Made by a program: the position numbers and the translations under genes. The notes under the pieces were generated by a model. It did no database searches, was not told where the DNA came from, and worked only from the letters and a program-made list of their open reading frames with translations. Positions 1-43,476 of a stretch of DNA of 43,476 nt are shown here, in pieces (positions within the stretch are counted from its first letter, which is position 1; each line of letters opens with the position of its first letter). The stretch is from Chryseobacterium gleum (lineage in GTDB: Bacteria > Bacteroidota > Bacteroidia > Flavobacteriales_D > Crocinitomicaceae): assembly GCA_945902775.1 (NCBI GenBank), contig CAMDMY010000017.1, positions 1-43,476 on the forward strand. The letters run 5' to 3'.

Positions 1-1
1 A

Positions 2-58
2 GGGGGTGATCGTGATCACTACGAATTTAAAATAAAACAAATAATTGATAATGAGTAA
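2..58 (+). CDS. C-terminal end of an unidentified protein (partial)
   Basis: An open frame enters from the left edge and ends at a TAA that overlaps the first bases of mltG by 8 bp. The visible tail (DRDHYEFKIKQIIDNE) is charged and protein-like but too short to assign. A competing frame ends at 33-35, so the choice of frame is uncertain. The overlap with mltG would fit translational coupling in an operon. Confidence 0.3.
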   Translation, partial: GGDRDHYEFKIKQIIDNE

Positions 59-1127
59 TTTAAAGAAGATAATAATTGGAGCTAGCGTTGTAGGAGTAGT
101 TGGTATTGCTTTAATATATGATAAAATTGGTTTATTTTTAGATGGGAGAAAGTCAACAACGAATGAGAAAAGTCAAGAATTTTTCTTTGATTCTAAGTTG
201 GGAGCTAAAGGCTTAGCTGATAAATTAGAAAGCGAACATTTAATAGATGATAAAGTAGCGCTATTAGCTGTTGCTGAATACAAAGGTTTAGATGCTAGTA
301 AATTAGCTTCAGGTAAGTATTTAATTGAAGAAGGAACATCTTACCGTAATTTATTAAATGGTTTTACTTTAAACGGAAACGGAAATGGTAATGCAGAAGT
401 GGAAGTAGATGTAACGTTTAATAATTGTAAAGATATTTATCAATTAGCAGGAAAAGTTTCAGACTGTTTATTAGTTGATAGTGCTAAATTGGTTTCGTTT
501 ATTGAAAATGGATCGACTTTAGAGAAATACGGTTTTACTATAGAGCAAATTCCAGCTTTATTTTTGCCGAATACGTACAAAATGTATTATGACACTGACG
601 AAGAGCAGTTTGTAACAAGAATGGCTTCAGAATTTAAAAACTTTTGGACTCCAGAAAGAACAGCTAAAATTGCAAAAATCGGATTAAAATCACCTTCCCA
701 AGTGGTTACATTAGCAAGTATAGTTTATTCTGAACAATCTCAAAATCCGGAAGAATGGCCAATTATTGCAGGTTTGTATTTAAATAGAATTAATCAAGGG
801 ATTAAAATGCAATCAGACCCAACTTTTAAATTTTGTTGGGGAGAAGAATTAGACGGAGTTCAACGTTTATTAGCTGTTCATAGAGAAATTAATTGCCCTT
901 ATAATACATACAAAATCAATGGTTTACCTCCAGGTCCAATTTACATTCCATCTACAGCTGTAGTTGATGCTTGTTTAAATAGAGCAGATGTAGATTACAT
1001 TTATATGTGTGCAAAACCCGATTACACTGGGAAACACAACTTTGCGGTTTCGGGTTCAGAACATACACAAAATGCGACTGTTTTTCAAAATTGGTTAGCC
1101 AAAGAATTAAAGGCTAAGGGACAATAA
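51..1127 (+). CDS. mltG: Endolytic peptidoglycan transglycosylase MltG
   Basis: MltG (YceG family) is an inner-membrane lytic transglycosylase that cuts nascent glycan strands. The protein has an N-terminal membrane anchor (about residues 5-25, LKKIIIGASVVGVVGIALIY) and a C-terminal YceG domain. Recognisable family motifs are ASIVYSE (usually ASIVEKE), LYLNRINQGIKMQSDPT and YNTYKINGLPPGPIYIPS. In the first motif the first Glu is Tyr while the second Glu is kept, so the catalytic acid should be checked against relatives. Length (358 aa) is normal for the family. I start at ATG 51 rather than the in-frame TTG at 45. It is probably cotranscribed with the gene cut by the left edge, because the two overlap. 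Confidence 0.9.
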   Translation: MSNLKKIIIGASVVGVVGIALIYDKIGLFLDGRKSTTNEKSQEFFFDSKLGAKGLADKLESEHLIDDKVALLAVAEYKGLDASKLASGKYLIEEGTSYRNLLNGFTLNGNGNGNAEVEVDVTFNNCKDIYQLAGKVSDCLLVDSAKLVSFIENGSTLEKYGFTIEQIPALFLPNTYKMYYDTDEEQFVTRMASEFKNFWTPERTAKIAKIGLKSPSQVVTLASIVYSEQSQNPEEWPIIAGLYLNRINQGIKMQSDPTFKFCWGEELDGVQRLLAVHREINCPYNTYKINGLPPGPIYIPSTAVVDACLNRADVDYIYMCAKPDYTGKHNFAVSGSEHTQNATVFQNWLAKELKAKGQ

Positions 1128-1183
1128 TTTATTGAGTTATAAATTCATCAATATTCATTATTTAATAAATTAGCCTTAAAAAA

Positions 1184-1591
1184 ATGGATTATACAACTAG
1201 TTTTATTTCAACTAAAGTTGAGTTTTGTCCTTGTGGCTCAACAGACTTATTTTCATTATGTTGTCAACCCAAAATAGAAAGGATAGTAAAAGCAAAAACA
1301 GCAGAGGAATTAATGCGTTCTCGCTATTCAGCCTATGTAGTTTCAGCGATTGATTATTTATTAGAAACAACCTATAAAACACTTCGAAAAAATCAATCGT
1401 ACAAAGAAATTGAAGAATGGTCGAAAGAAAATAATTGGCAAAAGTTAGAAATACTTAATTCAACTAAAGATATTGTTGAATTTAAAGCCTATTTTTTAGA
1501 TTATTCAAATCAACAACAAGTACATCATGAAAAATCAACCTTTATTTTTGAAGATGGAAGCTGGTACTATTCTTTTGGAGAATTTAATTAA
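1184..1591 (+). CDS. ychJ: YchJ-like (UPF0225) SEC-C motif protein
   Basis: A 135 aa protein with an N-terminal SEC-C-type zinc-binding motif (CPCGS, then CC eight residues on) followed by the YchJ hallmark LMRSRYSAYV and an NTF2-like region. Members bind zinc through the cysteine cluster; their biochemical role is not settled. Length matches the family (about 130-160 aa). It follows mltG by 56 bp on the same strand and could be cotranscribed. Family assignment is firm; function is unknown. Confidence 0.85.
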   Translation: MDYTTSFISTKVEFCPCGSTDLFSLCCQPKIERIVKAKTAEELMRSRYSAYVVSAIDYLLETTYKTLRKNQSYKEIEEWSKENNWQKLEILNSTKDIVEFKAYFLDYSNQQQVHHEKSTFIFEDGSWYYSFGEFN

Positions 1592-1672
1592 AGTTAAGAT
1601 TTTAAGTTAATTCTAACCTCAATCTTATTCTAAATCTCTACCTGAATCATTTTAATTGGTCTAAATATTGCT

Positions 1673-1680
1673 TACATTTG
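1673..1680 (+). promoter_or_regulatory. Bacteroidetes-type -7 element for the secreted repeat protein
   Basis: TACATTTG matches the TAnnTTTG -7 consensus. It lies only 4 bp before the ATG at 1685, so a start about 6-8 bp downstream would give a leaderless or nearly leaderless mRNA. The -33 match is weak. Confidence 0.55.
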
Positions 1681-1684
1681 AGTT

Positions 1685-2758
1685 ATGAATAAATTATTTA
1701 TATTTCTATTCTTTCCTTTTATTGGATTTACTCAAAATGTGGTTCCTTTTGTTGATTTTAACAACTATTTCAGAAGTTTTCAAGATGATAATTTCCGGGT
1801 CGTTGAATTTCAAAGAATCATTGATTTCAAGGGAGGAGATGAATTTGTTGCTTATCTCGATAATAAAGGGAATTTGAGAGTATTTGATGGCACCACACCT
1901 AAAGATATAACCAATCTTAATTTAGAATATAAAGTTTCAGACCATTTATTAGCTTGGAAAGTGATGAATACCATTAATATGTGGGACGACGGGAAAATGA
2001 GAACCCTCACCTATAATGGAAGAAATTATGAAGTTAGAGATAGTTTAATTGTATTCGATGATACAAGATATAATTCAGTAAATGCTTATTGGAATGGTAC
2101 TATTTATCCATTGTACAATGTTGTTGATTCTATTTATATGCCTGAATTTGTTGGAGAAAATATTGTAGCATTTAGAGATAATGGAAATTTTTATAAGATT
2201 TTCTGGAATGGTAAAATTTATGATATCGGAGTATGGAATAGTTCAATTTCTTTTCAGGGAGGAACGGATATTATGATTTTTAATGACCCTATCAATCGAA
2301 CATTTGCGATTTTTGATAAAGGAGAGTTTCTTGATGTTGAATCGTTTTATATGGGTAAATATAAAGCAGGTAGAGGCTTTATTGTATATGAAGATTTAAA
2401 TGGGAATTTAAATTATTATGGAAATGGAAACAAAGTCCAATTGAGTAATTTTTCTGCTAAAATTTGGGAAGTAAAAGATGACATCGTAGTTTGGAGTGAA
2501 AATAGTTATTTATATACCTATGTAAACAATGAAAAAACTAAAATATGCAACTTCTTACCGACTGATTATCAGTTAAAAAACAATGTTTTTGTCTATCGAA
2601 ATATTATGGGGGGAGTAAGTGCTTTTGTAGATGGTAAAAATTACGACATAACGAATCAAAATGAATCAAGTTATGATATTTACGGCTCTTCTGTAATTGT
2701 TAAACTTTTCAATAATTCATTTATAGTTTTGAAAAAAGGAGTAAAATATACTTCTTAA
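1685..2758 (+). CDS. Secreted repeat protein, probable beta-propeller
   Basis: I do not recognise a named family. The protein starts with a signal peptide (MNKLFIFLFFPFIGFTQ) and is then built of eight or nine repeats of about 34-39 residues. Each has a strand of the type hhVahxD, a short turn and an aromatic-x-x-G segment. Repeat strands begin near residues 54, 88, 121, 160, 196, 232, 267, 301 and 337 (for example FVAYLDNKGNLRVFDG, IVAFRDNGNFYKIFWNG, FIVYEDLNGNLNYYGNG). This spacing suggests a beta-propeller exported to the periplasm or cell surface. There is no T9SS sorting domain and no lipobox. It is convergent with nth, with one base between the stop codons. Confidence 0.75.
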   Translation: MNKLFIFLFFPFIGFTQNVVPFVDFNNYFRSFQDDNFRVVEFQRIIDFKGGDEFVAYLDNKGNLRVFDGTTPKDITNLNLEYKVSDHLLAWKVMNTINMWDDGKMRTLTYNGRNYEVRDSLIVFDDTRYNSVNAYWNGTIYPLYNVVDSIYMPEFVGENIVAFRDNGNFYKIFWNGKIYDIGVWNSSISFQGGTDIMIFNDPINRTFAIFDKGEFLDVESFYMGKYKAGRGFIVYEDLNGNLNYYGNGNKVQLSNFSAKIWEVKDDIVVWSENSYLYTYVNNEKTKICNFLPTDYQLKNNVFVYRNIMGGVSAFVDGKNYDITNQNESSYDIYGSSVIVKLFNNSFIVLKKGVKYTS

Positions 2759-2759
2759 A

Positions 2760-3404
2760 TTATTTTAACTCCTCAATTGCCGATTTTGTACCTATCGTTC
2801 GTGTTATAAAATCTATATCATATTTTGGATTTCTTGCAGGAGAATATTCTCTCCCATAAAATATAATTTGAAGATGTAATTTATTCCATAATTCTTTAGG
2901 GAAAAGTTTCTTAGCATCTTTTTCAGTTTCAACTACATTTTTACCTTTCGTAATTCCCCAGCGAATTAGTAAACGATGAATATGCGTGTCAACAGGAAAT
3001 GCTGGAACACCAAAAGCCTGGGATACAACAACTGACGCTGTTTTATGCCCAACTCCTGGTAACTCTTCTAATAACTCCATTTCTTCAGGAACTTCACCGT
3101 TATATTTATCGATGAGAATATGTGATAAGTTATAAATTGCATGTGATTTTTTAGGAGATAATCCACAAGGTCGTATTATTTGTCTGATTTCGTCAGGTGT
3201 CAATTTAATCATGTCAAAAGGATTGTTGGCCAATTTAAAAAGAGCTGGTGTTACTCTATTTACCATAACATCCGTGCATTGAGCAGATAATAATACTGAA
3301 ATTAAAAGTGTGTAAGCATCTGAGTGGTCTAATGGAACAGGAGTTTCAGGATATAATTTTTCAAGTTCATTTATTATATAAATTCCTTTTTCTTTCTTTA
3401 ACAT
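2760..3404 (-). CDS. nth: Endonuclease III (DNA glycosylase/AP lyase) without the iron-sulfur cluster
   Basis: Nth removes oxidised pyrimidines and cleaves abasic sites in base-excision repair. The helix-hairpin-helix LPGVGHKTA (115-123) carries the catalytic Lys121, and VDTHIHR (138-144) carries the catalytic Asp139. Length (214 aa) is typical. The C-terminal region that normally holds the C-x6-C-x2-C-x5-C [4Fe-4S] ligands (here from GREYSPARNPKYD) contains no cysteine. The whole protein has only two cysteines, both elsewhere (43 and 80). The enzyme core looks intact, so this is probably a cluster-less variant and not a broken gene. The upstream 32 bp is shared with a divergent small gene. 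Confidence 0.93.
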   Translation of the reverse strand: MLKKEKGIYIINELEKLYPETPVPLDHSDAYTLLISVLLSAQCTDVMVNRVTPALFKLANNPFDMIKLTPDEIRQIIRPCGLSPKKSHAIYNLSHILIDKYNGEVPEEMELLEELPGVGHKTASVVVSQAFGVPAFPVDTHIHRLLIRWGITKGKNVVETEKDAKKLFPKELWNKLHLQIIFYGREYSPARNPKYDIDFITRTIGTKSAIEELK

Positions 3405-3436
3405 ATTCTGTCTAATTTCGTGTAAAATTGAATCCT

Positions 3437-3673
3437 ATGGACAAAGATAATCTCTTTCCTCAATTCAGGAAATTAAGTAACGAAAAAGCATTTTATAAAA
3501 TTATAGATGAACTAAATTTTGAAGAAATTCAATTGGTAGGTTCGAAAAAACTATTCTATCAAACATATGCAGAACAATATCTAGAAATACTTCGAATTCA
3601 AGATATGTTAAATTGTATTGATGGTTTATTTATAATTATTTCGGAAAAGGAATGGAGTGAACTAAACAATTAA
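3437..3673 (+). CDS. Small conserved-looking hypothetical protein (78 aa)
   Basis: I do not recognise this protein. It begins MDKDNLFPQFRKLSNEKAFY and has no signal peptide, membrane segment or cysteine motif; it looks like a small helical cytosolic protein. I start at ATG 3437 rather than the in-frame TTG at 3428. It is divergent from nth across 32 bp, where TAATTTCG at 3413-3420 resembles a -7 element. It converges on the OmpA-repeat gene, leaving 7 bp. Coding is supported by the tightly fitted intervals and protein-like composition. Confidence 0.6.
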   Translation: MDKDNLFPQFRKLSNEKAFYKIIDELNFEEIQLVGSKKLFYQTYAEQYLEILRIQDMLNCIDGLFIIISEKEWSELNN

Positions 3674-3680
3674 CTTAATA

Positions 3681-5597
3681 TTACTCTGTCTTAGATTTTA
3701 TAGAAAATATAATATCGACCCTTCTGTTTTTTTCTCTATCTGCTTCTGTTTTTTCAGGACTTACTAAAAGCAAATTATTACTAAAACCCTCGTATCTTAA
3801 ACGATTGTAATCGATTCCTTTTTTGACTAATTCAGTATATACATATTTAGCTCTTTTTTTACTCAACTTCATATCATTACCACAGCAAACGTGACCTCTA
3901 ATAAAAGCATTGACTTCTTTATTTTGATTTAAAAAATTAAATAAATCATTCATTTCTTTGATTGAACTATCGTTTATGATTGGATCTGTCCCTTCAAATT
4001 CAAGTCCCATAATTACTAAAGCAACAGAGTTGTTCAAATTTTGAACATTGATAGTGTTTAATTTTTTCTCCATGTCACTATAACGTTTATTTCTAGTGAA
4101 TTTAGAAGATCTTTCCCTAACTAATAGATTATCGATTTGATCTTGCGATTTACCCGAAGTACTTAATTCAGCATTACCATCTTCTTCCATTAAAATTTGA
4201 AGTGGTTGATTTGGTTTGAAAACAGTAACAACAGTATCAATAAAAGTTGCAGAATCAATTTTAGGTTTGTTATTTACAATTACAGGATCGTTACTTCTTA
4301 TATTGTTTTTAGAAAAAATAATATCTACTCGTCTGTTTCTACTTCTATCATACTCAGTAAGTTCAGGCTGGACTAAAAGCAATGTATTACTAAATCCTTG
4401 ATATCTTAATCTCTCAGCGTTAATTCCTCTATCAACTAATTCAGTATATACTAATTTAGCTCTTCTTTTACTTAGGGGCATTTCATCTCCACAACATACG
4501 TGACCTCTAATAAAAGCATCTACTGCATTGTTTTTACTTAAAAAATAAAATAAATCATTCATTTCAGCCAAAGAAGAAGGCGTTATAATTGGTTGATCTC
4601 CTTCAAATTGTAAATTCATACTTAACAAAATGATTGATTTATCAAGATCTTCGATTTTAATTTTTGAAAGTCGAGAGCCTAAATCAGGGTGAAGTTGAGT
4701 GTTCGGTTTTCTTTGTTTTGCGGACTTTTCACGAATAACCAATTTGTCGATTTCATCTTGTGATTTACCTTCAATCGATATTTTTTCTTTTTTATCTAAG
4801 GGTTTTAAATCTAATTCAGTTTTTACAAAAACTTCTTCAATTTGTGGAGTTGTTTGTGCTTTTATTGCTGTTTTTTCATTTTGTTCATAAACTTTTTTAA
4901 TATCTTCTTTAATAATTAATGAATCAGAAGGGAAAATTCTAGTTGAAGTAACACCTTCTAGACTTTCTTTTTCAATTTTTATTTTTGTATCATATTTTTT
5001 AGCTACTTGTTTGTAGTCAATAGAATCATTATCGGAAGAAACGGGTTCATTATTTATTTCAGTCAGTTCTGTTTCAAGCTGAATAGTTTTAGTGTAAATA
5101 TCTGGTTTTTCATCAGGTTTATTAATTTCAGGTTCAACTGTTTTTGTGTAAAAAGGATCTTCAGACTGAAAGTCTTTTGTAGGTAAAACGATTACTGGTT
5201 CTTTGTACCTATACTTAATATCAACTCTTCTCCAATTAAATCCATCAGAATAAGAGTATAAGAATGCAGGTGGATAATCTAAATTTTCTGGTCTATATTG
5301 ATGAATGATAATAGCAGAATCAATCGAGCCTTTTATAGAATTCATTCTTTTTTTAGATCGAATTTGATTATAAACCGGTGCGCCTGTTTTTTCAACATAT
5401 CCAATAATTTCAATGATTTCGATCGGTTTTGTTTTCACTTCGTTCACAAAATCTTTTAAAATAATCATCGACTCAGCTGTCAAACTAAAATTATCTACAT
5501 CATAATAAAATGATTTTATATGCAGCATTTCTCTAGTCTGAGAGAACAAACTATTGGATAATAGAAGCAAAATAAAAATTATTTTAAAGCGACTCAT
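3681..5597 (-). CDS. Secreted protein with tandem OmpA-like domains
   Basis: A 638 aa exported protein (signal peptide MSRFKIIFILLLLSNSLFSQ). I start at ATG 5597, not the in-frame TTG at 5615. It holds a degenerate OmpA-like segment near residues 35-130 (ending WRRVDIKY). Two close copies of a longer OmpA-like module follow at about 277-431 and 482-635, joined by acidic/lysine-rich linkers. Each copy begins GKSQD(E/Q)ID and contains FIRGHVCCG, LSK(R/K)RAK.VYTELV, GFSN.LLLV and NRRVDIIFS. OmpA domains bind peptidoglycan; here the usual GHTD is replaced by GHVCCG while the RA and NRRVDI motifs remain. Probably periplasmic, tethering or sensing the cell wall. Confidence 0.85.
   Translation of the reverse strand: MSRFKIIFILLLLSNSLFSQTREMLHIKSFYYDVDNFSLTAESMIILKDFVNEVKTKPIEIIEIIGYVEKTGAPVYNQIRSKKRMNSIKGSIDSAIIIHQYRPENLDYPPAFLYSYSDGFNWRRVDIKYRYKEPVIVLPTKDFQSEDPFYTKTVEPEINKPDEKPDIYTKTIQLETELTEINNEPVSSDNDSIDYKQVAKKYDTKIKIEKESLEGVTSTRIFPSDSLIIKEDIKKVYEQNEKTAIKAQTTPQIEEVFVKTELDLKPLDKKEKISIEGKSQDEIDKLVIREKSAKQRKPNTQLHPDLGSRLSKIKIEDLDKSIILLSMNLQFEGDQPIITPSSLAEMNDLFYFLSKNNAVDAFIRGHVCCGDEMPLSKRRAKLVYTELVDRGINAERLRYQGFSNTLLLVQPELTEYDRSRNRRVDIIFSKNNIRSNDPVIVNNKPKIDSATFIDTVVTVFKPNQPLQILMEEDGNAELSTSGKSQDQIDNLLVRERSSKFTRNKRYSDMEKKLNTINVQNLNNSVALVIMGLEFEGTDPIINDSSIKEMNDLFNFLNQNKEVNAFIRGHVCCGNDMKLSKKRAKYVYTELVKKGIDYNRLRYEGFSNNLLLVSPEKTEADREKNRRVDIIFSIKSKTE
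3693..4154 (-). repeat. Second copy of duplicated OmpA-like module
   Basis: This segment encodes residues about 482-635 of the OmpA-repeat protein, from GKSQDQID to RRVDIIFS. It aligns without large gaps to the module at 4305-4769 and keeps all its signature motifs, including RGHVCCG. The two copies arose by an intragenic tandem duplication. Confidence 0.85.
4305..4769 (-). repeat. First copy of duplicated OmpA-like module
   Basis: This segment encodes residues about 277-431 of the OmpA-repeat protein, from GKSQDEID to RRVDIIFS. It is the partner of the module at 3693-4154, separated from it by a linker of about 50 residues. Confidence 0.85.
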
Positions 5598-5706
5598 GTA
5601 ATTTTTAGATATCAAATTAGATAAGGAAATTGTATTAAAATTTATACTTAAAACTACTAATAAAGTTTCAATTTTATAAGATTAATAAGAATTAATCAAT
5701 ATTAAC

Positions 5707-5737
5707 TTTGAAACTATTACCTAGGTAATTACCTTTG
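5707..5737 (+). promoter_or_regulatory. marR promoter (-33 TTTG, -7 TACCTTTG)
   Basis: TTTG at 5707-5710 and TACCTTTG at 5730-5737 are 19 bp apart, an excellent match to the Bacteroidetes promoter TTTG-N19-TAnnTTTG. The -7 element ends 4 bp before the ATG at 5742, so the transcript is predicted to be leaderless or nearly so. Confidence 0.75.
5716..5733. promoter_or_regulatory. Palindromic operator for the MarR-family regulator
   Basis: ATTACCTAGGTAAT (5716-5729) is a perfect 14 bp palindrome. It overlaps a second perfect palindrome, GGTAATTACC (5724-5733). Both sit between the -33 and -7 elements of the marR promoter, and the second overlaps the -7 element. This is the layout expected for autorepression by a dimeric MarR protein; binding itself is inference. 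Confidence 0.7.
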
Positions 5738-5741
5738 GGTG

Positions 5742-6188
5742 ATGAAAATAGATGAAATCGTAAAAGCAAACTTCAAATCCCCACAACAAAAAGTAATTGT
5801 AAATCTTAGATATACAGCGAATTACTATAGCAATTCGCAAAATATATTTATGTCTGAATTTGATTTAACAATGCCTCAATTTAATATTTTAAGGATTTTA
5901 AGAGGTGCAAAAAAAGCGTTAAATGTTAATTCGATAAAAGAGCGAATGGTTGAGAAATCACCTAATTTGACTCGAATAATGGATAAATTAGTTGCTAAAA
6001 AATTAATTAATCGTTTTCACTGTTCGGAAGACAGAAGATCTGTTTATGTTGAAATCAATAAATTAGGATTAGATTTACTAGATAAAATTGATCCTAAATT
6101 AGGTGAAGCAAATTTGTTTCCTAATAGTTTAACTGATGAAGAAGCTGAACAACTTAGTTTTCTTTTGGATAAAATGAGAGAGATATAA
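5742..6188 (+). CDS. MarR-family transcriptional regulator
   Basis: A 148 aa winged-helix regulator. The helical dimerisation segment (LRYTANYYSNSQNIFMSEFD) is followed by the DNA-binding region (TMPQFNILRILRG, then LTRIMDKLVAKKLINR) and the wing (CSEDRRSVYVEINKLG), the classic MarR pattern. ATG 5742 is preferred to the GTG three bases upstream. Its promoter contains two overlapping perfect palindromes, so it very likely represses itself. The next gene, a TonB-dependent receptor, starts 91 bp downstream on the same strand with no obvious promoter or terminator between, so it is probably in the same transcription unit. The ligand cannot be read from the sequence. Confidence 0.9.
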   Translation: MKIDEIVKANFKSPQQKVIVNLRYTANYYSNSQNIFMSEFDLTMPQFNILRILRGAKKALNVNSIKERMVEKSPNLTRIMDKLVAKKLINRFHCSEDRRSVYVEINKLGLDLLDKIDPKLGEANLFPNSLTDEEAEQLSFLLDKMREI

Positions 6189-6279
6189 ACTATGAAATAG
6201 CCATGTTTAGAAACACAAACATTGATGAAGATTTATAAGGCATATTCCATACAAAAATTAAAAAACAAATTATCTAAAG

Positions 6280-8757
6280 ATGAAACAAAAAACATTAAAA
6301 CATTTAATTTTTAATTTCTTAATAGTTAGCTTTTTAGTTTTATCGAAAATAGGTTTTTCACAATCGATTAATGAACAAAACAAAGGAGTTTTAATAGGTA
6401 AAGTGATAGATTCACTTAATTCTAAACCAATCGAATATGTTCAGATAAAAGTGTTGAATGACAAAGATTCTATTACCATTAGTGGTATTTATTCCAATGA
6501 AAAAGGTGAATTTGAACTTTCAGGGATTCCTTTTGGAAAATATCTTGTCAAAGTTTCATTTTTAGGTTATTCAACAAAGTTTTTTAATTCAATCGAATTC
6601 AATTCGAATAGAGTCAAAATTGATTTAAAATCGATTTTACTTTTAACAGAAAATGAAATTGGGTTATCAGAAGTGAAAATTTTAGGTAAAGCAGATGTTC
6701 TAAAAACTGGAATAGATAAAAAAATATACAATGTTGCTGAAGATTTGTCTTCTAAAGGAGGTTCAGCAAATGATGTGTTAAATAAAGTTCCTTCAGTAGG
6801 GGTTGATCAAGATGGGAAAGTATCTCTCAGAGGAGATGGGAATGTTACTATTTTGATAGATGGTCGACCAAGTTCACTATCAGGTGGTAATGGTAAAAGT
6901 TTATTAGACGCAATTCCTGCGAGTTCGATTGAACGAATTGAAATTGTAACAAATCCTTCTGCGAAATACTCTCCTGACGGGACATCCGGAATTATCAATG
7001 TAGTACTGAAAAAGAACAAGTTAAGAGGTACGAATGGAATGATTAGTGCAACTGGCGCTACAGGTAATTTATTCAATGGTTCAGCAAGTTTTAGTTTTAG
7101 AAATGCAAAATTAAATACGTATGTGAATTATACTTATCGCTACATGGAAGGTTATAGAGATAATTATGGTACACTTGAGCAAATTTCAAGTAATAACGTA
7201 AGTTCCTTATTAGATCAAAATAGAACAGGTAGTGATTTGAATGCTGGTAATACACTTCGATTTGGAACTGATTTTTATTTGAAACCCAATCAAACATTTG
7301 GATTTCTGGTAACTGGAAATGATGGAATTAGAAATAGAACGGGAGATTTAAAGAATAATTTGTACACAGGAAATTCAGTTTTAACCAAGACGTGGGATAG
7401 AATATCATCAGATCCAACTTCACAACAAAATATGGATGTGAATTTGAGCTATAAAATTGATTTCAAAAATGATAAAGGAACCTTAACTGCAGATGTTACA
7501 CAATCTATAGGAACTGATGATATTAAAGGTATTTATGATGAAAAATATTTAAATTTAGATGGTTCAACTAGTTCCAAATCAGATTTAAATCAGCGTTTAT
7601 ATAATTTCGAAAAAAATAATGTATCAAATTCTCAAATTGATTATACTCGAGTATATTCAAAAATAAATGCACGATTTGAAACTGGAGTAAAATCAATTGT
7701 TAGAAATTTAGGAGTCAATACTCGTTCAGAAAAATTGGATACACTTACGTTTATTTTTAATCCTGATACACTGGCAAACTTTATTTACAATTACAATGAA
7801 CAAGTTTACAGCGCTTATGCAATTTACGGTCAACAGAGAGGAAAATTCAAATACCAAGGTGGAATTCGATTAGAACAAGCAATTCAAGCTCCTTATTTAG
7901 TATCGACAAATCAAAAATTTACAAACAACTATTTTAATATTTACCCTTCCGGACATATTAAATACAATCACAAAGAAAATACAGAATGGAGTATAAGTTA
8001 TAGTAGGAGAATAAATAGAGCTGCATCAAGTGATATGAACCCTTTTACTAACTATTCAGATCCTTTTAATCTTAGAATGGGAAATCCAAATTTAAAACCT
8101 GAATATATAAATTCATTTGATCTTGGCTATTCTATTGAAAATAAAAAAGTTACAATAACATCAAGTGTGTATTATCGTCATTCAACAGATGTTATTCAAC
8201 GTATCAAGATTTTCAATTCTGATCAAACTTCAGCGGTAACTTTTGCTAATATTGATCAAAGTCAAAGTTCCGGTTTAGAGATTGTGACAATATTTAAACC
8301 TTTTAAATGGTGGAAAAATGTGATTTCATTTAATGGGAGTGGAATAAGGTATATTGATAATACAGCGAATTTTAATTATAACAATAGTGGTTTTACTTGG
8401 GGAGCAAAGTATGTAGGTACGGTTGATTTTTGGAAAAAAACAATGACTGCTCAATTAAATGTCAATTATATTGCTCCGATGGTTACAGCACAAGGAAAAG
8501 CCCAAAGAAGAGGAGCCGTTGATTTTTCTACAGAAAAAGTTTTAAAAGAAGGAAAATGGTCAATCGGCCTAAGAGTGACGGATATATTTAATAAACAAGG
8601 TTTTTCATTCAAAGTTGTCCAACCTTCAATAATACAAGTGTCTGAATACAAGTGGCTTACAAGGAGAGTTTATTGTACAATAAGTTATAAGTTTGGAAAA
8701 TTGGAAATGACAAATAAAAAATCGTCAAGTGAAACAAACTCAGGTATGGATTTTTAA
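6280..8757 (+). CDS. TonB-dependent outer-membrane receptor
   Basis: An 825 aa outer-membrane receptor. A signal peptide (to about residue 28) is followed by a carboxypeptidase-regulatory-like beta-sandwich (about 36-120, from GVLIGKVIDSLNSKPIEYVQ). A plug domain follows (about 140-250; SLRGDGNVTILIDGRPS, IERIEIVTNPSAKYSPDGTSG, IINVVLKK). The rest is a long beta-barrel of the OMP_b-brl_3 type (GNPNLKPEYINSFDLGYS near residue 610). Such proteins import large or scarce substrates with energy from TonB; the substrate here is unknown. Placement directly after a MarR gene suggests that regulator controls it. Confidence 0.9.
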   Translation: MKQKTLKHLIFNFLIVSFLVLSKIGFSQSINEQNKGVLIGKVIDSLNSKPIEYVQIKVLNDKDSITISGIYSNEKGEFELSGIPFGKYLVKVSFLGYSTKFFNSIEFNSNRVKIDLKSILLLTENEIGLSEVKILGKADVLKTGIDKKIYNVAEDLSSKGGSANDVLNKVPSVGVDQDGKVSLRGDGNVTILIDGRPSSLSGGNGKSLLDAIPASSIERIEIVTNPSAKYSPDGTSGIINVVLKKNKLRGTNGMISATGATGNLFNGSASFSFRNAKLNTYVNYTYRYMEGYRDNYGTLEQISSNNVSSLLDQNRTGSDLNAGNTLRFGTDFYLKPNQTFGFLVTGNDGIRNRTGDLKNNLYTGNSVLTKTWDRISSDPTSQQNMDVNLSYKIDFKNDKGTLTADVTQSIGTDDIKGIYDEKYLNLDGSTSSKSDLNQRLYNFEKNNVSNSQIDYTRVYSKINARFETGVKSIVRNLGVNTRSEKLDTLTFIFNPDTLANFIYNYNEQVYSAYAIYGQQRGKFKYQGGIRLEQAIQAPYLVSTNQKFTNNYFNIYPSGHIKYNHKENTEWSISYSRRINRAASSDMNPFTNYSDPFNLRMGNPNLKPEYINSFDLGYSIENKKVTITSSVYYRHSTDVIQRIKIFNSDQTSAVTFANIDQSQSSGLEIVTIFKPFKWWKNVISFNGSGIRYIDNTANFNYNNSGFTWGAKYVGTVDFWKKTMTAQLNVNYIAPMVTAQGKAQRRGAVDFSTEKVLKEGKWSIGLRVTDIFNKQGFSFKVVQPSIIQVSEYKWLTRRVYCTISYKFGKLEMTNKKSSSETNSGMDF

Positions 8758-8770
8758 CATTATTTAAACA

Positions 8771-8902
8771 TCATTTTTCACTTGGATTTGGAATAAATTT
8801 TATGCCTAAATTTAATTGGGCAGCATCAAATCCATTGTTTTTTATGATTTTTAAAGTAGTGTCTTTACTCCTTTGTTTGCTTGTTTTATTTGAATTTTTC
8901 AT
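8771..8902 (-). CDS. Possible 43-residue basic peptide
   Basis: A short open frame (MKNSNKTSKQRSKDTTLKII at the start) converges on the end of the TonB receptor gene. It is lysine-rich with no recognisable domain. The frame remains open 69 bp further upstream but without a better start. A weak -7-like TATATTTA lies about 35 bp upstream. It may be a real small gene or chance; nothing else explains this interval. Confidence 0.25.
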   Translation of the reverse strand: MKNSNKTSKQRSKDTTLKIIKNNGFDAAQLNLGIKFIPNPSEK

Positions 8903-9035
8903 GGTTTCTACGTTTTTTTTGTAAGCTTTGAAATAAATATAATCAAAAAACAGTCCAACTTTTTCCAACAAAGAGCGAAGGGTGTCATTGATTGATTTAA
9001 GTGTGGAATTTACTGTATGTTTTAAAAAAATAAAA

Positions 9036-9518
9036 ATGAAAGTTGCGAGTGTTAGTGAATTAAAAAAAGAGTTTAATCATTTATCTACTATAGAGTTAGT
9101 TGAATTATTAAATAACCTTATTAAATTCAATAAAGAAAACAAAGAATATGTTCATTATCTGCTCTTAGAAAGTGATTTTGAAGCTAATTATATTCAAAAA
9201 ATAAAAGATGAATTAGAGGTTGAATTTAAGTCGATTGACGCTAGAAGTTGGAAGACGATGAAAAAATCAATTCAGCGTATTCTAAGAGTATTGAAAAAAT
9301 ATATTAAATTTTCGAAGCAACCTCAAACCGAAATAGAGTTACTTCTCTACTTTTGTGAGAAATTAAGAGGATTTAAAACCGCTTTGAATCGAAATCCAGT
9401 TATTTTTAATATGTATGTAAGACAAGTTAATGCCATTAATAAGGCCTTAGTCAAATTACACGAAGATATTCAATTCGATTATAAAGAAGAGATAGAAATT
9501 GCCATGAGTATTATCTAA
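9036..9518 (+). CDS. Conserved Bacteroidetes hypothetical protein (160 aa)
   Basis: A soluble, all-helical, lysine/glutamate-rich protein beginning MKVASVSELKKEFNHLSTIE and ending near LVKLHEDIQFDYKEE. I recall this pattern as a common uncharacterised protein of Bacteroidetes; no function is assigned. The frame extends upstream to GTG 8982, but ATG 9036 gives the usual N-terminus, and TATGTTTT at 9015-9022 resembles a -7 element. It converges with the dihydrouridine synthase gene, with one base between the stop codons. Confidence 0.75.
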   Translation: MKVASVSELKKEFNHLSTIELVELLNNLIKFNKENKEYVHYLLLESDFEANYIQKIKDELEVEFKSIDARSWKTMKKSIQRILRVLKKYIKFSKQPQTEIELLLYFCEKLRGFKTALNRNPVIFNMYVRQVNAINKALVKLHEDIQFDYKEEIEIAMSII

Positions 9519-9519
9519 T

Positions 9520-10485
9520 TTAACTTCCGAAACCGTCTGCTAAATTCCTTGCTACAGCATCATAATACATATTCATATTTTTTGCTTTTTTTACACGCTT
9601 GAATACTGCTTGTGAATCACTAAATGTTTTACAGAAATACTCCCAAAATGATTCCATTTTCATTAACAAATGTTTGTCTCCAGAAAGTTGTTGAGCATAA
9701 TTATTTAATAATGAATCATGAAATTTCATGAATTTTATTTCAGAATCTTCAGGAATTCTATCTGATTGATTTTGAATCATTTCTGGTAAAAAAGGATTTG
9801 CAATTACACCTCTTCCAATCATCAATTTTTTTACAGTTGGGAATTTCTCTTGTAATGTATTCAACTGAGAAAAAGAGATAATATCTCCATTATAAACCAT
9901 ACTGTGATTAGAACCGTCCAAACATTTTTGAAAGGCATCCTGATCAACAAATCCTGTGTACATTTGCTTTGCCGTTCTTCCGTGTATAATTATTTCAGTT
10001 AAAGGAAATTGGTTCAAATGTGGAATTAGTTCTGGAGTTTCGAAATTGTTTTCATAACCAAGCCTCATTTTCATTGAAAGTTTAATGTTGATTTTTGGAA
10101 GTACTGCTTCAAGAATTTCCACTACTTTCAAAGGCTGACATAACATGCCAGAACCCATTCCTCTTTTTGCAACCATAGGGTAGGGACAACCTAGATTCCA
10201 GTTCATTTCGGTGTGACCTAAATCAGTTAAATAATTTGCTAAATAGATAAAATCTGACGCATCATTCGTCATTATTTGAGGAATGATTTTATATCCTTGA
10301 TTATTTTCAGGTTGAACATCAATTATATGCGACTTCTTCATTTCTTTCGAATGAGAAAGACAAATCCAAGGTGAATAAAAAACATCAATTCCACTGAAAT
10401 ATTTATTATAGGCATTTCGAAATCTAAAATCAGTTAAACCTTGAAGTGGTGCTAATAAAATTTGTGATTTTTCTGCCTGTATCAT
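9520..10485 (-). CDS. tRNA-dihydrouridine synthase
   Basis: A 321 aa FMN enzyme that reduces uridines in the tRNA D-loop. Family landmarks are LLAPLQGLTDFRFR (10-23), the catalytic-cysteine motif NLGCPYPMVAKRG with Cys100, MKMRLGYE around Lys139, IIIHGRTAKQMYTG with His168, YNGDI near 198-202 and IGRG in the FMN phosphate site. Length is normal. The Dus subtype (A, B or C) and the target position cannot be told from the sequence alone. It appears to be a single-gene unit between two plus-strand genes. Confidence 0.92.
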   Translation of the reverse strand: MIQAEKSQILLAPLQGLTDFRFRNAYNKYFSGIDVFYSPWICLSHSKEMKKSHIIDVQPENNQGYKIIPQIMTNDASDFIYLANYLTDLGHTEMNWNLGCPYPMVAKRGMGSGMLCQPLKVVEILEAVLPKINIKLSMKMRLGYENNFETPELIPHLNQFPLTEIIIHGRTAKQMYTGFVDQDAFQKCLDGSNHSMVYNGDIISFSQLNTLQEKFPTVKKLMIGRGVIANPFLPEMIQNQSDRIPEDSEIKFMKFHDSLLNNYAQQLSGDKHLLMKMESFWEYFCKTFSDSQAVFKRVKKAKNMNMYYDAVARNLADGFGS

Positions 10486-10626
10486 TTGATATTATTTAAT
10501 CGAAATTAAGAAACTATTTTAGATTAGGAATAATTTTTGATTTTTGATTTTCAAGTTTAGCATTTAATGAACAATCGAGTATAAATAAAATAATGAAAGC
10601 TTAGAAATTCTTTTTGAGTGATTAAC

Positions 10627-10634
10627 TATATTTG
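10627..10634 (+). promoter_or_regulatory. -7 element of fabG promoter
   Basis: TATATTTG is a full match to TAnnTTTG and lies 22 bp before the fabG ATG. No good TTG is visible at the expected -33 spacing. Confidence 0.55.
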
Positions 10635-10656
10635 ACATACTAAAAAAAATATAAAA

Positions 10657-11403
10657 ATGAAATTATTGCAAGACAAAGTAGTATTGATAACTGGCGCTTC
10701 TAGAGGAATTGGGAAATCAATCGCTGAAGAATGTGTAAAACAAGGTGCTATTGTAGCATTTACTTATTTATCATCTGAAGAAAAAGCGCGCGCTTTAGAG
10801 GTTGAATTGTCAGCAAATGGTGGGGTAGCAAAAGGTTTTAAATCAGATGCTGCTAAATTTGATGAAGCTCAAACTTTGGTAGATGATGTTGTAGCTGCTT
10901 TTGGTACAATAGACGTTTTAGTTAATAATGCAGGTATCACAAGAGATACTTTGTTAATGAGAATGACAGAAGAACAATGGGATGAAGTGATGAATACGAA
11001 CTTAAAATCAGCTTTCAATTTAACTAAAGCGGTTCAACGACCTATGCTAAAAGCGAAAAAAGGTTCTATTATTAATATGTCATCGGTAGTTGGAGTTAGT
11101 GGTAATGCTGGGCAATCTAATTACGCTGCTTCTAAAGCTGGTTTGATTGGTTTTACTAAATCAATAGCACAAGAATTAGGTTCAAGAAATATTCGTTGCA
11201 ATGCAATTGCTCCAGGTTTTATAGAAACTGAAATGACAGCAGCATTAGATCAAAATGTTGTTGCTGAATGGAGAAAATCAATTCCATTAAAAAGAGGAGG
11301 TTCACCAAAAGATGTTGCTGAATTAACTGTATTCTTAGGTTCTGATATGTCAACTTATATTACAGGTCAAGTAATCAATGTTTGTGGTGGAATGTTGATG
11401 TAA
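10657..11403 (+). CDS. fabG: 3-oxoacyl-[acyl-carrier-protein] reductase FabG
   Basis: A 248 aa short-chain dehydrogenase that carries out the first reduction step of fatty-acid elongation, using NADPH. Visible motifs: TGASRGIG cofactor loop (12-19), LVNNAGITRD (88-97), catalytic Ser in NMSSVVG (140-146), YAASK with Tyr156 and Lys160, and the FabG-type C-terminus ITGQVINVCGGMLM. Start and length agree with the family. It stands alone, with its own promoter element and a strong terminator shared with the convergent ABC transporter gene. Confidence 0.93.
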   Translation: MKLLQDKVVLITGASRGIGKSIAEECVKQGAIVAFTYLSSEEKARALEVELSANGGVAKGFKSDAAKFDEAQTLVDDVVAAFGTIDVLVNNAGITRDTLLMRMTEEQWDEVMNTNLKSAFNLTKAVQRPMLKAKKGSIINMSSVVGVSGNAGQSNYAASKAGLIGFTKSIAQELGSRNIRCNAIAPGFIETEMTAALDQNVVAEWRKSIPLKRGGSPKDVAELTVFLGSDMSTYITGQVINVCGGMLM

Positions 11404-11426
11404 GATTCTAAAAAATAAATGATTAC

Positions 11427-11460
11427 AAATGTCACTCATTTTGGGTGACATTTTTATTTT
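11427..11460. terminator. Bidirectional terminator between fabG and ABC transporter
   Basis: Arms AAATGTCAC (11427-11435) and GTGACATTT (11445-11453) form a perfect 9 bp stem with a 9-base loop, followed by a T-rich tract. It serves fabG. The right arm reaches to the stop codon of the minus-strand ABC gene (11454), so it may stop transcription in both directions. Confidence 0.8.
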
Positions 11461-14400
11461 CCGCTGATTTTTTTACTGATATAATTCAAATAGCGAAGTG
11501 CGTTTTTCAATAAATCTATGTAAAGTAAGAACATAAATAAGATTGACATCAACCATAAAACAACTAAGTTGGACCAAAAGGTTGTTAGTTTAATTCCTAA
11601 AAAATATTTATAGGGTGCATAGAAATGACTATCTAAAAAACGCACATTTTTATTATCACAGTAGATTGGATTTTCTTTTTGAATTAAATTATTTTCATCT
11701 GTAATGATTTTATCGATTTCTCTTCTGTTAGTAACCAGATCACTTAAACTTTCATTTTCATATTTATTTTTAAGTAACTCATAATTTTTGTTGCCAATTT
11801 TTGAAATTAAAGCTTCAATTTGAGCAGTTTTAACTTTTGAATTTTGAATATATTGATTGTTCAAAATAGTTAAAAATGAATTAATTTTAGAAACTAATTG
11901 AGAATTTGAATTTGGTAAATTGAATTCTTCTAATTCTTGAATACAAGTTTCACATTTTAAATTCGACCAATTTAATTGTTCTTTTTCAATTTCATTTTTA
12001 AGAATATCAATACTTTTAGTTAAATCTTCTGAATTTACAGATGGATTAGTTAGGTAGGATAATTTTTTTTCCATTTCTGGAATCCAAAAATCTTTCTTCC
12101 AAGTAGCATCACTTTTAGCTTGATTTAATTCAAAAAAGTACTTTTCATATTTATTATCTTTCGCTTGGGTTACTGCTAAAGCTTCATAAGCCCATCTTGC
12201 GGCCATTGAATTTCCAAGCCAAGGAACTTCATTTGATTTAGAAAAAAGTGGATTTAGTTTGTCAAATTTCACTATTACACCACTGAATAATAATTGAGGA
12301 ATAATAATTAAGGGTACGATAATATAAATAACTTTTACTGAGTTAAAAGCACTAGAAATATTTAATCCAACAATATTAGCTAAGCATGAAAAAGAAAAAA
12401 GTACCGCCCAATATTCAAAGAACAATCCATTTATTTCAAGAATAAAATTACCTATTAAAACGAAAAAAAGACTTTGAATTCCTGATAAAATAAATAAAAT
12501 TGAAATTTTAGAAAGTAAATAACTGCTTTTTGATAAGTTTAAAAAGCTTTCTCTTTTTAATATTTTTCTGTCTTTGAATATTTCTTCAGCAGCAACGGTA
12601 AGCCCTAAAAATAAAGCAACTATTACAGAAATAAATATATATTGTGGAATGTTTACATTTTCAAAGAAAGTATAACCATGATCGAAGTTGTTGTAATATT
12701 TCACAAAAAAAGATAAGATCAAGGCAAGAAGTGGAGCTTCAATCATATTAATAAGCATATATTGTTTATTAGACAATTTACTTAAGACATCTCGAGAGAA
12801 AAAGACTTTAAATTGTGACCATTTATTTGGTTTTTTGGAATTACTTTTTAAACTAAAACTTTGTTCCTCAATTCGAATTGGATTTGCATTATTTGAATAA
12901 AGTTCATTCCATTCTTGCGGTGATGTTTTTCTAGTTGAAGTTAAATTGCCATATTCATCGACAACTTTTGATTCTATAATATTGAATATCTGCTCAGGAT
13001 TTACATTTCCACAAGCATAACATTCCCTTTCATCAGCATTTACATGATGAATGTGAGTTTTAAAGTATACAACTGCATCAATTGGATTTCCATCAAAGAT
13101 TCTGTAACCACCTTTATCTAACAATAACAATCTATCAAACATTTTGTAGATTTCAGAAGATGGTTGATGAATTACAACAAAAATTAGTTTACCTTTTAAA
13201 GTTAATTCTTTAAGTAAATCGATAATATTTTCAGAATCTCTTGATGACAATCCTGAAGTTGGTTCATCTACAAATAAAACGGATGGTTCTCGAATTAATT
13301 CTAACGCGATGTTTAATCTTTTTCTTTGTCCCCCAGAGATTGTTTGTTCTAAAGGATTTCCAACAATTAAATCTTTTGCTTCAAGAAGACCCAAAGATGA
13401 CAGCATTTCAATTACTTTCTTCTGAATTGCTCTTTCATTCAGATTTTTGAAGCAAAGTTTAGTATTATAATATAAATTTTGAAAGACGGTTAATTCTTCA
13501 ATTAGCAAATCATCCTGGCTAATAAAACCAATAACACCTTCTATGTTTTTTTTATCAAAATGAATATCAAAACCGTTTATTGTAACTTTACCACTAGTAG
13601 GCTTAATATTTCCGTTTAAAACATTTAAAAAGGTAGATTTTCCAGTCCCTGAACCTCCCATTATACCAACTAACTTCCCTGATTCTTCAATGAAATTTAA
13701 TTTTTGCAGACCAGTTTTTCCACTTTTGAATTTAAATTCTAGTTCACTTGCTTTAAAAGTTATTTTATCTTTTAAACTGTAATTTAAGAAATTAGAGATA
13801 ATATCGCTATAGTAAATCTGCTTACTTTTTTGTGTTTTTAAAGTAGAACCTTGATTTAAGATATGCGTTCTGTTTGGAACTATTTGTCCATTCATTACAA
13901 TCTCCTCCGTTCCAAAATACCGGTAGAAAAAAGTTGTAATACTATTTATTTTTAAAACTCTTATTTCCGAATTTAAACCTTCTAATAAGTATTGTTTCGC
14001 AAATTTTAAGTTTTTTAGTTCGTTGGATATGTATAATATATTATCATTGTCAATCACTTCTTCGATTGATTTCTCTAAAAAAGTTTGAAGTAGTTGATAT
14101 TCATCTTGAACTATATTAAACATTTCCGCTACTGTTGAAACGAAACTATTTTCTTGTTCTCCTGCGTGACCAGAAGCGTTTATAAATTCAAATAAACGAA
14201 TTAATACAATGAATTTTTGTCTTTGTGTTAATTCTTCATTTATCTGAGAACAAATACGCAAAACCTTAACAGAGTTAACAGATGTGCGTTTTTTTACACC
14301 GTCTTTTTTGCTCTTTGTCCCATGATGAATTTGAATAAATTCATCAAATAAATCCATATATGTCTTTACGTGAGAAGAATTTAGTTCAGAACGTAAAAAA

Positions 14401-14549
14401 GATTCTACCACAGCAGAATCTTCTTTAAAATTTATAAAAAGCTTATTGTTTTCTTCTTCTAAATCGTTAGTTAAATTAGATTCGTCGAAATCAACTTTTG
14501 CTATAATAGCAAAAAGTTGCATTAAAGCTCTTAATATTTTTTCACTCAT
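11454..14549 (-). CDS. Large ABCG-type ABC transporter with TerB-like N-terminus
   Basis: A 1031 aa protein fusing several parts. Residues about 1-160 are helical and resemble a TerB-like fold (LTQRQKFIVLIRLFEFINAS). About 195-260 is a beta-rich linker. The ABC ATPase follows: Walker A GGSGTGKST (298-306), signature ISGGQRKRL (404-412), Walker B VLFVDEPTSGL with D428/E429, and switch His near HQPSSEIY. A cysteine pair (CYAC, about 510-513) precedes an ABC2-type membrane domain from about 590, with TM helices at 600-615, 638-655, 680-705, 715-735, 740-757 and near 990-1015. The ATPase-then-membrane order is that of the ABCG/White class, usually exporters. The substrate is unknown. It lies downstream of two exported proteins in what looks like one operon. 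Confidence 0.85.
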   Translation of the reverse strand: MSEKILRALMQLFAIIAKVDFDESNLTNDLEEENNKLFINFKEDSAVVESFLRSELNSSHVKTYMDLFDEFIQIHHGTKSKKDGVKKRTSVNSVKVLRICSQINEELTQRQKFIVLIRLFEFINASGHAGEQENSFVSTVAEMFNIVQDEYQLLQTFLEKSIEEVIDNDNILYISNELKNLKFAKQYLLEGLNSEIRVLKINSITTFFYRYFGTEEIVMNGQIVPNRTHILNQGSTLKTQKSKQIYYSDIISNFLNYSLKDKITFKASELEFKFKSGKTGLQKLNFIEESGKLVGIMGGSGTGKSTFLNVLNGNIKPTSGKVTINGFDIHFDKKNIEGVIGFISQDDLLIEELTVFQNLYYNTKLCFKNLNERAIQKKVIEMLSSLGLLEAKDLIVGNPLEQTISGGQRKRLNIALELIREPSVLFVDEPTSGLSSRDSENIIDLLKELTLKGKLIFVVIHQPSSEIYKMFDRLLLLDKGGYRIFDGNPIDAVVYFKTHIHHVNADERECYACGNVNPEQIFNIIESKVVDEYGNLTSTRKTSPQEWNELYSNNANPIRIEEQSFSLKSNSKKPNKWSQFKVFFSRDVLSKLSNKQYMLINMIEAPLLALILSFFVKYYNNFDHGYTFFENVNIPQYIFISVIVALFLGLTVAAEEIFKDRKILKRESFLNLSKSSYLLSKISILFILSGIQSLFFVLIGNFILEINGLFFEYWAVLFSFSCLANIVGLNISSAFNSVKVIYIIVPLIIIPQLLFSGVIVKFDKLNPLFSKSNEVPWLGNSMAARWAYEALAVTQAKDNKYEKYFFELNQAKSDATWKKDFWIPEMEKKLSYLTNPSVNSEDLTKSIDILKNEIEKEQLNWSNLKCETCIQELEEFNLPNSNSQLVSKINSFLTILNNQYIQNSKVKTAQIEALISKIGNKNYELLKNKYENESLSDLVTNRREIDKIITDENNLIQKENPIYCDNKNVRFLDSHFYAPYKYFLGIKLTTFWSNLVVLWLMSILFMFLLYIDLLKNALRYLNYISKKISGK

Positions 14550-14566
14550 CTAGAAGAAAATGATAT

Positions 14567-14989
14567 TTATTGCTTGAATCCTATTAGCATAACAGCGCAA
14601 CCAGTAATTTTTTTATCTAAGTCAAGCTCAGTTTCAATAATTACGGGAATCGTTACTGGAATTTTAAAGTCCCAGTAAGATGAATTTTTATAGTTTCTAT
14701 TTGTGAAAATAACATTTCCTTTTAAGTCTTTTACAGTGAAAATAACGAAATCTTCTGTTGTACCTGCACTTGCACTAATTCTGTAAGTTGAACCCCCGAA
14801 AAAAGTGGTTTTAAATTCAGCCTTTTCTCTGTCTAAAAAAGCAGTATAAACTTGACCGTCAGATAAAAAATTGGCGTTATCTTTATTTAAATTTGCTTTA
14901 CAGGCTCTTAGAATACCTGCACAATCTTGTGAGAAAGTTGAAAAGGAAACTAATGAAATAAATAATAATGTAAATTTAAAATTGTTCAT
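14567..14989 (-). CDS. Secreted hypothetical protein (140 aa)
   Basis: Signal peptide MNNFKFTLLFISLVSFSTFSQ, then a small beta-rich domain with two N-terminal cysteines (DCAGILRACKANL) and one near the C-terminus (ITGCAVMLIGFKQ), suggesting a disulfide. The segment FFGGSTYRISASAG and the strand pattern suggest a compact beta-sandwich. No named family recognised. It sits 8 bp after the lipoprotein gene and 17 bp before the ABC transporter gene on the same strand, so the three are probably cotranscribed. Confidence 0.75.
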   Translation of the reverse strand: MNNFKFTLLFISLVSFSTFSQDCAGILRACKANLNKDNANFLSDGQVYTAFLDREKAEFKTTFFGGSTYRISASAGTTEDFVIFTVKDLKGNVIFTNRNYKNSSYWDFKIPVTIPVIIETELDLDKKITGCAVMLIGFKQ

Positions 14990-14997
14990 TGTATTAA

Positions 14998-15888
14998 TTA
15001 GTTAATTATAGACTCTCTGATTTCAACTATTTTTTTACCTATTTCAGTTAAAACAGTTTGATCAACGTTCACTTTAGTAACATGTTGAAGTGTAGTTGTT
15101 TTTGTTTTAGCATCTGTTTTTGGCTTAACAAATGTATATTCGATATTGATTTTATCAAAAGAAGTTTTCAAGTCTTTAAGTCCTTCAATCAACTTATCAT
15201 TTTCACCATTGTTATTATATTCGATAAGAATATTCACAACTGTATTGATAGTTTCTTGTTGTTCTCCAATTCTCTCTACTATTTTTGGAGTAGAGTTTAT
15301 CTTGTTAATTTCACAAGCGTAATACATAGATTCAATCCATCCTCCTGTTAAAATTAAAGCCGAAGTATGTTTTCTTTTTTCATTTTTCAAGAAATTATCA
15401 CCATTTCTAAAAGCTTCAGAAACGATAACAAGAACAGAGTCTTGAATTGTTTTATTTTTTTCAAAACGACTTAAAAAAGATTTATTAAAAACTCCATCTA
15501 AACCTAATTTATTTGTCAAAGATTCCGCAGCTGAAAGACAGTTTAAAGAAGAACTATTTTGATTATTGACACTTGAGTACCCTAAATCTGCACCATAAAT
15601 ACCCAGATTTAATGCTTGTTTATATTCTGTAGAATAACTAGAAACTTTTTTTGTATCATTCAATAAACTCTCATTGTAGGGTGTTTTAGTTTCTTTCAGT
15701 AAGAGTGCCATTTGAATAGGAGAGGGAATACTAAATATCTTACCGTCAAAATCTGTATTTAACGAGTTCTTAGGATCTAAAATTTCTTGGTCAATTTCAC
15801 TTTTAACGTTATTTTGGTTACCACCGCAAGATAAAATAAGAATTCCTCCTAAAACAAAAGGCGCTATCTTTTTTAGATTTAATTTCAT
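14998..15888 (-). CDS. Hypothetical lipoprotein (296 aa)
   Basis: The N-terminus MKLNLKKIAPFVLGGILILSCGG is a lipoprotein signal with lipobox ILSC (Cys21), so the mature protein should be anchored to a membrane. The rest is largely helical (EYKQALNLGIYGADLGYSSV, ALILTGGWIESMYYAC) and ends with coiled segments. I do not recognise a characterised family. It is the first gene of a probable three-gene operon with the secreted protein and the ABCG-type transporter. Confidence 0.75.
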   Translation of the reverse strand: MKLNLKKIAPFVLGGILILSCGGNQNNVKSEIDQEILDPKNSLNTDFDGKIFSIPSPIQMALLLKETKTPYNESLLNDTKKVSSYSTEYKQALNLGIYGADLGYSSVNNQNSSSLNCLSAAESLTNKLGLDGVFNKSFLSRFEKNKTIQDSVLVIVSEAFRNGDNFLKNEKRKHTSALILTGGWIESMYYACEINKINSTPKIVERIGEQQETINTVVNILIEYNNNGENDKLIEGLKDLKTSFDKINIEYTFVKPKTDAKTKTTTLQHVTKVNVDQTVLTEIGKKIVEIRESIIN

Positions 15889-16100
15889 AAGTAAATAGAA
15901 TTTATCTTCATTAATTCGCTAAATTAATAATAAATTTTTCTACTCAATCATAGAAACGATCTTAATTTTGATATGATTTAACTTTTTGAGTATTTCAATT
16001 CATTTTCAACCCCCATTTTGATTAAATATAGTCTATTTTTTTATAATTGCTAAAATGATTATACTCATTGAAAAATCAGGTAATATTTTCATTTGTTTTA

Positions 16101-16108
16101 TACCTTTG
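16101..16108 (+). promoter_or_regulatory. -7 element of hemB promoter
   Basis: TACCTTTG matches TAnnTTTG exactly and lies 14 bp before ATG 16123. It supports that start over the upstream in-frame ATG at 16093, which would lie upstream of the predicted transcription start. Confidence 0.6.
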
Positions 16109-16122
16109 TTAAAAATTATAAT

Positions 16123-17094
16123 ATGTATAGTCGTCCTAGAAGAAATAGAAAGAATTCTGCGATTCGTAATATGGTTGAAGAAACTAAATTAGGAGCTGAA
16201 AATTTAATATATCCTATCTTTTTAGAAGATGGAAAAGGCATTAAAACAGAAATTAAATCATTACCAAATAATTATAGATGGTCGTTAGATTTACTTTTAA
16301 CTGAAGTCGAACATTGTTTAAATCTAGGTATAAAAACATTTGACATTTTCCCTGCTGTATCTGAACATTTAAAAGATGTTACAGCAACTTACAGTTATGC
16401 AGAAGACAATTTTTATTTACATGCAATTAGGAAATTAAAAGAGACTTTTCCAGATATTGTTGTAATGAGTGATGTAGCAATGGATCCTTATTCATCGGAT
16501 GGTCATGACGGTTTAGTTCGTGATGGAAAAATTTTAAATGACGAAACATTACCAATTTTAGCTAAAATGTCAATTGCTCAAGCTCAAGCAGGTGTTGATA
16601 TTATAGGGCCTTCAGATATGATGGATGGTAGAGTTGGATTTATCCGAAATGAATTGGATAAAAATGGATATTCTGATGTAAGCATAATGTCTTATACGGC
16701 AAAATATGCAAGTGCATTTTATGGCCCATTTAGAGATGCATTAAATTCAGCTCCAAAAGCAGGGGATAAGAAAACGTATCAAATGAATCCAGCTAATAAA
16801 AGAGAGGCATTATTAGAAGCTGAACTTGATTACAATGAAGGTGCAGACTTTTTAATGGTGAAACCGGCTTTATGTTATTTAGATATTATTCACATTCTTA
16901 AAGAGAATTTTAATATTCCAATTACAGCTTACAATGTAAGTGGCGAATGCGCAATGGTTTATGCTGCATCTCAAAATGGTTGGTTAAATTATGAAGCAAC
17001 AATGTCTGAAATGTTATTAAGTATCAGGAGGGCAGGTGCAGATGGTATTTTAACTTATTTCGCTAAAGATTTTGCTGAATTAATTAGGAGATAA
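16123..17094 (+). CDS. hemB: Porphobilinogen synthase (delta-aminolevulinate dehydratase)
   Basis: HemB condenses two 5-aminolevulinate molecules to porphobilinogen in haem synthesis. The 323 aa protein starts MYSRPRRNRK. Catalytic lysines lie in SYTAKYASAFYGPFRDA (Lys194) and FLMVKPALCYLDI (Lys247). The metal loop reads DVAMDPYSSDGHDG (117-130), the Asp/Ser form, in place of the three-cysteine zinc form of the E. coli enzyme, so magnesium rather than zinc dependence is likely. ATG 16123 is chosen because of the -7 element at 16101-16108. A very stable terminator follows. Confidence 0.95.
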   Translation: MYSRPRRNRKNSAIRNMVEETKLGAENLIYPIFLEDGKGIKTEIKSLPNNYRWSLDLLLTEVEHCLNLGIKTFDIFPAVSEHLKDVTATYSYAEDNFYLHAIRKLKETFPDIVVMSDVAMDPYSSDGHDGLVRDGKILNDETLPILAKMSIAQAQAGVDIIGPSDMMDGRVGFIRNELDKNGYSDVSIMSYTAKYASAFYGPFRDALNSAPKAGDKKTYQMNPANKREALLEAELDYNEGADFLMVKPALCYLDIIHILKENFNIPITAYNVSGECAMVYAASQNGWLNYEATMSEMLLSIRRAGADGILTYFAKDFAELIRR

Positions 17095-17105
17095 TTGAAA
17101 ATTAA

Positions 17106-17150
17106 AGTCATAAAAAAAAGCACGATAGACTCGTGCTTTTTTTTATGACT
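17106..17150. terminator. Strong bidirectional terminator between hemB and TPR gene
   Basis: Two perfectly complementary 20-base arms (17106-17125 and 17131-17150) flank a 5-base loop TAGAC. The core is GCACGA/TCGTGC with eight A:T pairs on each side, giving a U-run in both directions. It lies between the convergent stop codons of hemB and the TPR protein and should terminate both. Confidence 0.92.
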
Positions 17151-17161
17151 AGTTTTTTTGA

Positions 17162-18787
17162 TTATTTAATTGGATGAGCAGTAAAAAATGCAGCAGCTTG
17201 TTTATCTGTTGGTTCTAATTTTTTAATTGTTTCCCAATAAACTCTTGCTTTTACAATGTCTTTTGCATCTTTCGCATTTACAAAACAATCACCTAAATAT
17301 CTAGCGGCTTCTAAAATGGAAGCTTTGTTATTTGAAGCAATAGATTCTTCAGGAGTTAATAATTCTAAATATTTCACGTAATGATTTTTTGCTAACCATT
17401 TTTCGTTTGTAGGATCAATTTTAAAGCTTGATCTAGCTCTCCAAAGATAAGCAGCAGCGTAGCTTGGGGAACGTTCCGCAACTCCTGCAAAACACGTATC
17501 AGCTAACACATAATCTTTCGGTCCGAAGTAATACGCTTTCCCTAATTCATTTAATTCTTGAACAGATAGATTAGTGTAAAGTCCATTTCTTTTCTTTTCG
17601 TATGAAACGATTGCATCTGCATATTTTTTATTTTTAAATTGAAGTTTACCAACTTCACCAATTAATTCATTTGCTTTTTCAGGTTCTGATGAAATTGCTC
17701 TTTCTAATTCAATTATAGCTAACGAATCTTTTCCTGTTTTAGATAATAACAGTCCTTTGTATCTGTAATCTGAAGCGATTATTTTCTCAGAAGGAACTTT
17801 ACTAAAGAATTTATCACTTGATTCTAAACCTTTAACATAATTTGCTTTTACATCATTTTCAGTACATTCGAAATAAGAGTATGTTAACATTCGATCAATA
17901 TAGAAGTTTGTTAATCCACTTGCTTGAACTGTGTTCAATTCATTGATTGCTTCACAATAACGCTTTCCTGAAAATAACGATGTCGCATATCTGTAACGTG
18001 CATCTATACTGTTATTTAGATTTAAATATTTTTTCCAGTTTTCAATCGCTTTTGAAGATTGATCAAATTTCATATTTAATTCCGCATTTTCTCTGTATGC
18101 CGGAGCATAAGTTGGATCCAATGCTTGAGCTTCTTTGTATTTATTATTTGCTAATTCATAATTTTTAGCACGTTGGTATAACTTAGCAGTTCTTACAATG
18201 GCTTTTGGTGATTTAGGGTCTAAGCCTAATGCTAAATTGTAATTTTTAATTGCTGGACTTCCATTCTCAGGAGTTTTTTCTTGTAAAGCATCCCCTAATA
18301 ATAAATAGTTTTCAGCACTTTTAGCATCTAGTTTGATTGCTTTTTCTAGTAAAATGATTGCAGCATCTAATTTTTTAAATTTTGGAGTTTCAATATAGAT
18401 AGATGCAACTTGTCTTAGAATTTCAGCGTTTTTATTTTTTGTAAGACTCAAAGCTTTCATAATGTGTGTATTTGCAGCAGTCGTATCACCTTTAAACCAT
18501 AGATATTTTGCCAAACCTACATAATTCAAAGCACTCAATGGATCTACTTCAGAACCTTTTTTCCACATTACATTAGCAGAATCAATATTATCATTTTTAC
18601 AATAATTATCACCAGCATAAAAATAATTATCCGCTTTAGTTGGTTCTGTAGAAATTAACGTTCTAAAATCTGCGCCAGCAACATCAAAACGTTCGTTATC
18701 TGTTTTCTTGATTGCATCTTTTAATGTTTGAGCAAAACTTGAAGCCCCAATTAATAAAGACAGGGCAAGTAATTTTTGAGTTTTCAT
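17162..18787 (-). CDS. Exported TPR-repeat protein
   Basis: A 541 aa periplasmic or surface protein: signal peptide MKTQKLLALSLLIGASSFAQ followed by about a dozen tetratricopeptide repeats (for example SAENYLLLGDALQEK, APAYRENAELNMKFDQSSKA, ASDYRYKGLLLSKTGKDSLA). TPR solenoids mediate protein-protein contacts. In Bacteroidetes such a TPR gene commonly follows exbB/exbD/tonB and a PstS-like gene, the arrangement seen just upstream here. Its exact role is unknown; a part in TonB-linked energisation is inferred from context only. Confidence 0.85.
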   Translation of the reverse strand: MKTQKLLALSLLIGASSFAQTLKDAIKKTDNERFDVAGADFRTLISTEPTKADNYFYAGDNYCKNDNIDSANVMWKKGSEVDPLSALNYVGLAKYLWFKGDTTAANTHIMKALSLTKNKNAEILRQVASIYIETPKFKKLDAAIILLEKAIKLDAKSAENYLLLGDALQEKTPENGSPAIKNYNLALGLDPKSPKAIVRTAKLYQRAKNYELANNKYKEAQALDPTYAPAYRENAELNMKFDQSSKAIENWKKYLNLNNSIDARYRYATSLFSGKRYCEAINELNTVQASGLTNFYIDRMLTYSYFECTENDVKANYVKGLESSDKFFSKVPSEKIIASDYRYKGLLLSKTGKDSLAIIELERAISSEPEKANELIGEVGKLQFKNKKYADAIVSYEKKRNGLYTNLSVQELNELGKAYYFGPKDYVLADTCFAGVAERSPSYAAAYLWRARSSFKIDPTNEKWLAKNHYVKYLELLTPEESIASNNKASILEAARYLGDCFVNAKDAKDIVKARVYWETIKKLEPTDKQAAAFFTAHPIK

Positions 18788-18890
18788 TATATATATTATT
18801 TATTTTTCTATTTGTTTTAATATCACTTATCAATTCTCTTGCCAAAATTTACTTCTAACGCAAAGAAGCGCAAATCTAAGGATTTATAAA

Positions 18891-18921
18891 GAATAATAAT
18901 GTTATCAAAACATTATTATTC
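18891..18921 (-). terminator. 13-bp-arm hairpin at the end of the PstS-like gene
   Basis: GAATAATAATGTT (18891-18903) and AACATTATTATTC (18909-18921) are perfect inverted repeats with a 5-base loop. The hairpin overlaps the stop codon of the PstS-like gene. On the minus strand it is followed by CTTTATAAAT. It may act as a weak terminator or mRNA stabiliser between this gene and the TPR gene. Confidence 0.55.
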
Positions 18922-19836
18922 AACTTTAATCTGCATCATTCTTATTTGTGAATGAGCCGGTACTAATCCTGATTTTTGTATAATTAATTGTCCTTTTTCA
19001 CCAATCAGAAAATTAACAAAGCCAGAGTTTAAACCATTTCTACCACCTTTATTTATAGACCATAACTCGCGAGTTAAAGGATATTCTTTGGTATAGATAT
19101 AAGCTTGATAAGGTTTGAAGTAATCTTTAGAATCATCTTTCGAAACTTGCATTACTTTGATTCCATTTAAAAAATCCAAAACATCAACATCGTCCTCATC
19201 GCTTATCCAATTAGAACCAATAATTCCAATTGCATTAGGATGCGTTTTAACATAATTAATAACCTCTTCATTTGACTTTACTGCAAAAATATTTGTCGGA
19301 ATAGGGGAGTCGCCAGTTAAATTTCTTAGATAGGTGAAATTTGCTGAGTTTTGATTATCAAAAACAATGTCAATTTTTGTTTTTAATGTTTTCCAAGTAT
19401 TCTCTTTACCAGTTAACATTCTTTTCAATTGATTCACACTAATTGAAGTATCGGGGTTGTTTGGATGGATAATCAATGCTAATGCATCTTCAGCCAATTT
19501 TTCACTTCGAACTTCTACTTGTACTAATTTTAATTTTTCTTTTTCTCTTTTAGTGAAGTCTCTAGATATAAAAATTGTTTTAGTTTTTTTATTTAAAAAC
19601 GCATTAATTGCATCTTGTTCGGTACAATAATGATCTTTAATTTTAGCTTTAGGGTATTGGCTTTCAAAAGTATAGATACTTGTTTTGAATAAAGGTTTGA
19701 ATGATTCTTCTATATAAATATGGATATCACCTCGTCTATGTGTTTCGCCTCCAATAGCAAAAGGATTTTGGGTGTCATTACAAGATAGTAGCATTAAACC
19801 ACTAAAAAGAATTACTAATTTAGTTTTCATTTTCAT
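18916..19836 (-). CDS. PstS-like phosphate-binding family lipoprotein
   Basis: A 306 aa substrate-binding-type protein with lipoprotein signal MKMKTKLVILFSGLMLLSCN (Cys19 in LLSC). The remainder follows the PBP-like/PstS pattern: IFISRDFTKREKEKL, ALALIIHPNNPDTSISVNQL, LTGKENTWK, NSANFTYLRN, and a C-terminal YPLTRELWSINKGG then FLIGEKGQLIIQKSGLVPA. Classical PstS binds phosphate, but no pstCAB genes are nearby. In Bacteroidetes such proteins are often encoded next to TonB/ExbD genes, as here, so a role other than phosphate import is possible. Confidence 0.8.
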   Translation of the reverse strand: MKMKTKLVILFSGLMLLSCNDTQNPFAIGGETHRRGDIHIYIEESFKPLFKTSIYTFESQYPKAKIKDHYCTEQDAINAFLNKKTKTIFISRDFTKREKEKLKLVQVEVRSEKLAEDALALIIHPNNPDTSISVNQLKRMLTGKENTWKTLKTKIDIVFDNQNSANFTYLRNLTGDSPIPTNIFAVKSNEEVINYVKTHPNAIGIIGSNWISDEDDVDVLDFLNGIKVMQVSKDDSKDYFKPYQAYIYTKEYPLTRELWSINKGGRNGLNSGFVNFLIGEKGQLIIQKSGLVPAHSQIRMMQIKVE

Positions 19837-19859
19837 TTTTATTTATTCATAAAACGTTT

Positions 19860-19867
19860 CAAATATA
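19860..19867 (-). promoter_or_regulatory. -7 element of the PstS-like gene
   Basis: On the minus strand this reads TATATTTG, a full TAnnTTTG match, 23 bp before the ATG at 19836. It partly overlaps the inverted repeat at 19864-19896. Confidence 0.55.
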
Positions 19868-19896
19868 CCTATTCACTTTGAATTGGAATAGGTATA
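19864..19896. repeat. 11-bp inverted repeat between tonB and the PstS-like gene
   Basis: TATACCTATTC (19864-19874) and GAATAGGTATA (19886-19896) are perfect inverted repeats with an 11-base loop. It lies just past the tonB stop and overlaps the next gene's -7 element. It could be a tonB terminator, although no U-run follows, or an operator; the sequence does not decide. Confidence 0.6.
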
Positions 19897-19915
19897 CTAT
19901 TGAAACAAATTAAAT

Positions 19916-20782
19916 TTATTTAAAGTCGAAATTAATAGTCATGTTAAAATAACTAGCGACTTTTTCTCCATCAATTTCTGCAGGAATCCATTTAGGCATG
20001 TTTTTCACTACTCGAATAGCTTCTTTATCACATAATTCACAATTTCTGACTCCTTTTAATACTTTTACAGAACTAATTTCACCTTTTTCATCAACAACAA
20101 ATTTCAAAAAGCATTTTCCACCATCTGATTCTAAAATATCATCCGATAAGGAAATGTTAGATATAATAAAATGCATACGAGCAATATCTCCTCCTGGAAA
20201 TTTCGCTTCGATTTTAGGGAATTCTGTTGGGATTTTAGTGTCTATTTTTTCTACAATTTTAACATGTTCAATAATTGGTTTGTTAGGAATAAAATCCTTA
20301 GCCCCTTTAGAATCTTCAATACCTGAATTAGAGTCGTTTAAATCAGACTGAATAGGAGGTTTTTCTGTCGATTTTGCATCTACTACTATTGGCTCAATGT
20401 TTTTCAAAGCTTCAATTGGTGGAATTACCTTTTTTATTGGTTGAATAACTTCTGGTTTTGGTTTTTCAGGTGTTATATCAAATGGAGTAATTATATCATC
20501 AGGGCCTAAAATTGGTTCTATGATTGTTTTTTGAATTGGTTCTCTGAAATACAAATATGAACCATAAATTCCACCAATACTAAGAGAAAAAGACAACAAA
20601 ATGAGGACTATTTGATTGTTATATTGTCGTCTAATTTGAAAAGCGCCGTAGTTTTTATTTCTATTTTCAAAAACGATCTCGTTTCTTTCAGAAGAAGTAA
20701 CTTCTTGCCAATTTTTCTGAGAATAATGCTCATACACGGAAATTGCTGTAATCACAATGATTACGCTTGATACTACTATCAT
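19916..20782 (-). CDS. tonB: TonB energy-transducing protein
   Basis: A 288 aa TonB that links inner-membrane proton motive force to outer-membrane receptors. Order: an extra N-terminal hydrophobic segment (1-16, MIVVSSVIIVITAISV), the Bacteroidetes motif EIVFENRNKNYGAFQIRRQY (35-54), the main membrane anchor (about 57-78) and a proline/lysine-rich periplasmic spacer. The C-terminal TonB domain (about 195-288) contains FLKFVVDEKGEISSVKVLKG and PKWIPAEIDGEKV. Two cysteines, CELC, sit in that domain. The extra first segment is unusual for this type. ExbB and ExbD are not adjacent and must be elsewhere. Confidence 0.88.
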   Translation of the reverse strand: MIVVSSVIIVITAISVYEHYSQKNWQEVTSSERNEIVFENRNKNYGAFQIRRQYNNQIVLILLSFSLSIGGIYGSYLYFREPIQKTIIEPILGPDDIITPFDITPEKPKPEVIQPIKKVIPPIEALKNIEPIVVDAKSTEKPPIQSDLNDSNSGIEDSKGAKDFIPNKPIIEHVKIVEKIDTKIPTEFPKIEAKFPGGDIARMHFIISNISLSDDILESDGGKCFLKFVVDEKGEISSVKVLKGVRNCELCDKEAIRVVKNMPKWIPAEIDGEKVASYFNMTINFDFK

Positions 20783-20947
20783 AATCGTAAAATTTAGAAT
20801 GTAACTTAAAAATTGTTAATCAAAAAATGTAGATTTTTACTTTTAGTTAATTCCAAATAAATCGCAACTAGTAGGGTATCACGCTTTACTTTGAACTTAT
20901 TAATTCAAACGAATTATACTCTTTTATATTGTGACGAAAGAAAAAAA

Positions 20948-21898
20948 TTAGGGCAGTTCTTTTAGGTTCGTTAAAGTCCATTCATCTTCGGGGAAAATTT
21001 CAAGAATTTGAAGGTAAATTTTACGCGCTTTATCGTAATTTTTAGTAATATGTTCTTTGTAAGCCTTAGCCTTTAATTTATCAATTTCTAATAAGTTTAA
21101 ATTTTCTTGAGCCTGTAGATTGTCTTTATCGATCTTTAAAGCTTGCCTGTAGAATTTAATTGCTCTTTTATAGTTTTTAGCTTCGTGAGCCTTTACACCT
21201 TTAAATACTAGCCACTCAGACGACCAAGGAGCATAAAATAGTGTAGAAAAAGAGATGATAAATAATATGAATATGGAAGAGAATTTTAACCATTTATTTT
21301 TAGTAGATAGAAATCCGATTATTAAACCTAAAAGTAACCCAATTATCATTGCTTCTATTTTAAAAATATCTTCAATATAAGTATTGTAATAATTTAGATA
21401 AGCTAGAAGCCCAACCATAAAGACTAAGATACTATATCTTCCTTTTAACTTAAAAGTAGGTTCGGTTTTAGATTTTATTAATATATACCCAAACAACGTG
21501 TAATTGACTGCTGATAAGCCGATTCCAGGTGATGCTGTTAAAGTTAATTGCCATAAAGTAGGAATTAGAGAGGCGGTTAAGATTAACAACAATAATTTTA
21601 AGACACCTTCACGTCTTTCAATATAAGCACCAAATAACCAAATACCAATAAGATTAATTAACAATTGGCCTAGATAAATATGTATAAAGTTGTTTGTGAA
21701 AATACCCCAATATTGACCATCATAAATTGAACCAGTGTCAGGAGCGCCAAACAAAATGAAAGTTTCAGGGTTTATTGTATGAAAATTATCTTTATAATTG
21801 ATTAAAAAAAACTGTGCAATAATTGTAATGGAAATATACCAAACAAACCAAGGAGTAGTGTATTCAGATTTTTTGAAAAGGAATAAATTAAATTTCAT
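20948..21898 (-). CDS. Rhomboid-family membrane protein with TPR tail, probably inactive
   Basis: A 316 aa protein. Residues 1-225 form a rhomboid-like six-helix bundle: GQYWGIFTNNFIHIYLGQLLIN, the GxSx-type GIGLSAVNY with Ser129, and the last-helix pattern EAMIIGLLLGLIIG. Active rhomboids have an AHxxG histidine in that last helix; here it is Met184 and the helix contains no His. The loop-side His of the HxxxN motif is Gln78, with Asn82 kept. Residues about 230-316 are two TPR-like repeats (KNYKRAIKFYRQALKID, KNYDKARKIYLQILEIFP). It is probably a non-proteolytic rhomboid acting as a scaffold. It lies upstream of tonB but is separated from it by 165 bp. Confidence 0.78.
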   Translation of the reverse strand: MKFNLFLFKKSEYTTPWFVWYISITIIAQFFLINYKDNFHTINPETFILFGAPDTGSIYDGQYWGIFTNNFIHIYLGQLLINLIGIWLFGAYIERREGVLKLLLLILTASLIPTLWQLTLTASPGIGLSAVNYTLFGYILIKSKTEPTFKLKGRYSILVFMVGLLAYLNYYNTYIEDIFKIEAMIIGLLLGLIIGFLSTKNKWLKFSSIFILFIISFSTLFYAPWSSEWLVFKGVKAHEAKNYKRAIKFYRQALKIDKDNLQAQENLNLLEIDKLKAKAYKEHITKNYDKARKIYLQILEIFPEDEWTLTNLKELP

Positions 21899-21944
21899 TT
21901 GTGTGTTAAAGTCAATTATAAATTACCTAATTTTATTTTGCATA

Positions 21945-21952
21945 CAAATTTA
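21945..21952 (-). promoter_or_regulatory. -7 element of the rhomboid-like gene
   Basis: Read on the minus strand this is TAAATTTG, matching TAnnTTTG, 46 bp before the ATG at 21898. A TTG 23 bp further upstream is a possible -33 element. Confidence 0.5.
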
Positions 21953-22171
21953 AGGGCAATTTTCGTATTTGAAACCAAAACATATATATTTCTATTGCTG
22001 AATTATAGAGATTAATAAAAAGCAGGACAACTAAACTCTTTTTGTGTTATATGAGTTATAATAAAATGATTTACAGTAATTAATAGATTGAACAAAAAAC
22101 TTTAAAATCAATATAATTATTATTTTGATTTAGAATAATTCATGTTTTTTTAAAAAAAATCTTAAAATTGG

Positions 22172-22202
22172 TTTGCAGTTAAAGAAATTCGAATTATATT
22201 TG
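22172..22202 (+). promoter_or_regulatory. Promoter of the tRNA-Glu/rpsT unit
   Basis: TTTG at 22172-22175 and TATATTTG at 22195-22202 are 19 bp apart, the same geometry as the marR promoter. It lies 39 bp before the first tRNA-Glu, leaving a short 5' leader to be removed in processing. Confidence 0.75.
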
Positions 22203-22241
22203 CACTCCCAAAACAAGGGAAGACAAGTAAAAAAATAAAAC

Positions 22242-22313
22242 GGCCCATTCGTCTAGTGGTTAGGACGCCAGGTTTTCATCCTGGTAACAGGAGTTCGATT
22301 CTCCTATGGGCTA
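22242..22313 (+). tRNA. tRNA-Glu (TTC), first copy
   Basis: A 72-base cloverleaf: acceptor GGCCCAT/ATGGGCT, anticodon arm CCAGG-TTTTCAT-CCTGG with anticodon TTC, and T arm AGGAG-TTCGATT-CTCCT. All stems pair well apart from a G-U at the acceptor end. The CCA tail is not encoded. Confidence 0.95.
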
Positions 22314-22334
22314 CGAAGTTTTAAATATATATTT

Positions 22335-22406
22335 GGCCCATTCGTCTAACGGTTAGGACATGCGGTTTTCATCCGTAAAATAGGAGTTCGATTCTCCTAT
22401 GGGCTA
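22335..22406 (+). tRNA. tRNA-Glu (TTC), second, diverged copy
   Basis: It has the same acceptor and T arms as the copy 21 bp upstream and the same TTTTCAT anticodon loop (anticodon TTC). The anticodon stem differs: TGCGG/CCGTA, which still pairs but includes a G-U. The D-loop is AACGGTT in place of AGTGGTT. It is foldable, so likely functional. CCA is not encoded. Confidence 0.9.
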
Positions 22407-22445
22407 CAAGAACTAAAGTTCTAAATTAAAATAAAAAGAAAGAAA

Positions 22446-22697
22446 ATGGCGAATCATAAATCTGCAAAAAAAAGAATTAGATCTAACGATGTTAAAAGAC
22501 TTCGTAACAAATATCAGCACAAAACAACTCGTAATGCTGTTCGTAAATTACGTGCTTCTGAGAGTAAAGCTGATGCGGAAAAATTATTCCCAACTGTTAT
22601 CACAATGATCGATAAATTAGCTAAAAACAATGTTATTCATAACAACAAAGCGGCTAACTTAAAATCAGGTTTACAGTTGTTGGTTAATAAATTGTAA
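22446..22697 (+). CDS. rpsT: 30S ribosomal protein S20
   Basis: An 83 aa basic protein with the S20 signature [15 protein letters not shown] and helical repeats ending [19 protein letters not shown]. It binds 16S rRNA in the body of the small subunit. It begins 39 bp after the second tRNA-Glu and, with no separate promoter visible, is probably cotranscribed with both tRNAs. A strong terminator follows. Confidence 0.96.
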
Positions 22698-22721
22698 GAT
22701 TTTATCTTAAGATATATATTT

Positions 22722-22750
22722 AAGGGGCTTATAGCCCCTTTTTTTATTTT
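22722..22750 (+). terminator. Terminator of the tRNA-Glu/rpsT unit
   Basis: AAGGGGCT/AGCCCCTT form an 8 bp GC-rich stem with a TAT loop (22722-22740), followed by a run of T. Confidence 0.92.
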
Positions 22751-22776
22751 AGTATTTTTACATCATTACTATTTCA

Positions 22777-24504
22777 ATGAAGAGAAAACTGTTTTTTATA
22801 ATTGTATCATTGATTCCTTTTATTTCTAAAGGACAGTTGAATATGTTTGTAGAAAAGGATTCTATTAAATTTAAATATAGAACAGGCGGAGAAATTGATT
22901 CAATTGATATGACTTTTTCAAATCACATCTCCAACTTTTCTGGAAATTCATTAAATACTCAAAATAACCTAGTTTCTAATTCTTTTCTACAAAAGCGTAA
23001 TGGTCTTCAAAATTTCAGAGAACCGTTCGAATATCAAGAAATGAAAAATTCTGGTTCACCTCATTTAGGATTTGCTTATACCTTCGGCTCACAAGGGAAT
23101 CAGTTTTTACATTTTGATTATCAATACGTAATTTCTAAAAATAGACTTCTAAATATTAATTATTTAAGAAATAGTTCAAATGGATTTCTTAGAAACTCAA
23201 AATATTTTGATAATACAATTGATATTCAACTTCGGAAAAATGGAAAAAAATATAGTTCTTTATTTCAAGGTTATTTTACAAATAAATCAATAGGTTTAAA
23301 TGGTGGCGTAACCGATTTCACTTATATCGATTTACAAGGTTTAGATTATATTCCTGTGGCGAATACCTCTGCGAAAAGTGTAATTAAAATTGCCGAAATG
23401 AAATATCAAAATTATTTTAATTTACTAGATGATTCGCTTTCTGGCTTTGGATTAACTACAAAACATACATTTGCGATTACTAGCAGAGAATTTTCTGAAA
23501 CAAACAAAATTCTCAACTCAAATTACGATTCTACTCAAACAAATGATCAATATAGATTAGCTTCAATTGCAAATGGAGCAGGGGTTTATTTTAAAACAAA
23601 GAAATTAATGCTTGATGCTTTGATACAGCATAAATATTGGGATTTTCAAAATTTAGGCGATCATAAAGATACAAATGAAGTAAATATAACTTCTTCAATC
23701 ATTTATAAATCAGGTAATTATAATTTTAAAAATGAATTAAACTCGAATTTATTAGGAGCAGGAGGGGAGTGGATGAATAAAGCCAACTTTAATTTTAAAA
23801 AGAATAGATTTCACATTTCGGTCTCAATGCAAACTGAACAAAAATGGCCTGATGTTTTTCAACGTTTTTATTTTTCTAATAGCACATCATATACTTTAAA
23901 AAAGTATAATTTACAAACTCGAATCTATTCTATATTTCAAGCAAAATATGAATTTTCAAAACGAAATTTTATTGCAATCGAATATTCAAATTCTAAGTTA
24001 AATAATAATTATTTTTTCATAAATGGTACCTGGAGAAATGACACTTTAACATCCATTTTAATCAATAGTTTTAAAGTGAATGGAAGTGTTACAATTGGAA
24101 AATTCACTCTACAACCGAGTATTACAATGAATTCAGCTTCCTCAAATTATAATTTCTTACCTCAACTAGTTTTAAATTCAAGACTTTTTTACAAGAAAAA
24201 AATGTTCAAGGCTAAAAAATTAGAGGGTATTTATGGTGTAGATTTTTCATATGTTTCAAAGTATCGATTATTAAATTACAATTATAGAATAGATGTTTTT
24301 ACAACTGAAAATCAGTTAATAAACTTTCATACTATGACTAATTTAAGCGCATTTTTCGGTTTCTCTTTAGGTGAATTTAGGTTCTATACTCGAATTGAAA
24401 ATATTGGTTATTTCTGGAATAATTCAGATAATCAAATAGTAGTAGGGTATCCAATTCAAAAAAACTTCATTAGATTAGGAATTACTTGGGACTTTTTCAA
24501 TTAA
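22777..24504 (+). CDS. Putative outer-membrane porin (Porin_10-like)
   Basis: A 575 aa outer-membrane barrel protein. A short signal peptide (MKRKLFFIIVSLIPFISKGQ) is followed by many alternating amphipathic strands with frequent aromatic ends, and a C-terminal strand ending in Phe (IRLGITWDFFN), as in barrels assembled by Bam. The N-terminal pattern (PFEYQEMKNSGSPHLGFAYT) and length resemble the Bacteroidetes putative porin family Porin_10. The substrate is unknown. It stands alone after the rpsT terminator. Confidence 0.7.
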   Translation: MKRKLFFIIVSLIPFISKGQLNMFVEKDSIKFKYRTGGEIDSIDMTFSNHISNFSGNSLNTQNNLVSNSFLQKRNGLQNFREPFEYQEMKNSGSPHLGFAYTFGSQGNQFLHFDYQYVISKNRLLNINYLRNSSNGFLRNSKYFDNTIDIQLRKNGKKYSSLFQGYFTNKSIGLNGGVTDFTYIDLQGLDYIPVANTSAKSVIKIAEMKYQNYFNLLDDSLSGFGLTTKHTFAITSREFSETNKILNSNYDSTQTNDQYRLASIANGAGVYFKTKKLMLDALIQHKYWDFQNLGDHKDTNEVNITSSIIYKSGNYNFKNELNSNLLGAGGEWMNKANFNFKKNRFHISVSMQTEQKWPDVFQRFYFSNSTSYTLKKYNLQTRIYSIFQAKYEFSKRNFIAIEYSNSKLNNNYFFINGTWRNDTLTSILINSFKVNGSVTIGKFTLQPSITMNSASSNYNFLPQLVLNSRLFYKKKMFKAKKLEGIYGVDFSYVSKYRLLNYNYRIDVFTTENQLINFHTMTNLSAFFGFSLGEFRFYTRIENIGYFWNNSDNQIVVGYPIQKNFIRLGITWDFFN

Positions 24505-24564
24505 TACTTGACAGTCTTTTCAATAATTTAATGTTAAATATCAACCTTCTACATTCATTATACG

Positions 24565-24572
24565 TATATTTG
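24565..24572 (+). promoter_or_regulatory. -7 element of the cold-shock-domain gene
   Basis: TATATTTG matches TAnnTTTG. It lies 95 bp before the ATG, which predicts a 5' leader of about 85-90 bases, much longer than elsewhere in this window. Confidence 0.6.
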
Positions 24573-24667
24573 CAAACTGGTAAATTAATTTTTCAAAATA
24601 CACTTCTTTACGGACATGCCTTTTAAATGAGAGATACCATATTAATAATTTAAATTAAATAGTAAAA

Positions 24668-25204
24668 ATGGGGAAATCTCAAGAAACTTGGAACAAAAAA
24701 GAAAAGGAAAACAAAAAGAAAAAAAAGAAAGAAGATAAGGCTAAATTGAAAGAGGAAAGAAAAGCAAATCCTGGTTCTAGTGCTTTTGAAGATATGCTAA
24801 TGTATGTTGATGAAAATGGTAATTTATCATCAACTCCGCCAGATCCAACTAAGAAAAAAAATATCATTGCTGAAAATATCGCTTTAGGTGTTCCTACAAG
24901 AGAGGAAACTGATGAGAATGATGGTTTACGTATTGGTACTGTTTCTTTTTTCGATAGTTCTAAAGGATATGGTTTTATTAAATGCCAAGATTCTCAAGAT
25001 AGTATTTTTACACATATCAATGGCCATCTAGAAGAAATTAAAGAAGGTAACAAAGTTTCTTTCAGAACTGAAAAAGGTCCTAAAGGTTTAAATGCAATTG
25101 ATGTTAAAATTGATAAACCAAAGCCTGCAAAAGTTATTCAAGTAGAAACTAAAGAAGAAGATATCTCTCCAGATTCATCAGAGAAAGAAGAAACACCGGA
25201 ATAG
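24668..25204 (+). CDS. Cold-shock-domain RNA-binding protein with lysine-rich N-terminus
   Basis: A 178 aa protein. Residues 1-35 are extremely lysine/glutamate-rich (KKEKENKKKKKKEDK), then comes a linker (FEDMLMYVDENGNLSSTPPD) typical of the flavobacterial family. The cold-shock domain is at about 88-148, with RNP1 KGYGFI (99-104) and RNP2 SIFTHI (112-117), and an acidic tail follows. Such proteins bind single-stranded nucleic acid and act as RNA chaperones. The leader of about 90 bases is consistent with post-transcriptional control, as in cold-shock mRNAs. A terminator follows. Confidence 0.9.
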   Translation: MGKSQETWNKKEKENKKKKKKEDKAKLKEERKANPGSSAFEDMLMYVDENGNLSSTPPDPTKKKNIIAENIALGVPTREETDENDGLRIGTVSFFDSSKGYGFIKCQDSQDSIFTHINGHLEEIKEGNKVSFRTEKGPKGLNAIDVKIDKPKPAKVIQVETKEEDISPDSSEKEETPE

Positions 25205-25220
25205 GTTTTAAATATATTCT

Positions 25221-25252
25221 AAGCCAATTCATTAATTTGTATTGGCTTTTTT
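25221..25252 (+). terminator. Terminator of the cold-shock-domain gene
   Basis: AAGCCAAT (25221-25228) and ATTGGCTT (25241-25248) form a perfect 8 bp stem with a 12-base loop and end in a T-run. Confidence 0.85.
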
Positions 25253-25334
25253 AATAACTATTCTATTTAACATAATATTAATTATAAGACAAATTGATGT
25301 TTTAAATTTATAGAGTTAAAACCAGTCTAATGTG

Positions 25335-25342
25335 TATATTTG
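25335..25342 (+). promoter_or_regulatory. -7 element of the DUF4268 gene
   Basis: TATATTTG, a full TAnnTTTG match, lies 30 bp before the ATG at 25373. The -33 region is weak. Confidence 0.55.
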
Positions 25343-25372
25343 CATAAGTGATTAAATAAAATAAGTTTTAAA

Positions 25373-25837
25373 ATGTTTTCAAAAGAAGAATCAAAAGAGC
25401 ATAATTTAATTTTTTGGAATGGTTTTAATACTTATATGACAAAAATCAGATCCTCAAATGGTCGAAAAATCAATTGGTTAAATTATCCATCAGATGCTAA
25501 AACAATTTTTATTCGATTAGAAGTTGATGCTAAAAGTTCAAAATTATGTTTTGATATTCAGCACAAAGATGATGATTTAAGAGCCATAATTTACGAACAA
25601 ATGACTGAATTGAAAATGGTTATGGAAGAAATTACCATTGAAGAACCACAATGGATTGAAAATTATTATTACTTAAATAAACAATATATATCAAGAATAT
25701 GTTGGGAGACAAAATCATTTAATTTTCATAAAGATGAAGATCAGCAGAAAATTTATGACTATTTAAAAGAAAAATTGATTCGATTTGATAAATTTTATCA
25801 AGAGTACAAAGAAATATTAATCGCATTAACAAACTAA
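25373..25837 (+). CDS. DUF4268 domain protein
   Basis: A 154 aa soluble protein beginning MFSKEESKEHNLIFWNGFNT and containing the DUF4268 pattern (INWLNYPSDAKTIFIRLEVD, then LCFDIQHKDDDLRAIIYEQM). DUF4268 also occurs in proteins related to restriction or nuclease functions, but the stand-alone form has no established activity and no catalytic motif is evident here. The next gene starts 4 bp later, so the two are probably cotranscribed. Confidence 0.8.
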   Translation: MFSKEESKEHNLIFWNGFNTYMTKIRSSNGRKINWLNYPSDAKTIFIRLEVDAKSSKLCFDIQHKDDDLRAIIYEQMTELKMVMEEITIEEPQWIENYYYLNKQYISRICWETKSFNFHKDEDQQKIYDYLKEKLIRFDKFYQEYKEILIALTN

Positions 25838-25841
25838 AAAA

Positions 25842-26633
25842 ATGAAAACAATTTTAATACTTACATTAGGTTTAACATTTACAACATTTTCACAAACGAT
25901 TGTATTTACTGATGATTTTCAAAATGGTATTTCTAGCAATTGGAAATTTTATAATGGAGATGGTTTAGTCCCAGTTGATCCAATTTATTCGGATTCTTGG
26001 ATATTAACTACTGATCCTGAAGATGCTTCGAATTCAATTATTAGTTCTACATCCTATTTTCAACCTATTGGAAAAGCAAATCGATGGGCTATCTCCCCTA
26101 CTTTTAATCTAGGTAGTTATGGCAATAGTATCAGTTGGAAAGCTAAATCAAAAGACGCTTCATTTCTAGATGGTTACATCGTTTTAGGGTCTAAATCTGG
26201 TACAAATATAGCTGATTTTAAAGATACTTTATACATACAGAAAGCTGAAAATTCTTATTGGACTGAAAGAGAAATTGATTTAAGTGGAAAAGGGTATAAC
26301 ACTCAAAATGTGAATATTGCGTTTATTAATAATACAAATAATGGGTTTAAACTTTTTCTGGATTCGATAGTTGTTGAAAAAGAAAGTAGTTTAAGTATTA
26401 ATAAATTGATTGAACCAAATCTATTAATTTATCCGAATCCAGTTCAAAATTTATTAAATATCAAATCTAGCTCTACAATTCAATCTATTACAGTAATTAA
26501 TTCTATTGGCCAAAATATGATTCATGAAGAGTATACTTCTAGCATAAATTTAGAAAAACTAAAATCAGGTGTTTACTTTATTGAAGTGATTTCAACTGAT
26601 TTTACGGTTAGAAAACAATTTATCAAAGAGTAG
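25842..26633 (+). CDS. Secreted protein with cleaved-adhesin-like domain and T9SS sorting domain
   Basis: A 263 aa exported protein. Signal peptide to about residue 18 (MKTILILTLGLTFTTFSQ). A choice-of-anchor-J/cleaved-adhesin-like beta-sandwich occupies about 20-180 (DDFQNGISSNWKFYNGDG, NRWAISPTFNLGSYGNSISW). A type A T9SS C-terminal sorting domain occupies about 188-263 (LLIYPNPVQNLLNIKSS, LEKLKSGVYFIEV, RKQFIKE). The sorting domain shows that the organism has a type IX secretion system and that this protein is displayed or released at the surface. Its stop codon directly abuts that of the convergent lipoprotein gene. Confidence 0.88.
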   Translation: MKTILILTLGLTFTTFSQTIVFTDDFQNGISSNWKFYNGDGLVPVDPIYSDSWILTTDPEDASNSIISSTSYFQPIGKANRWAISPTFNLGSYGNSISWKAKSKDASFLDGYIVLGSKSGTNIADFKDTLYIQKAENSYWTEREIDLSGKGYNTQNVNIAFINNTNNGFKLFLDSIVVEKESSLSINKLIEPNLLIYPNPVQNLLNIKSSSTIQSITVINSIGQNMIHEEYTSSINLEKLKSGVYFIEVISTDFTVRKQFIKE

Positions 26634-27287
26634 TTAAAAAATCATATTGTTAGCTAGTATATCTTTTTCAACTTCAATTGAAATTGAATCTTTTAATTCA
26701 GCTTTAACTGGTCCGCCCCAATTTACGCCTTCTATTGCTTCAACTGAATGGTATTTATAACTTGTTCCATTCCATTTGAATAGACAGTTAAAGAATACAT
26801 CTTGACCTTGATCTTTATTGTTAAAACGTAATAATAAATCGTCATGTTTCGTTTTTGATTTTTTACGTCCTATTAAATTTGCAACGAAACCGTTTACTTT
26901 TACTAATTGACCTTTTTCACGAACAAAGATTAATAATCTTCTTAGTGGAAATCCATTTACTTTCGATTTTATTTGAACAATAAAAGCGTTTTCAATTGAA
27001 ATGCTTTCCGCAAAAGGAAATAAATTAAAAAATCTTGGGGTACATGAGGGATGCATATAATCATCTGGTCCTTCGTTTTTATTTGAACAAAGTTTCAATT
27101 CTTGAAGAAGTTCAGCTTTTTTAGGATCATCAAACTGATCTTTATCAAAAAGTGTTTCTATATGCTGAATTGAATTTTCAGTTTTTATTTTATCATTTTC
27201 ATTCTGGTTCTTTTTAGAAATATTCGTTTCATCTGAACTACATGAAATTAAAAGAGTTAGTAATAAAATTCCTGCTATTTGTTTCAT
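26634..27287 (-). CDS. Hypothetical lipoprotein downstream of HMG-CoA lyase
   Basis: A 217 aa protein with lipoprotein signal MKQIAGILLLTLLISCSS (lipobox LISC, Cys16). The frame is open further upstream into the lyase gene, but the lipoprotein signal fixes the start at 27287. Mature part: an acidic linker, then a beta-rich domain (GFPLRRLLIFVREKGQ, CLFKWNGTSYKYHSVEAIEG). No named family recognised. It starts 4 bp after the HMG-CoA lyase stop codon and is likely the last gene of a pyrD-lyase-lipoprotein operon. Confidence 0.7.
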   Translation of the reverse strand: MKQIAGILLLTLLISCSSDETNISKKNQNENDKIKTENSIQHIETLFDKDQFDDPKKAELLQELKLCSNKNEGPDDYMHPSCTPRFFNLFPFAESISIENAFIVQIKSKVNGFPLRRLLIFVREKGQLVKVNGFVANLIGRKKSKTKHDDLLLRFNNKDQGQDVFFNCLFKWNGTSYKYHSVEAIEGVNWGGPVKAELKDSISIEVEKDILANNMIF

Positions 27288-27291
27288 AATT

Positions 27292-28149
27292 TTAAGGGAA
27301 AACAGTGATTGCTTTAGATAATGAATTGTTAAAATTGATTCTATCGACACCGGTGAAAATTTGTTTAGAATCAAACCAGTCAAGCATAATTTCAGTTGGC
27401 ATATTTCCAGTTAGATCATCTGAAGCCATTGGGCAACCTCCAAATCCTTTGATGGCCCCGTCAAATCTTCTACAGCCAGCGTTAAAAGCAGCTTCAACAA
27501 TAGACGACGCTTTTTCTGGAACCGTATGAAGATGTGCGCCGAATTCAACATTCGGTAATGAAGGAATTAAAGATTTGAATAAATAATCAATAGTTTCAGG
27601 AGTACCAACTCCAATTGTATCTGATAAAGCTTGAATTTTTATATCTAATTTAGAATATAACAACTCGCACCATTTTATAACGATTTCAGATGTCCATTCA
27701 TCTCCATAAGGGTTACCAAACCCCATAGATAAATAAACTACCAATTCTTTATTATTTGTAACTGCTAGATTTTGAATAGCTTCCACTCTATTCAACGAAT
27801 CTGCAATTGATGAATTTGTATTTCTTTGTTGAAATGATTCAGAGACTGAAAATGGGAAACCTAAATAGTTAATTTCTTGAAAATTACACGCATCAGTCGC
27901 TCCTCTCTCGTTTGCAATTATTGCTAGTAATTTGGTTTTTTTGTTCAGTTCTAATTTATTTAAAACTTCAGCTGTATCTTTTAATTGAGGAATCGCTTGT
28001 GGAGAAACAAAACTTCCAAAATCAATAGTGTCAAAATTACATTTTAGTAAGGAATTGATATACTCAATTTTAGTTTCCGTTGGAATAAAATCATGAAGTC
28101 CTTGCATCGCATCTCTTGGACATTCAATTATTTTAACACTCGTATTCAT
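27292..28149 (-). CDS. mvaB: Hydroxymethylglutaryl-CoA lyase
   Basis: A 285 aa TIM-barrel enzyme of the HMGL-like family that cleaves HMG-CoA to acetoacetate and acetyl-CoA, as in leucine breakdown. Key motifs: ECPRDAMQG (9-17, with the catalytic Arg; most relatives read GPRDGLQ), metal-binding HLH (206-208) and the active-site cysteine loop GFGGCPMA with Cys239. The loop continues DDLTGNMPTE where other bacterial enzymes have GASGNVATED. It lies 5 bp downstream of pyrD. The assignment is good, though HMGL-family relatives with other substrates exist. Confidence 0.87.
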   Translation of the reverse strand: MNTSVKIIECPRDAMQGLHDFIPTETKIEYINSLLKCNFDTIDFGSFVSPQAIPQLKDTAEVLNKLELNKKTKLLAIIANERGATDACNFQEINYLGFPFSVSESFQQRNTNSSIADSLNRVEAIQNLAVTNNKELVVYLSMGFGNPYGDEWTSEIVIKWCELLYSKLDIKIQALSDTIGVGTPETIDYLFKSLIPSLPNVEFGAHLHTVPEKASSIVEAAFNAGCRRFDGAIKGFGGCPMASDDLTGNMPTEIMLDWFDSKQIFTGVDRINFNNSLSKAITVFP

Positions 28150-28154
28150 TTTGT

Positions 28155-29189
28155 TTATTTTAGTTTTTGTAGTATCGCTTTGTTTATTTTTTTCACTAAT
28201 GCTGGTCCTTCGTATATAAAACCGGTATACAATTGAATTAAATCAGCACCTGCTTCTAATTTTTCTAGGGCATCTTCTGCAGAGTGTATACCTCCTACTC
28301 CGATTATAGGAAATGATTTATTGGATTTAGTAGCTAAATATTTTATTACTTCAGTTGATCTATTTTTAACAGGTTTTCCAGATAAACCTCCCGCACCTAT
28401 TTCATCGACAATTTCTTTAGAAGTTTTTAAATTATCTCTAGAAATAGTTGTGTTTGTTGCTATTACTCCATCCAATTTAATTTCTTCAATAATTTCTATT
28501 ATGTCATCCAATTGTTCATTCGTTAAATCAGGTGCAATTTTTAACAAGATTGGTTTTTTTGATACTTTTAACGCATTTTGTTCTTGAATACTCACCAGTA
28601 ATTGCTTCAGTGGTTCCTTTTCTTGTAACTCCCTTAAATTTGGTGTATTTGGTGAAGAAACATTTACAACAAAATAATCTACATAATCAAAAAGTTTATT
28701 GAAAGAATAAACATAATCATCTGTTGCATTCTCGTTTGGTGTTACTTTGTTTTTTCCAATATTACCTCCTATAAGTATAGATGTATTGTTTTTCTTTAAA
28801 TTTTCGATAGCCACATCAACTCCATCATTATTAAATCCCATTCTATTAATAATTCCGCCATCTTCTTTTAATCTAAACAATCTAGGTTTGTCATTTCCTG
28901 GCTGTGCTTTAGGTGTAATTGTTCCTATTTCAATGAATCCAAAACCGCAATATGCTAAATCATTGTACATGGATGCGTTTTTATCAAATCCTGCTGCTAA
29001 ACCAACTGGATTTTTAAATTCCAAACCAAAAACAGTTTTCTTTAATTTTGGATTGTCTACTAAAAAAAGTGCGTTCCAAAGCGATTTCATTCCAGGTATT
29101 TTTAACGAAATATTTATTAGTGATGCCGTTAAATAATGAACTTTTTCAGGATTAAATAAAAATAAAATAGAACGAATTAGTTTGTACAT
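28155..29189 (-). CDS. pyrD: Dihydroorotate dehydrogenase (quinone), class 2
   Basis: PyrD oxidises dihydroorotate to orotate in pyrimidine synthesis, passing electrons to membrane quinone. The 344 aa length and the amphipathic N-terminal extension ([20 protein letters not shown]) mark the membrane-bound class 2. Motifs: [10 protein letters not shown] (63-72), NRMGFNNDG (115-123), catalytic-Ser loop [13 protein letters not shown] (176-188), ATNTT, GGLSGKP and GVGGI followed by [13 protein letters not shown]. First gene of a probable operon with the HMG-CoA lyase. Confidence 0.95.
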
Positions 29190-29215
29190 GATGATAGTTT
29201 TTAATGTCTATATAC

Positions 29216-29250
29216 AAAACAAGGTGACATTGCCACCTTGTTTTATTTTT
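29216..29250. terminator. Terminator between pyrD and the outer-membrane protein gene
   Basis: AAAACAAGGTG (29216-29226) and CACCTTGTTTT (29234-29244) form a perfect 11 bp stem with a 7-base loop. It is positioned to end the minus-strand outer-membrane protein gene and shield pyrD. The longer T-run is on the plus strand. Confidence 0.8.
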
Positions 29251-29266
29251 TATATGATTTAATTTC

Positions 29267-30385
29267 TTAGAATTTGTATTTACCTTTTGAAAGTTTGAAT
29301 TTTCTATGCGTTTTTGTATAATTTCTGTAGGTAATATTTCGGGTAACTACAACATTTAAAAAGAAATAGGCATCTTTTTGTTTATCCCCTCTTTGCTGAC
29401 CAGCTGCGAACCAATTTTGTTGAGCGGGATTGGTTTTGTCACTTCTATCAGCTAATGCCGCAGCGATAGGGCCTTTTTGAGCAGCTAATAAACTATTATC
29501 ATAATATACACCATGAACATCGTCAATATAATCAGAAAATGTTTTAACATAAGAAGCTTCTAAACCAATTCTCCACTCTCTACTAATACCTACTCTAAAA
29601 CCTAAACCAACAGGTAAACAAATTGTAATGGGTGAGTTTTTCTTGATTCCCCCAAGTAAACCTTGACCCTCAGTTGATTTTGATCTTAAATCATACCATT
29701 TATTATCATCAACTGTTTGACCTTGAGGCGCAAAATAAACCAATCCTACTCCAGCGAATGCGTAAACTTGCTCATTTCTGTTTTTAAAACCTTTTACACC
29801 TCGAATGTTATAACGTCTACCAAGTTTCTCTTTGCGGTATAACATAAAATCTATACGTTGAGAAAGTTCTATTATTGGAGCTCTAAATTTAAGATTTCGT
29901 GCACGTCTGTATTTTTCAGTAGTCAAAGCATCATCTCCTTTTAAGATAGCAAAAGTAAGAGAAGATGTTGTGGCGAATAATTTTGATATACGATGACGAT
30001 AACCAATCATCGCCATGTAATTAAGTGATTTTATATCTAAATCTTTCAAACTATAATCAGTACCTACTTGATCTTTCCCTCCTAAATCACCTAAAAATTG
30101 AGTTACTCCAAAACTAGCTCTAAATTCTTTTCTGTTATTTGTCCAGTTTTTTTGGTTGTTAAATCGAGTGTCATTCGTGGTGAAATTAACTTCAGGTTGA
30201 TCTTCTAAGTATTTAATTATAGGTGTTTTACGTTTCATAGTGAATTCGTTTGAGAAAAAATCACTAGCACTTTTTCTTTGTGAATTCAAACTCAAAGAAC
30301 TACTTAAATTCATTACCGAATTTTGTTGACCAATAACGGTTGTAGTAAGTATAAAGAATATAAAAAAACTTAAAGTATATCTCAT
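29267..30385 (-). CDS. Outer-membrane beta-barrel protein (DUF6089-like)
   Basis: A 372 aa exported protein. Signal peptide MRYTLSFFIFFILTTTVIGQ, a linker of about 65 residues, then a barrel starting EFRASFGVTQFLGDLGGKDQ and including MAMIGYRHRISKLFA, PIIELSQRIDFMLY, AFAGVGLVYFAPQG and GLEASYVKTFSDYIDD. The pattern matches DUF6089-type outer-membrane proteins of Bacteroidetes, distantly similar to PorG of the T9SS. Function is unknown. It ends in KLSKGKYKF with a terminal Phe, as is common for barrels. Confidence 0.75.
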   Translation of the reverse strand: MRYTLSFFIFFILTTTVIGQQNSVMNLSSSLSLNSQRKSASDFFSNEFTMKRKTPIIKYLEDQPEVNFTTNDTRFNNQKNWTNNRKEFRASFGVTQFLGDLGGKDQVGTDYSLKDLDIKSLNYMAMIGYRHRISKLFATTSSLTFAILKGDDALTTEKYRRARNLKFRAPIIELSQRIDFMLYRKEKLGRRYNIRGVKGFKNRNEQVYAFAGVGLVYFAPQGQTVDDNKWYDLRSKSTEGQGLLGGIKKNSPITICLPVGLGFRVGISREWRIGLEASYVKTFSDYIDDVHGVYYDNSLLAAQKGPIAAALADRSDKTNPAQQNWFAAGQQRGDKQKDAYFFLNVVVTRNITYRNYTKTHRKFKLSKGKYKF

Positions 30386-30499
30386 TTTTTAAAAATTGAT
30401 TAGCCGAAACTATTCTAACGCTACGAAAATAAAGAAAAAAAATTAATATTCGAGCTCAAAAGGAACAATTTAATCATTCATTTATTGTTAAAAAATACT

Positions 30500-30928
30500 T
30501 TATTGAATATTTTGGAAAGCAAAAATAGAATTATCTGAAAGTGAAATTAAAATTATTGAATCTTTTGAAGGAGTTTCAATATAAAAATTAAGCACATCAC
30601 CAGGCTCATTTTCTTTTTTGAAATGAAGAGTAGATAATTTATTTCCGCCTATTTTATTAGGACTAGAACTAGTTAAAGACGTTGATTTATAAATGTTTTG
30701 ACTGTCTTTAAAACGTACAAACCAATCATAAACTTCGTCGATAGGTTTATTGATATTAGCTAAGTAATAATTATTTTCAGTATCAACTAATAAAAACCAT
30801 GATTTCGTTTCAGCAAGAACACCTTGAAATAACTTACATGATGCTTTCTGTATAACAATTGTTTCCTTTTCTTGAGAAAATAAAGTAGATGTTAAAAGAA
30901 AAAAAGACAAAATCAATTTACTTTTCAT
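30500..30928 (-). CDS. Secreted hypothetical protein, last gene of sigma-factor operon
   Basis: A 142 aa protein with signal peptide MKSKLILSFFLLTSTLFSQ and a beta-rich mature domain (LFQGVLAETKSWFLLVDTEN, SPNKIGGNKLSTLHFKKENE). No family recognised. Its start overlaps the end of the upstream gene by 11 bp, suggesting translational coupling within the sigma-factor operon. Confidence 0.65.
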   Translation of the reverse strand: MKSKLILSFFLLTSTLFSQEKETIVIQKASCKLFQGVLAETKSWFLLVDTENNYYLANINKPIDEVYDWFVRFKDSQNIYKSTSLTSSSPNKIGGNKLSTLHFKKENEPGDVLNFYIETPSKDSIILISLSDNSIFAFQNIQ

Positions 30929-31304
30929 TTTTAATTGGTGTTAAACTAAATGGAGTTAGAAAAATTCGCTCGTTTAAATTATTTACCGCTGTAATATTAG
31001 TGAAAAATACCATTTCTCCAATGTAGTATCTTCCAAGTTGAACACAAATTGAATCGGGTATTTTATTGCCGTTAATACTTGTTTTCTTATCACTAAAATT
31101 TATATTGAAATGATCAATTTTAAATCCATGAGGACATTTAATACCTTCTTCATTACAGATTAATGAATAATTTATTGGTCCTTCAAAATAACCAGCAATA
31201 CTTGGGAAAAATGTAATTTGTTTTTCTTTTTTTAATTGTATTGTTTCTGACTGAGAAAAGACTGTTTTCAGAACTAAAAGATTAATTATTAGAAGGCTTT
31301 TCAT
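30918..31304 (-). CDS. Secreted hypothetical protein with GldM-C-like pattern
   Basis: A 128 aa protein with signal peptide MKSLLIINLLVLKTVFSQ. The mature part (FKIDHFNINFSDKKTSINGN, then GEMVFFTNITAVN) resembles the last beta domain of GldM-like proteins, in which a 'GNxI...G..v.F.nI.a' pattern recurs; this is a weak pattern match. Its start overlaps the upstream membrane-protein gene by 23 bp and its end overlaps the next gene by 11 bp. Confidence 0.65.
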   Translation of the reverse strand: MKSLLIINLLVLKTVFSQSETIQLKKEKQITFFPSIAGYFEGPINYSLICNEEGIKCPHGFKIDHFNINFSDKKTSINGNKIPDSICVQLGRYYIGEMVFFTNITAVNNLNERIFLTPFSLTPIKNEK

Positions 31305-32940
31305 TTATTAATTTTTGGATAAACGCAATGTTTTGATCTTTTTTGTTTAATAAAGTTAACTTAATTTCATTGTTATTTACCTTCGATGAGTTAAAATTTA
31401 AAACATAGCCCATTTTACCTTCTTTGTCAATTGTAACTAATGTGTTTGGGTCTTTTTCGTGAACTCCAATGCTTGAAATAGGTCTTATACTATTTCTTCC
31501 GTATGAATACCGAATGTCCTTTTTCTCATTAAAAATAAATGCTGATATTATTTCGACAGGTTGATTATTGAAAAAACTGAAATGTACTTCTTCTTTAAAT
31601 GATGTAGGGTATGAATTTACTTTATCACAATTATATACTCCAAATTCAGATACTGAAAAATCTGCTTTAAATTTAGGTAATGAGGTAATCGCTATTTCAG
31701 AGTCTAAAACAGTATTTATATTTGTTTGATTTTGAGTATTTAAGCTATTTATTAATTGATCGTATTTTTCTTGTTGCTCCTTTTTTTTAATCAAAAGTTC
31801 TTTTTCATTTTGAACTAATTGCAATTTGGTTTCTGAGTAACTATCATACATTTTTTTAAATTCTTTTTCAGCTATTTCTTTTTTCTGACCATTTAAAACT
31901 GGACGGACTTCGATTTTAAATTTATCTTTTTTAGCTGAAAAGACTGCGAAATATGTTTCCTTCTCCTTAATTAAGCTGACATCATTCCATGTTTTTTTTG
32001 TGAATGATTTATCATATGCTTTTTTTGAAGAAACTTCAAATTCCATGCCTTTGAATTTTTCTAATTCAGGAAATTCTTTGGTGTCAAAATCCAGATCGAA
32101 ACGCTGGTTTTCTGTTATAGGTAAATGAAAATCAATTCTTTCAGGAGATTTTAAAATCACTAAGCCCGATTTGTTTTTTTCAATTTCACTATTTGTATTT
32201 TCGATTGATTTCAAAAGGTTGTTTTTGTTGATTTCAATCGAATTTGTTTGAGACTGCTCTTTATTCGTAGCGTTTGCATTACTATAAATAGCTTTATGTG
32301 TCACCCACTTATTCTTATCTTCATTTAACTTCCAAAATTGAAAGTTTTCAGGATTTTTAGTCAAATTTAAATTCACTTTAAGCGGTTTCAAAGGATTTAT
32401 TTTCACATCTTTTTCATTTTGAACTCCTCGTATTTCAATCATTCCAGCTGATTCAAACGCTCCTTCTTTCTCATCCATAGGTATTCCAGCAATAAAAGAT
32501 TCACTTTTAGAATTGAATTCTCTTACCTTAATTTCAATTTTCGTCTCATTAGAATTTAAAATCAAACTACCTTTTGGAATTGTAATTATAGTTCCAGAAG
32601 GTAGATTAATTGTTTCTTCCTTAGTTGTGTTGATATTGAAAGTTTTGAAATCAATGTTTACATTTTCGATTGGAGCGTGTATACATTTTGTATCTTCTGG
32701 TAACTCTTGATTGTTTAAAGTAATGTTATTTTCATGTTTGTCTGGATTTAAATTTATAGAACCAATGGTAAATAAAATGGCTATCGAGGCGACTCCAATT
32801 GCCCCGTAAAACCAAGGATTTTTAAAAATCGGAGGCTTTAATTTTTGATAACCATTTAATACTTTATTAAAATTCTGTTTTGATGCAATATCCTCTGATT
32901 TTATTTGAGGACGGTCTACATTTATTTTTACGTTCTTCAT
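31282..32940 (-). CDS. Single-pass membrane protein, probable anti-sigma factor
   Basis: A 552 aa protein with a cytoplasmic N-terminus of about 42 residues, one transmembrane helix (about 43-64, from NPWFYGAIGVASIAILFTIG) and a long periplasmic part. The start of that part carries a pattern frequent in Bacteroidetes envelope proteins (SGTIITIPKGSLILNSNE, then AGIPMDEKEGAFESAGMIEI). A helical, lysine-rich stretch follows near 365-400. Topology and position 10 bp after an ECF sigma gene argue for an anti-sigma factor, although no zinc-binding anti-sigma motif is present in the short cytoplasmic end. Overlaps the next gene by 23 bp. Confidence 0.7.
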   Translation of the reverse strand: MKNVKINVDRPQIKSEDIASKQNFNKVLNGYQKLKPPIFKNPWFYGAIGVASIAILFTIGSINLNPDKHENNITLNNQELPEDTKCIHAPIENVNIDFKTFNINTTKEETINLPSGTIITIPKGSLILNSNETKIEIKVREFNSKSESFIAGIPMDEKEGAFESAGMIEIRGVQNEKDVKINPLKPLKVNLNLTKNPENFQFWKLNEDKNKWVTHKAIYSNANATNKEQSQTNSIEINKNNLLKSIENTNSEIEKNKSGLVILKSPERIDFHLPITENQRFDLDFDTKEFPELEKFKGMEFEVSSKKAYDKSFTKKTWNDVSLIKEKETYFAVFSAKKDKFKIEVRPVLNGQKKEIAEKEFKKMYDSYSETKLQLVQNEKELLIKKKEQQEKYDQLINSLNTQNQTNINTVLDSEIAITSLPKFKADFSVSEFGVYNCDKVNSYPTSFKEEVHFSFFNNQPVEIISAFIFNEKKDIRYSYGRNSIRPISSIGVHEKDPNTLVTIDKEGKMGYVLNFNSSKVNNNEIKLTLLNKKDQNIAFIQKLINEKPSNN

Positions 32941-32950
32941 AACCTATTTA

Positions 32951-33517
32951 TTATTTTTTAAATAGTTGTTTTAATTTATCAATCGCTCTAAAAGTTTTCA
33001 CTTTTGCATTATTTTCTGTTAAATCTAAAATTTCGCCAATCTCTCTAAAATTTCTTTTTTCAAAAAATCGCATTTCAATTAATTGAATATCAGTCTCTTT
33101 CATTTGAGAAAGGCATTTCAAAATTTTACCTTTATTTTGTTCATTTGAATCTTCATCTAATTCTTCTGCTACATCATATAATTGTATACTTTCAACATTC
33201 ACTGTTCTTTCCGATTTTCGATCTCTAAAAGCTTGATACAATTCACTTTTAGCAATTCTATATAACCATGAAGAAAATGGAACTCCTCTGTATTCATATT
33301 TACTGATGTTGTTTAAAGCTTTCATAAATACTTGAGAAGTAATATCAAAAGCCAATTCCTCATCATCCATTCGTTGGTAGATATATCGAAAAATTTGCTC
33401 ATGGTATTCTTTATATAATGGTCCGAAGCACGAAGGATCCTTCTTTGCCCGACTTATCCAGTCTAGCTCCTCTTCTAGCCGACTGTTTGTCTTGTGATAC
33501 AAAGGGTTAATTGTCAT
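32951..33517 (-). CDS. ECF RNA polymerase sigma factor
   Basis: A 188 aa group 4 sigma factor. Region 2 spans about 28-100 (LYKEYHEQIFRYIYQRMDDE, DITSQVFMKALNNI, FSSWLYRIAKSELYQAFRD). Region 4 spans about 128-186 (DIQLIEMRFFEKRNFREIGE, then LTENNAKVKTFRAIDKLK). It is first in a four-gene operon followed by a membrane protein, the probable anti-sigma factor, and two secreted proteins. The 209 bp upstream holds no clear TAnnTTTG element, which may mean an alternative, possibly self-dependent, promoter. Confidence 0.92.
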   Translation of the reverse strand: MTINPLYHKTNSRLEEELDWISRAKKDPSCFGPLYKEYHEQIFRYIYQRMDDEELAFDITSQVFMKALNNISKYEYRGVPFSSWLYRIAKSELYQAFRDRKSERTVNVESIQLYDVAEELDEDSNEQNKGKILKCLSQMKETDIQLIEMRFFEKRNFREIGEILDLTENNAKVKTFRAIDKLKQLFKK

Positions 33518-33726
33518 AGTTTTGAGTGTTATTTAGTTTCTAGTTTTTTGAAAAGCTTGCAGACTTTACATCTGAATAACGATATCTTTTCAATTCGTTA
33601 CACATTAAACGAAACAAATTCTCGATTTATTATATTTTTAATACATTAAATCAATAGAATTAACAGTTCACTCAATTAGATGGCTATAATTGATAACTAA
33701 AATTGATAAGGGATTGATATTATTAG

Positions 33727-34500
33727 TTAGATTTTTCTGGCGATATAAAGTATCTCTTCTTTTTGCAATCTATATCGTTCATTTTGAGCAGCGGTATAAT
33801 TTGTTTCAGGTAAGAATTCTTCCACCTCAAAACCAGCTTTTCTTAACCAATCTGGATAATCTCTTCCAAATAATCGTAAGTGATCATATTGCCAAAAATG
33901 TTTTTCTCTTTCTTTTGGAGTAACAATCGAAGCATCTTCATACGTTGTTTCTCTGGAGAAATCTTGCGGTACTTGCATAATTCCCCAGCCACCAGGTTTT
34001 AATACTCGATGTAATTCTTTCATACATTGAATTACATCTTCTACGTGTTCCATTACGTGATTGCAAAATACAACATCAAAACGATTATCTTCTAAAGGAA
34101 TAGAATGTAAATCAAAATGCAAATCGGCTAATGGTGAAACCAAATCCCCAGTTAAATAGTTCAGGTTTTTTTGATCTTTAAAACGTTGGTGAAAACATTG
34201 TTCAGGCGCAATATGTAAAACATCTAATTTATCTGCAGTCAAAAAATTAGAATGATCTTTTAAATACAACCACATTAAACGGTGCCTTTCTAAAGTTAAA
34301 TCGTATGGACAAAGCACATTATCTCTTCCTGCTACACTCGAACCATATGATAAAAATTTACGAAAAGATCGTTCACAAACAGGGCATTCTACATTATTTC
34401 CTTTATATAAAAAAGGAGCGATTTTTTTAAATGGATAACTTAAACGAATAAGTAAAGGTCGCGGTAAAGTATTTATAAGGAATGAATATATTTTTTTCAT
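33727..34500 (-). CDS. SAM-dependent methyltransferase with N-terminal cysteine cluster
   Basis: A 257 aa class I methyltransferase. The N-terminal part has a CPVC and a later NVLCPYD, a possible zinc-ribbon (about 39-66). The Rossmann fold follows with VLHIAPEQCFHQRF (motif I region), YLTGDL, FDVVFCNHVMEHVED and ELHRVLKPGGWGIMQVPQ. The HVMEHVED and LKPGG motifs place it in the Methyltransf_11 group. The substrate is unknown; relatives often sit near surface-glycan genes, but none are here. Divergent from the oligopeptidase gene, sharing a 76 bp upstream region. Confidence 0.82.
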   Translation of the reverse strand: MKKIYSFLINTLPRPLLIRLSYPFKKIAPFLYKGNNVECPVCERSFRKFLSYGSSVAGRDNVLCPYDLTLERHRLMWLYLKDHSNFLTADKLDVLHIAPEQCFHQRFKDQKNLNYLTGDLVSPLADLHFDLHSIPLEDNRFDVVFCNHVMEHVEDVIQCMKELHRVLKPGGWGIMQVPQDFSRETTYEDASIVTPKEREKHFWQYDHLRLFGRDYPDWLRKAGFEVEEFLPETNYTAAQNERYRLQKEEILYIARKI

Positions 34501-34576
34501 GTTTGTAATGTTATATCACAAATTTAATCAACAATTGATAAAACCTATTAATTTTACAAATAGATATTTAATTGAT

Positions 34577-36613
34577 ATGAAAAAAGAGCCTACTTGTAAA
34601 GAAGATAATACAGAATTAATAATTCACAACCACACTCGTAACGATGCGTATTTCTGGATGAACAAACGTGATTCAGAGGATGTTTTAAACTATATTTCAA
34701 AAGAAAATAAATACACAAAGAAATATTTTAAAAAATTAGAGTCGTTAAAAAATACTTTATTGGATGAATTTGACGCACGTATTGATCCTAATGAAAAGTA
34801 TGCTCCTTTTAAATTAAACGGTATTTTATATCAAGAAAGAAGTGTCGATGGTAAAGATTATAACTTAATTTATCGATTAGATGGCGATCAAGAAACATTA
34901 TTTTTTGATGAAAACTTAAGAGCAAAAGGGAATAGTTATTATGCACTTGAAGATTGGTCTCCTTCTTTAGATAATTCTCTTTTAGCTATAAGTGAAGATT
35001 TTACAGGTCGAAGAAAGTATGAAATCCGTTTTTTAGATTTAGTAACTCAAGTCTATTTAAAAGATAAAATCAAAGACACTGATGGTTCTATTGTTTGGGC
35101 AAATGACAATAAAACAATTTTCTATGTTAAGAAAGATCCAGAAACGTTAAGAGAATTTCAAGTATACAAACATGTATTGGGAACTAATTCGAAATCAGAT
35201 GAATTGGTCTTTGAAGAAAAGAATGAATTATATTCTGTATATATCTCTAAATCAATAACTAATAAATATGTTGAAATACATTGTCAAAGTTCAACGACTT
35301 CTGAAACACATTTGATTGATAGTGATCGTCCAGACGAAAAACCAGTTGTTTTTTTATCAAGAAAAAAAGATCATATCTATTCAATAGAGCATCACGAAAC
35401 TGGATTTTACATTCTTTCGAATCAGAAAGCGAAGAATAATAAAATTGTTTTCTCAGCTACTATACCTAGTTCAATTGATAAATGTGAAGTAATCGTTCCT
35501 CATGATACTAAAGTGTTAATTGAGAACTTTTTACAACTTCAGAAATACATCCTTACAGAGGAAAGAGAAAATGGCCTTCAAAAGATCAGGGTCATTGATA
35601 TTAAAACTAAAAAATCACACTTTATTTCATTTGATGAAGAAACCTATTATTTAGGATTGGCTTTGAATGATGATTATTTAGAAACAAAAGTTTATTTTAC
35701 TTATAATTCATTAACTACTCCTTCAACGGTATATGAATATGATTTAAAAGGTAAGAAACGGGAAGTTTATTTTAGAAAAGAACTATTAGATAAAAAATTC
35801 AATCCTGAAAATTATCAATCAGAAAGAATTTGGGCAACTGCTAATGATGAGACTAAAATTCCAATTTCATTAGTTTATCAAAAAGGATTAAAGTTAAATT
35901 CTGCGCCTATATTGTTGTATGGGTATGGTTCTTATGGTATTACAATTCCAGATGTATTTAACCCTATTCGAATGAGTTTAATCGATAGAGGTTTTGTTTA
36001 TGCAATTGCACATATTAGAGGTGAAAAATATTTAGGAGAAAAATGGTATGAAGACGGGAAATTTCTTAAAAAGAGAAATACGTTTACTGATTTTATTAAT
36101 GCTGCTGAATTTTTAGGGACAAAAGGATATTGTGACCCAGAAAAAGTGTACATCAAAGGTGGAAGTGCTGGTGGATTATTAATGGGAGCTGTAACTAATA
36201 TGGCGCCTTATTTATGGAAAGGTGTTGTTGCTCAAGTACCTTTTGTTGATGTTGTTACAACGATGTTAGATGAAACAATTCCTCTAACTGTAGGCGAATA
36301 TGAAGAATGGGGGAATCCAAATGAGGAAGAGTATTATTGGTATATGCTAAGTTATTCTCCTTATGACAATGTGAAAAAAATGAATTATCCTTCGATGTAT
36401 ATAACAACAGGTTATCATGACTCACAAGTACAGTATTGGGAACCATTAAAATGGGTAGCTAAGATTCGGAAAATGAGAACAAATGCTTTACCTTTGTTGT
36501 TTGATTGTAATATGGATGCCGGTCATGGTGGTGGTTCAGGAAGATCTACCGAAAGAATCGAATTTGCGAAAGAATATTCATTTATACTTGATTTAGAAGG
36601 CATTAAAAAATAA
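34577..36613 (+). CDS. ptrB: Oligopeptidase B (S9 family serine peptidase)
   Basis: A 678 aa cytosolic peptidase that cleaves short peptides, typically after basic residues. An N-terminal beta-propeller (about 70-400) caps an alpha/beta-hydrolase domain. The catalytic triad is visible: Ser530 in GGSAGGLLMG, Asp615 in GYHDSQVQYWEP and His650 in DAGHGG, each two residues before the E. coli positions. The frame is open to 34499, but ATG 34577 gives the normal N-terminus (MKKEPTCKEDN) and avoids overlap with the divergent methyltransferase start. No signal peptide. The next gene follows after 4 bp. Confidence 0.93.
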   Translation: MKKEPTCKEDNTELIIHNHTRNDAYFWMNKRDSEDVLNYISKENKYTKKYFKKLESLKNTLLDEFDARIDPNEKYAPFKLNGILYQERSVDGKDYNLIYRLDGDQETLFFDENLRAKGNSYYALEDWSPSLDNSLLAISEDFTGRRKYEIRFLDLVTQVYLKDKIKDTDGSIVWANDNKTIFYVKKDPETLREFQVYKHVLGTNSKSDELVFEEKNELYSVYISKSITNKYVEIHCQSSTTSETHLIDSDRPDEKPVVFLSRKKDHIYSIEHHETGFYILSNQKAKNNKIVFSATIPSSIDKCEVIVPHDTKVLIENFLQLQKYILTEERENGLQKIRVIDIKTKKSHFISFDEETYYLGLALNDDYLETKVYFTYNSLTTPSTVYEYDLKGKKREVYFRKELLDKKFNPENYQSERIWATANDETKIPISLVYQKGLKLNSAPILLYGYGSYGITIPDVFNPIRMSLIDRGFVYAIAHIRGEKYLGEKWYEDGKFLKKRNTFTDFINAAEFLGTKGYCDPEKVYIKGGSAGGLLMGAVTNMAPYLWKGVVAQVPFVDVVTTMLDETIPLTVGEYEEWGNPNEEEYYWYMLSYSPYDNVKKMNYPSMYITTGYHDSQVQYWEPLKWVAKIRKMRTNALPLLFDCNMDAGHGGGSGRSTERIEFAKEYSFILDLEGIKK

Positions 36614-36617
36614 AAGA

Positions 36618-37664
36618 ATGAAGTTAACTTGGAAAGGGAGAAAAGTTATTTTAAGTGTTTTTTTTCTTTTATCATTTTTTATTATGTTGGATTCAACAGT
36701 ATGCTCGCAAAATGATACAGTAATTCCATATAAATTTTATTCCAAAAAGATTGTTATTTATTCTGATTTCGGTTTTAACTCCGCTCCTTTTTCAATGAAT
36801 TATCAATTCCCTAATGGGGTTGATAAAATTAAATATAGAAATAACTACAAGAATTTATTTGGAATAGGCTGCTCCTATAAATGGTTTTCTTTGCGACTTT
36901 CTTTTGCAATTGGTCAAAATGCTCGACCTATTGATAAATATGGAAAAACCAATTACGGGACATTGGGCTTCAATTTTACGCATAAAAATACATATTGGGA
37001 TTTTGAGTTTCGAAATGTTGCGGGTTACTCAATTAAAAATGCATATAAATGGAATGATTCTTTATCTGAAGGTCATCCAAACGATATTCGCTCTAAAACA
37101 AATTCGTTTGCATTTTCAGTTAATGCTTGGTATTTCAAAAATCCATATTTTAAAATGCAGGCTGTATTAGGGAAAACAGGCCATTTTTTAGGTGAAGTAA
37201 AAACTTGGTATTTTAAAAATACGTTGAATTTGTATGGTGTTGCTAATGGTTATAATAGTTTGATACCGAGTGAAATGACAGATAATAATAATAGTAAAAC
37301 TTCATCTACTGGATACGGTGCTTTAGACTTTGGAGTTATTCCAGGTTATGCTTATGCCAATAGAAAAAATAACTGGCAAGTTTCTGGACTTTTGGGATTA
37401 GGTCCAGTTATTCAAGTTAAAAGCTATAATGTGAACGGAGTAGCTAGAACTTTCTTAGGTTTAGCTCCAAGGTATGATGTTAGATTTGTAGCAGGTTATT
37501 CAAAACCAAGTTATTTTATATTCTTAGTAACGGATATTGATAATAAATCTATTCGATTTAATAATTTGGTTTTTAGGCAAAGTTTTTATTCTTTAAATTT
37601 AGTAGCTGGAATTCGATTGAATTCTAAAAAAGATCGAAAAGAAAAGGACTTAATTAAAGAATAA
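36618..37664 (+). CDS. DUF4421 outer-membrane barrel-like protein
   Basis: A 348 aa exported protein with an N-terminal hydrophobic signal (about 8-30, VILSVFFLLSFFIMLDSTVC) followed by regular amphipathic strands. DUF4421-like features: YSDFGFNSAPFSMNYQF, LFGIGCSYKWFSLRLSFA and a C-terminal YSLNLVAGIRL. Probably an outer-membrane barrel; function unknown. It starts 4 bp after the oligopeptidase gene and its stop codon directly abuts that of the convergent Smr gene. Confidence 0.75.
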   Translation: MKLTWKGRKVILSVFFLLSFFIMLDSTVCSQNDTVIPYKFYSKKIVIYSDFGFNSAPFSMNYQFPNGVDKIKYRNNYKNLFGIGCSYKWFSLRLSFAIGQNARPIDKYGKTNYGTLGFNFTHKNTYWDFEFRNVAGYSIKNAYKWNDSLSEGHPNDIRSKTNSFAFSVNAWYFKNPYFKMQAVLGKTGHFLGEVKTWYFKNTLNLYGVANGYNSLIPSEMTDNNNSKTSSTGYGALDFGVIPGYAYANRKNNWQVSGLLGLGPVIQVKSYNVNGVARTFLGLAPRYDVRFVAGYSKPSYFIFLVTDIDNKSIRFNNLVFRQSFYSLNLVAGIRLNSKKDRKEKDLIKE

Positions 37665-38222
37665 TCATTTATAATTATAATGAATTTCCACTGCCGTCGC
37701 TCCTTTACCATATTCTCTAAAATCAGCATCGTAATATTCTAAACCTTCCTGTTTTGATAGATAACTTCTGATTTCTTCTTTTAAAACGCCTTCACCTACA
37801 CCATGAATGACAATTATTTTTTGAATATGTTTCGCTTTGGCTTTTTTATAAAACGATTTAAACTCATTTAATTGTCTAGTTAGGATTTGAAAATTTGAAA
37901 GTCCTAAATGAGATTCTACAATTTCTTCAATATGTAAGTTGATTTCCCAAACTTCAACCGCTTTTTTTGAACCTGCTATTATTTGTTTATGTTCATAGTG
38001 AAGAGGAACTGATAATGTTTCATCTTCATTCATCTTAAGATTTATGTCGTTTGAAAGTTTATAGTCTGAACCATGAAGTTTTACCAATTCATTTGTAAAA
38101 AATGTTCTTTCAAATCCTGTTTCATCTTCTACAATAAAAGAAACAGCATCTTTTTCTTTAATGATTTTTCCTCCACCTGATTCGTATAGGAAACCAACTT
38201 TTTCACCAATTGAGAACTTCAT
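37665..38222 (-). CDS. Smr-domain protein
   Basis: A 185 aa protein. The N-terminal half is a small beta domain (VGFLYESGGGKIIKEKDAVS). The C-terminal half is an Smr (small MutS-related) domain with its hallmarks: EINLHIEEIV (about 93-102), the HGVGEGVLKEEIR loop (about 139-151) and YDADFREYGKGATAVEI. Smr domains are nucleases or nucleic-acid binders in several lineages; the substrate here is unknown. It shares one base with the stop codon of the upstream M50 protease gene, and is the last gene of a compact operon. Confidence 0.88.
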   Translation of the reverse strand: MKFSIGEKVGFLYESGGGKIIKEKDAVSFIVEDETGFERTFFTNELVKLHGSDYKLSNDINLKMNEDETLSVPLHYEHKQIIAGSKKAVEVWEINLHIEEIVESHLGLSNFQILTRQLNEFKSFYKKAKAKHIQKIIVIHGVGEGVLKEEIRSYLSKQEGLEYYDADFREYGKGATAVEIHYNYK

Positions 38223-39154
38223 TATTTGCTAAGTAACTTTAGGTAAACGAAAAGTAGAAAAGGAAGTATAAAGCATGCTGTCCAAATTAAAACAGTTGCA
38301 ATCTTAAATAAGAAAGAAGCATTTCGATTAATTGGAGTCACTAAAGCATTATTTACTTGACTTGCTATAATTGGGTCAACAGTTTCATCATCAATATTAT
38401 CCATATAGGTTCTAAGAGCAGGTGTATTTTCAACTACTACTTCTTTAATAATTGAAAACTCACGATTTGTAAGTGACTTATAGTTTTTAATATAGTCAAC
38501 TCCCCTATTTGTTAATTCTTTATGTATGTAAAGATTTTTCTGAATTGATCGAACTCTTAGACCCATTATGAATCCAAATACTACTACAATCCAAAACTCT
38601 AAATACCAACCTACGCCAATCATTATTAAGGATGAAATAAACGAGAAAACAAGTTGAAAGCGGTCTTGGTTTTTAGTTCCTAATAATTTTAAAGCTTGAC
38701 CTCCATCTAATGGGTCAAGTGGCAATAGGTTTAATACATTTAAAAATAGAAAAAGGAATGAAATGTCTGACATCCAACTGATTTTCCATTCAATACCATA
38801 ATACAAAAAAAACATTCCAAGAATAATTCCTGGGATTGGGCCTGCTAAAATGACTACTAAACTTTCTTTTTGATTGTATTCTTCTTTTTTACCAGAAACA
38901 AATGCTCCCATTAAAGGGATGAACATCATTTTCACATTAGTATACTTGAATAATTTCATAAAGGAGAAATGTCCCATCTCATGAATAAAAATGACAAGTA
39001 CTAAAAACAGAATAAAAGAAAACTCTTGAACTCCTCCAATCAGCATAAATGTCAATATAAATAAAATGATCGAAAAAATAGTTTTTTTTACATTTTTTTC
39101 CGTTTTTTTCTCGACTAAATCTGGTTTTGGAGGGTAAAAATCGTGTTCTTCCAT
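38222..39154 (-). CDS. Site-2-type membrane metalloprotease (M50)
   Basis: A 310 aa multi-pass membrane protease. The zinc motif HEMGH (58-62) is in the second hydrophobic segment and the third ligand is in LLPLDPLDGGQ (Asp146/149 region). Hydrophobic segments follow at about 25-42, 46-60, 98-118, 130-147, 165-190 and 285-305. There is no PDZ domain, unlike RseP. S2P proteases cut transmembrane substrates such as anti-sigma factors. It lies in an operon with Skp-like and Smr proteins; a sigma/anti-sigma operon is about 5 kb away, but a link is speculation. Confidence 0.85.
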   Translation of the reverse strand: MEEHDFYPPKPDLVEKKTEKNVKKTIFSIILFILTFMLIGGVQEFSFILFLVLVIFIHEMGHFSFMKLFKYTNVKMMFIPLMGAFVSGKKEEYNQKESLVVILAGPIPGIILGMFFLYYGIEWKISWMSDISFLFLFLNVLNLLPLDPLDGGQALKLLGTKNQDRFQLVFSFISSLIMIGVGWYLEFWIVVVFGFIMGLRVRSIQKNLYIHKELTNRGVDYIKNYKSLTNREFSIIKEVVVENTPALRTYMDNIDDETVDPIIASQVNNALVTPINRNASFLFKIATVLIWTACFILPFLLFVYLKLLSK

Positions 39155-39163
39155 TTGGGTTAA

Positions 39164-39715
39164 TTAGTTATTTATAAAATCGATGCTTCCGTTCTTCATT
39201 TGATGATACGCTTTTGCAAGATAAGCTAATAGAATTCTCATAGTGTCAAATGCGGCCTCTGATTCTGCACTGATTTCTTTTTTCTGTAAACGAAGAAGTA
39301 ACTTCATATACAATGCGTGAAAAGCAATTTCAATGTGGTTTTTATCTTTTAAATTCGATTTTTCTTTGAAATCTTCAATATTTACTATAGCTACCTCAAA
39401 AAGTGTAATGTATTTCTGATCTTTCACCATATTAATTAAAGTTGTATGAAGATAAGAAATCTCAATCATAACTTCGTTAATCTCGTGTAAATGTCCTGTC
39501 TTTTCAATACGCTGCGACTTCATGTTTGTTATCAAGTCGGTATACCATTTGGTATATTGACTTAAAAATGAATTATCAGGAAGTTGCGGTTTAACATAAT
39601 TTTCAAGAATTGCATTAAGGTCAAATTGATACGCCCTTATAACGTCTTCAATTTGATACATATATAAAATATATTCCGCAATATTCTCTTTTAATTTTTG
39701 TTGTGCAATTAACAT
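39164..39715 (-). CDS. DUF4924 family protein
   Basis: A 183 aa all-helical soluble protein starting MLIAQQKLKENIAEYILYMY, followed by QIEDVIRAYQFDLN and ending near FDTMRILLAYLAKAYHQM. This matches the pattern of the Bacteroidetes DUF4924 family, which has no known function. Spacing of 9 bp on either side places it inside the operon with the Skp-like lipoprotein and the M50 protease. Confidence 0.78.
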   Translation of the reverse strand: MLIAQQKLKENIAEYILYMYQIEDVIRAYQFDLNAILENYVKPQLPDNSFLSQYTKWYTDLITNMKSQRIEKTGHLHEINEVMIEISYLHTTLINMVKDQKYITLFEVAIVNIEDFKEKSNLKDKNHIEIAFHALYMKLLLRLQKKEISAESEAAFDTMRILLAYLAKAYHQMKNGSIDFINN

Positions 39716-39724
39716 TATTGTGTT

Positions 39725-40330
39725 TTATTTTTTATTTAAATCTTGTTGGATAGCGTTCTGATTTTGATTTAAATAAGCTGTAAATTCTTTCGTTACATCC
39801 ATTGTAGGATTGATGTAATTGAATTGCCCCCCTTTTGCGTAAATCAATAAAATGTCGATACCATTTTCTTCGCAATATTTTTTACTAAATTTTTCAATTT
39901 TATTACCTATTGCTTCTAATTTTGATAACGTTTCTTTTTCAATTTTATCTCCCTCTGTTTCTTGAAACTGCATAATTTCAGCTTCTTGATTTTGAAGATT
40001 TCTCTGGTAACCTTCGCTTTCTACTTGAGATAATTCATTGTTTTGAGCGCGTTTCATAAAGTTGTTATAATACGACTCCATTTCTTTACGCTTTGTTTCA
40101 ATTTTATTTTGAAATGCGATTTGTTTTTTAGTCACAAGTGCATCTTGTTCTTTATAGTATTCAAAATTTGCTTTCATACTATCTTGGTCATAGTAAGCAA
40201 TTTTTAATTCACCAATTTTTTGAATTTGAACTTTAGGTACTGTGTTTTCAATTTTTTCTTTTTTCTCACCTCCGCAAGAAGCAACAGTTAATCCAATAGT
40301 TGCTATACCAATAAAAGCTGTTTTTAACAT
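39725..40330 (-). CDS. OmpH/Skp-like lipoprotein
   Basis: A 201 aa periplasmic chaperone-like protein. The lipoprotein signal MLKTAFIGIATIGLTVASCG (lipobox VASC, Cys19) is followed by a short strand (IGELKIAYYDQDSMKANFEY), long coiled-coil arms (about 65-150, rich in K, E and Q) and a closing strand near IDILLIYAKGGQFNYINPTM. This is the Skp/OmpH fold, which holds unfolded outer-membrane proteins. Being a lipoprotein is a difference from E. coli Skp but is seen in Bacteroidetes. Confidence 0.82.
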   Translation of the reverse strand: MLKTAFIGIATIGLTVASCGGEKKEKIENTVPKVQIQKIGELKIAYYDQDSMKANFEYYKEQDALVTKKQIAFQNKIETKRKEMESYYNNFMKRAQNNELSQVESEGYQRNLQNQEAEIMQFQETEGDKIEKETLSKLEAIGNKIEKFSKKYCEENGIDILLIYAKGGQFNYINPTMDVTKEFTAYLNQNQNAIQQDLNKK

Positions 40331-40343
40331 CGATTTTAATTTT

Positions 40344-40589
40344 CTAATTATTAATTTCTTTAAAAGAGTTTGCCCAATCTGATCGCATGTCTACGAATCG
40401 GGTAAGGCTGTTTTTCAATAAAGTTTCATTGACCATTTTAATTACATCCTCTACCCCATTTACATCTGTTTCACCAATTTTAAAAACTTGTTCATATTGA
40501 TCTAATTCAATTTTCACAATGTATTTAGAATTGTAATTAAACACTTGAATTTTATATCGAGCGTGTGGAATATCAGTAATTAATCTCAT
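40344..40589 (-). CDS. Small conserved Bacteroidetes protein (81 aa)
   Basis: Begins MRLITDIPHARYKIQVFNYN and contains KYIVKIELDQYEQVFKIGE, with alternating strands and a C-terminal helix. I believe it belongs to a conserved small Bacteroidetes family of unknown function. It heads the operon with the Skp-like lipoprotein (13 bp downstream) and has its own -7 element at 40605-40612. Confidence 0.75.
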   Translation of the reverse strand: MRLITDIPHARYKIQVFNYNSKYIVKIELDQYEQVFKIGETDVNGVEDVIKMVNETLLKNSLTRFVDMRSDWANSFKEINN

Positions 40590-40604
40590 TTCGACTATTT
40601 TTCA

Positions 40605-40612
40605 CAAAAGTA
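40605..40612 (-). promoter_or_regulatory. -7 element of the Skp/M50/Smr operon
   Basis: On the minus strand this reads TACTTTTG, matching TAnnTTTG, 15 bp before the ATG at 40589. It lies just beyond the predicted 3' end of the RNA at 40626-40853, so the operon has its own start. Confidence 0.6.
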
Positions 40613-40625
40613 ATAGAATAAATAT

Positions 40626-40853
40626 AAAAAAGACCCATGCAGTTGGGTTTTCTGAAGCCAGAAAACACGTTTAGGGTAACCGATAATCGCTGTAATCCAC
40701 TGTTTGGATAAAATCCTCTACTTTCAAAGAAAGTTGCGGCCCGCCATTAATTAACAAAGACTTCCCTTAGGGTCATAATTATTGCTTCAAGAATAATCTG
40801 CATGGGCTCTCTTGCGAGATAAGGTTACTGCACCAACTCTGTGGTTGAACCTC
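40626..40853 (-). ncRNA. Unidentified structured non-coding RNA
   Basis: A protein-free interval of about 230 bp with dense secondary structure. A 9 bp closing helix pairs CTGCATGGG (40798-40806, plus strand) with CCCATGCAG (40634-40642). Inside lie hairpins at 40647-40666 (8 bp perfect stem), 40695-40709, 40720-40734 and 40778-40797. Outside, on the 5' side, is TCTC-GCAA-GAGA (minus strand), a GNRA-loop hairpin at 40808-40819. On the minus strand a TAAATTTG -7 element (40859-40866) precedes it and a TTTTTT run (40631-40626) follows the closing helix, giving a defined start and end. A 6 bp match between 40676-40681 and 40823-40828 could form a pseudoknot. Size fits 6S RNA, but the branched fold does not obviously; tmRNA, RNase P and SRP motifs are absent. 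Confidence 0.7.
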
Positions 40854-40858
40854 TGATA

Positions 40859-40866
40859 CAAATTTA
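40859..40866 (-). promoter_or_regulatory. -7 element of the structured RNA
   Basis: On the minus strand this reads TAAATTTG, a full match to TAnnTTTG. A start 6-8 bases downstream would fall near 40851-40853. The -33 element is not clear. Confidence 0.6.
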
Positions 40867-40936
40867 ATGAAAAAGTTGGTTTCGAGTGCTTCAACCTACT
40901 TTTTAACTTACGTTAAATTATAAAATAATAAATGGG

Positions 40937-41356
40937 TTAATTTTCAATCGAATTAGCAACTGAAATTAATTTATCGGCAGTCTGGAAACCGCTCAACGAT
41001 TTTACTAGTCGGCCATCTCCATTGAGATATAATAATGTAGGATATCCTTGCACTCTGTAGTTATTAGCAATTTCTACTCCTTCTTCACTTTTTTCGGCAT
41101 CAATTTTTAGATTGATAAATTTATCGTTGTAAATTTCAGCTAATTTTGGGTCTTGAAAACTAGTCGCTGCCATTTTTTTACAAGGCCCGCACCAAGAAGT
41201 GTGTACATCTATAAAAATAATTTTACCCGTTTTAATTGATTCTTTCTTTGCTTCTTCAAAAGATAAACGTCTAAATTTAATACCTCCTGAATTTGAGCTT
41301 GTTATGAATCCAAAAAAGGAAAAAGAAATAATCAAAAATGAGATGAATACTTTCAT
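40937..41356 (-). CDS. Secreted thioredoxin-fold protein
   Basis: A 139 aa protein with N-terminal signal (MKVFISFLIISFSFFGFITS) and a thioredoxin fold with active site TSWCGPCKKM (about 53-62) and the cis-proline region GYPTLLYLNGDG. The CGPC motif points to a periplasmic disulfide reductase, of the DUF255/thioredoxin_7-like type (FEEAKKESIKTGKIIFIDVH). Its partner is unknown. Its upstream 67 bp is shared with the divergent menE-like gene. Confidence 0.88.
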   Translation of the reverse strand: MKVFISFLIISFSFFGFITSSNSGGIKFRRLSFEEAKKESIKTGKIIFIDVHTSWCGPCKKMAATSFQDPKLAEIYNDKFINLKIDAEKSEEGVEIANNYRVQGYPTLLYLNGDGRLVKSLSGFQTADKLISVANSIEN

Positions 41357-41423
41357 TGAATTTGTATTAAGATTTATTTTTTAAAAGTAGTAACTTTAAC
41401 TCAAATTTTAAACCAAAATTAGC

Positions 41424-42425
41424 GTGAATTCTTTTAAAGTTAACTATTTAACAAAAAACATCGAGTTAATTGATGAAGTAGAAAATTTTATCAAGAATTG
41501 GAATGATGAATCAGATTGTATTTACACAGATACTTCTGGTTCAACAGGAAAACCAAAACGAATAGAAATTAAAAAGGAAAAAATGGTCGAGTCAGCCAGT
41601 ATGACTTGTGATTTTCTTTCAATTAAATCAGGTGAAAAGGCTTTACTTTGTTTATCTCCAAAAACAATTGCCGGAAAAATGATGATTGTTCGTTCTATTG
41701 TGAGAGGTTTAAATTTATTTGTCACAGATATTTCTTCTACTCCTTTTGAAAGCATTGATTTTCAAGTAGACTTTATAGCGATGGTTCCACTTCAATTGGA
41801 AAGAACGTTGGAGTTATATTCGAATAAATTGAGTGACGTTAGGAATTGTATTATTGGTGGAGGTGATATTTCAGTTCGACTAATTGATCAATTGATTGAA
41901 AAAGGAATTACAGTTTATCATACTTTTGGTATGACAGAAACTGTATCACATATAGCAATGCGTAAAGTTGGATTTGTAAATGAGTCTTATTTTCAAGCAG
42001 TTGGAACTACTTATTTCACTTCTGAAGATGAGTGTTTAGTAGTCCATTCTCCCCTACTTGATTGTTCAACTATAAAAACAAATGATGTTGTTCAATTAAT
42101 TAATAATAAGAACTTTATATGGGTAGGAAGAACTGATTTTGTGATTAATTCAGGAGGGATTAAAATTCATCCAGAAGCGGTTGAGATAAAGATTTCAAAA
42201 TGGATAGATGTACCTTTCTTTATTACAGATAAAAAAGATGAATTATTCGGACAAATCGTTGTTTTAATAATTGAATCTGAAACGAAATTTGAATTGAATA
42301 ATCAACTCCAAGAAGTACTTTCTAAATATGAATTTCCAAAAGAAGTTTACTTTTTAAAAGAATTTATACGGACAGAATCAGGAAAAATTAATCGTCTGAA
42401 AACGAAAGAATTAGTTTTTAAATAG
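41424..42425 (+). CDS. menE: AMP-binding acyl-CoA ligase, probable O-succinylbenzoate-CoA ligase
   Basis: A 333 aa adenylate-forming enzyme. The P-loop TDTSGSTGKPKRIEI (about 36-50), the FGMTETVSH motif (about 171-179), GRTDFVINSGGIKIHPEAVE (about 235-254) and the C-terminal catalytic-Lys region TESGKINRLKTKEL are all present. It is shorter than typical MenE (450 aa or more), lacking much of the N-terminal subdomain, as is usual for Bacteroidetes versions. MenE activates O-succinylbenzoate in menaquinone synthesis; other men genes are not in the window, so the substrate is inferred. The start is GTG 41424; the next in-frame Met falls after the P-loop. Confidence 0.78.
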   Translation: MNSFKVNYLTKNIELIDEVENFIKNWNDESDCIYTDTSGSTGKPKRIEIKKEKMVESASMTCDFLSIKSGEKALLCLSPKTIAGKMMIVRSIVRGLNLFVTDISSTPFESIDFQVDFIAMVPLQLERTLELYSNKLSDVRNCIIGGGDISVRLIDQLIEKGITVYHTFGMTETVSHIAMRKVGFVNESYFQAVGTTYFTSEDECLVVHSPLLDCSTIKTNDVVQLINNKNFIWVGRTDFVINSGGIKIHPEAVEIKISKWIDVPFFITDKKDELFGQIVVLIIESETKFELNNQLQEVLSKYEFPKEVYFLKEFIRTESGKINRLKTKELVFK

Positions 42426-42427
42426 AA

Positions 42428-42886
42428 TTAAGATCGAATCTTTTTAATACGATCCATATCACGTTTATCATCTTTTTCTTTCAAGTCGTTACGTTTATCA
42501 TGTGTCTTCTTACCTTGTGCGCAAGCAATGTCAATTTTAGCCCATCCTTTCTCGCTTAAGTATAATTTCAAAGGAACCAAAGTATTCCCCTTTACTTTTA
42601 AAAAACGTTCGATTTTATCTATTTCCTTTCTATTTAAAAGAAGTTTTCTGTCTGATTTAGGTTTGTGATTATAGAAAGATCCATTTTCATATTCAGTAAT
42701 GGTCATGTTTCGAATCCATATTTGACCATCAAGAAAAAGACAAAAAGCCTCTAGTATACTAGCCTTACTACTTCTGATGCTTTTGATTTCAGTTCCACAT
42801 AATTGCATTCCAGCAGTATAAATATCAAAAAGTTGATATTCAAAACGAGCTCTTTTATTTCTTATGTTTACTTCTTTGTTAGCCAT
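42428..42886 (-). CDS. smpB: SsrA-binding protein SmpB
   Basis: SmpB carries tmRNA into stalled ribosomes for trans-translation. The 152 aa protein has the full signature: NIRNKRARFEYQLFDIYTAG, LCGTEIKSIRSSKASILEAF, ENGSFYNHKPKSDRKLLLNR and the basic tail AQGKKTHDKRNDLKEKD. Start and length are typical. It converges with the menE-like gene, with 2 bp between the stop codons. The tmRNA gene itself is not recognisable in the window. Confidence 0.95.
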   Translation of the reverse strand: MANKEVNIRNKRARFEYQLFDIYTAGMQLCGTEIKSIRSSKASILEAFCLFLDGQIWIRNMTITEYENGSFYNHKPKSDRKLLLNRKEIDKIERFLKVKGNTLVPLKLYLSEKGWAKIDIACAQGKKTHDKRNDLKEKDDKRDMDRIKKIRS

Positions 42887-42916
42887 TCTGCAATATTAAT
42901 AAATCTTTCGAAAGAT

Positions 42917-43476
42917 TCAATTGATTTTAGTTAATCGTTTTTTAGCGCCAATGTAGAAAAAAATGATGCACGCCAACATTAACAAATGGCTTAAATCGTC
43001 TTTATTTAACCACCTATGTGGATTTATTTTAAAGAAAAAAATAAAAATTGACGGAAGGCAAACTAAGACTCCATACATCATATATTTCAATTCTACTATT
43101 CCTTTTTTATAGAGCGAATTTGCCATGAAACCACAAAAGATTACGTAGGTTATGATAGCGTCAACGGCAACGAAAACAAATTTTAAAGTCGCAATAGAAG
43201 CTAATAATAAAATCGCTCCTTTGATAATTAGAAACAGCTCATATTTCTTTTCAAGAGCATTGTTTTTTAAATTGACAATAATTGCTTTTCCTGCAAAATA
43301 GCCTGATAAAACGCCTGTTATCCAATTGGGAAATTTACCTAGAATGTCGAAATAATTAAAAAATAAATGACCAATTCCACCAAAAAAAGTACTTATTGCA
43401 AACAAAAAGAAAAATTTCTTCCAATATACTAAATCATGAATTGCGGTATTTTTCAGTTTTAAATAAGCGAATAAAC
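42917..43476 (-). CDS. Polytopic membrane protein (5' end outside the window)
   Basis: The frame stays open from the right edge to the stop at 42917, so the gene is cut at its 5' end. Reading on from the first internal start candidate, the upstream codons encode HDLVYWKKFFFLFAIST, which continues the membrane protein sensibly. Visible hydrophobic helices include GGIGHLFFNYFDILG, GAILLLASIATLKFVFVAVD, GVLVCLPSIFIFFF and LLMLACIIFFYIG. It resembles the Bacteroidetes DUF6962-type integral membrane proteins; function unknown. It lies 30 bp upstream of smpB on the same strand. Confidence 0.7.
   Translation of the reverse strand, partial: LFAYLKLKNTAIHDLVYWKKFFFLFAISTFFGGIGHLFFNYFDILGKFPNWITGVLSGYFAGKAIIVNLKNNALEKKYELFLIIKGAILLLASIATLKFVFVAVDAIITYVIFCGFMANSLYKKGIVELKYMMYGVLVCLPSIFIFFFKINPHRWLNKDDLSHLLMLACIIFFYIGAKKRLTKIN

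Follow-up and report, generated by a model that had tools for sequence, protein, structure and literature searches.

The gene-free interval at 40626-40866 of the window (the whole stretch of 43,476 nucleotides that was analysed) carries a real structured RNA on its minus strand, and this RNA is probably (about 0.85) a divergent 6S-type RNA of Bacteroidota, its function being assigned by analogy with 6S RNA. The RNA is mostly of a known kind and is itself too divergent for the Rfam cut-off; its hairpin leader and the pairing across its central bubble are less expected. Its layout, with a closing stem, a large central bubble and an apical stem in about 200 nt, agrees with the definition of the 6S class given in an excerpt of PMC8876501. 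The features of the locus are summarized in Table 1.

Table 1. Positions of the predicted RNA, its parts and its neighbours in the window.
Feature	Position	Strand	Remarks
ORF downstream of the RNA	40344-40589	-	81 aa, without Pfam hit; precedes OmpH-like gene and DUF4924
-7-like TACTTTTG ahead of downstream gene	40605-40612	-	sequence
Predicted transcript, about 229 nt	40626-40854	-	start placed from the -7 element
Terminator U-run	40626-40631	-	six Ts
6S-type core, stretch matched by RF01693	40627-40808	-	33 bits; R1 171.3 bits at 40628-40808 (the window sequence is itself part of R1)
Closing stem P1, 3' strand	40633-40642	-	9 bp part CUGCAUGGG = 40642-40634
3'-bubble hairpin GUUUUCUG-GCUU-CAGAAAAC	40647-40666	-	predicted -8.3 kcal/mol; overlaps P2 strand
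GCUUCAG, 3'-bubble strand of P2	40652-40658	-	predicted pairing, lineage comparison
Apical arm	40674-40766	-	13 + 2 + 4 pairs in helices 5-7 of the 40-pair structure
GGAUUACA, opposite side of most conserved internal loop	40691-40698	-	RF01693 match, alignment
AAUGGCGGGCC, one side of most conserved internal loop	40738-40748	-	RF01693 match, alignment
UUGAAGC, 5'-bubble strand of bubble-crossing helix P2	40784-40790	-	predicted pairing, lineage comparison
Closing stem P1, 5' strand	40798-40807	-	9 bp part CCCAUGCAG = 40806-40798
Leader hairpin 2, CUC-GCAA-GAG	40809-40818	-	stem covaries
Leader hairpin 1	40821-40853	-	40850-40853 with 40821-40824; inner 40842-40845 with 40832-40835; covariation
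-7 promoter element TAAATTTG, Bacteroidota type	40859-40866	-	sequence; position conserved
ORF upstream of the RNA	40937-41356	-	thioredoxin-like gene

The earlier note on this DNA had described the interval as gene-free, and it indeed sits between two ORFs of the minus strand. The 9-bp closing helix of that note (CCCAUGCAG/CUGCAUGGG; 10 bp counting the flanking G-U pair) and the U-run after it are both present in the sequence of the minus strand. A terminator-like stem at 40648-40633 is the one such stem in the region, where shuffled sequences gave 0.5. The -7 element that had been placed just before the predicted 5' end was also recovered, and its place is kept among relatives: in 21 of 35 loci of the window's family a strict TAnnTTTG precedes the closing helix, starting 58-64 nt ahead of it (0.003 expected per locus), and a relaxed element is found at the same place in 27 of 35 (0.016 expected per locus), these loci being from related species and hence not independent. 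Transcription would start near 40854, about 5 nt past the -7 element (a spacing that we assume), and would end in the U-run at 40626.

Folding of the single sequence gave z values of -0.79 for the plus strand (40600-40880) and -0.89 for the minus strand (40626-40866), and was dropped as evidence of structure. Because the single-sequence fold shows no excess stability, the case must rest on relatives, and the description of the RNA as highly structured holds by covariation and not by folding alone. Alignment A2 contains 29 of the 35 family loci; the six more divergent loci L031, L034, L037, L041, L047, and L048 were left out. RNAalifold predicted 42 pairs on A2, 26 of them with both sides changed, and two bubble pairs were removed before the control counts. 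The resulting 40-pair structure was 94.9% paired on the 29 homologues and 82.1% paired in shuffles. The compensatory changes that the earlier note had proposed as a check were found: 26 pairs were changed on both sides against 18.3 in shuffles, with 160 doubly changed cells against 51.0 and a covariation of 0.420 against 0.188. Further pair types numbered 59 against 51.1, a value reached by 2 of 500 shuffles. Slid versions of the structure were 31.8-46.5% paired, a comparison that favours the 40-pair structure, which was derived from the same alignment. The structure is therefore beyond chance, since the compared relatives exceed both the shuffled and the slid controls. The apical arm covaries in the 29-sequence alignment; the closing stem is nearly invariant in A2 (7 of 10 pairs constant), and two-sided changes in it are present in A3.

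Searching the window with cmscan at the gathering cut-off returned two tRNAs only; a tandem tRNA-Glu(TTC) gene pair lies at 22242-22407(+). At a free threshold, RF01693 (Bacteroidales-1) matched 40808-40627(-) with 33 bits (E 5.4e-4), below its cut-off of 60. The alignment covers the full length of the model (positions 1-179), including the apical arm and the conserved apical loop formed by AAUGGCGGGCC and GGAUUACA. Genome G095 of the same genus has an orthologue of 69.5 bits, the only one of 40 relatives over the cut-off, and this match coincides with the DNA alignment of G095 to the window. RF01693 differs from the window RNA in its structure, which keeps the closing stem and the bubble unpaired, and the leader lies outside the model.

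We built the covariance model R1 from 39 sequences of the core, of which 35 come from the window's family and 4 from further families within the order. R1 matched the Bacteroidales loci L086, L088, L103, L061, and L130 over its full length with 61-75 bits; for L061, of Parabacteroides distasonis, the scores were 186.4 bits with RF01693 and 62.1 bits with R1. On the 6S-Flavo (RF01685) side, R1 matched L175 (85.9 bits) and L176 (83.2 bits) over the full length from the closing stem to the U-run, loci to which RF01685 gave 46.4 and 41.4 bits at a cut-off of 85; the G008 locus, a weak RF01685 match (31.8 bits), was likewise matched by R1 over its full length (84.5 bits). Altogether, R1 was tried on 14 sources (12 loci from a pattern search and the two with sub-threshold 6S-Flavo matches), and 9 matched at E <1e-10. 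L077, L102, L111, L121, and L134 had no match below E 0.4, which indicates that the sequence pattern gives chance matches. R1 also weakly matched the opposite strand of L176 (1473-1648 minus, 21.4 bits) and of G005 (C2:240956-241127 plus, 33 bits), the RNA being more or less self-complementary over its whole length.

RF01685 spans from bubble to bubble only (108 positions). Its best match in the own genome was 22.7 bits, located elsewhere and below the cut-off of 85, and the cut-off was reached in 0 of 40 and 0 of 150 relatives' genomes. RF00013 (6S) had no match in the own genome at E values up to 10; in a control on 14 named genomes, 4 exceeded its cut-off. Both families were thus rejected as direct homes of the RNA. 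The Rfam search that the earlier note had suggested accordingly gave the RF01693 match below the cut-off, and no strong match to 6S or 6S-Flavo. Since R1 matches both Bacteroidales-1 loci and loci with sub-threshold 6S-Flavo hits, RF01693, RF01685 and the window RNA look like one family, a Bacteroidota 6S RNA, with the 6S-Flavo side joined via sub-threshold loci. The RNA therefore no longer deserves the label unidentified, which the RF01693 match, the G095 orthologue and R1 together contradict, and the divergent Bacteroidetes 6S RNA that had been named as the main alternative agrees with the RF01693 and R1 matches. Rfam's RF01693 and RF01685 are probably partial models of a single RNA; we saw no Rfam clan for the two in our outputs, though their members appear homologous.

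That RF01693 is a 6S RNA is suggested here by the Rfam description ("6S-Bacteroidales RNA suggested") and by taxonomy, a link reportedly made in an earlier paper. Wehner and colleagues are said to have extended the Flavobacteriia 6S genes in 2014. Weinberg et al. 2010 listed Bacteroidales-1 and 6S-Flavo as separate motifs in an excerpt of PMC2864571, and the annotation of P. gingivalis includes a Bacteroidales-1 RNA (excerpt of PMC5771137). In Bacteroides thetaiotaomicron, a 6S RNA and two pRNA classes have been reported in an excerpt of PMC7366714 that does not name RF01693.

The conserved core spans 40808-40627. Several DNA matches from other genera start at query position 72-74 (about window position 40808), where the RF01693 match also starts; the stretch at 40854-40809 is a leader of about 46 nt, outside the Rfam model, that lies between the promoter and the closing helix and is kept in most of the window's family. 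It forms two covarying hairpins. The three leader helices were 90.0% paired against 67.7% in shuffles, with 73 doubly changed cells against 25.0 and a covariation of 0.640 against 0.263 (0 of 500 shuffles); the pair-count and type-count measures were weaker (reached by 20 and 54 of 500 shuffles). When the leader was folded without alignment, both hairpins formed in 33 of the 35 loci of the family, namely in all 29 A2 loci (mean z -1.33) and in 4 of the 6 left-out loci (mean z -1.29; not in L031 and L041), the mean z values being modest. The GNRA hairpin noticed earlier is the second of these; its stem covaries, and relatives have other loops. The 6-bp pseudoknot proposed earlier between GUAACC (40828-40823) and GGUUAC (40681-40676) did not survive the comparison: of 35 family loci, 5 have it exactly and 2 more keep it with a G-U, and it is not conserved.

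In regards to other Bacteroidota, we used 24 loci, obtained from 29 parsed pattern loci after L098, L102, L111, L114, and L121 were dropped by eye. The 75 nt ahead of the closing helix contain a strict TAnnTTTG in 20 of the 24, at 17-73 nt, and in L051 TAACTTTG begins 13 nt upstream. The distance of the -7 element thus differs among loci, which indicates that the leader length varies and that the hairpin leader belongs to the window's family. A pairing of the leader with the 5' bubble was rejected as a general feature (median rank against shuffles 0.455 over the 24 loci); it is strong in L056, L061, L069, L097, and L104. Precursors of E. coli 6S RNA are trimmed, and the same question may apply to this leader.

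The two sides of the central bubble can pair with each other, in letters that differ between lineages: UUGAAGC/GCUUCAG in the window (helix P2), GAAAAACU/AGUUUUUC in L039 and L040, UUAAACUU/AAGUUUAA in L175, and, unlike the window, GAAACUC/GAGUUUC in the Bacteroidales loci L062, L069, and L108. The P2 region of the MAFFT alignment is shifted by one base and was therefore tested by matched against mismatched lineages, and not by a pair count. With statistics that ignore relatedness and with representatives and lineages of our own choice, matched sides paired at -11.0 kcal/mol and mismatched sides at -9.2 kcal/mol over 26 representatives (a value reached by 3 of 20,000 permutations), and at -11.3 and -8.4 kcal/mol over 12 lineages (15 of 20,000); for the longest bubble helix, 2 and 0 of 20,000 permutations were as good. 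The test counts any bubble pairing, and in some loci, L058 and L066 among them, the best helix lies outside the P2 register. The structure of RF01693 lacks this bubble-crossing pairing. The 3'-bubble hairpin is weak in the Bacteroidales loci (-1.8 to -6.4 kcal/mol) compared with the window. In known 6S RNAs, including those of E. coli and B. subtilis, release is described as involving a hairpin of the 3' bubble together with a helix formed on bubble collapse (excerpt of PMC8876501). P2 and the 3'-bubble hairpin of the window RNA overlap and are mutually exclusive, and by our analogy with those RNAs they plausibly constitute a release switch. A wider proposal, that the leader is kept on the mature RNA as a third 5' domain, binding something or timing release, and that the bubble pairing and the 3'-bubble hairpin form a release switch which is shared across Bacteroidota and which neither Rfam model contains, is speculative, and we consider it rather unlikely.

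By analogy with 6S RNA, we infer transcription of an RNA in which the two-hairpin leader is followed by the core, consisting of the closing stem, an open central bubble and the apical arm. As a mimic of an open promoter, the core would bind the RNA polymerase holoenzyme with the housekeeping sigma factor, and the bound RNA would lower transcription in slow growth. The polymerase would copy a short pRNA from the bubble, which would release the RNA; P2 pairing and the overlapping 3'-bubble hairpin may represent two states of this release. This would supply a 6S RNA to a lineage in which none had been called, and the fuller structure, with closing stem, bubble pairing and leader, offers a basis for a better model and for pRNA predictions.

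A gap of 45 nt separates the RNA from the 81-aa ORF that follows it on the same strand, as could be expected if the RNA were a 5' leader or cis-regulatory element of the OmpH-like operon. However, a terminator signal stands at the end of the RNA, and the downstream gene has its own -7-like TACTTTTG, a promoter signal that the earlier note had claimed. The downstream genes occur beside the RNA in 3 of 39 loci (L002, L003, and L004), and any tested neighbour in 6 of 39, the own locus included (flanks of at most 1.5 kb). The operon-leader explanation is thus very improbable; since the window's neighbours accompany the RNA only in close relatives, the RNA is predicted from its signals and neighbours to be a stand-alone gene. 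The earlier note had likewise preferred an independent ncRNA, with promoter and terminator signals of its own, to a leader.

Two further explanations accept the homology and question the function. It is quite unlikely that the RNA binds polymerase in a manner other than 6S, as does the actinobacterial Ms1 (core enzyme, no pRNA). Ms1 resembles the window RNA by its description in an excerpt of PMC9130861, having a central bubble and extra terminal hairpins, as the window RNA has leader hairpins, but it comes from another phylum and is about 300 nt long. The homology of the window RNA is to the RF01693/RF01685 group, and the leader is not general, the -7 element standing only 13 nt from the closing helix in L051. 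We also regard as quite unlikely a homologous sRNA of other function, misnamed through the "6S suggested" label of Rfam. Such an RNA would account for the failure of RF00013 in the own genome, and the invariant AAUGGCGGGCC/GGAUUACA loop is not known as a feature of proteobacterial 6S RNA; this other conserved loop and the covarying leader hairpins set the window RNA apart from RF00013. Nevertheless, the layout and length are those of 6S RNA, the E. coli and B. subtilis RNAs having the same closing stem, central bubble and apical stem in about 180-200 nt (excerpt of PMC8876501), and R1 matches loci with sub-threshold 6S-Flavo hits. The pRNAs reported for Bacteroides 6S RNA (excerpt of PMC7366714) argue against both explanations and in favour of the 6S-type RNA.

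A DNA search matched 43 of 120 genomes of the family at E <=0.001, including 11 of 12 of the genus (own included), with the weakest matches as short as 21 bases. Of the order's 199 genomes, 90 were matched by R1, covering 37 of 62 genera, with a single match per genome except in G005, where the second match is the opposite strand of the same place. Over a phylum sample, R1 matched 10 of 247 genomes (own included) under stricter filters, at which weak matches are lost. G111, a genome of the window's genus that is 76% complete, gave no credible match. The same was found in all six genomes of genus g22 of the same family that were searched sensitively, and 19 g22 genomes, further to or the same as those six, had no match in the R1 search of the order; whether the 6S RNA was lost or has strongly diverged in this genus is a question.

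Two metagenome-assembled genomes carry the RNA under questionable labels. One labelled Saccharospirillaceae (L079, G268:C35:17684-17860) matches at a place and with a score equal to those of G141 of the window's order, and its label is probably wrong. In another labelled Chryseobacterium gleum (L087, G264:C290), the orthologue lies on a contig of 3,532 bases matching G087, a genome from the window's genus, and this label is doubtful.
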